Assembly: GCF_016428855.1 (NCBI RefSeq)
Contig: NZ_JAELTN010000022.1
Span: forward strand, 1-64,000
DNA length: 64,000 bases
Origin: Pedobacter sp. ASV28
GTDB lineage: Bacteria; Bacteroidota; Bacteroidia; Sphingobacteriales; Sphingobacteriaceae
Direction of reading: 5' to 3'
Shown in pieces: positions 1-64,000 of the stretch (position 1 is its first letter; the number at the start of each line of letters is the position of its first letter). The notes beneath the pieces are model-generated. The model worked only from the letters and a program-made list of their open reading frames with translations. It was not told the origin of the DNA and did no database searches. Position numbers and translations under genes: made by a program.

Positions 1-40
1 GGCTCGATCGTCGGCAGCGTCAGATGTGTATAAGAGACAG
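1..40. other. Illumina Nextera adapter remnant at contig end
   Basis: Bases 8-40 match the Nextera read-1 transposase adapter, ending in the 19-base Tn5 mosaic end AGATGTGTATAAGAGACAG at 22-40. Bases 1-7 sit where the i5 index would lie and may be index-derived. This is library-preparation sequence and not organism DNA. Genomic sequence starts at base 41. Confidence 0.97.
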
Positions 41-520
41 GCCAAAGAGTTTGTAAAGTTCAACGAACGTTGCCTGACCATGCTATTGGGCGATATGCGT
101 TCCTACAATTTTGTAGTCCAAATCACGCCCGATTTTGATGATATACAGTTCCGTATCCGGGCAATAGATTTTGACCAGCAGTTTTATGAAGGTAATATTA
201 AGGTCTATATGCCACAGTTTTTTAAGGAGAATTTGCCTTTGGTGAAGCTTTGTATGGAACACCTTACCGAAAAAACAGTGCAACAGTATAAACAGGAAGA
301 GCTTTCTTCTATCGTACATCGCGTACGTAGCGAACGTCACCGTTTAACCGATTTGAGAGATGTCTCCTGTAAAGAAGAGCTCACCACTAAAGAAAATATC
401 CAAAAGCTGAAGGAAAGTATGGCGGAATATTATAAAGATGCTGCCTACAAAGATTGTCAGAACATGACGGATATTATAGAATTGAATATCAAGAATATTA
501 TACGACAGGTGAAATTATAA
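41..520 (+). CDS. Conserved hypothetical protein, 5' end missing
   Basis: About 159 C-terminal residues of a protein whose start lies off the contig. The frame stays open through the adapter, and a GTG at 26 inside the mosaic end could be mistaken for a start; the residues MYKRQ read from there are adapter-encoded. The visible part has a segment around GDMRSYNFV followed by RAIDFDQQ, faintly like the catalytic and metal-binding loops of kinase folds, then a charged helical C-terminus. I do not recognise the family and assign no function. It is followed by 130 bases without a gene and then oppositely oriented glycan genes. Confidence 0.7.
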   Translation, partial: AKEFVKFNERCLTMLLGDMRSYNFVVQITPDFDDIQFRIRAIDFDQQFYEGNIKVYMPQFFKENLPLVKLCMEHLTEKTVQQYKQEELSSIVHRVRSERHRLTDLRDVSCKEELTTKENIQKLKESMAEYYKDAAYKDCQNMTDIIELNIKNIIRQVKL

Positions 521-650
521 GAATTTAGTTGTTTCTTCGATAGGAGCAATCTATAGGATCTTGATTTAAATTGAGAACTGCAGCCCAAATTAGATTGAAG
601 GCCAAGATAAAACGACCAAAGATGATGTTGGGGTTCCCATACAGTCATAT

Positions 651-1400
651 TTAATCATTAGTCCTTCTATGTTTCACAAAGTAGAAAGCCAAGTTAAAAG
701 CAATAATGATATGGTTGATGATGTTGGCTACCAAACCGTAGTAGTGGCTAAAAATATGGAAGCGTTCCTTTAAGCTTTCACGATGCTTTTTCTTGCTCAT
801 ACCACCCACTAAATATTTGGCTACATACAAATGCGTATTGACAATACTGGAAGCTTTTTTGGCAATCTTAATAATCCAATCAATATCTGCACTGTATTTA
901 TAACGTAAATCGTAAGGCTCGGTTAGGCTACGCTTAATGTAGATGGCTTGGTGGCTAATGTTCATCCCATATTTAAAACTCTGCCAAGTGAAGTACTCGG
1001 GCGCTTGATGCCTACGTCTGCCTAAGCTTTGCCAATTCTCGTTGTACATTTCCGTTTCGCCGTAGTAAATATCTGCACCTGGAGCTGTAGCGAATATCCG
1101 TTTTACGGTTTCTTTATCATAGATTTCATCGCCCGAATTCATGAACAATACATAGTCGCCTGTGGCTAAAGCCAAGCCTTTGTTCATGGCATCGTAAATG
1201 CCCTTATCCTTTTCAGACACCAGCTTTGCGATACGATCTTTGTGTTTATTGATAATTTCTAGTGTCCCATCATTAGAGGCGCCATCAATTAGGATGTATT
1301 CAATATTACCATAGCTTTGGTTCAATACCGAAAGCATGGTACGTTCAATATCCCTGGCATTATTATATACGATGGTGATTACACTCAGTTTCGGAAGCAT
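651..1400 (-). CDS. Family 2 glycosyltransferase
   Basis: A 249-residue GT-A fold inverting glycosyltransferase, expected to transfer a sugar from a nucleotide-sugar donor during surface polysaccharide assembly at the inner face of the cytoplasmic membrane. The N-terminus LSVITIVYNNARDIERT is the classic GT2 beginning. IDGASNDGT (about 38-46), SEKDKGIYDAMNKG (about 62-75) and the DXD-like MNSGDE (about 87-92) match the WcaA/WcaE-like subgroup. No membrane segment is obvious apart from a hydrophobic stretch near the C-terminus. The ATG at 1400 sits directly before the beta strand, so the start is secure. It lies downstream of a GT4 gene on the same strand with a 90-base gap. Donor and acceptor cannot be told from sequence. 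Confidence 0.9.
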   Translation of the reverse strand: MLPKLSVITIVYNNARDIERTMLSVLNQSYGNIEYILIDGASNDGTLEIINKHKDRIAKLVSEKDKGIYDAMNKGLALATGDYVLFMNSGDEIYDKETVKRIFATAPGADIYYGETEMYNENWQSLGRRRHQAPEYFTWQSFKYGMNISHQAIYIKRSLTEPYDLRYKYSADIDWIIKIAKKASSIVNTHLYVAKYLVGGMSKKKHRESLKERFHIFSHYYGLVANIINHIIIAFNLAFYFVKHRRTND

Positions 1401-1490
1401 AGCACAATTTTAAGGATAAGTATTGATATTTTTTGGACGGTAAGTGAGAATTGTGTAATCAATGAAGCGCAACGTTAAGAGCTGATCCTC

Positions 1491-2780
1491 TCATTTTGGC
1501 AGCTCATCTATGAGCTTCAGATATAAGGCTAAATGCTGCTCGGCGATTACGGTCGGAGCAAAAGTAGTAAGAACACTTCTACGGGCCTCTTTTTGTATTT
1601 CTTCCTGGTGCTCATGAAGATAAAGCCACTCAATGCCATCGGCTAAATCTGTGGCAGATTGATAATCGGCCAAGTAACCATTTTGCAAGTGTTTTACCAT
1701 GTCTGGAATACCGCCCGTTTTGAAGGCAATTACAGGGGTAGCACAGGCTAGGCTTTCCATCACCGTATTGGGAAGGTTGTCTTCCAAAGAAGCCGTAACG
1801 AATGCATCGGCTGCTGCATAACATTTGGCCAAATGTTCATCTTTATTAATGGTGCCTAAAAAAGTGGTTTTAAAAGGAAAATCGGGCATGTTCTTTTCAT
1901 CTTTATTTCCAAAAATAACGAGTTCAATTTGCTTGTTCTGAATTTCGGGACGTCGAGAAAGCTCGAATAAAGCATCAATTAAATAGCTGGTGCCCTTATG
2001 TTTGTCATTTTTCGACGGCATGAAGCCACTCATGATCACAAACTTGTCGGGCGATATTTTTAATATCTTTTTGGCTTCTGCCTTAACGTAAGGTTTGAAG
2101 ACATCGACCTCTATGGTATTGGGAATAACAGAACAGTGCCTTAAACCCAGTAGGCTGCTCTCTTTCACAGATTGTGCCATCCAATGGCTAGGCGCCACGA
2201 TATGAAAACTGAGTGAGGAATAAGCTTTCTGTTTCCGTTGCCAGTTCTGATGTGAAATGTCATTTTTCCCACTGAGCTTAAGTAATGGGCAATGACCACA
2301 TTGTCTATGGAAATTTTCACAGTTGTAACGTACATGGCAACCTCCGGTGAAAGCATTGCTATCATGGAAGGTCCATACAATAGGTTTTTCCAGCTCATCA
2401 AGCTCCGCTAGAAACTTAGGATTTAAAAAGCCATGGTTAACCCAATGGATATGGATAATGTCGGCTTCTTGGATCCATTTATTTTTTAATAGAGATTGAC
2501 CAAACCATTGTAAAGAAAATGGGGTTTTAACCGCTTTTACAAATATCTTGGCCAGGTATCGTTCTGCCATGATATGGAAAATAGCCTTTGCTTTGGCTAT
2601 GGGAGTACTGCTAAGGTTTACAATAGATGGATCTTGGCCAAATTTATAGTAAACCAATACCTTAGATTCGACACTTAATGTATTAAGGGCATTGCTTAAA
2701 CGTAGGCAGGCACGTCCTGCGCCTCCATTGCCATCATAAGTATTTAGGTGAACAACTTTCAAATCAATCAAAAATAACAT
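1491..2780 (-). CDS. Family 4 glycosyltransferase (WcaC-like)
   Basis: A 429-residue GT-B fold retaining glycosyltransferase. The nucleotide-binding entry GNGGAGRA lies at about 18-24 and the donor-binding motif EDNLPNTVMESLACATPV at about 333-350. A cysteine cluster, C148, C154, C161 and C164 in the context TGGCHV...CGHCPLL, is seen in colanic-acid-type GT4 enzymes and may bind metal. The annotated ATG gives a short extra N-terminus (MLFLIDL) before the usual KVVHLNTYDG, so the true start could be a few codons later. It is likely co-transcribed with the GT2 gene downstream. Role inferred: surface polysaccharide or O-antigen assembly. Confidence 0.88.
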   Translation of the reverse strand: MLFLIDLKVVHLNTYDGNGGAGRACLRLSNALNTLSVESKVLVYYKFGQDPSIVNLSSTPIAKAKAIFHIMAERYLAKIFVKAVKTPFSLQWFGQSLLKNKWIQEADIIHIHWVNHGFLNPKFLAELDELEKPIVWTFHDSNAFTGGCHVRYNCENFHRQCGHCPLLKLSGKNDISHQNWQRKQKAYSSLSFHIVAPSHWMAQSVKESSLLGLRHCSVIPNTIEVDVFKPYVKAEAKKILKISPDKFVIMSGFMPSKNDKHKGTSYLIDALFELSRRPEIQNKQIELVIFGNKDEKNMPDFPFKTTFLGTINKDEHLAKCYAAADAFVTASLEDNLPNTVMESLACATPVIAFKTGGIPDMVKHLQNGYLADYQSATDLADGIEWLYLHEHQEEIQKEARRSVLTTFAPTVIAEQHLALYLKLIDELPK

Positions 2781-2859
2781 TAAATTACCTAGTCATATAA
2801 CAATACACATTAAAATTTGCTTTAAAGCCTAGCGGAATTTTCTTTTCTTTGCTAAACTT

Positions 2860-3606
2860 ATGGCAAACTTATTAACCGATAGGGATTTTTGGGTAAAATA
2901 TTGGGAAGGCAAAACTGATCTTTCGGTTACCATCCCGGAAAACTATTTATTCCACCGGCAACTTGGCAATCTCGTTAAACGAGAGAAAGTGAAAACAGCG
3001 ATAGAATTGGGTGGTTTTCCAGGGTACTATGCTGTTTTTTTAAAAAAGTACCTGAAGCTGGATGTTACCTTGCTAGATTATTTTGTACACGAGCCCATCA
3101 CCAATCAGTTGTTGGAAGCAAATGGTTTGTCGAAGGGAGAGGTAAGCATTATCGAAACCGATTTGTTCAACTATCAGTCAGAAAAACAATACGACTTGGT
3201 GCTGAGCTGTGGTTTGATTGAGCATTTTAACGACACAGAAGATATTATTAATAGACATGTGAATTTCTTGAAACCTGGCGGAACCTTATTTATTACCCTG
3301 CCTAATTTTAGGTCTGTTAACGGATGGTTCCAAAAAACCTTTGATAAAGAGAATTACGATAAGCATAACATCGACTGTATGGACCCCGCTTTTCTGAAAG
3401 CAATTGTAGAAAAAACAGGGTTGAAAGTTGTACAGGCAAGCTATTTTGGGGGCTTTAGTTTATGGCTTGAAAATGAAAAGGAGAAATCTGCAGGTGTAAG
3501 ATTATTTAAGAAAGCAAGTTGGTTTGTGGGGAAAGTGTTGACGAAGATCATTCCCTTTGAAAGCAAGGCATTATCTCCTTATATCTTGATTGAGGCAAAG
3601 AAATAG
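2860..3606 (+). CDS. Class I SAM-dependent methyltransferase
   Basis: 248 residues with a Rossmann-type methyltransferase core. The SAM-binding motif I region is AIELGGFPGYYAVFL (about 43-57), with an acidic end to the next strand (TLLDYF) and a motif LVLSCGLIEHF typical of Methyltransf_11/23 proteins. KPGGTLFITLPN is the post-motif strand. Given the glycosyltransferase neighbours on both sides, a sugar or glycolipid substrate is plausible, but this is inference. The gene is divergent from the GT4 gene upstream and convergent with the fucosidase gene. Confidence 0.82.
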   Translation: MANLLTDRDFWVKYWEGKTDLSVTIPENYLFHRQLGNLVKREKVKTAIELGGFPGYYAVFLKKYLKLDVTLLDYFVHEPITNQLLEANGLSKGEVSIIETDLFNYQSEKQYDLVLSCGLIEHFNDTEDIINRHVNFLKPGGTLFITLPNFRSVNGWFQKTFDKENYDKHNIDCMDPAFLKAIVEKTGLKVVQASYFGGFSLWLENEKEKSAGVRLFKKASWFVGKVLTKIIPFESKALSPYILIEAKK

Positions 3607-3702
3607 CGAGTAATCTTAATATAGAATGTAAATTTATCATCCCAGATCTTCTTGAAAAAAGCTATTATGGATTATAATAGAATGGATGGGGAAAGATACG
3701 AT

Positions 3703-5166
3703 CTAATCGGCTTTAAGATATAATCCAATTTCACTCAGTGTAATAGCTGCTGGCGACTTTGTAATGCTCAGCCTAACCTTTTTGGTATGGATGGGTGCTG
3801 CAACTCTAATCAGTTTTTTGGCGCCAATACTTTCCCCCTCGGCAATTTTCTGCCAATGGTTATCTATAAAGGCTTCTATATGATAAGCTTCAATTCTTTG
3901 TCCTATGGCAATAAACTCTTGTAAGCTGATGAGGTCAAAAGTAATGGCTTGGGAGAAGCTTAAGGAAATGGACGCCTGTTTAACATTGTCATTCGTAGCC
4001 CAATAGGTATTTTTGTCCCCATCAATTAATAATTGGGGACTATATTTTTTGCCCCTAAAATGGGTTGCGCTAATAGCTGCTCCGTGGGCTAGGTTATTGG
4101 AAAAAGTCTTGGTTAAAATAAGGCCAAAAGCTGCTAGCGCCTCTACGTCATCTTCGTGTAGAATACCCCTGGTATCTGGTGCCAATCCCAAATCTAGTGC
4201 TGCGCCCCTGCCCACGCTTTTAAGATACAGGTCAAATAATTGCTCTGGAGTTTTAGGTTTTTCATTTGGGTGATAAAACCAGCCCTTTCGTAAAGGTACA
4301 TCGCATTCTGCAGGCATCCAGAATTTGCCGTTTCTAATGCCCATTGGGCTCTGTGGATAGTTGGCCTGCCCGGGAACAGCTACATTTTTACCCTCCGGAG
4401 GCATAGGTGTAAAAGTTCCCCAGCTTGTTTCGGCAGCGGTTCCTTTTTCATTGCCTACCCAACGTATATCTGGTCCAATATCACTAAATATATTAGCTGT
4501 GGGCTGTAGTCTTCTGGTTAATCCCCAAGTATTTTCCCAATCGTAATAAGTGGTGTTGTCAATGGTCCTTTTCTCCTTTGCACCACCATAATAACCATCT
4601 CCACCATTTGCACCATCATGCCAACTTATAAATAAGGGGCCATAGTGAGTATATAGTTCTTTTAACTGGGCTTGATAGATGGATAGATATTTGCTAGTCC
4701 CATAATAGGCATTGTTCCTATCCCAAGGCGAGCAGTAAATACCAAATTGTAGGCCATTTTTTCTGGCAGCATTTTCAAAGTCCTTAACCAGATCGGCTTT
4801 GCCATTTTGATAAGGACTTTGGGAAATATTATAGTTGGTGGTTTGGGTGGGCCATAAAGCAAAGCCATCATGATGTTTAGCTACCAATATGATTCCCTTT
4901 AAACCACCCGCTTTTGCCGCTTTTACAATTTGTTCGGCATCAAAACTGGTAGGGTTGAATATCTTTGGGTCGGCATCGCCATAGCCCCATTCCTTGTTTT
5001 CGAAAGTGGTAGGTGTAAAATGGACCAAGCCATAGAGCTCTATATTATGCCAAGCCAATTGGCTTTTTGATGGAACAGCTCCATAAGCTGCAGGGGGAGC
5101 TTGAGCCTTTAAGATCGGTGAACAAATGATAAAAAATAGCAGTAGGTTTAGGGTAGATGCCTTCAT
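3703..5166 (-). CDS. Alpha-L-fucosidase, GH29, with C-terminal discoidin-like domain
   Basis: 487 residues. A signal peptide of about 22 residues (LLLFFIICSPILKAQA) directs export. The GH29 catalytic domain shows KHHDGFALW (about 97-105) and LFISWHDG, where Asp184 is the expected nucleophile. The general acid is less conserved in the family and I do not assign it. After about residue 350 there is a beta-rich F5/8 type C (discoidin-like) region, common in Bacteroidetes fucosidases. It hydrolyses terminal alpha-L-fucose from glycans in the periplasm or at the surface. It starts 3 bases after the stop of an upstream glycosyltransferase gene on the same strand, so the two are almost certainly co-transcribed. 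That is an unusual pairing, because fucosidases usually sit in SusC/SusD loci. Confidence 0.93.
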   Translation of the reverse strand: MKASTLNLLLFFIICSPILKAQAPPAAYGAVPSKSQLAWHNIELYGLVHFTPTTFENKEWGYGDADPKIFNPTSFDAEQIVKAAKAGGLKGIILVAKHHDGFALWPTQTTNYNISQSPYQNGKADLVKDFENAARKNGLQFGIYCSPWDRNNAYYGTSKYLSIYQAQLKELYTHYGPLFISWHDGANGGDGYYGGAKEKRTIDNTTYYDWENTWGLTRRLQPTANIFSDIGPDIRWVGNEKGTAAETSWGTFTPMPPEGKNVAVPGQANYPQSPMGIRNGKFWMPAECDVPLRKGWFYHPNEKPKTPEQLFDLYLKSVGRGAALDLGLAPDTRGILHEDDVEALAAFGLILTKTFSNNLAHGAAISATHFRGKKYSPQLLIDGDKNTYWATNDNVKQASISLSFSQAITFDLISLQEFIAIGQRIEAYHIEAFIDNHWQKIAEGESIGAKKLIRVAAPIHTKKVRLSITKSPAAITLSEIGLYLKAD

Positions 5167-5169
5167 GGG

Positions 5170-6075
5170 TTATTTTTTATTCAGTTTTTCGTGGATAAAC
5201 CGTTTGATCCTATCCCAAAGAGAGCCTTTCCTGTGGGCCAAGAAATGTTTGATCGCTTGATAAGCCTCTTTATCTTCCGTTATTGTTTTTGGGAATTCTG
5301 TAATGGGCTTCGGATTGATCACTACGTTGTAAATATCATTGATCCCCGAGTGGATACCTGTTCCATCGTGCCCGATATTATTGACCAGCGATTGAGAGGG
5401 GTTTAAGGTCAAACCTCCATTTAGAAAGATCGAAGCGTACCAACGTATGGCCCAGGAATTGTTTTTTCCATGCTTGAAATCCTGCATCTGCTTCCAAAAA
5501 TTCATGGTATTATCTATGGAGAAGGCCTGTTTTTTGGTGGCGTCAAATTGCTGGATCAAATTATCGATATTGGGTTCAAAATGTTGCCAAGCCCTTTTCC
5601 AAGTGGCCCACCCCCAACTGGTAGCCGCTCTGTAAAAAAAACTTTGAGGAAGGTTTTCATGATTTAGTACATACATGTAGGCGCCAATGTGCATTACCTT
5701 TGGTTCATGGCGATAACGGTCTAAGGCCTCATTAAAATAGGTTAACGTATGTGGAGAACTGATCAGGTCGTCCTCAAAAACGATCACTTGACCATAGGTC
5801 TGATTTAGGTAGGAAACCCCTTCAATTACTGAATTGGCCAAGCCTTTGTTCGTTTCGCTTTCAATGATCTTAATACTCTTAAAGCCGTCTATAGTCTTAA
5901 TAAAATTTCTTACTTCATTTACCTTATCCTCGTCGACTTTGCTTTTTGCCCCATCTGAAAAAATGTACAACCTGCTGTCTGCGGCAAGTTCGTTCTGTTG
6001 TAAGAACTTTAGTGTACGTTCAGTATGTTGGGGCCTGTTGTAAACAAATAAAGCTATGGGAGCCAAGTTTTGCAT
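5170..6075 (-). CDS. GT-A glycosyltransferase (GNT-I/GT2-like)
   Basis: 301 residues. It opens with APIALFVYNRPQHTERTL and carries a DXD-type metal and nucleotide site, VFEDDLI, at about 99-105 (E101, D102, D103). SWGWATWKRAW at about 153-163 is the signature of a Bacteroidetes and proteobacterial group usually named hemolytic protein HlpA-like or sugar transferase. It is predicted to transfer a sugar in the cytoplasm. It lies between the giant T9SS protein gene (31-base gap) and the fucosidase gene (3-base gap) on one strand, so the three probably form an operon. The acceptor is unknown; modification of the exported protein or of surface glycan are both possible. Confidence 0.85.
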   Translation of the reverse strand: MQNLAPIALFVYNRPQHTERTLKFLQQNELAADSRLYIFSDGAKSKVDEDKVNEVRNFIKTIDGFKSIKIIESETNKGLANSVIEGVSYLNQTYGQVIVFEDDLISSPHTLTYFNEALDRYRHEPKVMHIGAYMYVLNHENLPQSFFYRAATSWGWATWKRAWQHFEPNIDNLIQQFDATKKQAFSIDNTMNFWKQMQDFKHGKNNSWAIRWYASIFLNGGLTLNPSQSLVNNIGHDGTGIHSGINDIYNVVINPKPITEFPKTITEDKEAYQAIKHFLAHRKGSLWDRIKRFIHEKLNKK

Positions 6076-6106
6076 TCGTTTTTTTTTTAACTTAACAAAG
6101 GTAGCA

Positions 6107-9100
6107 TTAGCGAAGTATAGTCACACTACCAGTATATTTTCTTTTTGATTGATTGGCCAACTGCAAGATATAATAATAATTGCCTACGGGCAAGGGTTTT
6201 CCGTTGAAAATGCCATCCCAAGGCGTAATAAAATTATTGTTTTCGAAAACTTTTTGACCATATCGGTTAAATATTTTAACCGTAGTACCTATATAATCTT
6301 TAATATTTCTAATGACCCATTGATCATTCTTACCATCGCCATTTGGCGAAAAAACATTAGGAATAAAAATATCTTTCCATACGATAACTTTTACCTCGGC
6401 TTGTGCTGTGCAGCCACCTGGACCTGTTACGATTAGGGTATAAATAGTCGTAGATTCTGGATTAACCTTGGGATGCTTGATGTTGGGATAGTCAAGTCCA
6501 ATTGTTGGCGACCAACTATAGCTAAGAACATCATTGCCCGTTTGCGGCTTCAAAGTTTTGGGACCATCGTTTTCAATGATAATATCACCTTCAAAATAGA
6601 CTAAGGGTAATGGACTTACGGCAATAACAATCTTGTTGCTTATGAAGGGTACGCTACAGGCATCAGAACCAGCAATTTCACAATAAATCTCGTCGTTGTC
6701 TTTTAAACCGTTAGCAGTATATGTTCTTGAAGTAGTCGCCTGTATGCCATTTTTAAACCACTTAAATGTAGGATTTGTGCCGGCACTGGCATAGAGTGGT
6801 GTAAAAATGACTGGAGCTCCGGCACAGATGCTGGATTTGGATGCCGAAATACTCAAAGAAGGTATTAGACTTGTATTAATGATGATATCTTTTTGTAAAG
6901 TAACCATACAGCCGTTGGCATCGGTAATGGTTACATGGTAAGTGCCACTGCTATTAAAAGTATTGCTTGCGGAATTGGGCGTACTTCCACCATCCCATAG
7001 GTAAGTAACCCCTCCAGATGCGGTGAGGGTTACTTTATTGCAGCCAGTGGTATTACCTGTTATGTTGGTTTGTCCAATACCAATAGTAACCGTTTTAGAT
7101 AAAGTGGCCGAGCACCCTTCTGCATTGGTCACTGTAACAGTATATGTGCCGCTGGTGGTAAAGGTGTTCGTCGCAGCGCTGGGTGTTAACCCTCCACTCC
7201 ATTGGTAGCTTGTCCCTCCCGTAGCAATAAGGGTTGCGGAAGAACAGCCAGAGGGATTTCCAGAAATACTGACCGTAGGAGGCATAAAAACGTCGACTTT
7301 TAACGAATTGCTATAAGAAATACAGTTGTTGATGGTGGCAACTCGTCTGAAAAAAGTAGTTTCCGTAAACTCAGGAGGCGTATAGTCCTTTCCGGTAGCT
7401 GTAAAAATATCAATCCATGTAATGTTATCGAGGCTTTTTTGCCATTTATAAGTAAAGCTTGCCTGAACAGAAGCCGAAGGAGTAGATCCAGAGATGCTTA
7501 ATGTGGCGCTGGAACAAAATATATTTTGGGCAATATTAACCAAGTTGTTTTGAATGGCGGGATATATCAACAAACTGGTATAAGAGTCGTAAGTTGAAGG
7601 ATTGTTGGAAGTATTTTTTCTTCTGAAAGAGATGACAAGATTGCTATTGGTGAAATTAGTTAAATTATTCGTCTGATAGTTGACTTGGGTGGAATTAGCT
7701 GGGGCATTTGACCAAATATTATTAACGAGCATTTCCCATTGGTAATTTCCGGGACTGCTGCTTTCGCCGTTGAGTATTACATTTTCTCCAGAACAGCTAC
7801 TAACCGAGAAAGTATTTTGGGCATTTACATTAACTTCCCAAAAATAATCGATGCAGTTAGAAGTAATTTTATAGATTTTTGGGGTAGAAAAATCTGTTTC
7901 AATAGCTGAAAGAGGATCTAGCACCCCAATATCTGTCTCTATTTTAGGCTTTAATTGCCTTATGTTGGTACCAGTCTTAACAGTAATTGTTATTTTTTTG
8001 TTAATCACATCAATAATTGTTGGACCATTCTGTTCGTCAAGTTCAAACTTGGTAATTAATGGTTCTCCAGTAAGTTTGATTTGGTTGAATTTTGAGATAT
8101 AACCGTCAGAGTTACCGTGCTTTGCTGTTAGGTTTAAGTCGCAATTTCCGGGATTGAAGTCTACAGTACGACAAAATGCACCACCTAACAGCACATTCTT
8201 TTTTGAATCTACGTCAATTTTGTGCCCAAAGTTTCCAGTACAGCTGCTACCAAAATTAAATGCCCATTTATAACCCCCATTACTATCATATTTTGCAAAA
8301 AAAGTATCTCTTCCTCCATGAGAGGTCAATACTTTAGCTGCAGTGCCAGGATTAAACGTAAGTGTTTGATCGAAGAAGCCACCTATATAAGCATTGTTCT
8401 CATTGTCGACGGTTATGTAATAGCTATAGGGATTACTGGCGGTAGATGAAATGCCTCTGGCCCAAATGGTTTTTCCGCTGTTATCATATTTGGCAACAAA
8501 AAGGCTAATGGCACTGGTAGAATTTAAAGAGATTAAATTAGCCGAGTTGAAATTGATCGATCCAGAAAATACACCAGTTGCAAATAGGTCATTGGTAGGA
8601 CCAATTGAAATTGATGCTACAGTTCTACTTGAAGATCCATCTATTTTGTTGGCCCATTCTAAAATTCCATTTGATGTATATTGGGCAATGAAGTACGTTT
8701 CTCCCGATGCAGTAAAGTGATTTGCTACTCCTCTTGGGTTTAAATTAATGTTGGCTCCAAAGTAGCCCATTAAAGCGATAGAACCATTGGAGTCTGTTTT
8801 TACACTCTTTATTTCGTCCATGCCTGTTGAGCCAAACCCAGCTGACCAAAGAACATCTCCAATTGGATTATATTTTACCACAAATCCATCATAGCTGCCT
8901 CTGTTTGCAAGTGTATTGCCAGAAATCGTTATACTGCTAGATGAAAATGAACCCACAAAAATGACATTTCCATCTTTATCCGTAGTTACAACATGCCCCC
9001 GATCAGTACTAAAGCTACCCACGCTTCTTGCCCAAATGAAATTTCCATCCGTATCCAGCTTAACAACTAATGCATCTTCTCCTCCATTGCTGTTAATGGT

Positions 9101-9517
9101 ATAAACGCCGGGTCCAGGATTGCAATCTATGCTCGGAGAGGAAAATGATGCGCCTATAATCACATTCCCATTTAGGTCAACAGCAAGATTGTTCACTTGA
9201 TCAAGCCCACTGCCACCAATGCTTTTTGCCCATAGTAGTTTGCCGTCAGGAGTGTATTTGGCAATAAATATGTCATAGTTGCCATTCGAAGAGAAATTGA
9301 TCGGACTCGAAACTCCAGAATGGTCAACAGTCAACGTTCCTTGGAAATTTCCTGCAACATATATATTGTCGTTTTTATCTACGCCAATTCCTGCTAATTT
9401 GCTTTCACCCGTTCCGCCAATATCTTTTACCCAATCGGGAATAGGTAGATCCTGTGAAAATAGGGGAGTAAAGAAAAATAAAGAAATTAAAATAAACCAA
9501 GTTATAAGCCGTATCAA
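6107..9517 (-). CDS. Secreted SBBP-repeat protein with T9SS type B sorting domain
   Basis: 1136 residues, exported through the outer membrane by the type IX secretion system. A signal peptide occupies about 1-22. Residues about 35-480 hold repeated blades of the type GNVIFVGSF / FVAKYD..G..WARS, that is, SBBP (beta-propeller) repeats. The middle has Ig-like or PKD-like domains including two near-identical modules (SGNPSGCSSATL... and TGNTTGCNKVTL...). The last ~88 residues, starting PNVFSPNGDGKNDQW and containing KIFNRYGQKVFE and PLPVGNYYYIL, are the gliding-motility-associated C-terminal domain that sends proteins to T9SS. It may be an adhesin or surface protein. It is the first gene of a probable operon with a glycosyltransferase and a fucosidase. 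Confidence 0.93.
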   Translation of the reverse strand: MIRLITWFILISLFFFTPLFSQDLPIPDWVKDIGGTGESKLAGIGVDKNDNIYVAGNFQGTLTVDHSGVSSPINFSSNGNYDIFIAKYTPDGKLLWAKSIGGSGLDQVNNLAVDLNGNVIIGASFSSPSIDCNPGPGVYTINSNGGEDALVVKLDTDGNFIWARSVGSFSTDRGHVVTTDKDGNVIFVGSFSSSSITISGNTLANRGSYDGFVVKYNPIGDVLWSAGFGSTGMDEIKSVKTDSNGSIALMGYFGANINLNPRGVANHFTASGETYFIAQYTSNGILEWANKIDGSSSRTVASISIGPTNDLFATGVFSGSINFNSANLISLNSTSAISLFVAKYDNSGKTIWARGISSTASNPYSYYITVDNENNAYIGGFFDQTLTFNPGTAAKVLTSHGGRDTFFAKYDSNGGYKWAFNFGSSCTGNFGHKIDVDSKKNVLLGGAFCRTVDFNPGNCDLNLTAKHGNSDGYISKFNQIKLTGEPLITKFELDEQNGPTIIDVINKKITITVKTGTNIRQLKPKIETDIGVLDPLSAIETDFSTPKIYKITSNCIDYFWEVNVNAQNTFSVSSCSGENVILNGESSSPGNYQWEMLVNNIWSNAPANSTQVNYQTNNLTNFTNSNLVISFRRKNTSNNPSTYDSYTSLLIYPAIQNNLVNIAQNIFCSSATLSISGSTPSASVQASFTYKWQKSLDNITWIDIFTATGKDYTPPEFTETTFFRRVATINNCISYSNSLKVDVFMPPTVSISGNPSGCSSATLIATGGTSYQWSGGLTPSAATNTFTTSGTYTVTVTNAEGCSATLSKTVTIGIGQTNITGNTTGCNKVTLTASGGVTYLWDGGSTPNSASNTFNSSGTYHVTITDANGCMVTLQKDIIINTSLIPSLSISASKSSICAGAPVIFTPLYASAGTNPTFKWFKNGIQATTSRTYTANGLKDNDEIYCEIAGSDACSVPFISNKIVIAVSPLPLVYFEGDIIIENDGPKTLKPQTGNDVLSYSWSPTIGLDYPNIKHPKVNPESTTIYTLIVTGPGGCTAQAEVKVIVWKDIFIPNVFSPNGDGKNDQWVIRNIKDYIGTTVKIFNRYGQKVFENNNFITPWDGIFNGKPLPVGNYYYILQLANQSKRKYTGSVTILR

Positions 9518-9619
9518 AGATTTTTATGCCAAAAAGTGATAAACGTTTAAAAGTAATTATTTTATGATATTATTTGATAATTCTTAAACCTTGTTTGTTA
9601 ATTATCCATATTTTTAGCC

Positions 9620-10303
9620 ATGATTAAGCATATAAAGCAAATGCTATTGAAGTATTTGCCTATTTATTACTTCCAGTCTAGTCGGTCCTATTCTCAAGAT
9701 GGAGAGGATATGATTTTAAAAGCACTGTTTGAGCAAAAGAAAGGTTATAAAGGTTTTTATGTAGATGTAGGCGCCCATCACCCGGTTAGATTTTCTAATA
9801 CCAAATATTTCTATGATAAAGGATGGAAAGGGATTAATATTGAACCTACACCCAATGCAATAAAGGCATTTAAAACCTTTAGAAGAAGGGATATCAATCT
9901 AAATATTGGCATTGGACCAGAAAAAGGGGAACTTACTTTCTACTGTTTTAATGAGCCAGCTTTAAATAGTTTTTCAAAAGAAGTTTCAGAACGAGTAGAT
10001 AGAGAATCTTCAAAATATAAGATCATAAAAGAACTCAAAATCGAGGTAATGCCTTTGTCTTTAGTATTTGATCAGTACCTTCCAAAAGGGGGAAAAATAG
10101 ATTTTATCTCTATAGATGTTGAAGGTTTGGACTATCAGGTACTAACCTCTAATAATTGGGATAAATATCAGCCAGAAGTAATTCTGGTAGAAGAGAATAT
10201 CGATGTAGACCATATTGGAGATTCCCCAATTTATAATTTTCTAAAAGGAAAAGGTTATCGCTTCTTTGCGAAGACTTTAAGGACATGTGTGTATAGAAAA
10301 TAA
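9620..10303 (+). CDS. FkbM family methyltransferase
   Basis: 227 residues. SQDGEDMIL and FYVDVGAHHPVRFSNT form the SAM-binding region of FkbM methyltransferases. GWKGINIEPTP and IDFISIDVEGLDYQVL are the other conserved family blocks. Members O-methylate sugars, polyketides or other hydroxyl groups; next to a flippase and glycosyltransferases a methylated sugar residue is the likeliest product, by inference. It is divergent from the T9SS protein gene (102-base intergenic region) and nearly abuts the oppositely oriented flippase gene (2 bases between stops). Confidence 0.92.
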   Translation: MIKHIKQMLLKYLPIYYFQSSRSYSQDGEDMILKALFEQKKGYKGFYVDVGAHHPVRFSNTKYFYDKGWKGINIEPTPNAIKAFKTFRRRDINLNIGIGPEKGELTFYCFNEPALNSFSKEVSERVDRESSKYKIIKELKIEVMPLSLVFDQYLPKGGKIDFISIDVEGLDYQVLTSNNWDKYQPEVILVEENIDVDHIGDSPIYNFLKGKGYRFFAKTLRTCVYRK

Positions 10304-10305
10304 AC

Positions 10306-11637
10306 CTAATTTTTTCTTGTAAATTTCTGAAATACAGTGACCAGAAATAATGATTTTAACATCATGAAACCCTGTTTTTGGGTTTTCGGTATAAAGATAA
10401 TAAGGAATGTGGACGATAGGTAGGCAAATACAGTGGCAATGGCCGCACCCATCATACCCATTTTGGGAATAAGTAGAAAGTTTAAGATAATGTTTACCAA
10501 AGCACCTAGGCCAGTTCTGATAAAAGTTAGCTTATGATAACCTTCGGCAATAAGGAATTGTGTACTCGCTACGCCTAGAAAAACGAAAATGCTGCCCCAC
10601 ACATGTACGGCAAGCACAGGTGCTGCTTCCATATATTGAGGTTTAAAAAACTTGTAAATAAGAGGTGCGCCAAATGTGATCAATAAGGCAAAGCCCAAAC
10701 TTAACCACACCATTAAATCGAAAAGGTTCTGCAGTCTTTTTTGATAGCGTTGTAGATCATCCCGTCGGGCATTCAAAATAGCAGGGAACAATGAGGAAAC
10801 GATGGCAACGGGCACAAAATTTAAGGCTTCACTGAACATCACCACGGTAGCATAAGCTCCTGAGGCATTGGTGCCAGATTCTGTCCCTAAAATCTCCTTC
10901 AGCATAATGATGTCTATCTTCATGTAAATAGATACCATGATACCCGAAATAATCAAGGGCCATGATAACCTTAAAAGCTTTTGGGCCAACTGGGGGTTAT
11001 ACTTCCAGTTAAATATGTTCCGTCCCTTGCGTTGGTACATGAAAACATAGCCTAGGGAAATGAGCAGGATGTCAAAGGAGTAGGCGTAGATAAAATAGAC
11101 CAGCTTTGCAGAAATAAAGATAAAAAAGATCTTTATCAGAGCAGAAATGATATTACCTATAATCTGTACTTGCATGATATATTTTGACTGTACTTCTGAT
11201 TGAAAGTAGGAGTCAATGACCGTAAAAGATTGGAATAGTCCTGTAAAAGAAAGGATGAGCACAATAGAATAAGGTATTCCCGATAGGGGGAATAGCTGCC
11301 AGGCGATAAAAATTAAGGGAATGCAGGTTGCACCAGCAATGACTTTTAGGCAAAAAGAGGTGCCCAAAATCGTATCCCTTTTCTGTGGAGATTGATGCAG
11401 CTCTTTTACAATGAAGCTATCTAGTCCCAGCCCAGCTAATGCAGCAAAAAGAAATACATACGAAGTAGAGGTGCTTAATATCCCATTGTTATAGGTAAGC
11501 AAATAATTGGCCACCATAATATTGGTTATCATCTTAATAGCCATGCTACCTACGCGCCCCATCATCAACATGCCCGTATTCTTAAAATACTTATGTAGGG
11601 CATCTTGATCAAAGCCTGGAATGTGGGGAAGTTTCAT
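10306..11637 (-). CDS. Wzx-type oligosaccharide flippase (MATE/MOP superfamily)
   Basis: 443 residues with about 12-14 hydrophobic segments, a polysaccharide-biosynthesis (polysacc_synt) N-terminal pattern and a C-terminal repeat of transmembrane pairs. PMLMMGRVGSMAIK-like beginnings and PAILNARRDDLQRYQKRLQNLFDLMVWLSLGFAL in the middle are typical of the lipid-linked oligosaccharide flippase family. It should move undecaprenyl-linked glycans across the cytoplasmic membrane. The neighbouring glycosyltransferases fit this. No Wzy polymerase or initiating sugar-phosphate transferase is recognisable in this window, so the rest of the pathway must lie elsewhere or use ligation without polymerisation. 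Confidence 0.9.
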   Translation of the reverse strand: MKLPHIPGFDQDALHKYFKNTGMLMMGRVGSMAIKMITNIMVANYLLTYNNGILSTSTSYVFLFAALAGLGLDSFIVKELHQSPQKRDTILGTSFCLKVIAGATCIPLIFIAWQLFPLSGIPYSIVLILSFTGLFQSFTVIDSYFQSEVQSKYIMQVQIIGNIISALIKIFFIFISAKLVYFIYAYSFDILLISLGYVFMYQRKGRNIFNWKYNPQLAQKLLRLSWPLIISGIMVSIYMKIDIIMLKEILGTESGTNASGAYATVVMFSEALNFVPVAIVSSLFPAILNARRDDLQRYQKRLQNLFDLMVWLSLGFALLITFGAPLIYKFFKPQYMEAAPVLAVHVWGSIFVFLGVASTQFLIAEGYHKLTFIRTGLGALVNIILNFLLIPKMGMMGAAIATVFAYLSSTFLIIFIPKTQKQGFMMLKSLFLVTVFQKFTRKN

Positions 11638-11655
11638 GAGGTCAAAGATGCAAAA

Positions 11656-12180
11656 TTAGCTTTGTTGCTTAAAACTATTTTCTATGCGCTGCAATTGTTT
11701 TAAGTGATGCTTCAAGTGAATTTCGATAAACCTAAGCCATTGTTTGGCATTTAGATAAAGTAATACCGGGTGTTTCACTTTAATTTTGGGGTCGGCACCA
11801 TCTATTTTTGGAATGACCTGAACCAATTGCAACTCAAAATCGGTGATGAACTGCTGCGCTGCGGTAATACCAATTTTTTTCACCCTGGCAGCTATTTTTG
11901 AGGGAGCCTTGTATTTTTTGCCTGGTGGAAACATGCCGAAAAATAACACGAGCTTTACGATAAACAAGGTTGGCTTGATAGCGCCTTCTTTCTTAATGCA
12001 ACTGTTCAGGGCGATTAAAGAAAGAAGGCTGGCATCAAAAATATGCGAGTAAACCTCACTGTAGCTCCAGCCGCCCATGGGAGGAGCTGTCTGGAAATCG
12101 GGTTCAACGATACTGTTCAGCTTTGTCTTGTAAGCTTCTATGGTTTTTATAATTGACTGATGTACTGGGTTGACCTTCAT
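11656..12180 (-). CDS. DinB-like superfamily protein
   Basis: 174 residues, mostly alpha-helical, fitting the DinB/YfiT four-helix-bundle family. GGWSYSEVYSHI near residue 37 and WLRFIEIHLKHHLKQLQRIE near the C-terminus supply the histidines that bind a metal in this family. Many members are thiol- or bacillithiol-dependent transferases, but the substrate here is unknown. It follows the DUF4476 gene by 16 bases and precedes the flippase by 18 bases on the same strand, so it may be cotranscribed with them. Confidence 0.8.
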   Translation of the reverse strand: MKVNPVHQSIIKTIEAYKTKLNSIVEPDFQTAPPMGGWSYSEVYSHIFDASLLSLIALNSCIKKEGAIKPTLFIVKLVLFFGMFPPGKKYKAPSKIAARVKKIGITAAQQFITDFELQLVQVIPKIDGADPKIKVKHPVLLYLNAKQWLRFIEIHLKHHLKQLQRIENSFKQQS

Positions 12181-12196
12181 TAAATAAAAATAGGTT

Positions 12197-13204
12197 TTAT
12201 TTCTGGCTCGCTAAAAAATCAAGCAAATCTTTTCTGTTGCTCGGAAACTTGAGTACATCGGCAATGGTAAAATAATTGGCTTTGTCAGATGCATTAGGGA
12301 AAGCCAATTTAGCGAAAATTAGCGCCTTATCTTCAAAACTATATAGTTTTATGAGGCTCTTGAGCTGTTCGGTAGTCAAGAGTACATTGGGTATAACGGT
12401 TTTGGCCAAAGTGGTTTTGTTATCGTCAAAAGCCTCGCTAGACATACGGGTGTAGAATTGTCTAAAATCTTCCGGAGATATGGGCCTTAAGTGCCTATTT
12501 GTTTTTTGGGCACCTGCAAACTTGGTAAACTCTTCTTTATAACTGGAGAAAGTAAAGGCATCCCTTACCAGATAGTAATTGCCAAGATCGGTAATATTTG
12601 GATAAGCACTCTTTGCAAGCGTTAATTTGTTGCCGTCGTTGTTAAAGTGATTTAGCAATGTAATCAGTTGGGTGCTGCTTATTTCGCCATAAGCCAGATA
12701 AGCCTCAATTAACTTCATTTTGGTATCATCGAAAGCTTCTTTTTTTACGGCGGAAGATAGGCTTTCAAACTGATGGATTTCGTTATTACCCGTAGGGTAA
12801 CGAGGGGGAACGATACCGGTGTTGTAGGGTTCTATGTAGCCATCAAAATCATTAAGCGCATATACACGATTACGGTATAAGTTGAGCTCGTTGATAATAC
12901 TCAGACCCCTTCGGCTATTGTAGCTTAAAATAAGCCTTGTACTTGGATTGACCTCTAAAACGCGACTGAATATTTTTTTGTTCCCAGACAGAATGGTTAA
13001 TGTCGGGCTGTAATTATAGACATCATAAAACCTGAACCTACCTTTTGAAGAGCCCATAAACTCATCATCTAGGTATACGGTATAGTGGCCTCTATCTGTA
13101 ATTTGGATAAAAACTTCGGCTTTGCCACGGTTATTTTGGGCAAAGCTTGACAAGGTACAAAGCAGTACAATGCCTAAAAGGATAAACTTCTTCATGTTGT
13201 TCAA
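12197..13204 (-). CDS. Secreted DUF4476 protein
   Basis: 335 residues with a signal peptide (KKFILLGIVLLCTLSSFAQ). A beta-rich N-terminal half is followed by two copies of a helical module, AFDDTKMKLIEAYLAYGEISSTQL... and AFDDNKTTLAKTVIPNVLLTTEQL..., the hallmark of DUF4476 in Bacteroidetes. The function of the family is unknown. The protein is predicted to be periplasmic or outer-membrane-associated. The downstream DinB-like gene begins 16 bases after its stop. Confidence 0.88.
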   Translation of the reverse strand: MNNMKKFILLGIVLLCTLSSFAQNNRGKAEVFIQITDRGHYTVYLDDEFMGSSKGRFRFYDVYNYSPTLTILSGNKKIFSRVLEVNPSTRLILSYNSRRGLSIINELNLYRNRVYALNDFDGYIEPYNTGIVPPRYPTGNNEIHQFESLSSAVKKEAFDDTKMKLIEAYLAYGEISSTQLITLLNHFNNDGNKLTLAKSAYPNITDLGNYYLVRDAFTFSSYKEEFTKFAGAQKTNRHLRPISPEDFRQFYTRMSSEAFDDNKTTLAKTVIPNVLLTTEQLKSLIKLYSFEDKALIFAKLAFPNASDKANYFTIADVLKFPSNRKDLLDFLASQK

Positions 13205-13257
13205 TTGTGTGTGGTTAAAACCAGACCAAACATCAAACCAAAAAATGTTAAGAAAAG

Positions 13258-13953
13258 TTAAAAATGCTTGAGCAGCTCTTCCAAATGGTTGATCTGAAAT
13301 TCTACATCATTGGGTTTCTGCACTTTCAAGGGGTTAAAAAAAATGGCTTTCATGCCAAAATTCTGTGCGCCATAGATATCGGCCTCTAAACTATCGCCAA
13401 TCATCACACTTTCGGGCTTGTTGGCTTTGGCAACACTTAGCGCATGCTCGAAAATGGCTTTGTCTGGTTTATTTACACCAACCTCTTCCGAAATGACCAC
13501 ATTCTTAAAGTAGGGGTTAAGATTGGAAACCTGCATTTTGGTAAGCGTAGCTTCCTTAAACCCATTAGAAATGATATGAAGTTGGTATCTTTTGCTGAGG
13601 TAATCGAGTACCTTTTCAGCACTTTCAAAAAGATTCTTTTTGGTTGGGCTGATATTTACGTAATCTTCTTCAAAATCTGTTGGGATAAGCTCGGGTTTTA
13701 AACCAAGGTCCAGGAATGTTTTTTTAAAGCGCTGTTCACGTAGGGCCTGTTTGGTGATCTTACCCAAGTGGTATTGTGCCCAAAGCTGGTGGTTGTTCTG
13801 TGTATAAGTATGGATGAAGAGCTCTACAGAAGATAAGCCTAATTCTTTCAGTTGATAGGCATGGTAAAGTTCTTGTAAAGTCTCTTGCGCATTGCGGTCA
13901 AAATCCCAAATGGTATGGTCTAAATCGAAGAAAATGTGTTTTATCGGTTGCAA
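13258..13953 (-). CDS. YjjG-family HAD nucleotidase
   Basis: 231 residues. HAD motif I is FFDLDHTIWDF with nucleophile Asp10 and Asp12, followed by a helical cap. Motif II is IISNGFKE, motif III VNKPDKAIF and motif IV MIGDSLEADIYGA. This is the pattern of the YjjG noncanonical pyrimidine nucleotidases, which dephosphorylate (d)UMP, dTMP and damaged pyrimidine nucleotides. Its neighbour upstream on the same strand is upp, also pyrimidine salvage, although 109 bases separate them, so co-regulation is only possible. Confidence 0.88.
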   Translation of the reverse strand: MQPIKHIFFDLDHTIWDFDRNAQETLQELYHAYQLKELGLSSVELFIHTYTQNNHQLWAQYHLGKITKQALREQRFKKTFLDLGLKPELIPTDFEEDYVNISPTKKNLFESAEKVLDYLSKRYQLHIISNGFKEATLTKMQVSNLNPYFKNVVISEEVGVNKPDKAIFEHALSVAKANKPESVMIGDSLEADIYGAQNFGMKAIFFNPLKVQKPNDVEFQINHLEELLKHF

Positions 13954-14062
13954 ATCTTATGGATGTGAAGTTGAAATCCTGTAAAGTTAAATAGATTTGA
14001 CGAAGGTTTGATGTGCCGAACAATTTTATTTCTGATTACTGATTTTTAAAACTTTAGGTTAA

Positions 14063-14707
14063 CTACTGTTTAATTCCATAAGCCAAATCGCCCGCATCGC
14101 CTAAGCCTGGCACAATGTAGCTTTTGCTGGTCATTTCACTATCAATAGCACCTAGCCACAAACTTGCTTTTGGTAAATTGGCCCTTACATGGGCAACCCC
14201 TTCTGTACTTGCAATGGCAGCTACAATGTGCAACTTGTCGATCTTGTATTCTCCAATGAGTTCTTTGGCACAAAGTACAATACTTAAGCCAGTGGCCAAC
14301 ATGGGGTCTACCAAAATAACGGTTTTCCCTTCTAGTTCTGGAGAAGAAATGTGTTCCATCTGTATCACAAAATCGCCGTTCTTTTTGGTTTTTCGGTAAG
14401 CGGTAATAAAAGCCGATTCTGCTTGATCAAAAACAGTTAACATACCTTGGTGCATAGGTAGCCCAGCTCTTAAAATGGTAGCTAAAACAGGTTTTTGCGC
14501 CAATACAGTGCTTTTTGCAATGCCCAAGGGGGTTTTGGTCTCGATTTCTTTATAGGAAAGTGTCTTGCTGATCTCATAAGCAAAAAATGCACCCAAGCGC
14601 TCCATGTTTTGCCGGAAACGCATCGAATCTTTTTGGATAATTTCATCTCTCAGTTCGGCAATGAAAGTATTGGCAATCGAATTGTTTTTGCTGAGTTCGT
14701 ATATCAT
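14063..14707 (-). CDS. upp: Uracil phosphoribosyltransferase
   Basis: 214 residues, matching the usual 205-215 of UPRT. It converts uracil and PRPP to UMP in pyrimidine salvage. The uracil side shows ILRAGLPMHQGML (about 78-90) and the PRPP loop is VILVDPMLATGLS (about 130-142); the usual family form is ATGGS, so Leu replaces the second Gly. The C-terminus GLGDAGDLAYGI is the uracil-binding tail. It lies 35 bases downstream of the deacetylase gene on the same strand. Confidence 0.94.
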   Translation of the reverse strand: MIYELSKNNSIANTFIAELRDEIIQKDSMRFRQNMERLGAFFAYEISKTLSYKEIETKTPLGIAKSTVLAQKPVLATILRAGLPMHQGMLTVFDQAESAFITAYRKTKKNGDFVIQMEHISSPELEGKTVILVDPMLATGLSIVLCAKELIGEYKIDKLHIVAAIASTEGVAHVRANLPKASLWLGAIDSEMTSKSYIVPGLGDAGDLAYGIKQ

Positions 14708-14742
14708 ATAGTAAACATAGTGAAATATAAGCTAAAAGCAGG

Positions 14743-16053
14743 TCAGCTAACTGCAGTGCTGACCATATGTTCATAAACAGTTTTCCAGCCTTTCCAGCGG
14801 CTGGTTTCTGATAGCGATTCGTTATGCCATAAGCTATAAAACGTACCATTGACTATCTTCACGGCATTTAAAAGTTGATCAATCTGAATTTTTGCCTCGC
14901 TTGGGGTAAGCCCTAAATATTTTTGTAGTGTAGCATCCATTACAGCAAAAGGATGCACTTTAAGATGCGATTGCTTTTCTAGCTGTAGGTCATACCAAAA
15001 GAAAGGCGTACAAGTACCCGCTCTGAATCCTACCTGGGAAGCATAGCCCATTGTATAATCATGGTTGATACCCACTTTAATAAGCTGAAGATAGGTTTTG
15101 GGTAAATGGAGCTTTAGGTAATGTTGTCTAGAAATATCTATGGTTTTATCTAATAAATGATCTAGCGAAGCTTTCTCCGATCTTAATTTCAATACATTCG
15201 AATTAGACGCATAAGAAGGATGTATACCAACACGGGCATGTTTTGCGGTAGAGCGGATGAGCTGTTGTAATAAGCCATCTGAAGGATGGATATTTACATC
15301 ATGTGTTTTATCGCCCTTCTCAGAAAAAAGAAAGAAATAAATAGGTTTTAACTGGTATTTTTGATGGAGCCCGTTGAGAAATGAATAAGTATCAAAGGGA
15401 TCCTTCTTTTTGCCAAGACCTGTGTTGATGATATTGCCCAGTTTTTCCTTGTCCAGTTTTGTGAGTGCCTTGATGAGACGTGCTGCATTTTTTAATAAGC
15501 CACTTGATTTAAAATGATAGGCCCTGTCAATATCTATGGTAGGGATGAACTCAAAAGTTCTGCTGCCAAAATGTAATTGGGCGAATTTTTTCGACAACAA
15601 GTTTTTTAAGATCATGCTCCAATGGTCTATAATAGGAGTTCCGAGCAAATTCAGTTGATATTGTAAGCTTAGTTTTGCAGGAAACCTGAAATGTTCATCA
15701 GGCATATAAGGTAGGTATTCTTCATACCTGCTCAAAAAATAGAAGGATGCAGAAAAAATATCAAAAGGAAAGGTGCCGTTCTCTACAGGGAAGGGTACAG
15801 TTTCATCTCCGAACTGGGTAGTGCTAAGGTCTATTTGCTCAATGTTGTTTTTGGTAAGCAGGCCAAAAGATTTAAAGAACAGCTCATCGGCCAAAGGAGC
15901 GGGAGCGTAACTCAGTTTTGGACCATCATATTGGGCAAAGTTTTTTGCAACACTGGTAAACTCGAAATCACAGCGCAAGATCTCTCTAAAGATAAAATTA
16001 AAAGTGTACTTGATTCTTGGTGTAACCTGTGGGCTGTAAATGAGCAGTTGCAT
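14743..16053 (-). CDS. Polysaccharide deacetylase-family protein with DUF7033-type N-terminus
   Basis: 436 residues. The N-terminal ~150 residues (LLIYSPQVTPRIKYTFNFIF...) form a Bacteroidetes-specific domain found before carbohydrate-esterase-4-like NodB domains. The catalytic part contains FIPTIDIDRAYHF (about 168-180), VGIHPSYASN (about 275-284) and a late FYSLWHNESLS. The metal ligands would be the Asp pair and the histidines in HPSYAS. No signal peptide is evident, so a cytoplasmic location is likely. The substrate, and whether it truly deacetylates, cannot be told. Confidence 0.83.
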   Translation of the reverse strand: MQLLIYSPQVTPRIKYTFNFIFREILRCDFEFTSVAKNFAQYDGPKLSYAPAPLADELFFKSFGLLTKNNIEQIDLSTTQFGDETVPFPVENGTFPFDIFSASFYFLSRYEEYLPYMPDEHFRFPAKLSLQYQLNLLGTPIIDHWSMILKNLLSKKFAQLHFGSRTFEFIPTIDIDRAYHFKSSGLLKNAARLIKALTKLDKEKLGNIINTGLGKKKDPFDTYSFLNGLHQKYQLKPIYFFLFSEKGDKTHDVNIHPSDGLLQQLIRSTAKHARVGIHPSYASNSNVLKLRSEKASLDHLLDKTIDISRQHYLKLHLPKTYLQLIKVGINHDYTMGYASQVGFRAGTCTPFFWYDLQLEKQSHLKVHPFAVMDATLQKYLGLTPSEAKIQIDQLLNAVKIVNGTFYSLWHNESLSETSRWKGWKTVYEHMVSTAVS

Positions 16054-16125
16054 ACAGCACTAAGATAGTGAATTAAGAAATTAATAGTTAAGAGTTTGTA
16101 AAAAAAGGAAAGGGAGCCAGGCCGG

Positions 16126-16641
16126 TTAAAAAGAAACAGACATTATTTTTTCTGGATAGTTTGCCTTTGTGCTCTTTCTTGCCCCGTTTTTTTCCACATG
16201 TAAAATATTCATTTGGTCATCGAATAGGTCATACAAGATGCTATTACTTACTGTTAAACTCTGTAAAGCACTGATGTTTTCGATCTCCAGAAAAAGATTT
16301 GTAGCTTCATGATCATTCTCAGCGCCTAAGTAGTTGGCCTTGCTTATTTTTCCATTAACTGTAAACTTTAGGTTAGCTTCTAGGTAACTTTTAATCAGAA
16401 TATTCATTTCCTGCTGTAGTTTTTTGTCCTGCAGGTCGATTTTTGTTTTAAAACGTTTGGTTAATGCATTTTCAAAATCGTCGGAGAATATTTTACAAGT
16501 GATTTCTAATGATTTACTTTTGTTATTGTAGGAGATTTCAGTGGTACTTACATGTAGGGGGTGTCTATTTTCAGTTTTGAAGGCAGTAAGAATAAAAAAT
16601 AGACTTATAATAGGTAACAATTTTGAAAGCATAGCGCTCAT
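16126..16641 (-). CDS. DUF6702 family protein
   Basis: 171 residues with an N-terminal hydrophobic segment that is probably a signal peptide or anchor (LLPIISLFFILTAF). HPLHVSTTEISYN followed by ITCKIFSDDFENAL is the recognisable DUF6702 core of Bacteroidetes. This family commonly sits next to a HupE/UreJ protein and an M1 peptidase, exactly as here, where those two genes run divergently from it. Function unknown; periplasmic. Confidence 0.85.
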   Translation of the reverse strand: MSAMLSKLLPIISLFFILTAFKTENRHPLHVSTTEISYNNKSKSLEITCKIFSDDFENALTKRFKTKIDLQDKKLQQEMNILIKSYLEANLKFTVNGKISKANYLGAENDHEATNLFLEIENISALQSLTVSNSILYDLFDDQMNILHVEKNGARKSTKANYPEKIMSVSF

Positions 16642-16716
16642 TTTTAATTTTATCTGATAAAATTAAGCTAAAGACTTTATATTAGCCAATAACCCGCTAA
16701 AAAACCGAGCTGTAAT

Positions 16717-17301
16717 ATGCCGTTACAAGATTTTTTATTCTATTTTAAACTAGGTTGGTCACATATTGTTAGTTTGGGTGCGTTAGACCATCAATTATTT
16801 ATTCTGGCTTTGGTGGTTGTCTACAGTCCCAAGAATATAAAGCAACTGTTAATACTAGTTACGGCATTTACCATAGGCCATTCCCTTACCCTATTGCTCA
16901 GTACCTTGGATATTATTCGCTTTTCTGGCAAATGGATAGAGTTTTTAATTCCCTGTACCATTGTGGTTACGGCCATCAGCAATTTATTTAAAAGGGGATA
17001 TTCATTAAAATCAATGAGTACCAATTATTATCTGGCGCTGTTTTTTGGATTAATTCACGGGATGGGCTTTGCAAATTCGGTCCGTATGATGCTCGCAAGA
17101 GACCAATATATAGGATGGGGGCTATTTGGCTTTAATTTGGGGCTGGAAGTGGGCCAACTTGTTTTTGTCGTGGTTATTTTGGTTATTACGGGACTTGCGT
17201 TCTCTATATTCAGGGTCAAACGAAGAGACTGGGTGATGTTCATATCCGCTGCGGTTTTTGCCTTGGCATTGCAGATGGCCATAGAAAGAGTTCCCTTTTA
17301 A
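16717..17301 (+). CDS. HupE/UreJ family membrane protein
   Basis: 194 residues with about six transmembrane segments. GWSHIVSLGALDHQLFILAL near the N-terminus and FGLIHGMGFANSVR near residue 115 carry the conserved His and Asp/Gly motifs of HupE/UreJ, a family linked elsewhere to nickel or other metal handling. No hydrogenase or urease genes are visible, so the transported species is unknown. It is followed 17 bases later by the M1 peptidase gene, with which it probably forms an operon. Confidence 0.86.
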   Translation: MPLQDFLFYFKLGWSHIVSLGALDHQLFILALVVVYSPKNIKQLLILVTAFTIGHSLTLLLSTLDIIRFSGKWIEFLIPCTIVVTAISNLFKRGYSLKSMSTNYYLALFFGLIHGMGFANSVRMMLARDQYIGWGLFGFNLGLEVGQLVFVVVILVITGLAFSIFRVKRRDWVMFISAAVFALALQMAIERVPF

Positions 17302-17318
17302 TATTAATATCTTATAAG

Positions 17319-19685
17319 ATGATAAAGAAATGGTATAACATTTTAGTAATGAGCGTGGCTTTGGTTCAGCCCGTGTTGGGCCAAAATATTCAAAATAACC
17401 CTGGAAGTAACCACGGGAATAAATTTGAGCAGTTGGGCACCATTCTGCCTACGCCTAATGAACAGCGTACAGCAAGTGGGGCACCAGGGCTAAGGTATTG
17501 GCAACAAAAAGCTGATTATGATATTAAATGCGAACTGGATGAGAATAAACAAAGGTTGAAGGGTTCTGAAACCATTACCTATTACAACAACTCTCCAGAT
17601 GTATTGACCTATCTGTGGATACAGCTGGATGAGAACCAGCATAATAATATAAGAAATGCTAATTATCAAAATGCCTCCAAGATGCCAGAGAATACTACTG
17701 GAACACAAGTGGATGACATGGCGTTGGGCAAAGCAGATAATGGTTATGGCTTTAACATTACCAAGATAACTGATGGGGAAGGAAAGAACCTTCGCTATAC
17801 CATCAATAAAACCATGATGCGTATTGAGGTTCCCGCCCTAAAATCGGGTTCAAAATTTATTTTTAACATAGATTGGGACTATAATATTGTAGACAGGATT
17901 GCCCTGGGCGGAAGGGGAGGTTATGAATATTTTCCTAAAGATGGTAACTACCTGTTTACCATGAGCCAATGGTATCCACGTTTATGTGTGTACAGCGACT
18001 TTCAAGGGTGGCAAAACCACCAATTTACAGGGAGGGGGGAATTTGCGTTGACCTTTGGGGATTTTAAGGTTCAGATGACGGTTCCGGCAGACCATATGGT
18101 GGGTTCTACCGGCGAATGTCAGAATTATGCGCAAGTGCTTACACCAAGCCAATTAAGTAGGTTTAATAAGGCAAAAATAAGTAGTACTCCTATAGAAATA
18201 GTTACTCTGGCAGAAGCAAAGGCAGCAGAAACCAAAAAATCATCAGCTAAAAAAACATGGGTTTTCCATGCAAAAGATGTAAGGGATTTCGCATGGACCT
18301 CTTCAAGAAAGTATATATGGGATGCCATGAACCAGCCTGTTGAAGGAAAGGATGTGCTGTGTATGAGTTTTTATGGAAAAGAAGCCTATAATCTTTACAG
18401 TAAATTCTCTACAAGGGCAGTAGCACATACGGTAAAAACCTATTCTCATTTTACTATTCCATATGCCTATCCTGTGGCCCAAAGTATAGAGGCCGCCAAT
18501 GGAATGGAGTATCCCATGATCTGTTTCAATTATGGCAGGACAAATGAAGATGGTACCTATAGCGAAACCGTTAAAAATGGAATGATAGGTGTAATTATTC
18601 ATGAGGTAGGCCATAACTTTTTCCCTATGATCATTAATAGCGATGAGCGTCAGTGGTCATGGATGGACGAAGGATTGAATACCTTTGTTGAATACCTCAC
18701 CGAAGAACTTTGGGACAATAAGTTTCCGAGCAAGCGAGGTCCGGCATATGCCATTGTACCTTATATGAAATTGCCCAAAGATCAGTTGGAACCCATTATG
18801 TCCAATTCAGAGAATATTGTAAATTTTGGGCCAAACGCCTATGCTAAACCCGCAACAGGGCTTAATATTTTACGGGAGACCATTATGGGCCGAGAGCTGT
18901 TCGATTATGCTTTTAAAGAGTACTCAAGAAGATGGGCGTTTAAACATCCAACACCTGCAGATTTTTTCAGAACCATGGAAGATGCCAGTGGCGAAGACCT
19001 CGATTGGTTTTGGAGAGGTTGGTTTTACAGTACCGATGCTTGTGATATTGCTTTAGATGAAGTGAAATATGCCAAAGCAGATTTTCCCAAACCAAGCCAG
19101 CCGGTCGCGGGTACCATAAAAATAGATAAGCCCTTGGTCAATGAGGATGATATTGGCAAAATAAGGAACAGGGAAGACAAACGAATTAAGTTCTATACGG
19201 ATCAGGATTTGGAAGCCAGGGACTTTTACTGGAAATATGCGCGTGGTTTGGTACAGATTGATAGTAGTAAGATAAAAACCAAGGAGATAAGACTGCCATT
19301 GGAAGAATTTTCTGCAGAAGAGAAGACAAAATATGGCAACAAATATTTTTACGAACTTAATTTTAGCAATAAAGGAGGTTTGGTGATGCCTATTATTGTA
19401 CAGTTTACCTTTAAGGATGGTACATCTGTGATCGATAGAATTCCTGCGCAAATTTGGAGACTGAATGAGCAAAAAACCTCAAAATTCTATGCTTTGGATA
19501 AAGAAGTGGCCAATATAAAGATAGATCCATTCCGTGAAACTTCAGATATAGACGAGAGCAACAATACCTGGGGAGGAGCGCAGGCACCATCTAGATTCCA
19601 ACTGTTTAAAACCAAAATGAACGCGGCAGGAAGGGGCCAGTCTGACGGGGTCAATCCTATGCAGCTGGAAAAGAAAGGGAAATAA
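17319..19685 (+). CDS. M1 family zinc metallopeptidase (aminopeptidase-like)
   Basis: 788 residues with a signal peptide (about 1-21, ending VLGQ). The zinc site is HEVGH at 428-432 with the third ligand Glu451 in WMDEG, the HEXXH-x18-E of clan MA. NGMEYPM about 30-40 residues earlier corresponds to the family GxMEN substrate motif in a divergent form. It is predicted to cleave peptides in the periplasm or at the surface. The C-terminus after the catalytic domain is beta-rich and ends in a low-complexity Lys-rich tail. It is co-directional with the HupE/UreJ gene upstream. Confidence 0.94.
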   Translation: MIKKWYNILVMSVALVQPVLGQNIQNNPGSNHGNKFEQLGTILPTPNEQRTASGAPGLRYWQQKADYDIKCELDENKQRLKGSETITYYNNSPDVLTYLWIQLDENQHNNIRNANYQNASKMPENTTGTQVDDMALGKADNGYGFNITKITDGEGKNLRYTINKTMMRIEVPALKSGSKFIFNIDWDYNIVDRIALGGRGGYEYFPKDGNYLFTMSQWYPRLCVYSDFQGWQNHQFTGRGEFALTFGDFKVQMTVPADHMVGSTGECQNYAQVLTPSQLSRFNKAKISSTPIEIVTLAEAKAAETKKSSAKKTWVFHAKDVRDFAWTSSRKYIWDAMNQPVEGKDVLCMSFYGKEAYNLYSKFSTRAVAHTVKTYSHFTIPYAYPVAQSIEAANGMEYPMICFNYGRTNEDGTYSETVKNGMIGVIIHEVGHNFFPMIINSDERQWSWMDEGLNTFVEYLTEELWDNKFPSKRGPAYAIVPYMKLPKDQLEPIMSNSENIVNFGPNAYAKPATGLNILRETIMGRELFDYAFKEYSRRWAFKHPTPADFFRTMEDASGEDLDWFWRGWFYSTDACDIALDEVKYAKADFPKPSQPVAGTIKIDKPLVNEDDIGKIRNREDKRIKFYTDQDLEARDFYWKYARGLVQIDSSKIKTKEIRLPLEEFSAEEKTKYGNKYFYELNFSNKGGLVMPIIVQFTFKDGTSVIDRIPAQIWRLNEQKTSKFYALDKEVANIKIDPFRETSDIDESNNTWGGAQAPSRFQLFKTKMNAAGRGQSDGVNPMQLEKKGK

Positions 19686-19807
19686 GACTGTTGATGAGGT
19701 TGCGGCTTGGCTTTGCTGCGTTTATAAAATAGGTGAAATGCAATTTGGGTTAATATATTTAAAAGTATTTTCAACTCATGCTGCTTCAAATTGTTGTATG
19801 CTAAAGC

Positions 19808-19815
19808 TATCTTTG
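19808..19815 (+). promoter_or_regulatory. Bacteroidetes -7 box before uvrB, leaderless arrangement
   Basis: TATCTTTG fits TAnnTTTG. It ends only 6 bases before the uvrB ATG at 19822, so transcription would begin at or next to the start codon. The -33 element is not clear (TTG occurs about 14 bases upstream, closer than usual). Confidence 0.5.
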
Positions 19816-19821
19816 TAGATC

Positions 19822-21861
19822 ATGAAGTTCAAACTCATCTCCGATTATAAACCAACAGGCGATCAGCCAACTGCAATTCAACAATTGGTAGAAGGTGTAG
19901 ATGCTGCAGAACATTACCAGACCCTTTTGGGGGTTACAGGTTCAGGCAAGACTTTTACCGTGGCTAATGTGATTGAGCAGACCCAAAAGCCCACACTTAT
20001 CCTTAGTCATAACAAGACTTTGGCCGCACAATTGTACGGAGAATTTAAGCAGTTTTTCCCCGAAAATGCGGTGAATTACTTTGTTTCCTATTACGATTAC
20101 TATCAGCCGGAGGCGTATATGCCTACCACAAATACTTATATTGAAAAAGATCTGCAGATTAACGAGGAGATTGAGAAATTACGTTTGCGTACGACTTCTT
20201 CATTAATGTCTGGCCGTAGGGATGTTATCGTCGTCTCTTCCATTTCCTGTATCTATGGTATGGGAAACCCGGAAGATTTTTCTAGATCTGTTTTTCGTTT
20301 TGGCGTAGGAACCAAAATAAGCCGTAATGCATTTCTACACCGTTTGGTAGAAATTCTATATGCCAGGACCATTAATGATTTTAAGCGTGGAACCTTTCGT
20401 GTAAAGGGAGATACTGTAGATATTTTTCCAGCCTATCTGGATAATGCCTATAGAATTTCATTTTTTGGCGATGACATAGAGGAACTTTCGATCATTGATC
20501 CGGTAACTGGAAAGACCTTTGAAAAAATACAGGACATGTCCATTTATCCGGCCAATCTTTTTGTTACGCCTAAGGATAGGTTTAATCAGTCTATTTGGGG
20601 TATACAAGAAGAGTTGGAAGTGCGTAAAAATCAGTTATTGAACGATAGGCAATTACTTGAGGCCAAACGATTGGAGGAAAGAGTGAACTTTGATATCGAA
20701 ATGATGAAAGAATTGGGCTATTGCTCTGGAATTGAGAATTATTCGCGTTTTTTCGATGGAAGAGCACCTGGTATGCGGCCTTTCTGTTTGCTGGATTATT
20801 TTCCAGATGACTACCTGATGGTCATTGATGAGAGCCACGTGACTGTTCCGCAGATCAGGGCGATGTACGGTGGTGATAGATCACGCAAATTGTCATTGGT
20901 AGAATATGGTTTCCGCCTGCCTTCAGCTTTAGATAACAGGCCACTAAACTTTGAGGAATTTGAGCGCCTGGCGCCACAAACCATCTATGTAAGTGCTACA
21001 CCTGCCGATTATGAATTGCAAAAATCGGGAGGAGTGGTTATTGAGCAGGTGATCAGGCCGACAGGTTTATTAGATCCTATTATTGAGGTCCGTCCTGCCA
21101 TAAACCAGGTCGATGATCTGTTGGATGAGATTGATAAAACCATAAAAATGGGAGATCGGATATTGGTAACCACACTAACCAAACGTATGGCCGAAGAGCT
21201 TACTAAATATATGGACAGGTTAAATATCAAATGTCGTTATATCCATTCGGAAGTAAAAACTTTAGAAAGGGTTGAGATTTTGAGGGGATTGCGCTTGGGA
21301 GAATTTGATGTGCTGGTGGGAATCAATCTTTTGAGAGAAGGCTTAGATTTGCCAGAAGTAAGCTTGGTGGCCATTTTGGATGCAGATAAAGAGGGTTTCC
21401 TACGTTCGGATAGGGCTTTGATACAAACTATTGGCCGTGCTGCCCGTAATGATAGGGGTAGAGTTATTATGTATGCTGATAATATGACGGAATCTATGGA
21501 ACGTACCATTAACGAAACCAATAGGCGTAGAGAAAAACAGGTAGCCTATAATCTGGAACATGGCATTACGCCCAAAACCGTAGGTAAATCTAAGGCTGAA
21601 ATTATGGAACAGACCTCTGTACTAGAGGTTTCCGAGAAACATAAAGCCAGGGTTAAAGCTTATGTAGAAGTAGACGAAGTAAGTATAGCTGCCGATCCAG
21701 TGGTACAATATATGACCAAGCCCGAAATGCAAAAGGCCATAGATAAATCTCGTAAGGATATGCAAAAAGCCGCAAAAGATATGGATTTCCTAATGGCTGC
21801 CCGTTTACGTGATGAAATGTTTGCCCTAGAAAAGATATTTGAAGAAAGATTTGGGAAATAG
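19822..21861 (+). CDS. uvrB: Excinuclease ABC subunit B
   Basis: 679 residues (E. coli UvrB has 673). It is the damage-verifying helicase of nucleotide excision repair, loaded by UvrA and recruiting UvrC. Walker A GVTGSGKT lies at 37-44. The beta-hairpin YFVSYYDYYQPEAYMP that inserts between the strands lies at about 87-101. Helicase motifs DESHVT, YVSATP and QTIGRAARN follow. The C-terminal UVR motif (KDMDFLMAARLRDEM) that binds UvrC is present. The frame is complete with no lesion. A monocistronic, possibly leaderless, transcript is suggested by the upstream box. Confidence 0.98.
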   Translation: MKFKLISDYKPTGDQPTAIQQLVEGVDAAEHYQTLLGVTGSGKTFTVANVIEQTQKPTLILSHNKTLAAQLYGEFKQFFPENAVNYFVSYYDYYQPEAYMPTTNTYIEKDLQINEEIEKLRLRTTSSLMSGRRDVIVVSSISCIYGMGNPEDFSRSVFRFGVGTKISRNAFLHRLVEILYARTINDFKRGTFRVKGDTVDIFPAYLDNAYRISFFGDDIEELSIIDPVTGKTFEKIQDMSIYPANLFVTPKDRFNQSIWGIQEELEVRKNQLLNDRQLLEAKRLEERVNFDIEMMKELGYCSGIENYSRFFDGRAPGMRPFCLLDYFPDDYLMVIDESHVTVPQIRAMYGGDRSRKLSLVEYGFRLPSALDNRPLNFEEFERLAPQTIYVSATPADYELQKSGGVVIEQVIRPTGLLDPIIEVRPAINQVDDLLDEIDKTIKMGDRILVTTLTKRMAEELTKYMDRLNIKCRYIHSEVKTLERVEILRGLRLGEFDVLVGINLLREGLDLPEVSLVAILDADKEGFLRSDRALIQTIGRAARNDRGRVIMYADNMTESMERTINETNRRREKQVAYNLEHGITPKTVGKSKAEIMEQTSVLEVSEKHKARVKAYVEVDEVSIAADPVVQYMTKPEMQKAIDKSRKDMQKAAKDMDFLMAARLRDEMFALEKIFEERFGK

Positions 21862-21884
21862 TAAGATGGGGACCATAGGAATGG

Positions 21885-21911
21885 CCTAAATATCAATAAA
21901 AGATATTTAGG
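21885..21911. repeat. Perfect 10-bp hairpin after uvrB
   Basis: Arms CCTAAATATC and GATATTTAGG with a 7-base loop lie 23 bases after the uvrB stop. There is no T run after it, so it is a poor intrinsic terminator but could protect the 3' end. Confidence 0.6.
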
Positions 21912-21943
21912 TGGGTGAGGATAGCCGCCTATAGCCCACTGCT

Positions 21944-21967
21944 AGGTTTGGTGTCCCCACCAAACTC
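21944..21967. repeat. Intergenic hairpin with TTTGGTG-TCC-CACCAAA core (copy 1)
   Basis: GGTTTGGTG pairs with CACCAAACT across a small loop. The same core recurs at 23533-23562 on the other side of the DUF3472 gene. It lies in the 362-base stretch between uvrB and that gene. Confidence 0.6.
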
Positions 21968-22009
21968 CTGCTGTCAAATATTCAGTCAATTATAAACAGC
22001 GCCAAAGAA

Positions 22010-22146
22010 ATGTGTGGAAAACAAATAAATAACCCATTCGAAATAGAGGAAGATGCTCCTCCCCATCAGTAATTTTGGGCGGTGTGGTTATCATCTATGA
22101 TATAGTTGGGGAATTTGGCATTAACTTAAGAGGTTTTACTTCATAA
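22010..22146 (+). pseudogene. Possible frameshifted small ORF
   Basis: An ATG at 22010 opens a 20-codon frame ending in EIEEDAPPHQ and a TAA at 22070. Another frame from 22072 continues as ILGGVVIIYDIVGEFG and stops at 22144. Together they resemble one short Bacteroidetes protein (acidic NPFEIEED N-terminus, hydrophobic helix after it) broken by a frameshift. The segment is short and the resemblance is from memory only. Confidence 0.3.
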
Positions 22147-22196
22147 CACTTTGTGTAAAATATTTAGTAGGCTGCCCAATAAGTAGTTGGTTTAAT

Positions 22197-22204
22197 TACT
22201 TTTG
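22197..22204 (+). promoter_or_regulatory. Bacteroidetes -7 box before DUF3472 gene
   Basis: TACTTTTG fits TAnnTTTG and lies 19 bases before the ATG at 22224. No matching TTTG is seen 19-20 bases upstream. Confidence 0.4.
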
Positions 22205-22223
22205 ATTTCTACACTACACAACT

Positions 22224-23501
22224 ATGAAATTAAAACTTTTTTTCGTGCTGGCCTGCGCCAGTACCACCGCTTTTGCGCAACTGCCGCAAACGGTAACCGT
22301 TCCCCTAGGTGGAAATGCCTATGTTGAACATCAAGATGATGCCAAACTGACCCAAAGAGGTATAGAGCAATGGAAATCATCCACTGCATCCATTAAAGTT
22401 TATGTGCGTTTGGCCAAAACTGGCGATTTGACGTTGTCTTTGGGCGATGTGACTAAAATTGAGGGCGATAACCAATTGAGTATTGGGATTAAGAACCAGT
22501 TCAAAACCATTCAGGTCAGGCAAGATGCTGCACATCAACTCAAGGTAGGAACATGGAAAATAACCGATACGGGCTATCTGGTCATCGAAATCAAAGGGCT
22601 AAAGAAATCTGGAGCTTATTATCCCAATATGGGCAATCTGGAGCTTTCTGGAAGTGCCATTGATGAAAATACAAAGTTTGTCAAAAGTAATGAGGGCAAT
22701 TTCTTCTATTGGGGAAGAAGAGGCCCCTCTGTTCATTTAGGATACCAGGTGCCCGAAAAAATGGAAGTGGAATGGTTCTATAACGAACTAACAGTGCCCA
22801 AGGGTGAAGATGTAATCGGTTCTTATTATATGGCCAATGGATTTGCTGGGGGCTATTTTGGGATTCAGGTCAATTCAGCTACCGAAAGAAGAATTCTGTT
22901 TTCGGTTTGGAGCCCCTTTAATACAGATAATCCAAAGGAAATACCGGAAAGCCATCAAATTAAGTTGCTGAAAAAAGGTAAAGAAGTACATACTGGGGAG
23001 TTTGGCAATGAAGGAGCCGGAGGACAAAGTTTTTTGAGGTATCAATGGAAAGCAGGGAATACCTATAGATTTTTACTAAGAGCAGAACCCGTAGCAGATA
23101 ATTATACAAATTATACAGCCTATTTCTTTGCTCCAGAATTAGGTCAATGGCAGCTGGTTGCCTCTTTCAGCAGACCGCAGACACATACTTATCTAAAAGG
23201 TATACATTCCTTTTTAGAGAACTTCAGCCCTAATCAAGGCGATAAACAAAGAAAGGTATTGTTCAATAACCAATGGGCTTGCGATTCAAAGGGGAACTGG
23301 ACAGAGTTGAACACAGCCCGCTTTACTATCGATAATACAGGAGCCCAAGGTTACAGATTAGATTATGCAGGTGGAGTGGATGGAAAATATTTTTTTCTGA
23401 AGAATTGTGGATTTTTTAGTCAGAATGTAAAAGCCAAGACACTTTTTACTAGGCCATTGAGTAAGGAAAAGCCGCAGATCGATTTTAATGTTTTGCCTTA
23501 G
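22224..23501 (+). CDS. Secreted DUF3472 protein with DUF5077 N-terminal domain
   Basis: 425 residues with a signal peptide (KLKLFFVLACASTTAFA). Residues about 20-140 are a beta-sandwich of the DUF5077 type (VPLGGNAYVEHQDDAKLTQR...), which looks carbohydrate-binding-like. From about 160 onwards NFFYWGRRGPSVHLGYQVP, NGFAGGYFGIQVNS and FSVWSPFNTDNP are the DUF3472 signature. Such proteins are exported and often occur near glycan-use genes, but no enzymatic activity is established. It stands alone between two non-coding stretches that each carry a related hairpin. Confidence 0.9.
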   Translation: MKLKLFFVLACASTTAFAQLPQTVTVPLGGNAYVEHQDDAKLTQRGIEQWKSSTASIKVYVRLAKTGDLTLSLGDVTKIEGDNQLSIGIKNQFKTIQVRQDAAHQLKVGTWKITDTGYLVIEIKGLKKSGAYYPNMGNLELSGSAIDENTKFVKSNEGNFFYWGRRGPSVHLGYQVPEKMEVEWFYNELTVPKGEDVIGSYYMANGFAGGYFGIQVNSATERRILFSVWSPFNTDNPKEIPESHQIKLLKKGKEVHTGEFGNEGAGGQSFLRYQWKAGNTYRFLLRAEPVADNYTNYTAYFFAPELGQWQLVASFSRPQTHTYLKGIHSFLENFSPNQGDKQRKVLFNNQWACDSKGNWTELNTARFTIDNTGAQGYRLDYAGGVDGKYFFLKNCGFFSQNVKAKTLFTRPLSKEKPQIDFNVLP

Positions 23502-23532
23502 CGATGTTATTAAACGGAAGGCATAGTGTTAA

Positions 23533-23562
23533 CTGGCGTTTGGTGTCCTCATCAAATGCCAG
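23533..23562. repeat. Intergenic hairpin with TTTGGTG-TCCT-CATCAAA core (copy 2)
   Basis: A 13-bp stem, CTGGCGTTTGGTG with CATCAAATGCCAG (two G-T wobbles), with loop TCCT. It lies 31 bases after the DUF3472 stop. The rest of the 402-base stretch 23502-23903 shows no gene that I can support. Confidence 0.65.
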
Positions 23563-23875
23563 CTATGGTTGATACAGGCGAGTAGGGATACCCGCTTAAG
23601 TATTTTCTTTCATTGAAATTTAGACAGCTTCTTCGTTTTCAAGATGTTATTTTTGAACATATCGGTTAAAGATAGGCTGATCATGAACATAGGCAGTTGG
23701 ACTCGGGGGTTTAAAACATTATGGTAAATGTTAGTGTTATAAATAAGAATCTTTCGGGATATCAGTTTTCAACAGCATAAGAGCGAGGCTTTGTGAATGG
23801 TCCCATTTGACTTTTTCTGAGAATTTTTGGAAGAAGCTCGGGCTAGGGAGCAACGAGTTTGTAAAGATATAATGC

Positions 23876-23883
23876 TAAATTTG
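23876..23883 (+). promoter_or_regulatory. Bacteroidetes -7 box before ywbE
   Basis: TAAATTTG fits TAnnTTTG and lies 20 bases before the ywbE ATG. A TTTG lies 14 bases upstream (23858-23861), shorter than the usual 19. Confidence 0.4.
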
Positions 23884-23903
23884 AAAACTTGTATGCTTAA
23901 AAT

Positions 23904-24104
23904 ATGGATGGACAAAACAGAAAAGATATATACCCAGGCCTAGAAGTAGGAATTATTCTAAAGAAAGACCAAAGAAACGGTACCATTACCTATGGATTTG
24001 TCAAAAACCTGCTCACCTCATCGGCATTTCATTCCAGGGGAATAAAGGTAAGGTTGGAGGATGGACAGATAGGAAGAGTGGTAGAGATTATAAAAGAAGA
24101 TTAA
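23904..24104 (+). CDS. ywbE: YwbE family protein
   Basis: 66 residues, the standard length of the YwbE (DUF2196) family. YPGLEVGIILKKDQRNGTITYG and KVRLEDGQIGRVVEI are the conserved blocks of this small beta-barrel protein. Its biochemical role is not established. It is a single-gene unit with its own candidate promoter. Confidence 0.93.
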   Translation: MDGQNRKDIYPGLEVGIILKKDQRNGTITYGFVKNLLTSSAFHSRGIKVRLEDGQIGRVVEIIKED

Positions 24105-24470
24105 AGGTAATTTGCCCCCATGCTTAGCAAGCAAAAAATCGGGTGGTTAAGAAAAGTAAATTATTCCTATTTCTTTTTACAGCTCTTCTGCCAGCGAAAC
24201 CGCTTTTTTTATGAAATACTTTATAACATTTTTAATATAAAGAAGAAAACCAGAAAAAATAACGTTTATATAAGTAACAACAATTGGAAAATCTAATACA
24301 ACTTTAATGATAGCTGATAAGGTTTCCCATATGAAAAAAGATAAGGACAGCAAGTATATTAACAGCGTGTGAAGACCGTAAATGAAGAATTGTAATGTAA
24401 ATGCAATGAAAATAAGGTGCGGTAACAAAAAACATTCACCAAAGTCTATATTTGTATTAACAATATAAAG
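24105..24470. other. Mostly non-coding stretch with a doubtful hydrophobic ORF
   Basis: On the minus strand a frame from a TTG at 24428 to a TAA at 24177 would encode 83 very hydrophobic residues ending in FIKKAVSLAEEL. It has no ATG, and AT-rich DNA gives such frames by chance, so I do not call it a gene. Nothing else is seen. Confidence 0.3.
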
Positions 24471-24725
24471 ATGGGTTACATATTAAATTTTCTACTGATT
24501 GCTATTATTGTTTTATGGGTAATTCGATTACTTGTAAGGATGATTTTTCCTGCAGTAATTAGAAATGCGTTTGGCAATATGCAAAATCAGGCCAATGCAG
24601 GCCAACAACAACGATCAAGAAGACCGGAAGGGTCTATATCTATAGATTATATGCCTAAAAAAGATAAGAAAAAGGGCAACGCCGATAAATTGGGTGAATT
24701 TGTAGACTACGAGGAAGTAAAATAG
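24471..24725 (+). CDS. DUF4834 family membrane protein
   Basis: 84 residues. One N-terminal transmembrane helix (ILNFLLIAIIVLWVIRLLVR), then a polar linker rich in Gln and Arg and a C-terminal GEFVDYEEVK, the layout of the Bacteroidetes DUF4834 family. Function unknown. Its stop at 24723-24725 directly abuts the stop of the oppositely oriented epimerase pseudogene, leaving no room for a shared terminator. Confidence 0.88.
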   Translation: MGYILNFLLIAIIVLWVIRLLVRMIFPAVIRNAFGNMQNQANAGQQQRSRRPEGSISIDYMPKKDKKKGNADKLGEFVDYEEVK

Positions 24726-24726
24726 G

Positions 24727-25659
24727 CTACAACCGTAGACTCATTAAATCCCTTAAGGTACTATCTAGTTTTGGATATTGAAACTTAAAACCATTTTTTA
24801 CCAGTAGTTTTGGAGCTACCCACCTACTTTTTAGAATAAGTTCGGTTTCCGTTCCAATTAGCCGCGCACCCAGTGTCAACATCCAAGTGGAACAGGGTAA
24901 GCCAAAGTAGATTCCATATACTGCTCTTAGCTTTTGCATAAATTCCCTGTTGGTAATGGCATTTGGCGATGTGCAATTGACTCTACCTTTTATAGCTTCA
25001 TTTTCTAGGATTCATTGTGTACTGAGGGCCGCATCTTGTTCATGTATCCAACTTACATACTGTTTGCCATCGCCTTGTTTACCTCCCATTCCAAACTTTG
25101 CCAAGGTTAACAATCTTGGAAAGGCACCACCAGATCTGCCCAATACAATGCCCATTCTTAAGGCTATCTTTCGGGTATTTGGAAGTTGGGTCTCAAAAAA
25201 ACTTTCTTCCCATTGTCTACATACTTCAACAGAAAACCCATAGCCTATTTCTCCTGTACTTTCATCTTGTTCATGATCTTCAGCATGACGATAAATGGTG
25301 GCAGAAGTAATGTTGATCCAAACCTTTGGTGGATTGATCATTTTTTCGATCACGCGATTTAACAAGCGGGTTGGACCCACTCTAGAATAGATAATTTCTT
25401 GCCGATTTTTAGAAGTATACCTACAGTTTACGTTCTTGCCACAAAGATTAATCAATAAGTCGGCATTTTCAATTTCTATGCTCCAATCGCCCTCGGTTTT
25501 GCCATCCCATAGAACAGTTTTGATATTGGGTAGGCCTATGGGTTGTTGCTGCCTAGCCAATATGATAACCTCATTAGCTAAACCCATATAGTGTTTGGCT
25601 AGTACTTTGCCTAAATATCCGCTGCCACCAGCTAAAACTATTTTGTTGAACTTTTTCAT
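24727..25659 (-). pseudogene. TIGR01777-family epimerase broken by an in-frame TGA
   Basis: 310 codons in one frame, split by TGA at 25014-25012 (codon 216). Upstream: an SDR Rossmann start (IVLAGGSGYLGKVLA), NLCGKNVNCRYTSKNRQEI, NITSATIYRH, RMGIVLGRSGGAFPRL and SWIHEQD, all TIGR01777 landmarks. Downstream in the same frame: GRVNCTSPNAITNREFMQKLR and the C-terminal domain with RWVAPKLLVKNGFKFQYP, also family-typical. So the protein is complete apart from one codon. The context AALSTQ-stop-ILENEA suggests the lost residue was Trp (TGG to TGA). It is the second gene of an operon with the DCC-type gene, 23 bases upstream. Confidence 0.88.
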
Positions 25660-25682
25660 CTTTTCTATAATTTATGAGCAGA

Positions 25683-26465
25683 TTAAAACATGATAAAACC
25701 TAAGATAACAAGGCGATAAATGAGCCAACTAAAAGTCAACGAGTACCCTAAATCCAAAATTTTACTTCTTCTCAAATGTTCCAATAACATGAGTCCTGCA
25801 ACAAATAAGAAATATAAAAGGTAAACCATGGTATGTAGCTGCAAAAATGTATGGATCCAAAGCAGTGGTAGTAATAGTAAGCTTCCCGCTAAGGAAATGG
25901 TCATCATGTTGCCCAGATAGTCCCATAATTTTTGAGGCCGATATAAAAGGCAGACTGCGCCTTGAAAAAACAGTTGCCCACCGCAAATCAGGTACTCCCT
26001 GTAGGCATTGCCATAATGGGTCAGTAGGTAAGCTGCAATAAACCAGCTTAGTATCAAATATAGCATTCGATAATGAAGCTTAAATTCTGGCCACATCTCT
26101 TGAGGTTTTGGTCTTTTGGGGATGATGATCTTACGGTTGTAAGATACTAATGCATAGATTTTGCTCATTGCCCAGGCAAAAGGTTTAAAGGTAAACAAAG
26201 GGTTGAGCATGGGTATGGCATGACCTATGATTTTAAATAGGCTATATATGCCATAGGTAACCTTGCCTGTGCGCATGTCTACCAAAGCGATTTCATTAAC
26301 GACCCTTTTTTGATCTATGTATGGACAAATATTTTCGGACAGGTCCTGATAGGCACTTCTACCATTCGCCTCTAGCATTTTTGTTTTGGTAAAAGCTTCG
26401 GTATAAAAACGGCACATCGGACAATTAGCATCATATAGAATAAGGTGGTTGTATAATGTTTTTAT
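25683..26465 (-). CDS. DCC-type thiol-disulfide oxidoreductase, apparent ATA start
   Basis: The first ATG (26417) would cut the conserved motif: reading upstream in frame gives HLILYDANCPMCRFY, the DUF393/DCC signature with its CxxC. The open frame reaches a TGA at 26486-26484 and contains no ATG, GTG or TTG before the motif. The position where relatives begin (M-K-T-L) is an ATA at 26465-26463. From there the protein has 260 residues: a DCC domain, then about four transmembrane segments. Either ATA (or ATT at 26468) initiates weakly, or the start codon has mutated from ATG. It has a full promoter upstream and forms an operon with the broken epimerase gene. Confidence 0.75.
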   Translation of the reverse strand: MKTLYNHLILYDANCPMCRFYTEAFTKTKMLEANGRSAYQDLSENICPYIDQKRVVNEIALVDMRTGKVTYGIYSLFKIIGHAIPMLNPLFTFKPFAWAMSKIYALVSYNRKIIIPKRPKPQEMWPEFKLHYRMLYLILSWFIAAYLLTHYGNAYREYLICGGQLFFQGAVCLLYRPQKLWDYLGNMMTISLAGSLLLLPLLWIHTFLQLHTMVYLLYFLFVAGLMLLEHLRRSKILDLGYSLTFSWLIYRLVILGFIMF

Positions 26466-26512
26466 AATGTATGTTTTGAATTTTCAGTAATAATTGAAAC
26501 TTTAGGTTAAAA

Positions 26513-26535
26513 AATAAAGCCTTTAGGCTTTTATT
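26513..26535 (-). terminator. Terminator-like hairpin in the DCC operon leader
   Basis: Read on the minus strand: AATAAAAGCC, loop TAAA, GGCTTTATT (one bulged base), running into six Ts (26514-26509). It lies between the promoter at 26588-26558 and the DCC coding region, so if it acts it would stop transcription before the genes. Confidence 0.5.
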
Positions 26536-26557
26536 GGCTACGTTATCAATTCTTAAG

Positions 26558-26588
26558 CAAATATACGTGGTGTTTCTGAAGTTTCAAA
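26558..26588 (-). promoter_or_regulatory. Full Bacteroidetes promoter for the DCC-epimerase operon
   Basis: On the minus strand TTTG (26588-26585), a 19-base spacer, then TATATTTG (26565-26558), exactly the TTTG-N19-TAnnTTTG consensus. Transcription should start near 26551, leaving a leader of about 85 bases that contains the hairpin at 26535-26513. Confidence 0.75.
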
Positions 26589-26677
26589 TATTATTGAAAT
26601 TTTTGGATTGCTTCTATTTTCTTGTCCATTTTTTTGAGCTGTGTTAAATTCTTACTTCTTTATCTCATCCAATTTTC

Positions 26678-26685
26678 TATTTTTG
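26678..26685 (+). promoter_or_regulatory. Bacteroidetes -7 box before yfhO-type gene
   Basis: TATTTTTG fits TAnnTTTG and lies 28 bases before the ATG at 26714. No clear -33 TTG is seen at the usual spacing. Confidence 0.45.
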
Positions 26686-26713
26686 GAGTTAGTTTAAACT
26701 TAAAATAGCCTTA

Positions 26714-29206
26714 ATGAATAATTGGTTCAATAAAAATGGTATTCATATCGCCATTATAGCTGCTTTTGTCATCATCTGTTTTGCTTATTTCAGCCCTGTA
26801 CTGCAAGGAAAAGTACCTGCACAGAGTGATGTGATACAATCAAAAGCCATGCAAAAGGAAATTATGGAGTACAAGGACAAAGACGGCAAAGGCCCCCTTT
26901 GGACCAACCAAATGTTTGGCGGGATGCCAGCGTATCAAATTTGGGTACAATATGCCTATAATGGAGCCACCTATGGCATTGCTTTAATTACAAAAGCCCT
27001 TCCAAATCCTGTTGGAACCGTATTGTTACTATTAATAGGGGCCTATTTTTTGTTCATCACCCTAAAAGTGAATCCTTGGCTAGCAGCGGCAGGTGCCATT
27101 GCTTTTGCCTTTACCACTTATAATTTTGTATTGATTGCGACTGGACATAGCAATAAAGCATTGGCCATTGGTTTCTTTGCTCCAATTATTGCGAGTATCT
27201 TTATTACCTTGAGGGGTAGATACTTGCTCGGAGCCAGTTTAACGGCACTGTTCTTGGCCTTGGAAATTAGGGCTAACCATGTGCAGATGACCTATTACCT
27301 ATTTCTTTCCCTACTTATTTTTCTGGGGATAGAGCTTTATCAGGCCTACAAACATAAGACACTGCCCGCATTTGGGAAGGCGATTGGATTTTTGGCCGGA
27401 TCGATAGTTATTGCGGTGATGATCAATGCCAGCTTACTTTGGACAACTTCAGAATATGCTGCAGAGACCAACAGAGGCAAATCTAACCTGACCAATCAGG
27501 CTGCGGAGAAAAGCGCTGGCATGACCAAAGACTATGCTTATAATTGGAGCCAAGGGGTGGGAGAGAGTTTTACTTTTCTGATACCCAACCTATATGGTGG
27601 TGCTACAGGTATTGACGATTTGGTAAAACCAGAAAGTCATTTATATAAAACAATTGCTGCCGATTTTACGGGAGGTGACCCTACACAGACCGTGCAGGTG
27701 ATCCAGCAGTTGGCGCAGGGTTTTAATATGCAGCAGTATTGGGGTGAAAAACCGGGTACATCTGGAGGCTATTACTTTGGCGCCATTGTATGCTTTCTAT
27801 ATATCTTTGGCTTATTCATTGTACGTAGCAGACTGAAATGGTGGATCTTGGGTACTACGGTATTGTTTATGCTATTGTCCTTTGGTAAAAACTTCCCCTT
27901 AGTATCAGACCTCTTCTTTGATTACTTTCCTCTATATAATAAATTCAGGGCGGTAGAATCCATCTTGGCCGTTGTAGGACTTATGGTACCAATATTGGCT
28001 TTTTTAGCCGTAAAAGAAGCACAGGAGGGAAACTTAGATCAGAAAGTATTGGTGAAAAAATTAACCTGGTCAGCAGGTATTACCGGAGGTTTCGCCCTTT
28101 TGGTGGCTATTATACCGACTGTGTTTTTTAGTTTTAAGACCAGTAACCACCAGGAAATTGTACAGGCCTTAACCCAAAGTCTACAAAATAATGCGGCCAT
28201 GGCACAAAAATTGGCCAATGCACTGGTAGAAGATCGCGTAGCTATTGCCCGTGCCGATGCTTTTAGGGCATTTTTGTTTATTTTGATCGGTTATGCTATT
28301 GTATGGGCCTTTATTACCAAAAAACTGAATACACAGGTGGCATTTGGCCTGTTGGCTTTTGCCGTGCTGATTGATATGTGGCAGGTAGACCGAAAATACC
28401 TGAACAATAAGAATTTTGAGAGCAAATCAACTTTGGCCAACTATTTTCAGGCCAGAGATGTGGATGGGTTTATCAACTCAGATCAAGATCCTAATTTTAG
28501 GGTTTATGACCAAACAATCAATACCTTTAGTGATGCAAGCACTTCTGCTTTCCACAAAACCATTGGTGGTTATCATGCGGCAAAACTTAAAAGATATGAT
28601 GAGCTTATCCAAAACCAGTTTGCCAAAAGTGTAAATCAAGATGTATTGGACATGCTGAATGCCAAATACTTCATTACCCAAGATCCACAAAACGGGTCCT
28701 ATAAAATGTCAAGAAATGCAACGGCACTAGGCAATGCATGGATTGTAAAAGGAGTGCAGTTTGTGAAAAATTCCGATGAGGAAATGAAGGCCATTAGCAG
28801 TTTTGATCCTAAGCAGGAAGCCATTGTAGATGAAAGGTATAAGAAATTATTAGATACTACCCGTTTAGGTGCAGACCCAACTGCCTTCATTAAAATGGAG
28901 CATTATCATCCAGACCATATCGAATATAGTTATAGTGCACCAAGAGATGTGATCGCTGTATTTTCGGAAATCTACTATGATAAAGGTTGGAACATGTATA
29001 TTGATGGTGTACAAAAACCTTATTTTAGGGCCGATTATGTACTTAGGGCTGCACAATTGGAGGCAGGTAACCACAAGGTAGAGTTTAAGTTTGAACCCAA
29101 ATCATATTATACAGGCGAAAAAATATCTTTAGCGGGAACCATCCTGCTCATAGGCTTCTTGGGTTTTGCCGCTTATAGCGAGCGCAAGAAGAAAAAAGCC
29201 GCTTAA
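26714..29206 (+). CDS. YfhO family multi-spanning membrane protein
   Basis: 830 residues with about 12 transmembrane segments. The N-terminal part has SPVLQGKVPAQSDVIQSKAMQKE and LWTNQMFGGMPAYQI, the conserved periplasmic loop of Bacteroidetes YfhO proteins. A large soluble domain follows at about 560-790, and a final transmembrane helix lies before a KKKKAA tail. In Firmicutes YfhO glycosylates lipoteichoic acid; in Bacteroidetes it is probably a GT-C-type lipid-linked sugar transferase, but the substrate is unknown. It stands alone, followed by tRNA-Pro. Confidence 0.9.
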   Translation: MNNWFNKNGIHIAIIAAFVIICFAYFSPVLQGKVPAQSDVIQSKAMQKEIMEYKDKDGKGPLWTNQMFGGMPAYQIWVQYAYNGATYGIALITKALPNPVGTVLLLLIGAYFLFITLKVNPWLAAAGAIAFAFTTYNFVLIATGHSNKALAIGFFAPIIASIFITLRGRYLLGASLTALFLALEIRANHVQMTYYLFLSLLIFLGIELYQAYKHKTLPAFGKAIGFLAGSIVIAVMINASLLWTTSEYAAETNRGKSNLTNQAAEKSAGMTKDYAYNWSQGVGESFTFLIPNLYGGATGIDDLVKPESHLYKTIAADFTGGDPTQTVQVIQQLAQGFNMQQYWGEKPGTSGGYYFGAIVCFLYIFGLFIVRSRLKWWILGTTVLFMLLSFGKNFPLVSDLFFDYFPLYNKFRAVESILAVVGLMVPILAFLAVKEAQEGNLDQKVLVKKLTWSAGITGGFALLVAIIPTVFFSFKTSNHQEIVQALTQSLQNNAAMAQKLANALVEDRVAIARADAFRAFLFILIGYAIVWAFITKKLNTQVAFGLLAFAVLIDMWQVDRKYLNNKNFESKSTLANYFQARDVDGFINSDQDPNFRVYDQTINTFSDASTSAFHKTIGGYHAAKLKRYDELIQNQFAKSVNQDVLDMLNAKYFITQDPQNGSYKMSRNATALGNAWIVKGVQFVKNSDEEMKAISSFDPKQEAIVDERYKKLLDTTRLGADPTAFIKMEHYHPDHIEYSYSAPRDVIAVFSEIYYDKGWNMYIDGVQKPYFRADYVLRAAQLEAGNHKVEFKFEPKSYYTGEKISLAGTILLIGFLGFAAYSERKKKKAA

Positions 29207-29233
29207 CACAACGAGCTGATCACATCAGCCGAT

Positions 29234-29307
29234 CGGGATGTAGCGTAGCCAGGTATCGCGCCAGCATGGGGTGCTGGAGGTCGTGGGTTCGAATCCCGCC
29301 ATCCCGA
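29234..29307 (+). tRNA. tRNA-Pro (anticodon GGG)
   Basis: A complete cloverleaf. The acceptor stem CGGGATG pairs with CATCCCG, the anticodon stem CCAGC/GCTGG encloses loop ATGGGGT with anticodon GGG at 29268-29270, and the T arm GTGGG/CCCGC holds TTCGAAT. The discriminator base is A29307. CCA is not encoded (CTT follows). Confidence 0.97.
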
Positions 29308-29310
29308 CTT

Positions 29311-29342
29311 AAAAGCCTTTAGCATTATGCTAGAGGCTTTTT
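29311..29342 (+). terminator. Intrinsic terminator of tRNA-Pro
   Basis: A 14-bp stem, AAAAGCCTTTAGCA with TGCTAGAGGCTTTT (one G-T pair), loop TTA, ending in a T run at 29338-29342. It begins 4 bases after the tRNA. Confidence 0.9.
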
Positions 29343-29530
29343 GGGTTTAAGGGAGTTTGCAGATGATAGAAGGCTCGGGATTGAGTTGATAAAATTTGCA
29401 GCGCTGACTTAAAAGCTATTGATTACAGAAAGACAAAATGAAATACATGTTGTAGTATTAGATTTAGGGCGACTTTTATTATCTTTATTTTGCTAATAAC
29501 TAGTTGAATACCTACGTAACATATCATCGC

Positions 29531-30040
29531 ATGACTATAAAATTATCAGATCTGACCAAGGACATAAATAAAATTGACCATAAAGATATTATTTCAGATT
29601 GGGCTTGGTTAATCGATGAGCTCAAACAGATATTGATGGTCACAAAATTTGGCGATCTTTTTTTTACGGATACAAAGAATGAGGTCTATTGGCTCGATAC
29701 GGGAGCTGGCTTAAGTGCCAAAGTAGGAGATTCGGTAGATCATTTTGAAGAAGTGCTAAAAGATAAGGAGAAATTTTCAGAATGGTTTTTGACCGACCTT
29801 TATTTACAGCTCCAGGAACAAGGAAGATTTTTGCAAGAAAACGAGGTGTACAGCTTCCAAACCCTTCCCATCTTAGGTGGAGAATATTCTACTGGCAATC
29901 TCAAGCCTACAGATATTAGTGTTCATTTTGCAATTAATGGACAAATATGTAAAAACCTAAAACACGTACCAGACGGTACTAAAATTGAATTAAAAGTCGA
30001 TGAGGGAAAAAAGCCATGGTGGAAATTTGGTAAATCTTAA
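29531..30040 (+). CDS. DUF1851/Tdi1-type domain protein
   Basis: 169 residues from the ATG at 29531; a TTG at 29504 could add nine residues but is less likely. The segments DWAWLIDELKQILMVTKFGDLFF and LPILGGEYSTGNLKPTDISVHF...GQI match the DUF1851 family, which includes the type VI secretion immunity protein Tdi1. No type VI effector lies nearby, so an immunity role is not supported by context; an orphan immunity gene or an unrelated role are both possible. The protein is cytoplasmic with no signal peptide. It sits at the start of the accessory stretch. Confidence 0.72.
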   Translation: MTIKLSDLTKDINKIDHKDIISDWAWLIDELKQILMVTKFGDLFFTDTKNEVYWLDTGAGLSAKVGDSVDHFEEVLKDKEKFSEWFLTDLYLQLQEQGRFLQENEVYSFQTLPILGGEYSTGNLKPTDISVHFAINGQICKNLKHVPDGTKIELKVDEGKKPWWKFGKS

Positions 30041-30058
30041 AAATGGCTTATATCTCTT

Positions 30059-30127
30059 ATGAAATCAATGCTAAGCCTAAAACATTGGCAGGTATTATTC
30101 TTCGCGGCCAATTTTGGCAGGAAATGA
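30059..30127 (+). pseudogene. Possible membrane-protein N-terminal fragment
   Basis: ATG followed by 22 codons reading MKSMLSLKHWQVLFFA..., which looks like the start of a Bacteroidetes integral membrane protein, then a TGA. It is too short to name. It may be a remnant, as several neighbours are. Confidence 0.25.
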
Positions 30128-30154
30128 ATTAAACTCACTAAAAACTAAAAAGAC

Positions 30155-30511
30155 ATGCTAACAGTAATCCACCCAAAACTACCCATGCGAAATAAGTCTA
30201 TTACCAAAGACTTTTATATCCATAGATTGGGTTTTCAGCTCCTTGGAGAGGTTGATTATGATGGATACCTGATGATACAAAAGGATAATATAGAAATCCA
30301 TTTTTTTGAATTTAAGGAGCTTGATCCGAATGAAAATTATGGGCAGGTTTATATCCGGACAGATGACATTGATCAATTGTACCAAAACATGTTAGACCAT
30401 AAACTAGCGATACATCCAGCGGGACACTTGCAAAGTAAATCTTGGGGGCAAAGGGAATTTTCTATGCTTGACCCTGACCATAACCTACTCACTTTTGGAC
30501 AAAACATATAA
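30155..30511 (+). CDS. VOC family protein (bleomycin-resistance-like)
   Basis: 118 residues, one VOC unit of paired beta-alpha-beta-beta-beta modules. KSITKDFYIHRLGFQLLGEVDY is the first module and SWGQREFSMLDPDHNLLTFGQNI the last, where the closing strand carries the Bleo/glyoxalase signature. His, Glu and related residues could bind a metal, but many members bind drugs without one. Substrate unknown. Small acquired VOC genes are common in accessory regions, and a deleted one lies at 31352-31476. Confidence 0.85.
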   Translation: MLTVIHPKLPMRNKSITKDFYIHRLGFQLLGEVDYDGYLMIQKDNIEIHFFEFKELDPNENYGQVYIRTDDIDQLYQNMLDHKLAIHPAGHLQSKSWGQREFSMLDPDHNLLTFGQNI

Positions 30512-30569
30512 GGACATTATTGCTGTCTATTTGACTTGAATCTATAAAATACGAACTTCACACTTATGA

Positions 30570-30653
30570 ATTCGCTTGGTGATATTGGAGGAAAAGAACC
30601 ATGGAGAGGTGACAGAAATTATGGACATTTCTGTGGGTACGGTTGTTCGTTAA
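30570..30653 (+). pseudogene. Fragment of an ECF sigma factor (region 4)
   Basis: A 27-codon open stretch reads LVILEEKNHGEVTEIMDIS then VGTVVR and stops. This follows the sigma-70 region 4 pattern (..LxExExxSxxEIAEIMxISVGTVKSR..). Stops on both sides exclude an intact gene. Identified by pattern only. Confidence 0.45.
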
Positions 30654-30696
30654 AGAAACTTTTAGGTCCTTTAACAATACTGTCTAAAGCCCTCAA

Positions 30697-30772
30697 ATGA
30701 AAAAACGCCGTGCCCTCTGCTGGCTATTGCCATGCTTTTTTTTCCGCCAACACCAATGCCCAACAGCACTAA
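30697..30772 (+). pseudogene. Signal-peptide fragment with two frameshifts
   Basis: MKKRRAL in one frame, then LLAIAMLFF in a second and SANTNAQQH in a third, together form a textbook signal peptide. A run of eight Ts (30736-30743) marks one shift. It looks like the start of a secreted protein gene that has decayed. Confidence 0.4.
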
Positions 30773-30830
30773 GTATTAGTTTCTGCATTTATTATGTTGG
30801 TTTTTATAGGGTTGGAAAATATATACCCTT

Positions 30831-31331
30831 ATGGATAAAATAAGTAAAATATTGTTATTGGCCATTTTTATATCATTATTTGGCTGTAATGAAAGCTATG
30901 ACAAGGATAAATACAATCTCAAATTCCATTGCAATAATTGGATTGATATTGATTTCAATTCCAGGGAAATCAAGGTTGATGCAATGAAATACAAATGAAG
31001 GTTGGAATGGTCTGTAGCAGAAGAAAATTTAATAAAGGAAGCCTTCAGGAAGAACAAGATTGGCCGCTTGAAGGGTGAAATAGTTGTGGCTGATGGCATT
31101 GTTGATATGCCTGCAGATTTTTTTATGATCTTTATTATAGGGAAAGGTAAACGTAAAGCTCAAGTAATGGTTTATAAAAATTATAAGGCCACTGGATCGA
31201 ATAAAGAAATGGACAGAATAGCGGATTTCAAGAATACTATTGAAATAACACTTAACAAGAACAAAAGTTATAAAAAGGTCTTGGACAGCACGTTGACGTA
31301 TGCGAAAGAAAATAGGATATTTGCGTTGTAA
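30831..31331 (+). pseudogene. Small lipoprotein gene with in-frame TGA
   Basis: 166 codons in one frame from the ATG at 30831, interrupted by TGA at 30996-30998 (codon 56). The N-terminus KISKILLLAIFISLFGC is a lipoprotein signal with lipobox Cys19. After the stop the frame continues RLEWSVAEENLIKEAF...VADGIVDMPADFFMIFII and ends with KENRIFAL. A TTG at 31002 could start a 109-residue product without export signal. I do not recognise the family. The stop may be a mutated Trp codon or a sequence error. Confidence 0.65.
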
Positions 31332-31351
31332 AATTTATTGCAATCACTTCA

Positions 31352-31476
31352 TTAAAAATGCTTTAGTTCATTTTTATATGTCTTATATTCGATCAGATAA
31401 CCAGACGGATCAACTACAATAAAAAACATGTCTTTTCGACATCAGTAACAGGTAGGGAAAGGTGAAAAATAGCCAT
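31352..31476 (-). pseudogene. VOC/glyoxalase gene with large internal deletion
   Basis: ATG at 31476 opens MAIFHLSLPVTDVEKT, the characteristic N-terminus of a VOC protein. After a frame change the next sequence reads DMFFIVVDPSGYLIEYKTYK and ELKHF-stop, the characteristic C-terminus. A normal member has about 120-140 residues; here about 40 codons remain, so the middle is deleted. Confidence 0.7.
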
Positions 31477-31517
31477 AATGTAGTATTGAAGCTAATTTAG
31501 GAAAAGCTTGATCAAGA

Positions 31518-31545
31518 GAAGACCCGGCCATAAGGTCAGGTCTTC
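31518..31545 (-). terminator. Hairpin downstream of the histone-like gene
   Basis: On the minus strand GAAGACCTGACC, loop TTAT, GGCCGGGTCTTC, one mismatch, 22 bases after the gene's stop. The following T tract is weak. Confidence 0.55.
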
Positions 31546-31566
31546 AGTCCAAAGCATTGGTGCTAA

Positions 31567-31743
31567 TTACTTCGAATTTTTTTTATCGGTTACTTCCTTG
31601 CGAATTTCGGTAGCCAGAACCTTCAGATCCTGCATGCCCTTACGTACCCTAGTGCCGGCAGCACTATTGGCCTTGTTATAGAATTTGTCTGCATCGGCTT
31701 CAATCTGTGATACCAGTTCTTTAACCTTTTTAAACTTCTCCAT
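31567..31743 (-). CDS. Histone H1-like protein Hc1
   Basis: A 58-residue protein starting MEKFKKVKELVSQIEADADK and ending EVTDKKNSK. It is helical and Lys-rich, and NKANSAAGTRVRKGMQDLK is the conserved block of the Hc1-like family, common in Bacteroidetes. Chlamydial Hc1 condenses DNA; the Bacteroidetes versions are shorter, and their role is presumed to be DNA binding or nucleoid organisation. The gene stands alone with its own hairpin downstream. Its ATG is preceded by AT-rich sequence as usual for this phylum. Confidence 0.85.
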   Translation of the reverse strand: MEKFKKVKELVSQIEADADKFYNKANSAAGTRVRKGMQDLKVLATEIRKEVTDKKNSK

Positions 31744-32151
31744 ACCTATTAGATTTTTATATTAGTGAATGATTAATTAATTACAGATGAGTAAACTAAT
31801 ATATTTATTTTTCTTCAGATCATCAATCCCAATTTATGGAAAAGTTTTTTGTCCTGTATATCTTAAGCTTTATAATGGAGAAGATTTGTTATGTTTTCTT
31901 TAATCAAGGGAATAAGGTGGTTGTAAGTAGCTTATTAAGTACAGGTTTCAATGTCGGTTGAATCTGGCCATGGCCTAAAAGAGAAAGTCTATTTAAGGCA
32001 AGTACAATGAAAAATAAACGTATTGCCTTATATTAGGGGATAACATAATTGGGGCAATAAATTAGATCAACCATAAGGATGAAACCTAAAATTATAGGTT
32101 TGATAACTGTTATTTCTCATTTTAATTGAATGAATGCCCATGTAAAATAAA
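31744..32151. other. Non-coding stretch upstream of methyltransferase
   Basis: No gene I can support. A 7-bp hairpin AAACCTA/TAGGTTT lies at 32082-32101. Short frames here have no recognisable content. Confidence 0.4.
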
Positions 32152-32805
32152 ATGGCAATGGATAAATACAGGGAAACAGGGGAAACCTGGAACAAGGTAG
32201 CTACAGTATACGAAGATAAGTTCATGCATTTGACCTTGTATAATGAAAGCTATGATCTTATTTGCCATACCATTGCCAAGCCACAGGCCAACCTTTTGGA
32301 AATTGGATGTGGGCCTGGTAATATCACTCGGTATCTCTTGTCGAAACGTCCAGATTTTAATGTATTGGGTATAGATGTTGCTCCCAATATGGTGGCATTA
32401 GCCATAAAAAATAACCCTACCGCCCACTTTGAGGTGATGGACTGTAGGCAGATTGGTCGGTTGCACAAGAAGTTTGATGGCATTATAGCAGGCTTTTGTA
32501 TTCCTTACCTTAGCAATGAAGACAGTATAAAGCTTATTGCAGCGGCTTCACATTTGCTGAACGACCAAGGGCTGCTTTATATTTCTTTTGTAGAAGGTGA
32601 CCCTGCCAAGTCGGCATTTCAGGTGGGGAGTAGCGGTGATAGGGTTTATTTTTACTATCATCAATTGGCCTTACTTAACGAAGTTTTGCTTCAACATGGA
32701 TTTGAATGTCCACAAGTCTTTAAGGTAGATTACGAAACAAAGGATGGGACTGTTGAAGTACATACCATTGTGATTGCTCAATTAAAGCCACTTTCCATGG
32801 GCTAA
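32152..32805 (+). CDS. Class I SAM-dependent methyltransferase
   Basis: 217 residues. LLEIGCGPGNITRYLL is motif I of the Methyltransf_25/11 type, VLGIDVAPNMVALA carries the ribose-binding acid, and FEVMDCRQI and FDGIIAGFCIPYLS complete the core. A second ATG six bases downstream (32158) is an alternative start. Substrate unknown. Isolated, with non-coding stretches on both sides. Confidence 0.85.
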   Translation: MAMDKYRETGETWNKVATVYEDKFMHLTLYNESYDLICHTIAKPQANLLEIGCGPGNITRYLLSKRPDFNVLGIDVAPNMVALAIKNNPTAHFEVMDCRQIGRLHKKFDGIIAGFCIPYLSNEDSIKLIAAASHLLNDQGLLYISFVEGDPAKSAFQVGSSGDRVYFYYHQLALLNEVLLQHGFECPQVFKVDYETKDGTVEVHTIVIAQLKPLSMG

Positions 32806-32844
32806 CCACTTTTCTGCATAGTTCCTGCCATATGGCCCAGATTG

Positions 32845-32925
32845 AAGCGACAGCTCCCGTTCTGCACGGGACTACAGCGTAAAGCTGGACTGCAAGTAGA
32901 TCAAAGAACAGGACTTGCGCTCCAA
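32845..32925. repeat. GC-richer intergenic patch with short hairpins
   Basis: The patch holds TCCCGT/ACGGGA and CAGC/GCTG hairpins in otherwise AT-rich non-coding DNA. I recall similar GGGACTACAGCG-type patches between Sphingobacteriaceae genes, so it may be a copy of a dispersed repeat. There is no second copy in this window. Confidence 0.3.
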
Positions 32926-33006
32926 AAATCCTAAGGGAAACATAACATAGTCTTAACAATCAGTTAATTATATAGGTTCAATTTTGTACAAGTAATTTTG
33001 ATTTAC

Positions 33007-33099
33007 ATGCTAGAACTGTTTTTAATTGTCTGTTTAATTGTATTTGTGGCATTTTTTTTTAGTCCTTATGAATTAACCGTTGGTGAAGACGAGGATTAA
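33007..33099 (+). CDS. Possible 30-residue membrane peptide
   Basis: ATG to TAA, 30 codons. Residues 2-18 are a single hydrophobic helix (LELFLIVCLIVFVAFFF) followed by SPYELTVGEDED, an acidic tail. TAATTTTG at 32993-33000, matching TAnnTTTG, lies 6 bases before the ATG. The gene ends 75 bases before the phosphoesterase start. A run of nine Ts encodes the phenylalanines. It could be a genuine small protein or chance. Confidence 0.4.
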   Translation: MLELFLIVCLIVFVAFFFSPYELTVGEDED

Positions 33100-33174
33100 A
33101 ACAAGATATTCTTTCTCCACAAAATGGCCTGCTATAATGGAGGACAGGACATTTATTCTCTCAAAAACTCATTT

Positions 33175-34026
33175 ATGGAAAAAAGGGACGTAGAAATTGT
33201 GGTCATTTCCGATGTACATTTAGGTACATACGGTTGCCATGCTAAAGAGCTTTTAAAGTACCTGAAGAGTATTAGGCCAAAAACACTGATACTCAATGGC
33301 GATATTATTGATATTTGGCAGTTCAGCAAGCGTTATTGGCCAGAAACACATATGAAAATTCTGCGCAAGCTCATGAAGTTTGTGGTAGAAGGGGTGGAAG
33401 TCTATTATCTTACCGGAAACCATGATGAACTGTTGCGCAAGTTTGCCGATATGCAGTTGGGAACTTTTCACTTGCAGAACAAGCTCATTTTGGAGCTGGA
33501 TGGTAAAAAAGCTTGGTTTTTTCATGGTGATATTTTCGACGTTACCATGCAGCATTCCAAATGGTTGGCAAAGCTGGGAGCTATTGGTTATGATGGCCTC
33601 ATTCTGTTGAACAGTTTAGTCAATTGGGTGTTGAATGCCATAGGAAGGGAGAAAATGAGTTTCTCAAAAAAGATCAAGGCCAAATTTAAGGATGCCGTTA
33701 AATTTATAAATAGCTTTGAGCAGACCGCTGCTGATCTGGCTGTAGAAAATGGTTATCATTATGTAGTTTGCGGGCATATACACCAGCCAGAAAAGCGAAT
33801 GATCGGAGCAGATCATGAACAGGTCATGTATTTGAATAGTGGCGATTGGGTAGAGAATTTAACCGCTTTGGAATATGCCAATCGAGAATGGAATATTTTC
33901 AGGTATGATGCGCAACATTTTGTAAAAGACGAAGTGGAACCGGGAGAACTTTCGGACGGAGAAGACCTGCACAATAAATTGGATATAGGCACCTTATTAC
34001 AGAAAATTAAACTAGAAATTGCCTAA
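33175..34026 (+). CDS. LpxH-like UDP-2,3-diacylglucosamine diphosphatase family phosphoesterase
   Basis: 283 residues from the ATG at 33175; an earlier in-frame ATG at 33124 would add 17 residues that do not fit the family. The calcineurin-like metal motifs are in order: DVHLG (D13, H15), NGDIID, GNHDE and GHIHQPE. A helical insert at about 120-180 resembles LpxH-type proteins. It likely cleaves a nucleotide-diphosphate lipid or sugar precursor at the membrane. Bacteroidetes commonly pair this gene with the glycosyltransferase that follows 29 bases later. Whether it is the lipid A enzyme itself is not certain. Confidence 0.85.
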   Translation: MEKRDVEIVVISDVHLGTYGCHAKELLKYLKSIRPKTLILNGDIIDIWQFSKRYWPETHMKILRKLMKFVVEGVEVYYLTGNHDELLRKFADMQLGTFHLQNKLILELDGKKAWFFHGDIFDVTMQHSKWLAKLGAIGYDGLILLNSLVNWVLNAIGREKMSFSKKIKAKFKDAVKFINSFEQTAADLAVENGYHYVVCGHIHQPEKRMIGADHEQVMYLNSGDWVENLTALEYANREWNIFRYDAQHFVKDEVEPGELSDGEDLHNKLDIGTLLQKIKLEIA

Positions 34027-34055
34027 AGCCTAAAAAATACTGATATTAGAAACCG

Positions 34056-35042
34056 ATGAAGATACTTTACGCCATACAGGGAACTGGAAATGGACACGTG
34101 AGCCGGGCAAGAGAAATTGTTCCCTTATTACAGCAATATGGCGAGCTAGATCTGCTGATTTCTGGCACACAGGTAGATGTGAAATTAACGCAGGAAGTCA
34201 AATACCAACTACATGGTTTTAGTTTTGTGTTTGGCAAAAAGGGCGGGGTAGATCATTACCAGACTTGGAAGAATATGGATTTGTTCCAGTTCAGAAAAGA
34301 CATGAAGTCTCTTCCATTAGAGGACTATAACCTCATTTTAAACGATTTTGAGCCGATCACAGCTTGGGCTTGTCGTAGCCGAGGAATTGAAAGTGTGTCG
34401 TTAAGCCATCAGGCTTCGTTCAAATCAAAAAAGGTTCCCCGGCCAAAAACGATCGATTGGGGGAAGCTCATCTTAAGCAGATATGCCCCTACTACGCATC
34501 ATATTGGTTTTCATTTCGATAGGTATGATGATTTTATTTATACACCCGTAATCAGAAGCGAAATACGAAAGCTGAATCCTGAAAACTTGGGTCACTATAC
34601 CGTGTACCTGCCAGCTATTGACGATAAAGATCTGGTGAAACTATTAAAAGAAATACCAGAGGTGAAATGGGAAGTTTTTTCAAAGCATACCAAGATCGCC
34701 TATAATGATGGAAATGTTTTTGTAGAGCCTGTTAATAACGAGAAATTCAACCAAAGTATGGCCAGCTGCGAGGGTTTGTTTACGGGTGGTGGTTTCGAAG
34801 GACCAGCAGAAGCCTTGTACTTGGGGAAAAAACTGTTAGTGGCCCCTATGCGGTTTCAGTACGAACAGCAGTGCAATGCCTATGCGCTCAAACAATTTGG
34901 CCTGCCAGTTATTTGGGGAAGCAATAAAGATTGGCTAAGCACTTTAAGAACGTTTGTTAGGGAACCACAAGTACACCAATTTCATTTTCCAGATGAAACA
35001 GCTTCAATAATTGCACATACAGTAAATACTTTTGCCAGATAA
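34056..35042 (+). CDS. MurG-like GT-B glycosyltransferase
   Basis: 328 residues. GTGNGHVSRAREIVPLL at about 9-25 is the glycine-rich acceptor and phosphate loop of MurG-type enzymes. GLFTGGGFEGPAEALYLGKKLLVAP near 240-265 is the donor-binding motif. It should transfer a sugar from a UDP-sugar onto a lipid carrier or lipid. It is co-directional with the LpxH-like gene, so the two may act in one glycolipid pathway. Confidence 0.84.
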   Translation: MKILYAIQGTGNGHVSRAREIVPLLQQYGELDLLISGTQVDVKLTQEVKYQLHGFSFVFGKKGGVDHYQTWKNMDLFQFRKDMKSLPLEDYNLILNDFEPITAWACRSRGIESVSLSHQASFKSKKVPRPKTIDWGKLILSRYAPTTHHIGFHFDRYDDFIYTPVIRSEIRKLNPENLGHYTVYLPAIDDKDLVKLLKEIPEVKWEVFSKHTKIAYNDGNVFVEPVNNEKFNQSMASCEGLFTGGGFEGPAEALYLGKKLLVAPMRFQYEQQCNAYALKQFGLPVIWGSNKDWLSTLRTFVREPQVHQFHFPDETASIIAHTVNTFAR

Positions 35043-35072
35043 ATTTCTTTACTTTGCCATGGTATAATTGGC

Positions 35073-36050
35073 ATGATCAATCAGTTTCGAAATTTAAATC
35101 CTATTAACCTGCTGCTATTGGCGGGATACACTGTTTTTATGCGTTTGGCAATATATTTAAATTTGCCGGACGCCCTTAGTTTCGAAATTTTAGAGTCCTA
35201 TACCAAGCTTTTTATCCACTTTTCAATCGCTCCGCTGTCGCCAACAGCGAACGTTTTCCTGGCTACGGTAATCGTTTTTGTGCAAGCATTGATATTTAAT
35301 AGGATTGTAAATAACCATACACTGTTGGCAAAGCCAAGCTATTTACCGGCATTATTGTACATCACCGGATCGAGTCTGTTCCTACAGTTTCTGGTGCTCA
35401 GTCCTACCTTGATTTGTAACTTTCTCCTCATTATCATTATAGATAAGTTTTTAAAACTGTCTAAAATGCCCAATGCCATGTCTATTATGTTTGATGTAGG
35501 GATGTTGATTGCCATAGGTACCCTAATTTATTTTCCTTTTATCATGCTCTTAACCATGTTATGGTTGAGTTTGCTTATGTATAGGCCTTTTAATTGGCGC
35601 GAATGGGTGTCGGGCATTATTGGCTTCTTGACCATATTCTTGTTTGTGGCCGTACTGTATTACTGGAATGATAACATTCACCGTTTTATAGATATATGGC
35701 AGCCCCTTACCAACAAGTTCCCTAGTAACCTACAGATCAACTATAACGATTACCTGGTACTGATCCCGGTAGGCATTATTATGATCCTGGCCGTTTTACA
35801 GCTGAGGGAAAATTTCTTTCGAAGCTTTATCAGTACCAGAAAAGCATTTCAAATGTTGTTTTTTATGTTTTTGGTCAGCCTGGTCAGTTTTTATACGAAA
35901 CCCGGCGTTTCGGTAAACCACTTTTTGTTGTGCGTGGCGCCTGGAGCCATATTGTTGGCCTATTATTTTTCCAATGCAAAAAAACGTTGGTTTTACGAGA
36001 GTTTGTTTGTGGTTCTGGTGCTTTGCATCCAGTACTTTTTGTTTGTTTAA
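35073..36050 (+). CDS. DUF6427 family membrane protein
   Basis: 325 residues with about nine transmembrane segments. The N-terminus INQFRNLNPINLLLLAGYTVFMRL and the central YRPFNWREWVSGIIGF are characteristic of Bacteroidetes DUF6427. Function unknown. It follows the glycosyltransferase gene by 30 bases and may belong to that operon. Confidence 0.85.
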   Translation: MINQFRNLNPINLLLLAGYTVFMRLAIYLNLPDALSFEILESYTKLFIHFSIAPLSPTANVFLATVIVFVQALIFNRIVNNHTLLAKPSYLPALLYITGSSLFLQFLVLSPTLICNFLLIIIIDKFLKLSKMPNAMSIMFDVGMLIAIGTLIYFPFIMLLTMLWLSLLMYRPFNWREWVSGIIGFLTIFLFVAVLYYWNDNIHRFIDIWQPLTNKFPSNLQINYNDYLVLIPVGIIMILAVLQLRENFFRSFISTRKAFQMLFFMFLVSLVSFYTKPGVSVNHFLLCVAPGAILLAYYFSNAKKRWFYESLFVVLVLCIQYFLFV

Positions 36051-36093
36051 CCTTTTTTAACAAATTGGCACGTCGAAACTTGTCAAAGATTAA

Positions 36094-36101
36094 TAGCTTT
36101 G
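36094..36101 (+). promoter_or_regulatory. Bacteroidetes -7 box upstream of coaX
   Basis: TAGCTTTG fits TAnnTTTG. It lies 67 bases before the coaX ATG and 5 bases before the leader ORF. The -33 spacing is not standard. Confidence 0.4.
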
Positions 36102-36105
36102 TGGC

Positions 36106-36168
36106 ATGAAACTAGTAATGCTGTTTCTTTCAATTCGTAATTTGTGGTTTGATCATGTTGATATTTAA
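36106..36168 (+). CDS. 20-codon leader ORF coupled to coaX
   Basis: ATG AAA CTA through TAA: 20 residues (MKLVMLFLSIRNLWFDHVDI). Its stop overlaps the coaX start as TAATG, sharing one base. This is the geometry of translational coupling. There is no evidence that it is translated other than this. Confidence 0.35.
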   Translation: MKLVMLFLSIRNLWFDHVDI

Positions 36169-36905
36169 TGCATAATCTGGTAATAGATATTGGCAATACC
36201 TATAGTAAACTGGCGGTCTTTGATCAAAAAGAACTCATTTATTTCGAGCAACTGGGCAAGATAGACCAACCATATTTAATAGAAATAATCGCAAAATATA
36301 AAATTGAAAATGCAACCATTTCTAGCGTAAGTGATAATATTAGTGAAATAGAGCACTTGTTGAAAGAGAAATTGAATTATACCCGTTTCACTACGGCCAT
36401 AACAAGCGGCGTAAAAAACAACTATAAAAGTCCGGAAACATTGGGTTTAGATAGGTGGGCCAAGGTAATTGCGGCACATTATTTATATCGGGGCATAAAC
36501 TGTTTAATGATTGATGCGGGCACCTGCATTACCTATGATATACTCAATGCCCAAAATGAATACTTCGGCGGAAGTATAAGTTTAGGGCTGAACATGCGTT
36601 TTAAAGCTTTGAACCATTATACTGAAAGATTGCCTTTGGTGCAATGGGATAAAAGTGAGGAAGAGATCCCCTTGGGGGCCGATACGGAAACTTCGATAAA
36701 GAATGGGGTATTGCGGGGTGCCTTAAATGAAGTGGAAGGATTTATACAACAGGCCAATAGGGAGAATAAAGATTTAAAAGTAATTTTAACGGGGGGTGAT
36801 GCGGTTTTTTTGAACAAGCAATTAAAAAATAGCATATTTGCCGCCCAAATAATACATGAACCATATTTGGTTTTAAAAGGATTGAATGAAGTTATTATAC
36901 GATAA
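36168..36905 (+). CDS. coaX: Type III pantothenate kinase
   Basis: 245 residues. CoaX phosphorylates pantothenate, the first step of CoA synthesis, and needs a monovalent cation. The phosphate-binding motif is VIDIGNTYSKL (Asp7, Asn10, Thr11), and LGLDRWAKVIAA and MIDAGTCITYDIL carry catalytic and ATP-binding residues, the latter with Asp and Thr. GGSISLGLNMRFKAL is the family's third block. Followed one base later by an outer-membrane protein gene. Confidence 0.95.
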   Translation: MHNLVIDIGNTYSKLAVFDQKELIYFEQLGKIDQPYLIEIIAKYKIENATISSVSDNISEIEHLLKEKLNYTRFTTAITSGVKNNYKSPETLGLDRWAKVIAAHYLYRGINCLMIDAGTCITYDILNAQNEYFGGSISLGLNMRFKALNHYTERLPLVQWDKSEEEIPLGADTETSIKNGVLRGALNEVEGFIQQANRENKDLKVILTGGDAVFLNKQLKNSIFAAQIIHEPYLVLKGLNEVIIR

Positions 36906-36906
36906 A

Positions 36907-38214
36907 ATGAACCATAAATTAAGATACATATACCTTGCATTCTTGCTATTGATAGGCTCAGCTGCGGTAGCACAGATAACGGTACAATCTCCATATTCAA
37001 AATTTGGTATTGGTAACATCCAGGGTTCCTTATTGCCGCAACTAAGGTCTATGGGAGGAATATCTGCAGGTGTTTTCAAAACAAGCTATATCAACAATAT
37101 TAATATGCAAAATCCTGCCTCTTATGCAGGAATTAATTTAACTACCCTAGATATAGGCATGTCGGGAAGCTTTACGCAACTTAAAAGCGGAAGTTTATCA
37201 GAAAATAGTTTTAACTCTTCGTTAAGCCATGTGGCTATGGCATTTCCCATTTCCTTAAAATCTGCGTTAAGCGTGGGCATACTGCCTTATTCGGAGTTGG
37301 GTTACAACTTCAAAAATACGATGAGCGTAGGCACTACAACCGATAATACCAAAACTGTAGATTATATCTATGCAGGTGAGGGTGGTTTGTCAAAAGCATA
37401 TTTGGGTTATGGGATACAATTTGGCGATCATTTTAGGGTAGGTGCTAACTTGGAATACTTGTTTGGTAACCTGATACAGAGCAGGTCTACGGAATATGTA
37501 AATGAAGTAGGGGCCATAAACTCGCGTAACCAAGTTAAAAATAGTGTATATGGCTTGAATTTTAGCTATGGTGTGCAATATGATTTCCGATTGGATAACA
37601 AGACCGCTTTGGTAATAGGTTATTCTGGATCTTCATCTTCGAATCTAAATTCGGAAAGAAGCCAGTACATTACGCAATACCTTAAAAATTCCGTTGGTGA
37701 AGAGCTTACCGCTTTAGATACCTTGGAATTTAGCGAAGGTGCCAAAACCAAATTGAAATTACCATTGATCCACAATTTTGGATTTACCGTACAAAGAGAC
37801 AATAAATGGGTGGTAGGAGCAGATTACCGCATGGGGAAATGGTCTGGCCTTTCCATTGCTGGTGTTAACCAAAACCTTCAGGACACTTATGGTTTCTCTG
37901 TTGGTGGCCAGTTTACGCCAGACATTACGGCCATCAATGGCTATTTTAAAAGGGTAGACTATCGTTTGGGCTTTGCCTATGATAAAACCTATATCCAAAT
38001 GAATAATCAGGATGTGAAACAGATGGCGATTACATTTGGCTTGGGCTTGCCACTATCTTCTTATGCCCGTTCATCATTCTATAAGATGAATGTTTCTGCA
38101 GAATTGGGCAGAAGGGGCAAGGCAAGCAATGGGTTGTTACAGGAGCAGTACCTTAACCTACGTTTAGGTTTTATGTTGAATGATAAGTGGTTTCAAAGGT
38201 TTAAATTTGATTAA
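36907..38214 (+). CDS. Outer membrane beta-barrel protein
   Basis: 435 residues from the ATG at 36907, just after the coaX stop; an in-frame ATG at 36886 would overlap coaX. A signal peptide (IYLAFLLLIGSAAVAQ) is followed by alternating polar and hydrophobic strands typical of a Bacteroidetes outer-membrane channel or porin-like protein (SPYSKFGIGNIQG at the start, ending FMLNDKWFQRFKFD). Function unknown. It is in the same run as coaX and lptC, which suggests an envelope role. Confidence 0.85.
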   Translation: MNHKLRYIYLAFLLLIGSAAVAQITVQSPYSKFGIGNIQGSLLPQLRSMGGISAGVFKTSYINNINMQNPASYAGINLTTLDIGMSGSFTQLKSGSLSENSFNSSLSHVAMAFPISLKSALSVGILPYSELGYNFKNTMSVGTTTDNTKTVDYIYAGEGGLSKAYLGYGIQFGDHFRVGANLEYLFGNLIQSRSTEYVNEVGAINSRNQVKNSVYGLNFSYGVQYDFRLDNKTALVIGYSGSSSSNLNSERSQYITQYLKNSVGEELTALDTLEFSEGAKTKLKLPLIHNFGFTVQRDNKWVVGADYRMGKWSGLSIAGVNQNLQDTYGFSVGGQFTPDITAINGYFKRVDYRLGFAYDKTYIQMNNQDVKQMAITFGLGLPLSSYARSSFYKMNVSAELGRRGKASNGLLQEQYLNLRLGFMLNDKWFQRFKFD

Positions 38215-38246
38215 CTTTTGCAACTTTGCTTAAATCTATAGAACAG

Positions 38247-38819
38247 ATGGAAGCTTTTAAGGTCAGATCGACATTATTATTAATCATTTCTTTTGCACTA
38301 TGCCTAATAGCTTGTGAAGGTGATGACCTGAAAAAAGTAAGTGCAATTTCCGCAAAAAAAATTACCCTGAGCAAAGACCGTTCTTATGGTGTAGAGGTAA
38401 TCTATAGCGATTCGGCAAAGGTGAAGGCCAAAGGCTTTGCCCCTATACTCGATAAGGTAACACCTTCGCAAGGTTTGGCTTATAGCGAAATGCCGAAAGG
38501 CGTGAAAATCGATTTTTATGACGAGAACCTCAAGTCAAAGGGAAGTATAAAGTCAGATTACGCCATCAATAAGGAAACAGAAAAGCTCACCATTTTCAGA
38601 AAAAATGTAGTGGTAGTCAGTGCGAACATGACGTTTACTACAGATGAGCTCATCTGGGATGAAAATAAGCGTATGTATTTTTCGCCAGCAGGTACCTTGA
38701 CCACTAAAGATGGAAATATTGTAAACGGGACAAGCTTCTCCGCTCCGCAGGATTTTAGTACATATAACATTGTTTTGCCATCGGCAGAAGCATATTTAAA
38801 AGGTGGTTTGACCCAATAA
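38247..38819 (+). CDS. lptC: LPS export protein LptC
   Basis: 190 residues from the ATG at 38247 (a TTG at 38226 is unlikely). A lipoprotein-like N-terminus (LLLIISFALCLIAC) replaces the E. coli membrane anchor. The rest is the LptC beta-jellyroll (SYGVEVIYSDSAKVKAKGFAPIL, then GSIKSDYAINKETEKLTIFRKNV). It would pass lipopolysaccharide from the LptBFG transporter to LptA. Bacteroidetes LptC is usually a lipoprotein like this. It lies between an outer-membrane protein and a PpiD-like foldase, an envelope operon context. Confidence 0.86.
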   Translation: MEAFKVRSTLLLIISFALCLIACEGDDLKKVSAISAKKITLSKDRSYGVEVIYSDSAKVKAKGFAPILDKVTPSQGLAYSEMPKGVKIDFYDENLKSKGSIKSDYAINKETEKLTIFRKNVVVVSANMTFTTDELIWDENKRMYFSPAGTLTTKDGNIVNGTSFSAPQDFSTYNIVLPSAEAYLKGGLTQ

Positions 38820-38950
38820 TTAGCGACTTTTCTTTGCTTCTATCTGCTTAATATTCAAGATAAAAAACAATTAAAATTTAATATTTTCTAATTAGTTTCA
38901 AATTTGTATCTTGCGCCCTCTTAAAATAAAAGTTAAAATAAAAGAATAAT

Positions 38951-41050
38951 ATGGGATTAATGACTTTCATGCGTACCAAAATGGGCTATTTTTTGGTTGG
39001 GGGTATCGCAGTAGTATTGGCGTTATTTGTTTTAGAACCATTATTGCAACAAGGTGGTGCAATATGGGGAGCATCATCAAGAACCGTAGTAGGAAGTATT
39101 GATGGTAAAGAAGTGAAGTATGACGAGTTCAACGCCAAGGTTGACCAAACAGTTGCCCAGTTTAAGCAACAATATGGCGGAGTAATGAATCCTCAAATGC
39201 AGGCAATGGCGGTAGACCAAGCTTGGCAGTCTGAAATAGCAGGTATAATTTTGGGCAAAGAGTTTGACCGTGTTGGTCTGACTGTTTCGGCCGATGAGCT
39301 TTATGATCTGGTACAAGGTAAAAAACCAAGCCCTTTAATCCTGCAATACTTCGGAAACCCACAAACTGGGGAGTTCGATAGGGCTGCGGTAATGAATTCC
39401 TTGAAATCTAAATCTAAAGATCCAAACCTTAGCAAGCAATGGGGCTTGTTAGAAACCGAGATCGAAAGGCAAGCACTGCAGCAAAAATATACCAAGTTAA
39501 TCAGTAACTCTGTATACGTAACTACATTAGAAGCTAATGATGAATATATTAACCGGAATAAGTTGGTTAATTTCAAATATGTTAATTTAGACTATAGCTC
39601 AATTTTAGATGCCAATGTGAAATTGACAGATGCAGATTATAAGGAATACTATGACGCAAATAAAAAGCGTTTTGACAATCCACAAGAAACAAGAGATTTT
39701 CAGTATGTGTCTTTCGGTATACAGCCAACAGCTGCTGATACTGCGATTGTTAAAAGTCAGGTAGAAAAATTGGCGTCTGATTTTAGAATTACCCCTAACG
39801 ATTCTCTATTTGCAGCGAATAACTCTGATGTGAAAATTCCATATGCTTACATAGGCAAAGGAAAGTTGGATGCCGCAGTTGATTCTGTGATCTTTAACTA
39901 TCCGATTGGAAGTTTCTATGGGCCTAAATTTTCAGGAAATTCTTACAAATTAGTTAAGGTGGTAGATAGCCGTTATTCGCCAGATTCGGTAAAAGCAAGT
40001 CATATCCTAATTGATCCTAGTAAAGTAGGTGGTGATGCCAAAGCATTCAAATTGGCAGATTCATTAAAAAAATTAGCACAGTCGGGAAGTAACTTTGGTG
40101 ACTTGGCTAAACAATATAGTGTTGACGGGTCTAAAGACAGTGGTGGAGAATTGGGCACATTTGGCCGTGGGGCTATGGTAGCCGCATTTGAAAATGCCGC
40201 TTTTGATGGTAAACCAGGTGATATTAAAGTAGTAAGGTCGCAATTTGGTGTACATGTTATCAAAATTGAAAAACAAGTAGGTTCATCTAAAGTAGTGAAA
40301 CTGGCCTATATTGAAAAAACATTAGCACCTAGCCAAAAAACCAGGGATGCAGCTTACAAGAAAGCCAATGCTTTCCTAAGTGAGGTTAAATCTGATAATT
40401 TTAGTGCTTTGGCTCAAAAACAAGGCTATAATGTTGCCTTGGCAGATAGAATTACCAGTACACAAGGTTATGCTCCAGGTTTGGATAATCCTCGCCAGCT
40501 GATTAGAGATATTTATGCCGCGGATAAAGGAAAAGTGTTGCCTCAGGTATATAATATGGATAATGCCTATGTAGTGGCACAGCTAACGAGCATTAAACCA
40601 AAAGGACAATTGTCTTTAGAGGATGTAAAAAAACAAATTGAGCCACAAGTACTGAGCGCTAAAAAAGGTAAACTTTTATCTGAGAAATTGGAGAAGGCCT
40701 TAGCTGGGTCTGCTAATATAGAGGCTGTGGCCCAAAAAGTAGGAAAAGCAGTTGCTCCGGTTCAGAATATGGTATTCGCTAACCCAATTATACCTGGCTT
40801 ATCCCAAGAAAATAAGGTTGTGGGTGCAGTTTTTGGTTCACAGGTAGGTAAATTATCTAAAGTCATTACTGGCGAAAGAGGCGTATATGTATTTACTGTT
40901 GATGGTTTTACCAATCCAGCTCCATTGGCGAATACTTTCAAACAAAAAGAAACAATGTTGACGAATATCAGTCAACGTTCTCTAGGCAGTGCTTTTCAAG
41001 CGCTACAAGAGAAAAGCGATATAAAAGACAATAGGGTGAAATTCTATTAA
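38951..41050 (+). CDS. PpiD/SurA-like peptidylprolyl isomerase foldase
   Basis: 699 residues. One N-terminal transmembrane segment (about 12-31) anchors it in the inner membrane. SurA N-terminal-type helices follow (GSIDGKEVKYDEFNAKVDQT...). A parvulin PPIC domain lies at about 347-440 (KASHILIDPSK ... FGDLAKQYSVDGS ... GGELGTFGRGAMVAAFENAAF). It assists folding of outer-membrane and exported proteins in the periplasm. The gene is followed by a strong terminator. Confidence 0.93.
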   Translation: MGLMTFMRTKMGYFLVGGIAVVLALFVLEPLLQQGGAIWGASSRTVVGSIDGKEVKYDEFNAKVDQTVAQFKQQYGGVMNPQMQAMAVDQAWQSEIAGIILGKEFDRVGLTVSADELYDLVQGKKPSPLILQYFGNPQTGEFDRAAVMNSLKSKSKDPNLSKQWGLLETEIERQALQQKYTKLISNSVYVTTLEANDEYINRNKLVNFKYVNLDYSSILDANVKLTDADYKEYYDANKKRFDNPQETRDFQYVSFGIQPTAADTAIVKSQVEKLASDFRITPNDSLFAANNSDVKIPYAYIGKGKLDAAVDSVIFNYPIGSFYGPKFSGNSYKLVKVVDSRYSPDSVKASHILIDPSKVGGDAKAFKLADSLKKLAQSGSNFGDLAKQYSVDGSKDSGGELGTFGRGAMVAAFENAAFDGKPGDIKVVRSQFGVHVIKIEKQVGSSKVVKLAYIEKTLAPSQKTRDAAYKKANAFLSEVKSDNFSALAQKQGYNVALADRITSTQGYAPGLDNPRQLIRDIYAADKGKVLPQVYNMDNAYVVAQLTSIKPKGQLSLEDVKKQIEPQVLSAKKGKLLSEKLEKALAGSANIEAVAQKVGKAVAPVQNMVFANPIIPGLSQENKVVGAVFGSQVGKLSKVITGERGVYVFTVDGFTNPAPLANTFKQKETMLTNISQRSLGSAFQALQEKSDIKDNRVKFY

Positions 41051-41070
41051 TCTTATTTACTTAACTTTGT

Positions 41071-41102
41071 AACCGTCCTTGCATTGCTAGGACGGTTTTT
41101 TT
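41071..41102 (+). terminator. Intrinsic terminator after the PpiD-type gene
   Basis: A 9-bp stem, AACCGTCCT with AGGACGGTT, then seven Ts to 41102. It starts 20 bases after the stop codon. Confidence 0.93.
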
Positions 41103-41153
41103 ATGAAAATGGTTATCATTTTGACTTTTTAATTTTCACTTTGACTTTGCATC

Positions 41154-41663
41154 ATGGATATTCAAGAGAACATTGTAAATAAGGTAGCGGCAAGTGGGCT
41201 GATTACGTTTAACCTAGAAGACTATTTGGCTAAAGGAGAGCGTTTAGTGTACGATATCAAAGACAATCTTTTTCATGGCCTGATTTTAAAGGAGCAAGAT
41301 TTTAGAGCTTTTGTAAAAGAACATGATTGGCAGCAATACACCCATAAGAATATCGCCATTACCTGTTCGGCCGATGCCATTGTTCCCACATGGGCCTATA
41401 TGCTATTGGCAAACAAGATGAAGCCCTATGCAGATGAAATTGTATTCGGATCATTGGAAACATTAGAAACGGTATTGTTCTCTAAGGCGTTAAGTAAAAT
41501 AGATATAGGTAGTTTTGAAGGACAAAGGGTTGTGGTAAAGGGATGTGGAGATATACCTGTTTCAGCTTATGTAGAAATTACAAACCTGTTAACTCCGGTT
41601 GTGAAAAGTATAATGTATGGAGAACCCTGTTCTACCGTGCCAATTTATAAACGAAAAGACTAA
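41154..41663 (+). CDS. DUF2480 family protein
   Basis: 169 residues. NKVAASGLITFNLEDYL, DWQQYTHKNIAITCSADAIVPTWAYMLLA and VVVKGCGDIPVSAYVEIT are the landmarks of this Bacteroidetes-restricted family. Function unknown. The stop is 39 bases before the DUF3108 gene, so the two may be co-transcribed. Confidence 0.88.
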   Translation: MDIQENIVNKVAASGLITFNLEDYLAKGERLVYDIKDNLFHGLILKEQDFRAFVKEHDWQQYTHKNIAITCSADAIVPTWAYMLLANKMKPYADEIVFGSLETLETVLFSKALSKIDIGSFEGQRVVVKGCGDIPVSAYVEITNLLTPVVKSIMYGEPCSTVPIYKRKD

Positions 41664-41702
41664 AAGATATTTTTTTGGATTACTTTTTGTTTTAGGCAAA
41701 GC

Positions 41703-42476
41703 ATGAAGAGACTGACGTTAATATTTATTCTTATTGCAACATGCAAGCTTAGCTTTGCCCAAGAGCTTCCCTTAAAGAAAGAAAATGCCTTTAAAGAAGG
41801 GGAAATATTGACTTATAAGTTGAAATATGGTTTCATTACAGCCGCAGAAGCAACCATACAAGTCCAAGAGACCGACCTTAAGTTTGATAATAAGCCGACC
41901 TATAAGCTGGTAGTAGATGCAAAAACTTCTGGCACTTTTGATATTTTCTATAAAATAAGAGACCATTACGATTCCTATATTGATAAAGCTGATCTAACAC
42001 CTTATTTTTATCAGGAAGACATTAAAGAGGCCAGTTACCGTAGGCAGGATAAAGCCCGTTTTTACCAGGATACAAAAAAAGTGGTGGCCAATACGGGTAC
42101 TTTTACCACACCAACTACCCAAACGTTTGATCTGGTATCTGCCTATTATTTTGCGCGTAGTTTAGACATTTCAAAGCTCAAAATCAATGATACCTTTAAG
42201 CTGAATTATTTTTTGGGCGATGAAATATCTTCCCTTGAAATTCAATACATAGGAAAGGAAGTCGTCAAAAGTAAGTTAGGAAATATCAATTGTCTGAAAT
42301 TTAGCCCTTCAATCAAACCGGGTCGAATTTTTAAAAAGGATAGTAAATTGTACCTTTGGATAACGGACGACGGGAATAGGGTTCCTGTAAAGGCGCAGGT
42401 AGAGATTTTGGTTGGTTCTGTAACTTTAGAGATAAAATCAGCCGAAGGACTAAAATATCCGATAGGAAAAGGGTAA
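41703..42476 (+). CDS. DUF3108 domain secreted protein
   Basis: 257 residues with a signal peptide (KRLTLIFILIATCKLSFAQ). NAFKEGEILTYKLKYGFITAAEATI is the DUF3108 opening; beta-rich throughout. Probably periplasmic. Function unknown. Confidence 0.86.
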   Translation: MKRLTLIFILIATCKLSFAQELPLKKENAFKEGEILTYKLKYGFITAAEATIQVQETDLKFDNKPTYKLVVDAKTSGTFDIFYKIRDHYDSYIDKADLTPYFYQEDIKEASYRRQDKARFYQDTKKVVANTGTFTTPTTQTFDLVSAYYFARSLDISKLKINDTFKLNYFLGDEISSLEIQYIGKEVVKSKLGNINCLKFSPSIKPGRIFKKDSKLYLWITDDGNRVPVKAQVEILVGSVTLEIKSAEGLKYPIGKG

Positions 42477-42527
42477 TTGTTGAGGCTGGTTATTTGGTTA
42501 ATTGTTTTAATCGGTTAACTGTAAAAC

Positions 42528-42603
42528 TCAAACGATTAAACATAACTGTAATGATTTGGGATTAAGCAGCAATTAACCAATTACAGAGTTCAAACGATTA
42601 AAC
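42528..42603. repeat. 14-bp direct repeat pair
   Basis: TCAAACGATTAAAC occurs at 42528-42541 and at 42590-42603, and an inverted relative (GTTTTAATCG) lies just upstream. All are in the 134-base gap between the DUF3108 and DUF3109 genes. Confidence 0.6.
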
Positions 42604-42610
42604 GTAAAGA

Positions 42611-43177
42611 ATGATAGAAATACAAAGCACCTTATTGCATGAAGACTTGATTAATGAAGACTTCGTATGTAATTTAAATAAGTGCAAGGGAATTTGTTGT
42701 GTGGAAGGAGATGCTGGTGCGCCACTAGAAAAAGCTGAAACACAGATATTGGAGGATATTTATCCCCAGATAAAACACCTGTTAGCACCTAAGGGGATTG
42801 CGGCAATAGAACAATATGGTACTTCTGTAGTAGATGCCGATGGCGATTTGACCACACCTTGTGTAGATGGAAATAAAGAATGTGCCTATGTTACGTTCGA
42901 AAATGGCATAACCAAATGTGCTATTGAAAAAGCTTATGAGCAAGGCTTGGTGGACTGGAAGAAGCCGATCTCTTGTCATTTGTATCCCATCAGGATTACC
43001 CATTATCCTGAATTTGATGTGCTGAATTATGATAGATGGCATATCTGTAAAGACGCATGTACCTTTGGACGTGAACTTAAGGTTCCTGTTTATCAGTTTT
43101 TGAAAGAACCTTTGATTAGAAAATATGGTGCAGAGTGGTATGTCGATTTGGAAGATCATGTAGCTGAAAACTTCTAA
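42611..43177 (+). CDS. DUF3109 (YkgJ-type) cysteine-rich protein
   Basis: 188 residues. A cysteine cluster at C20, C25, C29 and C30 (VCNLNKCKGICCVEGDAG) with further Cys at TPCVDGNKECAY, KCAIEKAY, ISCHLYPIRI and HICKDAC. This is the DUF3109/YkgJ pattern, likely metal- or Fe-S-binding. Function unknown. It lies ten bases before the sugar aminotransferase start. Confidence 0.87.
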   Translation: MIEIQSTLLHEDLINEDFVCNLNKCKGICCVEGDAGAPLEKAETQILEDIYPQIKHLLAPKGIAAIEQYGTSVVDADGDLTTPCVDGNKECAYVTFENGITKCAIEKAYEQGLVDWKKPISCHLYPIRITHYPEFDVLNYDRWHICKDACTFGRELKVPVYQFLKEPLIRKYGAEWYVDLEDHVAENF

Positions 43178-43186
43178 TTGACAAAC

Positions 43187-44308
43187 ATGCAAACCATCCA
43201 ATTTGTTGACCTACATACGCAATATCAAAAGATAAAGCCCGAGGTAGATGCTGCAATAGAAAAGGTAATAAATGATAGTGCATTTATAGGGGGTAAATAT
43301 GTTAACGAATTCGAAATTGCCCTAAAGACCTATTTGGGAGCAGATCATGTAATTCCTTGCGGGAACGGAACCGATGCATTACAGTTGGCGTTAATGGCTT
43401 TGGATTTAAAACATGGAGATGAAGTGATTGTTCCAGGTTTTTGTTTTGTCGCACCTGCCGAAGCGGTAGCTTTATTAAATTTGACCCCTGTTTTTGCAGA
43501 CGTAGATTTTGATACTTTTAATATTAGTGCAGAAACAATCGCATCACTAATTACGGAAAAAACCAAAGCCATTATTGTTGTACATCTTTTTGGACAGCCA
43601 GCGAATATGAAAGATATCATAGGATTGGCCAAAAAGCATGATTTAAAAATCATAGAAGATGTAGCACAGGCCTTGGGAGCCAGGGTAAATGTCAATGGAA
43701 CTTGTTTGCAAGCCGGACTTGCGGGAGATATTGGCTGCACTTCTTTTTTTCCTTCAAAAAATTTGGCCTGCTTTGGCGACGGTGGAGCTGTTTTTTCTAA
43801 TGACGATGAATTGGCCAAAAAAGTAAGAATGATGGCCAACCATGGCCAACAGAAAAAATATACCCATGAACTTATTGGCGTGAACTCCAGGCTTGATGGT
43901 ATTCAGGCGGCCATTTTAACCGTTAAGTTAAAGCAGCTAGGAATTTACTTGTTAACTCGCCGCAGGGTTGCTGCTTTTTATAACGAAAGATTGGATAAGA
44001 TCAACTGGCTTCAAATTCCCTTAGAAACTGAGTATGAAGCGCATTCTTATAACCAATATACCATTATATTAGATCCATCCATACATAGGGCACACCTGGT
44101 AGCTTATCTCAAAGAAAAGGGAATTCCAACTATGGTATATTATCCGGGAACGCTGCCGGAGCAGCAAGCCTATCAGGTTTTTTCTAAAGAAAGCCTTAGG
44201 AATAGTAAGGAATTATCAAAACGTGTATTATCTTTACCTATGCATACTGAGTTGGAACCAGACCAACAGCAGTTCATATGTAATGCTTTGATAAATTATA
44301 AACTATGA
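43187..44308 (+). CDS. DegT-family nucleotide-sugar aminotransferase (WbpE/WlbC-like)
   Basis: 373 residues from the ATG at 43187 (a TTG at 43178 is possible). A PLP-dependent fold type I enzyme: the PLP Lys is Lys191 in FFPSKNLACFGDGGA. IQFVDLHTQYQKIKPEVDAAI and GCTSFF fit the WbpE-type UDP-3-keto-GlcNAc(A) aminotransferases. It should aminate the 3-keto sugar with glutamate. Its stop overlaps the start of the acetyltransferase gene (ATGA), and the matching dehydrogenase gene is third, so the three act in sequence. Confidence 0.88.
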   Translation: MQTIQFVDLHTQYQKIKPEVDAAIEKVINDSAFIGGKYVNEFEIALKTYLGADHVIPCGNGTDALQLALMALDLKHGDEVIVPGFCFVAPAEAVALLNLTPVFADVDFDTFNISAETIASLITEKTKAIIVVHLFGQPANMKDIIGLAKKHDLKIIEDVAQALGARVNVNGTCLQAGLAGDIGCTSFFPSKNLACFGDGGAVFSNDDELAKKVRMMANHGQQKKYTHELIGVNSRLDGIQAAILTVKLKQLGIYLLTRRRVAAFYNERLDKINWLQIPLETEYEAHSYNQYTIILDPSIHRAHLVAYLKEKGIPTMVYYPGTLPEQQAYQVFSKESLRNSKELSKRVLSLPMHTELEPDQQQFICNALINYKL

Positions 44309-44886
44309 GTGGCCCCAATAACTTTATCCATCCTACGGCTGTAGTAGATGAAGGCTGTATGTTGGGAAGTCATATCAAGATTTGGCATTTCTCTCATTTA
44401 ATGGAACAAACTTCCATTGGAGATCATTGTAATATTGGGCAAAATGTATTTATTGCCAACGGAGTTAAATTGGGAGAAAATGTAAAGGTGCAGAATAATG
44501 TTTCTTTATATAATGGTCTATTTTGTGAAGATGATGTGTTTATCGGCCCATCTGTGGTGTTTACCAACGTAATTAATCCTAGGAGTGCTATTAATAGGAA
44601 AAATGAATATAAGCCAACTATTCTTCAAAAAGGGGCTTCTATTGGAGCAAATAGTACGATTATATGTGGTCTTACCATAGGGAAATATGCGATGATAGGT
44701 GCGGGTTCAGTGGTAACGAAATCGGTGAAACCCTATGCTTTGGTTTATGGAAATCCCGCAAAACAGTATGGCTGGGTTGGAGAATTTGGAAATAAGCTTA
44801 TCTTTGATAAAAATCAAATGGCTTATTGTCAGGAGACTGATCAACAATATAAACTAGAGAACAACATCGTTGTAAGAATAAAATAA
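44305..44886 (+). CDS. Hexapeptide-repeat N-acetyltransferase (WbpD/WlbB-like)
   Basis: 193 residues with a left-handed beta-helix of isoleucine-rich hexapeptide turns (IGDHCNIGQNVFI, IGANSTIICGLTIGKYAMIGAGSVV). The C-terminal GNPAKQYGWVGEFG is specific to the WbpD/WlbB group, which acetylate the 3-amino group of UDP-GlcNAc3N(A) with acetyl-CoA. Overlaps the aminotransferase gene by 4 bases and abuts the dehydrogenase gene. Confidence 0.9.
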   Translation: MSGPNNFIHPTAVVDEGCMLGSHIKIWHFSHLMEQTSIGDHCNIGQNVFIANGVKLGENVKVQNNVSLYNGLFCEDDVFIGPSVVFTNVINPRSAINRKNEYKPTILQKGASIGANSTIICGLTIGKYAMIGAGSVVTKSVKPYALVYGNPAKQYGWVGEFGNKLIFDKNQMAYCQETDQQYKLENNIVVRIK

Positions 44887-45885
44887 ATGAAGCAAAATAC
44901 ATTACCTATTAATTTTGCTGTTATTGGCTATGGTCATATCGGGAAAAAGCATGCCGATATATTAAACAATTATCCCGAATCAAACTTAGCCGCAATTGTA
45001 GATCCAAATACCGACCAGTTATTACCTGATGATAGTGTAATCCCCTTCTTTTCGGCATTAGACGACCTTTTAGACAGTAATATTGAATTTGATGTGGCTG
45101 TCATCGCTACACCTAACGGACTTCATGCAGAGCATGCCATCAAATGCCTAAATCGGGGCAAACATGTGGTAATAGAAAAACCGGTTGCCCTATCTACATC
45201 AGATGCGGAAAAAATATTTGAAATAGCTCGCCTAAATAAAAGAGAGGTATTCTCTGTATTTCAAAATAGATATGCTCCAGTTTCTATTTGGTTAAAAGAT
45301 ATATTAGCTAAACAAAAACTAGGTAAGATATTCATGGTCCAATTGAACTGCTTTTGGAACCGAGATGATCGATATTATAGTGCGGGAAGCTGGCATGGTT
45401 CGAAAGAGATGGATGGGGGAACGTTGTTTACACAGTTTAGCCATTATATAGATGCCTTATATTGGTTCTTTGGTGAGATTAATGAAATTAAATCTGAGTT
45501 TTTTAACTTTAACCATCACACCACTACCGAATTTGAAGATAGTGGTATAGTTACCTTTAATCTTGAAAATGGTGGCAAAGGATCATTTCATTTTACGACG
45601 GCTGTTTACGATAAAAACCTTGAAAGCAACATTACGGTTATTGCAGAGTCCGGCACCATTAAAATTGGGGGACAGTACATGGATTCGCTATTAGAAATGC
45701 ATGCGGAAGGACTGATGAAACCAGAGGTAAAGGATTATATTACGACCAATCATCAGAATTTTCTTTATGATGTAATTCTACGACTTCAGCAAGGCAAAAA
45801 ATCAGCTGTTTCACAGCAGGAAGTTCTAATGGTGATTGATATTATCGAACGGATGTATCAGCCAGTAGCACTATCGAAAGTTTAG
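44887..45885 (+). CDS. Gfo/Idh/MocA dehydrogenase (WbpB/WlbA-like)
   Basis: 332 residues. The NAD site is VIGYGHIGKKHADIL (about 12-26) and EKP at 97-99 is the family's catalytic lysine motif. SVFQNRYAP and GGTLFTQFSHYIDAL are the substrate domain blocks of the UDP-GlcNAc(A) 3-dehydrogenases WbpB/WlbA. It oxidises the 3-hydroxyl, giving the keto sugar used by the aminotransferase. The ATG at 44887 follows the previous stop directly, so translation is likely coupled. Confidence 0.9.
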   Translation: MKQNTLPINFAVIGYGHIGKKHADILNNYPESNLAAIVDPNTDQLLPDDSVIPFFSALDDLLDSNIEFDVAVIATPNGLHAEHAIKCLNRGKHVVIEKPVALSTSDAEKIFEIARLNKREVFSVFQNRYAPVSIWLKDILAKQKLGKIFMVQLNCFWNRDDRYYSAGSWHGSKEMDGGTLFTQFSHYIDALYWFFGEINEIKSEFFNFNHHTTTEFEDSGIVTFNLENGGKGSFHFTTAVYDKNLESNITVIAESGTIKIGGQYMDSLLEMHAEGLMKPEVKDYITTNHQNFLYDVILRLQQGKKSAVSQQEVLMVIDIIERMYQPVALSKV

Positions 45886-45918
45886 TTCAATCTTCAGTGC
45901 AAGTAAGATACTTTATTA

Positions 45919-45926
45919 TATTTTTG
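45919..45926 (+). promoter_or_regulatory. Bacteroidetes -7 box before rfbB
   Basis: TATTTTTG fits TAnnTTTG and lies 24 bases before the rfbB TTG start. A -33 TTG is not evident. Confidence 0.4.
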
Positions 45927-45950
45927 TAGGGAATAACTCAAGAAACTGTT

Positions 45951-47003
45951 TTGAAAAAAATATTAATTACCGGAGGTGCCGGATTCATAGGCTCACATGT
46001 AGTACGTAGATTTGTTAATCATTATCCCGATTATACCATTGTCAATCTGGACAAGTTAACCTATGCAGGGAATTTGGCCAATTTGACCGATGTGGAAAAT
46101 AAACCAAATTATAGATTTGTTAAAGTAGATATTACAGATTCTATTGCTTTAAATGATCTTTTTTATGCGGAAAACTTTGATGCTGTCATTCATTTGGCGG
46201 CAGAAAGCCATGTAGACCGCTCTATCTCAGACCCAACTGCATTTGTAATGACCAATGTTATTGGCACCGTAAATCTTTTAAATGCGGCAAAAGATAACTG
46301 GAAAGGTCAGTATGATCAAAAGCGGTTTTATCATATCAGTACGGACGAAGTTTATGGAGCACTTGGTAAAGAAGGTATGTTTGTGGAAAGCACAGCCTAT
46401 GATCCACATAGTCCCTACTCAGCTTCGAAGGCAAGTTCTGACCATTTTGTCCGGGCCTATCATGATACTTATGGTTTAGATTGTGTAATCTCCAATTGCT
46501 CAAATAATTATGGTTCGCACCATTTTCCTGAAAAACTAATTCCATTAGCTATAAACAATATTAAAAATAATAAACCGGTACCTGTATATGGAAAGGGCGA
46601 GAATGTAAGAGACTGGCTTTGGGTTGAAGATCATGCCAGGGCAATTGATGTCATTTTCCATAAAGCAGAAACGGGCGAAACGTATAATATTGGTGGTCAC
46701 AACGAATGGAAAAATATTGATCTTATCCATTTGTTATGTAGCATTATGGACAAAAAATTGGGCAGACAAGAAGGTGAATCTGCCAAACTGATAACTTTTG
46801 TGACCGACAGGGCTGGACATGATCTGCGCTATGCCATTGACTCTACCAAACTGCAAGAGAAATTAGGCTGGATTCCTAGTTTACAGTTCGAAGAAGGATT
46901 GGAAAAAACAGTGGACTGGTATCTTGAAAATGAAGAGTGGCTGAGCAATGTAACCTCAGGTAACTATCAATCTTATTACGAAAAGCAATATCATACTAAA
47001 TAA
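45951..47003 (+). CDS. rfbB: dTDP-glucose 4,6-dehydratase
   Basis: 350 residues. An extended SDR enzyme that converts dTDP-glucose to dTDP-4-keto-6-deoxyglucose. The NAD motif GGAGFIGS is at 7-14, the catalytic T131-D132-E133 in STDEVYG, and Y156-xxx-K160 in YSASK. The start is TTG at 45951: in frame upstream there is a TAG at 45927-45929 with no ATG between. It precedes rfbD (21-base gap) and rfbA. Confidence 0.95.
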   Translation: MKKILITGGAGFIGSHVVRRFVNHYPDYTIVNLDKLTYAGNLANLTDVENKPNYRFVKVDITDSIALNDLFYAENFDAVIHLAAESHVDRSISDPTAFVMTNVIGTVNLLNAAKDNWKGQYDQKRFYHISTDEVYGALGKEGMFVESTAYDPHSPYSASKASSDHFVRAYHDTYGLDCVISNCSNNYGSHHFPEKLIPLAINNIKNNKPVPVYGKGENVRDWLWVEDHARAIDVIFHKAETGETYNIGGHNEWKNIDLIHLLCSIMDKKLGRQEGESAKLITFVTDRAGHDLRYAIDSTKLQEKLGWIPSLQFEEGLEKTVDWYLENEEWLSNVTSGNYQSYYEKQYHTK

Positions 47004-47024
47004 TGGTGTTCAGCAGATAAGGAT

Positions 47025-47891
47025 ATGGGAGAAATACTTGTTATAGGCGCTGGTGGTCAATTGGGTCAATGTATTAAAAAAGTAATTGCCGATAGCGGCA
47101 GGAACGGGTTTGTTTTTCCGGAAGAAGGCCAAGCAGATATTTTAGATACCGTACGCTTAGAGGAACTGTTTAAGACAGCCCAGCCAAAATATGTAGTGAA
47201 TTGTGCTGCTTATACGGCAGTTGATAAAGCAGAAGATGAACCAGAGTTGGCCAAGGCCGTCAATGAAATCGGCGCTAAAAACTTGGCCGTTTTATGTCGA
47301 TCATTTGGCGCCATATTGATCCATATTTCTACTGACTTTGTGTTCGAGGGAAATGAGGTCAAGTTGCTTAAAGAGAACGATGAGGTCAAGCCAATTAATG
47401 TATATGGATTGACTAAATTGGATGGAGAAAAAGCAATTATTGCTACTTTGGCATCGCACATCATCATCAGGACAAGCTGGCTATATTCTGAATATGCGAA
47501 CAACTTCGTTAAAACTATGCTCAAGCTTGGAGCAGATCGTGAGGAATTGAATATCATAGCTGATCAAGTAGGGACACCTACTTATGCCATTGATCTGGCA
47601 AATGCGATAGTTGATGTGATAGAAAGTCCGAGTAAAGAATTTGGCATCTACCATTTCAGCAATGAAGGAGTAACCTCTTGGTACGATTTTGCAAAAGCCA
47701 TATTTGATCTGAACGGAAATAAGATAAAGCTAAATCCTATTCCTACCAGTGCATATCCTACAAAGGCTAAAAGACCTTCATTTTCTGTAATGGATAAAAG
47801 TAAGATAAAAAAAGATTATAAGGTACAAGTGCCTTATTGGCTAGATAGCCTTAAAGCTTGCATGAAGGTGCTAAAATCAACCAACCAATAA
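47025..47891 (+). CDS. rfbD: dTDP-4-dehydrorhamnose reductase
   Basis: 288 residues. NAD(P) motif IGAGGQLG (about 7-14), S102-T103-D104 in ISTDFVFEG, and Y127-xxx-K131 in YGLTKLDGE; then FVKTMLKLGADREELNIIADQVGTPTYA, the RmlD substrate block. It reduces the 4-keto group to give dTDP-L-rhamnose. RmlD needs RmlC (rfbC) before it in the pathway, and rfbC is not in this window. Confidence 0.94.
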   Translation: MGEILVIGAGGQLGQCIKKVIADSGRNGFVFPEEGQADILDTVRLEELFKTAQPKYVVNCAAYTAVDKAEDEPELAKAVNEIGAKNLAVLCRSFGAILIHISTDFVFEGNEVKLLKENDEVKPINVYGLTKLDGEKAIIATLASHIIIRTSWLYSEYANNFVKTMLKLGADREELNIIADQVGTPTYAIDLANAIVDVIESPSKEFGIYHFSNEGVTSWYDFAKAIFDLNGNKIKLNPIPTSAYPTKAKRPSFSVMDKSKIKKDYKVQVPYWLDSLKACMKVLKSTNQ

Positions 47892-47926
47892 AAACATAGC
47901 TTTTACGAATAATTAAAACTAAACAT

Positions 47927-48787
47927 ATGAAAGGTATAATACTAGCTGGCGGTAGTGGCACACGTTTACATCCTTTAACGTTGGCCTGCAGTAAACAAAT
48001 GATGCCCGTTTACGATAAACCAATGATTTATTATCCTTTATCTACTTTAATGCTAGCGGGTATTAATGAAATCCTCATTATCTCTACGCCTTATGACCTG
48101 CCCAACTTTGAAAAATTGTTAGGAGATGGAAGTAGCTTGGGTTGTAAATTTAGCTATGCTGTACAGCCAGCCCCAAATGGCCTTGCCCAGGCATTTGTGA
48201 TTGGAGAAGAGTTTATAGGGACAGACAAAGTAGCCCTAGTGTTGGGAGATAATATTTTTTATGGAGATGGCATGGCAAAACTATTACAAGGTAGTGCTAA
48301 TCCAGATGGAGGGGTTGTTTTTGCCTATCAGGTATCAGACCCTGAAAGATATGGGGTCGTTGAATTTGATCAAGATAATAAAGTGGTTTCCATTGAAGAG
48401 AAACCTTTAGCACCAAAATCAGATTATGCTGTGCCTGGCTTATATTTTTACGATAACGAAGTGGTAGAGATAGCCAAAAACATCAAACCGTCGGCACGTG
48501 GAGAATATGAGATTACTGATGTGAATAAGGTATATCTGGAAAGGGGCAAACTTAAGGTTGGGGTATTGAGCAGGGGTACGGCATGGTTGGACACCGGTAC
48601 ATTTGCTTCTTTAATGCAGGCAGGCCAGTTTGTTCAAATTATAGAAGAACGTCAAGGCTTAAAAATTGGTTGTATTGAAGAGATCGCCTATCGTATGGGC
48701 TATATTGATGCGGCACAGTTAAAAGAGATTGCCAAACCACTGGTAAAAAGTGGATATGGGGAATATCTATTGAGAATTGTAAAATAA
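47927..48787 (+). CDS. rfbA: Glucose-1-phosphate thymidylyltransferase
   Basis: 286 residues. Nucleotidyltransferase motif [12 protein letters not shown] at 7-18 with GDNIFYG and [13 protein letters not shown], the RmlA signature. It couples glucose-1-phosphate and dTTP to dTDP-glucose, the first pathway step, and is usually inhibited by dTDP-rhamnose. Third in rfbB-rfbD-rfbA; the canonical rfbC partner is absent here. Confidence 0.96.
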
Positions 48788-48795
48788 ATTTATTT

Positions 48796-48909
48796 TTTGT
48801 CATTCCGAGGGATAGCGTATCCCGAAAATCGGGGAGGAAGTCGTAAGCTAAAATTAAATAGACCTGCTGCTTAGCACTTCGCGATCTTCCATCTGCTCGG
48901 AATGACAAA
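48796..48909. repeat. Inverted-repeat intergenic element (TTTGTCATTCCGAG type)
   Basis: 14-base perfect arms TTTGTCATTCCGAG at 48796-48809 and CTCGGAATGACAAA at 48896-48909 enclose about 86 bases. Inside are GGGATA/TATCCC and CCGA/TCGG hairpins. GTCATT(C/G)CGAG patches are dispersed in many bacterial genomes, and a related one lies at 58971-58998. It fills the gap between the convergent rfbA and ABC transporter genes. Confidence 0.8.
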
Positions 48910-48923
48910 TTGGATTAACTTTT

Positions 48924-50663
48924 CTATCTCTCTCCAACCTGTTGCCTCCACATGGCATAATATAAGCCTTTCTCGGCCAATAAGTCCTCATGCTTACCTT
49001 GCTCCGTAATCTGTCCCTTCTCTAATACATAGATCCTATCAGCATGGCGAATGGTAGATAAACGATGGGCAATGAGAATGGTAACATGGTGGGTTAATAT
49101 GGATACTTCTCTAATTGTTGCGGTGATTTCTTCCTCGGTAATTGAATCTAAAGAAGAGGTAGCTTCATCAAATACCAAAATATCAGGATTACGTAATAAT
49201 GCCCTGGCAATAGAAAGCCTCTGTTTCTCTCCACCAGATACTTTCACCCCACCTTCACCAATTACACTATCTAAGCCTTTCTCTGCTCTTGCCAATAAGG
49301 TATGGCAGGCTGCCTGTCTGAGTACTTTCAAACATTCTTCGTCTGTGGCATTTGGCTTAACAAACTGAAGATTTTCTCTAATAGTGCCAGAAAATAACTG
49401 GGTGTCTTGTGTTACAAAACCTATCTTCTCCCTGAGTTGATCTAGATCGATTTCGCTTCCTGGAATATTATTATAAAAAACACTGCCTTCTACTGGTTGA
49501 TATAGACCCACTAATAGTTTTACCAATGTGGTTTTCCCGGAACCAGAAGGACCTACAAAAGCAATGGTCTCCCCATTGTTAACGCTAAAATTAATATGGC
49601 TTAAGGCATTGCTTTTTCCAGTAAGGTGTTTAAAGCTTACCTTATCGAAAGTTAGTTTTTCTATTTTGTTTAAAGGCTTTGGGTTGCTGGGTTTTTGATC
49701 AATAGGGGTGCTTAGAATGCCTTTAAACCTGCCCAGTGATACTTCGGCCTCTCTCCAGGCTAAAATCACATTGCCGAGCTCCTGTAGCGGTCCGAATAGA
49801 AAGAAGGAATAAAATAGAAAAGAGAAATATTGACCTGGAGAAATGGTGTTCTCAAAAATAAGGATCAATAAAACAACAACCATGCTGCTACGTACCAAAT
49901 TTACGGTAGTGCCCTGTACAAAGCTCATGCTTCTTACATATTTTACTTTTCTTAATTCCAAGCCTAATATCTTATAGGTAGTCTTGTTTAAACGTTCAAT
50001 TTCCTGATTGGCTAGTCCCAGACTTTTTACCAATTCGATGTTTCTTAAGGATTCGGTGGTAGAGCCTGCCAGGGCAGTAGTTTCTGTCACTATGGATCTT
50101 TGTATGGTTTTTATTTTACGGCTCAGAAACCAACTGACGAATGCAATAACCGGAATTGAGGCACCATAAATAAGGGTAACTTTGTAGCTTACGGTAACGG
50201 AGTAGACAATAACAAAGACCATCCCAATTAGGCTTACAAATAGAACGCTAATAAAAGAAGTGATAAATTTTTCGCAATCGGTCCTTACCTTTTGTAATAT
50301 GCCCAATGTCTCCCCACTTCTTTGGTCTTCAAAAACTTGATAGGGTAATTCTAGTGAATGCTTTAGCCCATCGGCATACATTTTCGCACCTACCTTTTGC
50401 ACAATAATATTGGTAAAGTAATCCTGGAAGTTTTTGGCAATCCTTGAAACCATTGCGGCACCTATGGCCAAGCCCACTAGGCCCAATACACCCCAAATAA
50501 ATTCAGTCCTGTTTAAGTGATCTTTTTTTTCAATAAATCCATCTACTATCCTACCTGTAAAATAAGGGTCCATTAAAGAAAAACCAATATTTACGGCAGC
50601 TAAGACCAAAGCCAGTACAACAACCCATTTATGGGCCTTTAAATATTCAAGTAATAAATTCAT
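48924..50663 (-). CDS. MsbA-type ABC exporter, fused permease and ATPase
   Basis: 579 residues from the ATG at 50663. An in-frame ATG at 50717 would add 18 residues but lies inside the frr terminator. N-terminal half: six transmembrane helices (LLLEYLKAHKWVVVLALVLA ...). C-terminal half: Walker A GPSGSGKTT (371-379), signature VSGGEKQ (475-481), Walker B ILVFDEAT (495-502). Half-transporters of this type dimerise and export lipids or drugs. The substrate is unknown. Confidence 0.93.
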   Translation of the reverse strand: MNLLLEYLKAHKWVVVLALVLAAVNIGFSLMDPYFTGRIVDGFIEKKDHLNRTEFIWGVLGLVGLAIGAAMVSRIAKNFQDYFTNIIVQKVGAKMYADGLKHSLELPYQVFEDQRSGETLGILQKVRTDCEKFITSFISVLFVSLIGMVFVIVYSVTVSYKVTLIYGASIPVIAFVSWFLSRKIKTIQRSIVTETTALAGSTTESLRNIELVKSLGLANQEIERLNKTTYKILGLELRKVKYVRSMSFVQGTTVNLVRSSMVVVLLILIFENTISPGQYFSFLFYSFFLFGPLQELGNVILAWREAEVSLGRFKGILSTPIDQKPSNPKPLNKIEKLTFDKVSFKHLTGKSNALSHINFSVNNGETIAFVGPSGSGKTTLVKLLVGLYQPVEGSVFYNNIPGSEIDLDQLREKIGFVTQDTQLFSGTIRENLQFVKPNATDEECLKVLRQAACHTLLARAEKGLDSVIGEGGVKVSGGEKQRLSIARALLRNPDILVFDEATSSLDSITEEEITATIREVSILTHHVTILIAHRLSTIRHADRIYVLEKGQITEQGKHEDLLAEKGLYYAMWRQQVGER

Positions 50664-50694
50664 TTTTGTTTTGTGATTGCCATGCAAAAATAAA

Positions 50695-50727
50695 AAAAGG
50701 GAATGTAGCTGAACCACATTCCCTTTT
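50695..50727 (-). terminator. Intrinsic terminator of frr
   Basis: AAAAGGGAATGT and ACATTCCCTTTT arms (12 bp), 9-base loop, then Ts on the minus strand. It lies 43 bases downstream of the frr stop, before the ABC transporter start. Confidence 0.9.
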
Positions 50728-50769
50728 ATATTACAATATACCGATATTGTTAGGACTTATCGAATGCTC

Positions 50770-51333
50770 TTAAACAGTCATGATATCTTTTTCTTTGACT
50801 TCCGCATGCTTATCTACTTTTATGATATAAGCATCTGTTATCTTTTGTACTTCAGCTTCGCCTGTTTTAATCTCATCATCAGAAACACTCTCTGCCTTTA
50901 ATTTTTTAATTTTCTCATTGGCATCTTTACGTATGTTGCGGATGGTAATGCGGCCTCTCTCAGCTTCTTCTTTAACTTTTTTAACCAGTTCCCTTCTACG
51001 TTCTTCAGTTAATGGAGGAACAACCAATCGAATAATAGAACCGTCATTCTGAGGATTGATACCTATGTTAGCCTCCATGATTGCTCTTTCAATAGGTACC
51101 AACATGTTTTTTTCCCAAGGTTGTATGATAAGTGTACGTGCATCTGGTGTGTTGATTGCGCTTACTTGGGCCAAAGGCGTAGCGCTACCATAGTAATCTA
51201 CCATAATACCATCAAGCATTCCTGCTGATGCCTTTCCAGCTCTAATCTTTGTCAATTCTGATTCACAGTGTACTATGGCTTTATCCATTGTAGCTTGTGC
51301 ATCGGTTAATTGTTTCTTTATGAGGTCATTCAT
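50770..51333 (-). CDS. frr: Ribosome recycling factor
   Basis: 187 residues (E. coli 185). LTDAQATMDKAIVHCESELTKIRAGKASAGMLDGI, PLAQVSAINTPDARTLIIQPW and LTEERRRELVKKVKEEAE are the canonical blocks. It splits the post-termination ribosome with EF-G. It follows pyrH (38 bases upstream) on the same strand, the usual pyrH-frr order. Confidence 0.98.
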   Translation of the reverse strand: MNDLIKKQLTDAQATMDKAIVHCESELTKIRAGKASAGMLDGIMVDYYGSATPLAQVSAINTPDARTLIIQPWEKNMLVPIERAIMEANIGINPQNDGSIIRLVVPPLTEERRRELVKKVKEEAERGRITIRNIRKDANEKIKKLKAESVSDDEIKTGEAEVQKITDAYIIKVDKHAEVKEKDIMTV

Positions 51334-51371
51334 CTTTCAATGTGTTTGATACAAAAATATAAAAATTAGTT

Positions 51372-52079
51372 TTACCCTTTTACCAAAGTTCCAATCTCTT
51401 CACCTTTGGCAATCTTCATGAAATTACCATTTTTATTCATGTCGAAAACAATAATTGGTAATTGATTTTCTTCACAAAGCGTGAAGGCAGTCATATCCAT
51501 TACGTTTAATCCCTTGTCATAAACTTCCTTGAATGTAATCTGCCCATATTTTTCTGCTGTTGGCACTTTTTCTGGATCTGCAGTGTAGATCCCATCTACC
51601 CTGGTACCTTTTAGAACAACATCTGCTTTGATCTCAATGGCTCTTAATGCCGCAGCAGAGTCTGTGGTGAAATAAGGATTACCTGTTCCTGCACCAAAAA
51701 TCACCACACGTCCTTTTTCCAAGTGACGTACAGCTCTTCTACGTACAAATGGTTCACAGATCTGCTCCATTTTTATAGCGGACAACAGACGGGTTTTTAG
51801 CCCTACCTTTTCCAATGCATCTTGTAGAGCCATGCTATTAATTACGGTGGCCAACATTCCCATATAATCTGCTTGTGCCCTATCCATACCAGATTTTTCC
51901 GCACTTAAACCTCTAAAAATATTGCCGCCGCCAATAACGATAGCAATCTCTAGTCCTTCATCATGAACCGCTTTGATATCTTCAGCGTATTGTTTAACAC
52001 GATCATTATCAATGCCATATTGCTTTTCGCCCATTAGCGATTCCCCGCTAAGTTTAAGTAAGATCCGTTTATATTTCAT
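51372..52079 (-). CDS. pyrH: UMP kinase
   Basis: 235 residues (E. coli 241). [41 protein letters not shown] and [20 protein letters not shown] are the family blocks. It phosphorylates UMP to UDP and is feedback regulated by UTP in other bacteria. It precedes frr in a two-gene unit. Confidence 0.98.
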
Positions 52080-52247
52080 TTATATGTTTTTGTATTTTCA
52101 GTGGTTTTTATGGTTTCAATTATCTTCGAGCTGGTTTATCGGAGATAAGCCTTGCCTACTGCAGACAGGTATCATGGTTTTTTTGAATAGGCATAATGGT
52201 ATGAAGTTCATGATAGATTTCATAAAGGGCAAAATTATTAAGTTTTT

Positions 52248-53360
52248 TTAAATTGCTGATGCTTTATCTCTTTTAATTTCTTCTCCCCTGAAAAATACCT
52301 TTTCTAAGGCTAATTTTTTATCCAGTATAACTAAATTGGCCTGAGCACCTAATGCTATGGAACCAATGGAAGACTCTTTTTGGATTAATTTTGCTGGGTA
52401 GTAGGTCGCCATATTTATTGCGGTAGGTAGATCGATTTCACAATAGTCTACACAATTCTTAATGGCCTGTAGCATGGTTAATGCAGATCCTGATAATGTG
52501 CCGTCTGGCATGACGAACTTACCATTTATAAGATGGTGCCGATAAGGGCCTTCATGGCATTCAGTTACAGCATCAGTGATTAAAAAGAGTCGATCGTTCA
52601 TGAGCTTTTGTGCTAACTTAACTACTTCAAAATCTACATGGTGACCATCTGCAATAATACTGGCCATCGCTTTATTGTGATTAAATACCGCAGTTGGTAT
52701 GCCAGGTTGCCGGTGCAGTATGGGCGACATGGCATTAAATAGATGGGTAGTGGTTTGTATGCCATTGTTGTATGCCCTTGTGGCTTCATCAAAAGTGGCA
52801 TCACTATGTCCCAATGAAATGACAATGCCATGGTCTAATAAGTACTCAATTATTTCATCATCTTGAAGCTCTGGTGCTAAGGTGATCATCTTAACCGTGC
52901 CGTCGGCGAAGTCGACCAATTTCTTTATTTCATCCAATGAGGCTTTTCTGATATATTTAGAAACATGTGCACCTCGCTTCTTGGGGTTGATAAAGGGCCC
53001 TTCTAAATGTAGGCCTAAACAGTTTCTACTATATTTTCGATGTGTTTTAACCACATCTATACATTGGTTGAAAACTTCGGGAGTATTGGTGGCCAAACAA
53101 ATAAGGAAACCCGTAGTACCTTGATTTAATAATTCATCTTCAATATGGATGATATTTTCCAAACTAGGCTGCGCTGAAAATAGCTTGCCCGCTGCGCCAT
53201 AGATCTGAAGATCTATAAACCCTGGTACTATAAAAGTATCATTATGTTCATTTGTATCAACGGTATTTATAGAAATAATTTTTCCATTTTTGATTGTTAT
53301 TGATTGGTTCCGCTTTATATGGTTACCATCAAAATAGTTGTAGTTGCTAAAAAATTGCAT
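52248..53360 (-). CDS. nagA: N-acetylglucosamine-6-phosphate deacetylase
   Basis: 370 residues of the amidohydrolase fold. VPGFIDLQIYGAAG is the first metal strand (variant of HIHG), LGLHLEGPFINPKKRGAH the Glu motif, LGHSDATFDEA and TTHLFNAM the His motifs, and FLITDAV the catalytic Asp. It deacetylates GlcNAc-6-P in amino-sugar recycling. It lies 5 bases downstream of the GT4 gene and is likely cotranscribed with it. Confidence 0.94.
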   Translation of the reverse strand: MQFFSNYNYFDGNHIKRNQSITIKNGKIISINTVDTNEHNDTFIVPGFIDLQIYGAAGKLFSAQPSLENIIHIEDELLNQGTTGFLICLATNTPEVFNQCIDVVKTHRKYSRNCLGLHLEGPFINPKKRGAHVSKYIRKASLDEIKKLVDFADGTVKMITLAPELQDDEIIEYLLDHGIVISLGHSDATFDEATRAYNNGIQTTTHLFNAMSPILHRQPGIPTAVFNHNKAMASIIADGHHVDFEVVKLAQKLMNDRLFLITDAVTECHEGPYRHHLINGKFVMPDGTLSGSALTMLQAIKNCVDYCEIDLPTAINMATYYPAKLIQKESSIGSIALGAQANLVILDKKLALEKVFFRGEEIKRDKASAI

Positions 53361-53365
53361 TTATA

Positions 53366-54532
53366 CTATGCATTTTTGTAAATTTCCCCTAATTGTTTTG
53401 CATGAAGAATAGGATTATGATATTCTGCTATTCTTGCAACAGCCCCTTGGGCTTTTTGCCTTATTATGGATTTGTCTGCTATGATATTTGATATGATAGA
53501 TTTTAACTGGGTTTTTATGTTATTTGAAATGTTCATTTGATCAGTTTTATAGTTTAAAAGCTCTCCATAAATATTTTTCTCCAGCTTAATGATCCATCCA
53601 CAATTATCATTGTTGATTTCAGGAATAGCCCTTATATCGGTTGTTATTACAGGTACTCCCGAAGCTTGCATTTCTAGTATAGAATAGCCAAAACTATCTG
53701 ACCATGTGGGTAATAATCCTACATCTGTGGTTTTTAGTAAAGATAACACATTAGCATTTGGTAGATGATGGAAATGTTTAATCCAACTAGAGTTTTTATT
53801 GATAATTTCATTGCTTTTGACAATTTTAGCTTCACTGCTATTGACATACCATTCTTGTCTTATATCAGCTACTATTGTTAGCTTTATTGGAAGGTTAGTT
53901 TCGCATTTAAGTTCATTAAAAGCAATGAGTATCTCATATCCTCCTTTCCTGAAAAAATCTTTTCCTATGAAAGTAAAATGTAGGGCACTTTTTTTTTCTA
54001 TATTTTTATTGCCATTTATATTTAATAATGCTTGTGGAGGAAGTAGGGTAATTAATTTGCCATAATCAAAGCCTTCAGCTTTTATTTGAGAGCAAAAATC
54101 ATACTGAATACGTCTTGCACATTCTGACATTGCAATTAGTCCCAGACAATTTTTAGAAGAAAGGGGCTTTAAGAATTTTACCAAATGGTTATTGCCTAAA
54201 AATTTCGTGTAATTAGGAGCATTTTCCTTATGCTCATTTAATAATAATGAATGTCTAGGTACAATGGTTTCAAAAGTCGTTAGCCAAGGTGTATTTGAAC
54301 CAGAAATTATGCCATTAAATAGGTGATAAAGCTGCGGTTTCCTAGGGAAAGAATATTTTGGATAGAAAATGTTTTTGAGGTCTCCTGCTTGATCAGAAAT
54401 TGGTATATACTTGTTAAAGTAAGAAATCAATAACCCTATATCGTAAGTGTTTAAGAAATGATTTGTGTTTTGAGCATAAGTTATGTTTCTGTTCACTGCA
54501 TAATTGCTATAGCCTACTCCAATGATTTTCAT
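53366..54532 (-). CDS. Family 4 glycosyltransferase
   Basis: 388 residues from the ATG at 54532, where KIIGVGYSNYAVNRN looks like a normal N-terminal strand. An in-frame ATG at 54655 would add 41 residues of low-complexity character. The C-terminal half has FTFIGKDFFRKGGYEIL and GLLPTWSDSFGYSILEMQASGVPVITTDIRAIPEI, the GT4 donor site. The gene is noticeably richer in A and T than its neighbours, which can indicate acquisition. Acceptor unknown. Confidence 0.78.
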   Translation of the reverse strand: MKIIGVGYSNYAVNRNITYAQNTNHFLNTYDIGLLISYFNKYIPISDQAGDLKNIFYPKYSFPRKPQLYHLFNGIISGSNTPWLTTFETIVPRHSLLLNEHKENAPNYTKFLGNNHLVKFLKPLSSKNCLGLIAMSECARRIQYDFCSQIKAEGFDYGKLITLLPPQALLNINGNKNIEKKSALHFTFIGKDFFRKGGYEILIAFNELKCETNLPIKLTIVADIRQEWYVNSSEAKIVKSNEIINKNSSWIKHFHHLPNANVLSLLKTTDVGLLPTWSDSFGYSILEMQASGVPVITTDIRAIPEINNDNCGWIIKLEKNIYGELLNYKTDQMNISNNIKTQLKSIISNIIADKSIIRQKAQGAVARIAEYHNPILHAKQLGEIYKNA

Positions 54533-54796
54533 AATTAAAGGTAGGAAAAAATAATAAAGAAAATTTCCAATTTGAAGACCTCTTACATTCGATTTTAAAG
54601 ACAGAATTCCTGAATGGCTCTGTTTGAAATAGCTATAGTTAATTTTTAAGAACACACTTAACAGCCACTTATTTGATAAGAAGCAGTTTTATAATAGTTT
54701 TTATTTAGTCTCTATTATTAGCAATCACTTAAAATTGGACAGGAAGTTCATAACGTAAATTTTAAGTGAAATTGAACAAATTTAAGCTTTGTATTC

Positions 54797-54804
54797 TATA
54801 TTTG
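54797..54804 (+). promoter_or_regulatory. Bacteroidetes promoter for the metallophosphatase gene
   Basis: TATATTTG fits TAnnTTTG. A TTG lies 22 bases upstream (54772-54774). Located 22 bases before the ATG at 54827. Confidence 0.5.
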
Positions 54805-54826
54805 GGACATACCTAACATCTATATT

Positions 54827-56038
54827 ATGAAAACAACAGAACAAGGAGCACTCCCTAGGAGAGGTTTTCTTAAAACTACCTTGACTCTAGGAGGCACTGC
54901 ATTATTGGCGCCCCAATTAGCTGTGGCACAGGTTGTAGAAAGTCAAAATTCATTTGATATTGCAGCCGGGCCTTATTTGCAAACTAATTTCGATAATTCC
55001 ATGGCTATCCTATGGCTTACCAATAAGCCAGCGGCAGGATGGGTGGAATATGGGGAAACACCCGATAGCCTCAGCTTTAAGGCCTACGGAAAAAGTGAAT
55101 TTGGCTTAAGACCTGCAAATAGTAAACTAAATTTGGTAGAGCTGAAAAACTTGAAACCAGGTAGAACTTATTATTATAAGATTGTGGTAAAAGAAATTTT
55201 AAACTTTCAGCCCTACAAGCTTACTTATGGTGATACGATCAGAACAGAAGTAAATCATTTTATCAATGCCGATGTTAAAAAGGATGAGGTAAGGTTTATG
55301 ATGATGAATGATATACATGACAGGCCACAGTCTATCCCACAGTTATTGGCATTAGATAAGGAAATGAATAATGATTTTGTATTCTTCAATGGAGATATAT
55401 TCGATTATCAGACAGATGAACAGCAAATTATTGATCACATGCTGAAACCGTGTATAGACACTTTTGCCAAAACAACCCCGTTTATATATGTAAGGGGAAA
55501 TCATGAAACTAGAGGTAAGTTTGCTAGAGAGTTTCCTCAGTATTTCCAAAATGTGGGCTATACCGCTTTTACACTTGGCCCTGTAAGATTTATAATATTG
55601 GATACGGGAGAAGATAAGGAAGATACCCACCCGGTGTATGCGGATATTGTAGATTTTGATGACTATAGGATACAACAAGCCTCGCTATTACAACAAGAAA
55701 TAGAGAGCAAAGCCTTTAAAAAAGCGACGTTTAAAATAGTGATGATGCATATTCCGCCACGTTATTCAGGCGATGCCCATGGGCCTAAACACTGCACCGA
55801 AGTTTTCGAACCTTTACTTAATAAAGGAAAGGTAGATCTGGTACTTAGCGGACATACACATCAATATAAGGTACATCTGCCTGAAAAGGGTTTGAATAAT
55901 TATCTCTTGTTTATTGGAGGAGGTCCTAGAGACGGTACAAGAACGTTAACCAAAGTTGTGGTGAATGGACGAGAATTGCTCGTAAAAATGATAAAAGACG
56001 ATGGGACCGAAGTAGGATCATATTCCATTAGAAAATAG
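54827..56038 (+). CDS. Tat-exported purple-acid-phosphatase-like metallophosphoesterase
   Basis: 403 residues. The N-terminus LPRRGFLKTTLTLGGTALLA (R11, R12) is a twin-arginine signal, so it is folded before export. Residues about 40-140 are a fibronectin-like purple acid phosphatase N-terminal domain (WVEYGETPDSL, LKPGRTYYYKI). The catalytic metal motifs are in order: MNDIHD, FNGDIFD, RGNHETRG, HIPPRY and SGHTHQY. It hydrolyses phosphate esters in the periplasm. Followed by a bidirectional terminator. Confidence 0.93.
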   Translation: MKTTEQGALPRRGFLKTTLTLGGTALLAPQLAVAQVVESQNSFDIAAGPYLQTNFDNSMAILWLTNKPAAGWVEYGETPDSLSFKAYGKSEFGLRPANSKLNLVELKNLKPGRTYYYKIVVKEILNFQPYKLTYGDTIRTEVNHFINADVKKDEVRFMMMNDIHDRPQSIPQLLALDKEMNNDFVFFNGDIFDYQTDEQQIIDHMLKPCIDTFAKTTPFIYVRGNHETRGKFAREFPQYFQNVGYTAFTLGPVRFIILDTGEDKEDTHPVYADIVDFDDYRIQQASLLQQEIESKAFKKATFKIVMMHIPPRYSGDAHGPKHCTEVFEPLLNKGKVDLVLSGHTHQYKVHLPEKGLNNYLLFIGGGPRDGTRTLTKVVVNGRELLVKMIKDDGTEVGSYSIRK

Positions 56039-56065
56039 TGTTTTCCTGGCCGAGATGAGCAAAAA

Positions 56066-56100
56066 ATAAAGGGCTTCAATATTATATTGAAGCCCTTTAT
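56066..56100. terminator. Bidirectional terminator between convergent genes
   Basis: 15-bp perfect arms ATAAAGGGCTTCAAT and ATTGAAGCCCTTTAT with a 5-base loop. T-rich flanks on both sides allow use by the phosphatase gene (+) and tsf (-). Confidence 0.93.
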
Positions 56101-56120
56101 AATTTTTTATAGGTTATTTA

Positions 56121-56966
56121 TTAAGCACCCAATTGTACGCGTTTGAAAGCAGTAACTGTTAATCCTTTAACAGTATTGTCTAAGAATTTACGAACATCTA
56201 TCGAACTATCTTTAACAAACTCTTGGTTTAATAAAGTACTGTCTTTGTAGAATTTGTTCAATTTACCAGCAGCGATCTTTTCAACCATTTCTTCTGGTTT
56301 ACCTTCTTGACGGATAACATCTTTAGCAATTTCAATTTCACGCTCGATAGTAGCCGGATCAACACCTTCTTTATCAACAGCAACTGGGTTCATGGCTGCA
56401 ATTTGCATGGCTACATCTTTACCAGCTTCTGTAATATCTACACCATTAGCACCCTCAAATACCACTAAAACACCCATTTTACCATTAGAGTGGATATAAG
56501 AAACGATTTTCTCGCCAGTTATATTTGCGTACTCTTGAATAACGATTTTCTCACCGATTTTACCAGTTAATTCAGTTATAGTTTCGGCAACTGTACGTCC
56601 ATCTTCCAAAGAAATAGCTGATAATTCTTCAGCAGAAGCAGGATTGTTTGCTACTGCTGCAGCTAAAACAGCCTGAGCTAGATTACGGAAATCTTCAACT
56701 TTAGAAACTGGCTCAGTTTCACAAGCCAAAGCAACTAATTTACCATTTGTGCCATCTGCTGAAACATTGATTGATACTAGACCTTCAGAAGTAGCATTAC
56801 CAGAACGAGCGGCAGATACTTTTTGACCTTTTTTGCGCAATAAATCAACTGCAGCTTCGAAATCACCGTTTGCTTCAGTTAAAGCTTTTTTGCAATCCAT
56901 CATGCCGGCACCTGTTTGTTGACGTAATTTGTTTACGTCTGCCGCAGAAATTTGTACTGTAGACAT
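56121..56966 (-). CDS. tsf: Elongation factor Ts
   Basis: 281 residues (E. coli 283). DVNKLRQQTGAGMMDCKKALTEANGDFEAAVDLLRKKG at the N-terminus is the EF-Ts UBA-like region. It exchanges GDP for GTP on EF-Tu. Last gene of the rplM-rpsI-rpsB-tsf run, separated from rpsB by 104 bases containing a large hairpin. Confidence 0.98.
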   Translation of the reverse strand: MSTVQISAADVNKLRQQTGAGMMDCKKALTEANGDFEAAVDLLRKKGQKVSAARSGNATSEGLVSINVSADGTNGKLVALACETEPVSKVEDFRNLAQAVLAAAVANNPASAEELSAISLEDGRTVAETITELTGKIGEKIVIQEYANITGEKIVSYIHSNGKMGVLVVFEGANGVDITEAGKDVAMQIAAMNPVAVDKEGVDPATIEREIEIAKDVIRQEGKPEEMVEKIAAGKLNKFYKDSTLLNQEFVKDSSIDVRKFLDNTVKGLTVTAFKRVQLGA

Positions 56967-56995
56967 CTTTAAAAATTTTATAAGTTTTTTTAAAT

Positions 56996-57059
56996 GTTAA
57001 GAGTTGTAAGTTATCGGTTGCAGGACTAATCCCATAACGCGTAACTCACAACTCATAAC
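56996..57059. repeat. Long hairpin between rpsB and tsf
   Basis: GTTAAGAGTTGTAAGTTA at 56996-57013 pairs with TAACTCACAACTCATAAC at 57042-57059 with two mismatches. The spacer is 28 bases. The arms read like degenerate 7-base repeats (AACTCAC/AACTCAT). Confidence 0.75.
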
Positions 57060-57070
57060 TATAATTTTTA

Positions 57071-57898
57071 TTAAGCTTCTGTATTATCTTCTGTTGAAGC
57101 TTCAGCTTCAGCAGTTTCTTTTTTAACAGCTTTTTTAGCTGGAGCCTCAGGAGCATCTGCAGCAGCTTTAACAGCTACAGCCTCTTTTTCTGCTTCTTCA
57201 TCTTTTTCGCGTTTACGCTCATCTAAACCTTCTTCGATAGCTTTAACAATGATGTCCGTAATCAATGAAATTGATTTGGTTGCATCATCATTCGCTGGAA
57301 TTGGGAAGTCGATGTTTGAAGGATCAGAGTTGGTATCAACCATTGCAAAAGTAGGAATGTTTAATTTCAAAGCCTCTGCAACTGCGATGTGCTCTTTCTT
57401 CACGTCGATTAAAAAGATAGCAGCTGGTAAACGATTAAGATCGGCAATACCACCCAATAAGTTTTCTAATTTGATACGTTCACGTTGGATCATTAAACGC
57501 TCTTTTTTAGAAAGGATAGCATAAGTACCGTCTTTAGTCATTTTATCGATGTTCGACATCTTTTTGATGGACTTGCGTACTGTAGCGAAGTTGGTCAACA
57601 TACCACCTAACCAACGCTCGGTTACGAAAGGCATGTTTACCTTTTTTGCTTGTTCAGCAACAATTTCTTTAGCTTGTTTCTTGGTCGCTACAAATAAGAT
57701 CTTACGACCAGATTTTACGATTTGTTTAATCGCAGAGGCAGCTTCCTCAGTTTTAGTTAAAGTTTTGTTTAAATCTATAATGTGGATACCATTGCGTTCC
57801 ATAAAAATATATGGGGCCATTTTTGGGTTCCATTTGCGGGTAAGGTGACCAAAGTGAACACCTGCATCCAATAAGTCTTGATATGTAGTTCTTGCCAT
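57071..57898 (-). CDS. rpsB: 30S ribosomal protein S2
   Basis: 275 residues, about 35 longer than E. coli S2 (241). DAGVHFGHLTRKWNPKMAPYIFMERNGIHIIDL and LGGMLTNFATVRKSIKKM are the conserved S2 blocks. The extra C-terminal ~35 residues are rich in Ala, Glu and Lys (EAVAVKAAADAPEAPAKKAVKKE), a tail seen in Bacteroidetes. Follows rpsI by 18 bases. Confidence 0.98.
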   Translation of the reverse strand: MARTTYQDLLDAGVHFGHLTRKWNPKMAPYIFMERNGIHIIDLNKTLTKTEEAASAIKQIVKSGRKILFVATKKQAKEIVAEQAKKVNMPFVTERWLGGMLTNFATVRKSIKKMSNIDKMTKDGTYAILSKKERLMIQRERIKLENLLGGIADLNRLPAAIFLIDVKKEHIAVAEALKLNIPTFAMVDTNSDPSNIDFPIPANDDATKSISLITDIIVKAIEEGLDERKREKDEEAEKEAVAVKAAADAPEAPAKKAVKKETAEAEASTEDNTEA

Positions 57899-57916
57899 TG
57901 TTTTGTCTCCTTAAGA

Positions 57917-58303
57917 TTAACGTTTACTGAATTGGAATTTCTTACGAGCTTTCTTACGTCCTGGTTTCTTACGCTCAACCATACGCATATCGCGGGTTAC
58001 TAACCCTTTAGCACGCAATGCAGATTTCTTATCAGCATCTAACTCAACAATAGCTTTAGCAATTGCTAAACGAACAGCTTCCGCTTGTCCTTTAACACCA
58101 CCACCTGCAACATTTACAGTCACATCATATTTACCAATAAGTTCCGCAACTTCGAAAGATTGGTTTACGATATATTGCAAAGGCAAGGTTGGAAAGTATT
58201 CTTTATGATCTTTACCATTTACGGTAATAGTGCCGTTGCCATCTTTTAAATAGATACGTGCAACTGCAGTTTTTCTTCTACCTGAAGTGTTTGTTGTTGA
58301 CAT
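57917..58303 (-). CDS. rpsI: 30S ribosomal protein S9
   Basis: 128 residues. TSGRRKTAVARIYLKDGNGTITVNGK at the start and the tail KKPGRKKARKKFQFSKR, which contacts P-site tRNA. Follows rplM by 16 bases. Confidence 0.98.
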   Translation of the reverse strand: MSTTNTSGRRKTAVARIYLKDGNGTITVNGKDHKEYFPTLPLQYIVNQSFEVAELIGKYDVTVNVAGGGVKGQAEAVRLAIAKAIVELDADKKSALRAKGLVTRDMRMVERKKPGRKKARKKFQFSKR

Positions 58304-58319
58304 TTCTTTTCTCTTTTAA

Positions 58320-58763
58320 TTAAAGTGTAATGGTTTTAGGCGATTGCGCAGCATGTGGATGCTCAGCACCTGCATAAACAAATAAATTGGTGTACAATTT
58401 CTTGCCCAATTTAGTTTTAGGTAACATACCACGAACAGCTTTCTCTACAATGCGCTCTGGGTGTTTTGCCAATAACTCTTTAGGAGAAATGAAACGTTGA
58501 CCACCTGGGTAACCAGTGTAACGAACATATTCTTTTTCAGTTAACTTGTTTCCAGTTAACTTAACCTTGTCTGCATTAATAACAATTACGTTATCTCCGC
58601 AGTCTACGTGTGGGGTGTACTCGGGCTTGTTTTTACCTCTAATAATCATAGCGATCTTAGAAGACAAGCGCCCCAAAATCTCTCCTTCAGCATCAACTAC
58701 AACCCATTGTTTGTTAACGGTTTTAGCATTCGCAGAGACAGTTTTGTAACTTAACGTATTCAC
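58320..58763 (-). CDS. rplM: 50S ribosomal protein L13
   Basis: 147 residues. KQWVVVDAEGEILGRLSSKIA, NADKVKLTGNKLTEKEYVRYTG and AVRGMLPKTKLGKKLYTNLFVYAG are the L13 blocks. First gene of the ribosomal operon with a full promoter upstream. Confidence 0.98.
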   Translation of the reverse strand: MNTLSYKTVSANAKTVNKQWVVVDAEGEILGRLSSKIAMIIRGKNKPEYTPHVDCGDNVIVINADKVKLTGNKLTEKEYVRYTGYPGGQRFISPKELLAKHPERIVEKAVRGMLPKTKLGKKLYTNLFVYAGAEHPHAAQSPKTITL

Positions 58764-58818
58764 TTGCTTTTATTTAATTTGTTAAAAAATATTATTATCC
58801 CCAGTTTTTTAGGGACTG

Positions 58819-58849
58819 CAAAGATACGGAGAATACTTTAAATACCAAA
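58819..58849 (-). promoter_or_regulatory. Full Bacteroidetes promoter for rplM operon
   Basis: On the minus strand TTTG (58849-58846), 19-base spacer, TATCTTTG (58826-58819). The start site should be near 58812, giving a leader of about 50 bases. Confidence 0.82.
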
Positions 58850-58970
58850 TAGTTGAAAGAAAAAAGTTGAGGGTTACGAGTGATGTGTTGAGAGATGTTT
58901 TTTTGAAAAGCGAGTGCGGCAACCTTTTTGTCCCGAAAGTCCCGCTTTTCCTTACAATCTTTTGTCATGT

Positions 58971-58998
58971 TCGTCATTGCGAGGAACGAAGCAATCTC
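58971..58998. repeat. CGTCATTGCGAGG-type dispersed repeat
   Basis: TCGTCATTGCGAGGAACGAA followed by GCAATCTC, with ATTGC/GCAAT able to pair. This short element is well known as a dispersed intergenic repeat in many bacteria, including Sphingobacteriaceae. A related element lies at 48796-48909. Confidence 0.75.
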
Positions 58999-59052
58999 AA
59001 GCAAAAGTATTTCCACTGCAATCGGGTTTAATGTCGAATCGTTGCCATAAAA

Positions 59053-59081
59053 AAAGCCTATCGAAATGGACGATAGGCTTT
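59053..59081 (-). terminator. Intrinsic terminator after the DUF1579 gene
   Basis: AAAGCCTATCG and CGATAGGCTTT arms (11 bp), 7-base loop, and a T run on the minus strand (59052-59047). Lies 21 bases beyond the stop. Confidence 0.88.
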
Positions 59082-59101
59082 AATTGTTGTATGTAGTAAC
59101 C

Positions 59102-59743
59102 TTATTTTCTCACCAACTTAATAGACATCGTTTTTGTCTCCTTACCCTCTTTAGTGTCGTACATTTCCATCAATTGGTTATTGTCATCAACAATGGTAAA
59201 GACTTCTCTAAACTGTATTTGTTTTCCGGATGCAGGATCAGTTGTGTTTCCTTTAAAGGTCATTACCTTATTATTGCCTTTATCAAAATTGCCCTCGGCA
59301 TACATCAAGCCCGTGCCCATATTGTCCATCCAGGTGCTGATGTAGACTTTTCTGGCATTGTCGTAAGCCATGGTGTTCATCCCTTCAAAGGGCATTTTAT
59401 CCATGATGCCTTTATAGGTAGATTGTTGATAGCGACCGCCTAATACCATCTTGGTTTCGGCTTTAATACCAGGATTGGTAGACATTACTGAGCCATCTGG
59501 TGCGAGGAAGGAAATTTCTGCTTCCCAGTTTCCAGCCGATTTAGCGAGCCATTGGTGTTCATTTCCAGGTTTCATGTAAGCTTCCCAAGCTTTCATCATT
59601 TCGGCAGAGTCAATGGGTTTAGAAGCCGTATCCGCCATAGAGGTGTTAACCATTTTGTTATCGCTCGTACTTTCCTTTTTCTCGCTGTTGCAGGCTATAG
59701 CAAATAACATCACCATTCCTACAGCTAATATTAGATTTTTCAT
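59102..59743 (-). CDS. DUF1579 family lipoprotein
   Basis: 213 residues. Lipoprotein signal ending AIAC with Cys18, then a polar linker. WLAKSAGNWEAEISFLAPDGS, GGRYQQSTYKGIMDKMPFEGMNTMAYDNA and MTFKGNTTDPASGKQIQFREVF are DUF1579 landmarks. A beta-barrel lipocalin-like fold is likely; no enzyme activity known. Confidence 0.9.
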   Translation of the reverse strand: MKNLILAVGMVMLFAIACNSEKKESTSDNKMVNTSMADTASKPIDSAEMMKAWEAYMKPGNEHQWLAKSAGNWEAEISFLAPDGSVMSTNPGIKAETKMVLGGRYQQSTYKGIMDKMPFEGMNTMAYDNARKVYISTWMDNMGTGLMYAEGNFDKGNNKVMTFKGNTTDPASGKQIQFREVFTIVDDNNQLMEMYDTKEGKETKTMSIKLVRK

Positions 59744-59821
59744 GCTAATTTTAAATTAGATTAATATTTGGTTGATTGTCTAGTAGTTAACAAGATATGC
59801 AAAGCTTTGTTTGTAGTTTTA

Positions 59822-60670
59822 TTATTGGGCAGTTCTCACTTTTTTAATAATAGCACTGGGTTTAGGCGTGTCGTCAGTAACTTCAATATCGAATATGCCA
59901 GCGCTATAGATTTTTTTGCCACGATTAATAACTGGGGTACCATAAACGCTGGATATTTCTGCCAATGCGGCATTTTTATCAAAAAATTGATCAACATTTT
60001 CGTCTCCAATCAAAACTTCAATCTCTTTTAGCAGGTTATTGGTATCATACCTGGCAATATAATTACCATTCAGGCCAGGAATGAATGCTGGGTTAATAAT
60101 GGTGTTTGCTGTAGTATGGAGATTGCCATAAATTCCAATTCCAAAATTGGAGGGCTCTGGTGTTATTTCGCCAACACCTGCTACTTGAAAAGAACCATCT
60201 TGTTGTATTAACGTAAAAAATGTATGCTGTTTGATGTATGGCTTATCTAGTTTTTCCCAAACTGTTGCAATATTAAAGTTGTCAACGAACCTCAATATTC
60301 TTTCAGTTCTATAAACCTTATTGCTGGTTTTAATGGTAAAAATTGTTTTTATATCTCCAATTGCATTGATAGGAGGGATCTCAAATAAAGCATTGCTGCC
60401 GCTGAGCTGTTCATGCGGTGTTTGTTTGATAAGTTTGGCATTTATGCCATTAACTGATAATGTAACTTGATCTTGACCAGCTAGACTTTCTTCTTTCCAA
60501 TAGCGTAAAGCCACATGAAACGCAGCCTGTTTTTTTTGTAGTATGCTGTTTAGCGCAAAGATGGTTCTGCTAATGTTTAATGGTGTGGTAATTATTTCTT
60601 CTTCCTTAGGGGCATTATCTTCTTTTCCACAAGAAATCAAGAAAAAAGCAAGAAGAAATGCGAGTGTCAA
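59822..60670 (-). CDS. Hypothetical lipoprotein, start disrupted by a poly-A frameshift
   Basis: 282 residues as read from a TTG at 60670. Just upstream lies ATG at 60680 then seven As; with six As it would read MKKLTLAFLLAFFLISC, a perfect lipoprotein signal whose Lys residues are missing in the TTG form. The observed sequence places that ATG out of frame. Downstream is a lipobox Cys, then a beta-rich domain (LSGSNALFEIPPINAIGDIKTIFTIKTS ... IRAQ-like end). I do not recognise the family. The gene is either a low-level TTG start, a phase-variable start, or a one-base assembly error. Confidence 0.7.
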   Translation of the reverse strand: MTLAFLLAFFLISCGKEDNAPKEEEIITTPLNISRTIFALNSILQKKQAAFHVALRYWKEESLAGQDQVTLSVNGINAKLIKQTPHEQLSGSNALFEIPPINAIGDIKTIFTIKTSNKVYRTERILRFVDNFNIATVWEKLDKPYIKQHTFFTLIQQDGSFQVAGVGEITPEPSNFGIGIYGNLHTTANTIINPAFIPGLNGNYIARYDTNNLLKEIEVLIGDENVDQFFDKNAALAEISSVYGTPVINRGKKIYSAGIFDIEVTDDTPKPSAIIKKVRTAQ

Positions 60671-60872
60671 TTTTTTTCATATACAATAATATAAATATAA
60701 AAAACATTGGTTATCATCAGGGCTAAGCCTATGCTTTTTTTCTAAATGGGATTTTCTTGAGCTTATTCTAGATAAGTAGGATGCTCATCTCTATAACTTT
60801 TATACATTAAGTCCTTGTTGACAAATCATGAAAAAAACCTTAACTTGAATTTCTAAAAACCAAAATAAGCCA

Positions 60873-62606
60873 ATGCAGATAAAAAAACAGACCAAGAAAT
60901 ATGATGTGGTGATTGTGGGGTCGGGTGCTGGTGGAGGTATGGCAGCATATACTTTGGCAAATGCAGGATTGAAAGTATGCCTGTTGGAGGCCGGAGCCAT
61001 GTATAATCCACAGAAAAATATAACGCAACTGAAAAATCCATGGGAATCTCCAAGGAGAGGGGCGAGCACAAAATTTAGGCCTTTTGGTGATTTTGATGCC
61101 TGTTATTATGGCTGGGATGTAGAAGGGGAACCTTATACCAAAGCGCCAGGCACCGAGTGGGACTGGTGGCGTGCCCGTATGCTGGGTGGCCGAACCAATC
61201 ATTGGGGTCGTATTTCTTTACGTTTCGGCCCAAAAGATTTTAAAAGGAAAAGTATTGATGGCCTGGGCGAAGATTGGCCGATCAGCTACGATGACATTAA
61301 ACCATTTTACGATAGGGTAGATAAGTTGATTGGTATTTTTGGCACCAATGAAGGCTTGGAAGATCATCCCGATGGTTTCTTTCTTCCCCCCCCAAAACCC
61401 CGTTTGCATGAACTTTTTATTAAGAAAGCCGCTGGTGTTTCGGGCGTTAAAGTTATTCCTTCCAGATTATCTATCCTCACCCAAAAAATAAATGACGATA
61501 GGGGTGTTTGCTTCTACTGTGGTCAGTGTAATAGGAACTGTAGTATGGCCAAAGCCGATTTTTCATCCACAAACGTGCTAATTTACCCCGCATTGGCAAC
61601 AGGAAATATAGATATAGTGGCCAATGCCATGGCAAGAGAGGTATTGACCAATGAGGAAGGCTTGGCTACTGGAGTTTCTTATATCAATAAAGACGATATG
61701 ATGGAGTATCAGGTGATGGGGCGTACGGTAATTTTGGCGGCCAGTGCCTGTGAGACATCCAGGTTGTTGCTGAATTCTAAATCTAAGCGTCACCCCAATG
61801 GCTTGGCCAATAGCAGTGGTGTGGTAGGGCGCTACCTGCATGATTCTACGGGAGCGGCAATGGGTGGTGTACTTCCCCAGCTTTTTGATAGAAAACGATA
61901 CAATGAAGACGGTGTAGGAGGTATGCACATCTATTCACCTTGGTGGTTGGATAATAGAAAACTGGATTTCCCTCGGGGCTACCATATTGAATATTGGGGT
62001 GGCATGAGTCAACCGGCGTATGGCTTTGGAGGAGGGATTGAAGGGCTGAATGGAAAATTTGCGGTTCGCGGTGTACAGAAAGAGGCAGGTGGCTATGGAA
62101 AGTCGCTTAAGGAAGACTATCGCTATTTCTATGGCGCCAGCGTGGGCATGGCAGGTCGGGGAGAAGCCATTCCGTTATATGACAACAGGTGTGAAATTGA
62201 TCCTAATGTGGTAGATAAGTTTGGTATTCCAGTATTAAAATTTAATGTGAAATGGAGCGAACACGAAATTTTACAGGCCAAGCACATGAAAGAAACTTTC
62301 GACGAAATGATGCACAACATGGGCGCAGTGGTAACCTGGGGTGGAGATTATAATAAAGAAAATAATTATGGACTCGAATCGCCAGGGAAAATTATTCACG
62401 AAGCAGGTACTGCCCGTATGGGTAGCAGTCCAAAAACCTCGGCATTAAATAAATATAATCAAGCCCACGACTGCAAAAATCTTTTTGTGGTAGATGGAGC
62501 CGCTTTTACTTCACAAGCAGATAAAAATATTACCTGGACCATTTTAGCACTTTCAATGAGGGCCAGCGAATACATTATTGCTGAAATGAAAAAACAAAAT
62601 TTGTAG
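60873..62606 (+). CDS. GMC-family FAD oxidoreductase with Cys-rich motif
   Basis: 577 residues. FAD-binding VIVGSGAGGGMAAYTLA is at about 13-29, and RMLGGRTNHWGRISLRF and LEAGA are family blocks. A cysteine motif at C213, C216, C219 and C223 (CFYCGQCNRNC) is the type reported to bind an Fe-S cluster in bacterial glucose and glucoside 3-dehydrogenases. The C-terminal part has IIHEAGTARMGSS, the catalytic His region. It should oxidise a sugar or alcohol and pass electrons onward. Cytoplasmic or Tat-co-exported with its partner, which begins 2 bases after its stop. Confidence 0.9.
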   Translation: MQIKKQTKKYDVVIVGSGAGGGMAAYTLANAGLKVCLLEAGAMYNPQKNITQLKNPWESPRRGASTKFRPFGDFDACYYGWDVEGEPYTKAPGTEWDWWRARMLGGRTNHWGRISLRFGPKDFKRKSIDGLGEDWPISYDDIKPFYDRVDKLIGIFGTNEGLEDHPDGFFLPPPKPRLHELFIKKAAGVSGVKVIPSRLSILTQKINDDRGVCFYCGQCNRNCSMAKADFSSTNVLIYPALATGNIDIVANAMAREVLTNEEGLATGVSYINKDDMMEYQVMGRTVILAASACETSRLLLNSKSKRHPNGLANSSGVVGRYLHDSTGAAMGGVLPQLFDRKRYNEDGVGGMHIYSPWWLDNRKLDFPRGYHIEYWGGMSQPAYGFGGGIEGLNGKFAVRGVQKEAGGYGKSLKEDYRYFYGASVGMAGRGEAIPLYDNRCEIDPNVVDKFGIPVLKFNVKWSEHEILQAKHMKETFDEMMHNMGAVVTWGGDYNKENNYGLESPGKIIHEAGTARMGSSPKTSALNKYNQAHDCKNLFVVDGAAFTSQADKNITWTILALSMRASEYIIAEMKKQNL

Positions 62607-62608
62607 AG

Positions 62609-63268
62609 ATGAACAGAAGAGAAACGTTAAAGCTATTAGGCGTAGGTGCGCTTTCTGGAACTGCATTGGTAGCAGGATGTAAGCCCGAAGATAAAAAGGA
62701 AGTAAAAACTGCAGACCCGGAATTTACCTATGATAGGGCGAAGGAAGAATTGGTGAGGGAAAAGGAGTTGCTGGCACAAGAAAAGTTCTTTAGCGAAGCG
62801 GAGATGCTTACCATTACCATTTTGGCAGATATCATTATTCCAAAGGATGAAGTAAGCGGTAGTGCTTCTGAAGCTAAGGTGCCCGATTTTATCGAGTTTA
62901 TTGTGAAGGATATGCCTTCGCATCAAGTACCCATGCGTGGAGGTTTGCGCTGGTTAGATATACAGTGCTTAAATCGCTTTGAAAAACCATTTAGGGAATG
63001 TAATGATAAGCAGCAAATAGAACTGATAGATATGATCGCCTACCCTAATAAGGCAAAGCCGGAAATGAGCCAGGGAGTGGCATTTTTTAATCGTATGCGC
63101 AATTTGGTGGCATCAGGGTTTTATACTTCGGAAATGGGTGTAGCCGATATTGGTTATGCTGGAAATGCCCCTAATCAATGGAATGGAGTGCCAGAAGAAG
63201 TGTTGAAACAATATAAAGTTGCTTATACTGAAAAGGAATTGAAGGAGTGCGTAAAGTTTGATAGTTAA
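62609..63268 (+). CDS. Gluconate 2-dehydrogenase subunit 3-like partner protein
   Basis: 219 residues. The N-terminus NRRETLKLLGVGALSGTALVAGC has a twin-Arg pair and a lipobox Cys, so a Tat-exported lipoprotein. LTITILADIIIPKDEVSGSASEAKVPDFIEFIV is the gluconate 2-dehydrogenase subunit 3 signature, and it usually chaperones and co-exports the folded FAD subunit. It is the direct partner of the GMC gene upstream. Confidence 0.9.
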   Translation: MNRRETLKLLGVGALSGTALVAGCKPEDKKEVKTADPEFTYDRAKEELVREKELLAQEKFFSEAEMLTITILADIIIPKDEVSGSASEAKVPDFIEFIVKDMPSHQVPMRGGLRWLDIQCLNRFEKPFRECNDKQQIELIDMIAYPNKAKPEMSQGVAFFNRMRNLVASGFYTSEMGVADIGYAGNAPNQWNGVPEEVLKQYKVAYTEKELKECVKFDS

Positions 63269-63284
63269 ATAAATAACTTATACA

Positions 63285-63325
63285 AATCAGCATTGTACTT
63301 TTGCTGAGAAGGCACAATGCTGATT
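63285..63325. terminator. Hairpin between convergent genes
   Basis: 12-bp perfect arms AATCAGCATTGT and ACAATGCTGATT with a 17-base loop. Flanks are not T-rich enough for a strong intrinsic terminator on either strand. Confidence 0.6.
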
Positions 63326-63359
63326 GAAGTATATTGTTTCAAGTAAAAAATGACTTGAT

Positions 63360-64000
63360 CTAATATTCCATAAGGTAAGCTAAGCCTGCATCAATTTTCG
63401 GATTTTGGCCATTTTCATCAAGTTCGGCTCTATAAGCCCCAATTCCTAACCATTTTTCACTTAATTTTACAGAACTGCCAAAGTTTACACTGTGGGTTGC
63501 GGGTAAAATAGTTTGGATCAATTCCCATTTTCCCATTTTATTTTTATGGTATAAGAACACCGAACCGCTATCATTTTTGTCTTTTTCACTTTTTGACGTT
63601 GCCTTTAAGGGGCTTGCAACCGCCAATTTATCACCATTTATACTTACAGAAAATCCAAATAATTCTCCTTCTGTCCTAGAGGGAGATACAATTTTCTGTT
63701 CTAATTCCCACTTTTTGGAAATCTTACTTTTGCGGTAAACATAGGCAGCTCCCGCATTTTTTATACGGTTGAGGTTTTTATCGTCAAATGAATCTTGGCA
63801 AGCGCCTACCACTATATAGTCCTTAGATAAGGAAATTGCATTCCCAAAATTTTCATATCCAACTGGCATTGGTATCCTGAGCTCCTGTTTAAAAATCCAC
63901 TTGCCGCCCACGGTAGATTCGTAAATATAAACAGCGCCAGTGCTATTGTAAGTCTTAGCTCCGTTTAAATCAGAACGATGGGCAGCAACAATTAGCGTTT
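63360..64000 (-). CDS. FG-GAP repeat protein, 5' end beyond window
   Basis: At least 213 residues, open to the window edge; a GTG at 63911 is internal. Repeats of the type SKDYIVVGACQDSFDD...AGAAYVYRKS, SVSINGDKLAVASP...GSVFLYHKN and SEKWLGIGAYRAE...DAGLAYLME are integrin-like FG-GAP beta-propeller blades. It is probably surface-exposed or secreted, as such proteins usually are; the signal peptide would lie upstream, outside the window. Confidence 0.88.
   Translation of the reverse strand, partial: TLIVAAHRSDLNGAKTYNSTGAVYIYESTVGGKWIFKQELRIPMPVGYENFGNAISLSKDYIVVGACQDSFDDKNLNRIKNAGAAYVYRKSKISKKWELEQKIVSPSRTEGELFGFSVSINGDKLAVASPLKATSKSEKDKNDSGSVFLYHKNKMGKWELIQTILPATHSVNFGSSVKLSEKWLGIGAYRAELDENGQNPKIDAGLAYLMEY

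Follow-up and report, generated by a model that had tools for sequence, protein, structure and literature searches.

An ATA codon at the start position of a DCC-type gene and an in-frame TGA in the neighboring TIGR01777 gene: a dispensable operon likely inactivated recently in a Pedobacter lineage

Results

Organization of the locus

The window, i.e., the whole stretch of 64,000 nucleotides that was analyzed, comes from contig NZ_JAELTN010000022.1 of Pedobacter sp. ASV28. An operon of two genes lies on its minus strand: a gene for a DCC-type membrane protein and, as the second gene, one for an oxidoreductase of the TIGR01777 family. Two palindromes and a terminator-like stretch are located upstream of the DCC-type gene. 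The coordinates are collected in Table 1.

Table 1. Features of the operon and related genes (positions in the window unless a locus is named)
Feature	Position	Strand	Remarks
TIGR01777-family oxidoreductase gene, second in the operon	24727..25659	-	310 codons with the TGA read through
In-frame TGA	25012..25014	-	Codon 216 of 310; product of 215 residues without the DUF1731 end
DCC-type membrane protein frame	25683..26465	-	260 codons counted from the ATA
Longest canonical-start ORF of the DCC-type gene	25683-26417	-	244 aa, begins at 26417
Junction of in-frame loss (approximate)	26012..26013	-	Some 10 residues; flanked by two long helices
CPMC motif	26412..26423	-	Contains the first canonical in-frame start (Met codon 26415-26417)
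ATA at the start-codon column	26463..26465	-	ATG in the relatives: 18/18 genus homologs, 80/80 loci
ATT immediately 5' of the ATA	26466..26468	-	Further near-cognate codon in the open frame
Proximal palindrome TTTCA-N8-TGAAA	26482..26499	.	Conserved 5' of the DCC-type gene; probable operator
Terminator-like AAAGCC..GGCTTTATTTTTT stretch	26510..26534	-	Resembles the regulator-DCC gap of L023/L024 (by eye)
Distal palindrome	26582..26599	.	18/18 bases identical to the copy before the MarR-type regulator gene of L023/L024
Membrane-half gene of G019	L020 1450-1938 (reverse-complement coordinates)
Membrane-half gene of G024	L021 1531-1998

Start region of the DCC-type gene

On the minus strand, the 5' part of the DCC frame reads TGA (26484-26486) AAA TTC AAA ACA TAC ATT ATA. 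From the ATA it runs through ATA AAA ACA TTA TAC AAC CAC CTT ATT CTA TAT GAT and then through GCT AAT TGT CCG ATG TGC, the last codons being those of the CPMC motif. As read from the sequence, no ATG, GTG, or TTG occurs in frame between the TGA and the ATG of this motif. The initial annotation had described a frame that is open upstream of the first ATG, an ATA in the column where relatives start, and a CxxC motif preceding the first ATG. The frame is indeed open as far as the TGA at 26484-26486, and the ATA is where it was placed. The statement about the motif holds for the first Cys (26421-26423); the second Cys (26412-26414) lies after the ATG.

All 18 full-length DCC homologs from the same genus have ATG at the column of this ATA, each with a matching upstream peptide, which resembles M-K-T-L-x-N-H-x-I-L-F-D-x-E-C-P-M-C. 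ATG was likewise found, with a matching peptide in each, in 80 of 80 loci; these are the best 80 of the 160 that encode a relative in a scan of genome contigs, and they overlap with the genus set. The initial annotation had also raised the case of homologs that begin at the internal ATG: none of the 18 genus homologs and none of these best 80 loci does so. Counted from the ATA, residues C15, P16, M17, and C18 are invariant in the 17 aligned sequences. Judging from these alignments, the residues upstream of the first ATG are homologous coding sequence and not a chance extension.

In G068 the start codon was not readable: this locus ends early, as at the end of a contig, and only the last 64 residues were matched. 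It should be mentioned that at this end (L231 141-170, in reverse-complement coordinates) the translation begins with letters that we take to be a sequencing-adapter artefact.

The frame carries its CxxC near the N-terminus, with the first Cys encoded upstream of any canonical start. The D-x-x-C-P-x-C arrangement near the N-terminus is common to this protein and the DCC1-like thiol-disulfide oxidoreductases (PF04134). Unlike the members of PF04134, the frame scores under the Pfam cut-off (22.9 bits; cut-off 27.8) and has a C-terminal half that is predicted to consist of long helices. The ortholog from Pedobacter chitinilyticus (L024) is likewise under the cut-off, at 23.2 bits. Because of this score, the protein is called DCC-type here and is not classed as a PF04134 member. 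The genome contains one other PF04134 gene, on contig C128, which scores 105.6 bits and looks intact.

In-frame deletion in the DCC-type protein

Ten alignment columns that are filled in more than 90% of 81 sequences are gapped in the DCC-type protein of the window. At 260 aa it is shorter than the next shortest uninterrupted DCC frame, which has 269 aa. A structure model (pLDDT 75.9, pTM 0.61) was used solely to place the loop at the deletion, residues 153-155, where the pLDDT is below 50. The two long helices flanking it in the model are presumed to be membrane helices. When the model was searched against the PDB with Foldseek, nothing matched at an E value of 0.001 or below.

In-frame TGA in the TIGR01777 gene

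With the TGA read as Trp, the product of the second gene scores 248.1 bits against the NCBIfam model TIGR01777 (cut-off 207.35), which places it in this family; the full-length frame is interrupted at codon 216. In 20 genus homologs, the column of the TGA is occupied by Trp in 18, Tyr in one, and Phe in one, and none of the 20 has an internal stop. Among the best 80 of the 160 loci, no stop lies within the best aligned oxidoreductase piece, and in 79 of them the frame is free of both stop and frameshift. The TGA that had been mentioned for the next gene therefore stands in a Trp column, and the proposal that each of the two lesions goes back to a G-to-A change fits both ATG to ATA and TGG to TGA.

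Several ways in which the codons might still be read were considered and rejected. Global recoding of TGA as Trp was rejected since there is no other credible in-frame stop among the 164 compared genes (see below). Recoding by a tRNA-Sec was also rejected: the best candidate reached 43.4 bits against an Rfam cut-off of 47, and the best two of the six places are tRNA-Ser. A-to-I editing of the TadA type was attractive in that it would restore both codons. The known motif for such editing in bacteria is UACG (PMC12255301), and neither context, T[A]AA at the ATA or G[A]AT at the TGA, fits the corresponding T[A]CG.

Regulator gene and palindromes

The regulator of L024 matches Pfam MarR_2 above the cut-off. 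A relative of it lies 42-566 bases upstream in 59 of the 80 loci (best 80 of 160), and in all 59 the palindrome TTTCA-N8-TGAAA stands 38-46 bases before the aligned start of the regulator. In 21 of the 80, the regulator was not found in the upstream DNA covered (478 bases for L071), and the operon is present there. Of 81 sequences including the window, 73 carry the palindrome no more than 150 bases from the DCC start; the number is 74 when L089 is counted, whose palindrome was missed by the pattern with flanks. In a shuffled control it appeared in 16 of 16,200 upstream stretches; the 81 real sequences are related and do not count as independent. Across the genome, no enrichment was seen: the pattern has 17 sites and its reversed control 16. 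A function is therefore argued by the conserved place alone. From this placement, TTTCA-N8-TGAAA is probably the operator of the MarR-type regulator.

In the window, the MarR-type regulator gene is missing upstream, and both palindromes and the terminator-like stretch remain. The gene seems to have been lost by an in-place deletion or by a move, and the distal palindrome may be read as the scar of the lost gene. One regulator of the same family is encoded elsewhere in this genome, on contig C152; it is 48% identical to that of L024 and has two palindromes of its own.

Close relatives (77-86%) of the C152 regulator were found in 5 of the 78 other genus genomes searched. In four of the five, the regulator is followed by two small membrane proteins and then by a TIGR01777 gene of 46-50% identity. 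This second architecture is seen at L223 7602-8945 (contig C152 of the ASV28 genome) and at L228, L230, and L233-L236. The TIGR01777 gene is absent from this second locus in ASV28 and in G068, the latter being among the nearest relatives by the regulator; both carry the DCC-linked type elsewhere (71% in G068). No name for the regulon was found. A literature search on the DCC/TIGR01777 pair returned no paper that contained two of the three terms, and one on the DCC family gave nothing useful among the matches listed.

Distribution of and damage to the operon in relatives

Close orthologs of both genes are present in 20 of 35 same-genus genomes and of neither in 15; two of these 15 (G021 and G028) are less than 81% complete. 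A distant TIGR01777 paralog, of about 25-33% identity, is also common in the genus. In G017, a genome without the operon, a stretch of 31 residues (G017:C11:78151-78243) is 68% identical to the oxidoreductase; it may be a fossil of that gene.

In G019 and G024, the whole DCC domain has been lost: only the membrane half (162 and 155 aa, respectively) is encoded, flanked by the regulator and by an oxidoreductase that is intact. Two of the 80 relatives (best 80 of 160) have lesions of their own in the operon. In Pedobacter zeae (L029), the oxidoreductase frame appears to shift between about residues 142 and 163, near position 6240-6310, and in Pedobacter sp. AJM (L038) an in-frame stop appears to interrupt the DCC gene near 5610. 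Because the operon is absent in 15 of 35 genomes, cut down in G019 and G024, and broken in L029 and L038, it is regarded as dispensable. As far as their sequences can tell, damage to this operon is a recurrent event among the relatives.

Survey of lesions in the same genome

The genome assembly (G000) comprises 5,279,953 bases in 160 contigs with a completeness of 99.71, and the operon sits well inside a contig of 76,725 bases. The survey set 1,065,841 bases of this genome against 1,140,000 bases from P. chitinilyticus (G059). From 885 non-overlapping ORFs of the relative, 164 genes were obtained (43 on the contig of the window), with 170,862 aligned coding bases and 129 testable starts. ORFs without a match, with less than 50% identity or 80% coverage, or overlapped by a better match were left out; genes with large deletions would thus escape detection.

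Three stop rows and 13 no-start rows were flagged; in the latter, neither the aligned first residue nor the stretch upstream of it provides a start codon. One of the stop rows was the TIGR01777 gene. The others were a gene on C98 with a difference located at 99% of it, and Q253 on C105, which begins without Met at the end of a fragment and was judged to be a non-coding frame. Besides the DCC-type gene, 12 no-start rows were set aside, ten of which have an internal Met aligned with the Met of the relative, i.e., the query starts were over-extended; those on C105 and at C88:5858 were set aside by eye alone. In all, 14 flagged rows were set aside: the over-extended starts, the one C-terminal difference, and three by eye, two of which are a single C105 frame.

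After this inspection, no credible lesion was left among the 164 genes beyond the ATA of the DCC-type gene and the TGA of the oxidoreductase gene, and none other of the 129 start-tested genes requires a non-canonical start. A smaller survey of 132 genes had the same outcome. Among the genes passing the limits of 50% identity and 80% coverage, none was reported to be broken into pieces. The lack of a further lesion in about 162 genes places the upper bound of a random lesion rate at about 1.9% per gene. This argues against a generally poor assembly, and the bound is compatible with two local errors.

Two other approaches were abandoned. Coding-potential scans for lesions were too noisy, yielding 7 and 57 nonsense candidates depending on the threshold. 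A first homology survey (148 genes, 11 frames with stops) was superseded, as antisense ORFs of the relative had served as queries. It was also observed that contig C127 (L127-L131, L202-L203) has a G+C content of 0.456, against about 0.39 elsewhere, and of 0.471 over its first 100 kb, which suggests an integrated element or a contig of foreign origin.

Sequence constraint on the two proteins

Constraint was assessed with 81 sequences per protein, L029 and L038 being included in their broken form; the four-residue oxidoreductase row of L057 is an artefact of start picking. The mean identity of the DCC-type protein to 77 other sequences was 0.5687, and the values for three sisters were 0.5763, 0.5719, and 0.5636. 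For the oxidoreductase, the mean identity was 0.6106, and those of the three sisters were 0.6189, 0.6185, and 0.6186. The DCC-type protein deviates at 3 of 78 conserved columns, one of them the start Met, which is the third highest count of the 81 (median 0); the oxidoreductase deviates at 1 of 74 and ranks tenth of 81.

Thus, each gene bears the kind of lesion that marks a pseudogene, removing the start in one case and truncating the product in the other, and no clear acceleration pointing to relaxed constraint was found in either protein among the 81 sequences. Relaxed constraint is not expected of a young lesion. The absence of accelerated change implies that the lesions are recent or that the genes are still working in some form.

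Discussion

We consider it likely that the operon, dispensable in the genus, has undergone a recent and genuine inactivation in one Pedobacter lineage. The ancestral order would have been the MarR-type regulator, the DCC-domain membrane protein, and the TIGR01777 oxidoreductase, presumably under control via the TTTCA-N8-TGAAA operators. The regulator gene would have vanished from its place, probably by deletion, leaving the operators and the terminator-like stretch behind. One substitution would have turned the DCC start into ATA, so that the full-length CxxC protein would be abolished or strongly reduced. Another substitution would have created the TGA at codon 216 and cut off the C-terminal third of the oxidoreductase. 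The absence of the regulator alone is not decay: 21 of the 80 loci (best 80 of 160) without a found regulator keep the operon, and a related regulator is encoded on C152. The unrelaxed constraint and the intact operators are points against inactivation.

Young pseudogenes, among them start-loss and nonsense alleles, occur in bacterial operons. The present case resembles them in having single-base lesions in neighboring genes, otherwise conserved proteins, and a gene pair that is dispensable in the genus. It differs in that the lesions are seen here in one assembled genome and may or may not be fixed.

The initial annotation had offered either decay of the operon or initiation at ATA/ATT. Decay is favored by the two adjacent lesions, by the lack of any other credible one in the 164 genes, and by the frequency with which the pair is absent, cut down, or broken in relatives. 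Under the second reading, the mutation is real and AUA, or the preceding AUU, acts as a weak start giving the full DCC-type protein at a reduced level. The persisting constraint on this protein and the intact operators are in line with it, and weak initiation is possible. Bacteroidota are mostly without Shine-Dalgarno sequences. At this gene the 15 bases before the ATA contain no G and thus no Shine-Dalgarno-like stretch, and a conserved non-canonical codon, as a functional AUA would show, was not seen, since all 80 relatives (best 80 of 160) have ATG. Moreover, the survey turned up no other gene in need of such a start, and the second gene of the operon is broken regardless. A precedent exists in Staphylococcus aureus, in which infC, ccpN, and citZ are reported to use AUA and cvfC1 to use AUU (PMC13009471). 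In poor medium, the output of luciferase reporters for cvfC1, ccpN, and citZ was about 10% of the AUG level, and in rich medium it reached up to 30% for ccpN; extended Shine-Dalgarno motifs are tied to infC, cvfC1, and ccpN, and the AUA of citZ is lineage-specific in S. aureus (PMC13009471). The DCC-type gene shares with the AUA genes the codon at the start position and, with citZ, the restriction to one lineage (PMC13009471). Unlike them, it lacks a Shine-Dalgarno-like stretch and conservation, its partner gene is broken, and it is known from sequence alone. On balance, this reading is rather unlikely; that AUA works as the DCC start without Shine-Dalgarno help, the substitution tuning the protein down and not off, is improbable.

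Errors of assembly or sequencing might account for one or both lesions, given a draft of 160 contigs, and an error in an intact gene would likewise leave protein sequences without relaxed constraint. Against this, two errors would be needed within one two-gene operon placed well inside its contig, the 164 compared genes hold no other credible lesion, and the DCC-type gene has an in-frame deletion as well. An assembly error is therefore unlikely. The membrane halves encoded alone in G019 and G024, between the regulator and the oxidoreductase, raise another thought, namely that the DCC domain is being shed selectively and the membrane half kept via an internal start. This is very improbable: the oxidoreductase is intact in those two genomes and broken here, the first internal ATG would retain most of the DCC domain minus its first Cys, and there is no sign that an internal start is used.

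For the preferred reading of recent inactivation, the homologs, the lesion survey in the same genome, and the constraint test together separate a start-loss allele from an annotation error. The case also exposes a conserved small regulon, consisting of a MarR-type regulator, palindromic operators, a membrane protein, and a TIGR01777 oxidoreductase. The loss of the CxxC domain in at least two relatives makes the role of the membrane half together with the oxidoreductase a testable question. The conserved regulon and the repeated loss of this domain are of more interest than the missing start itself.
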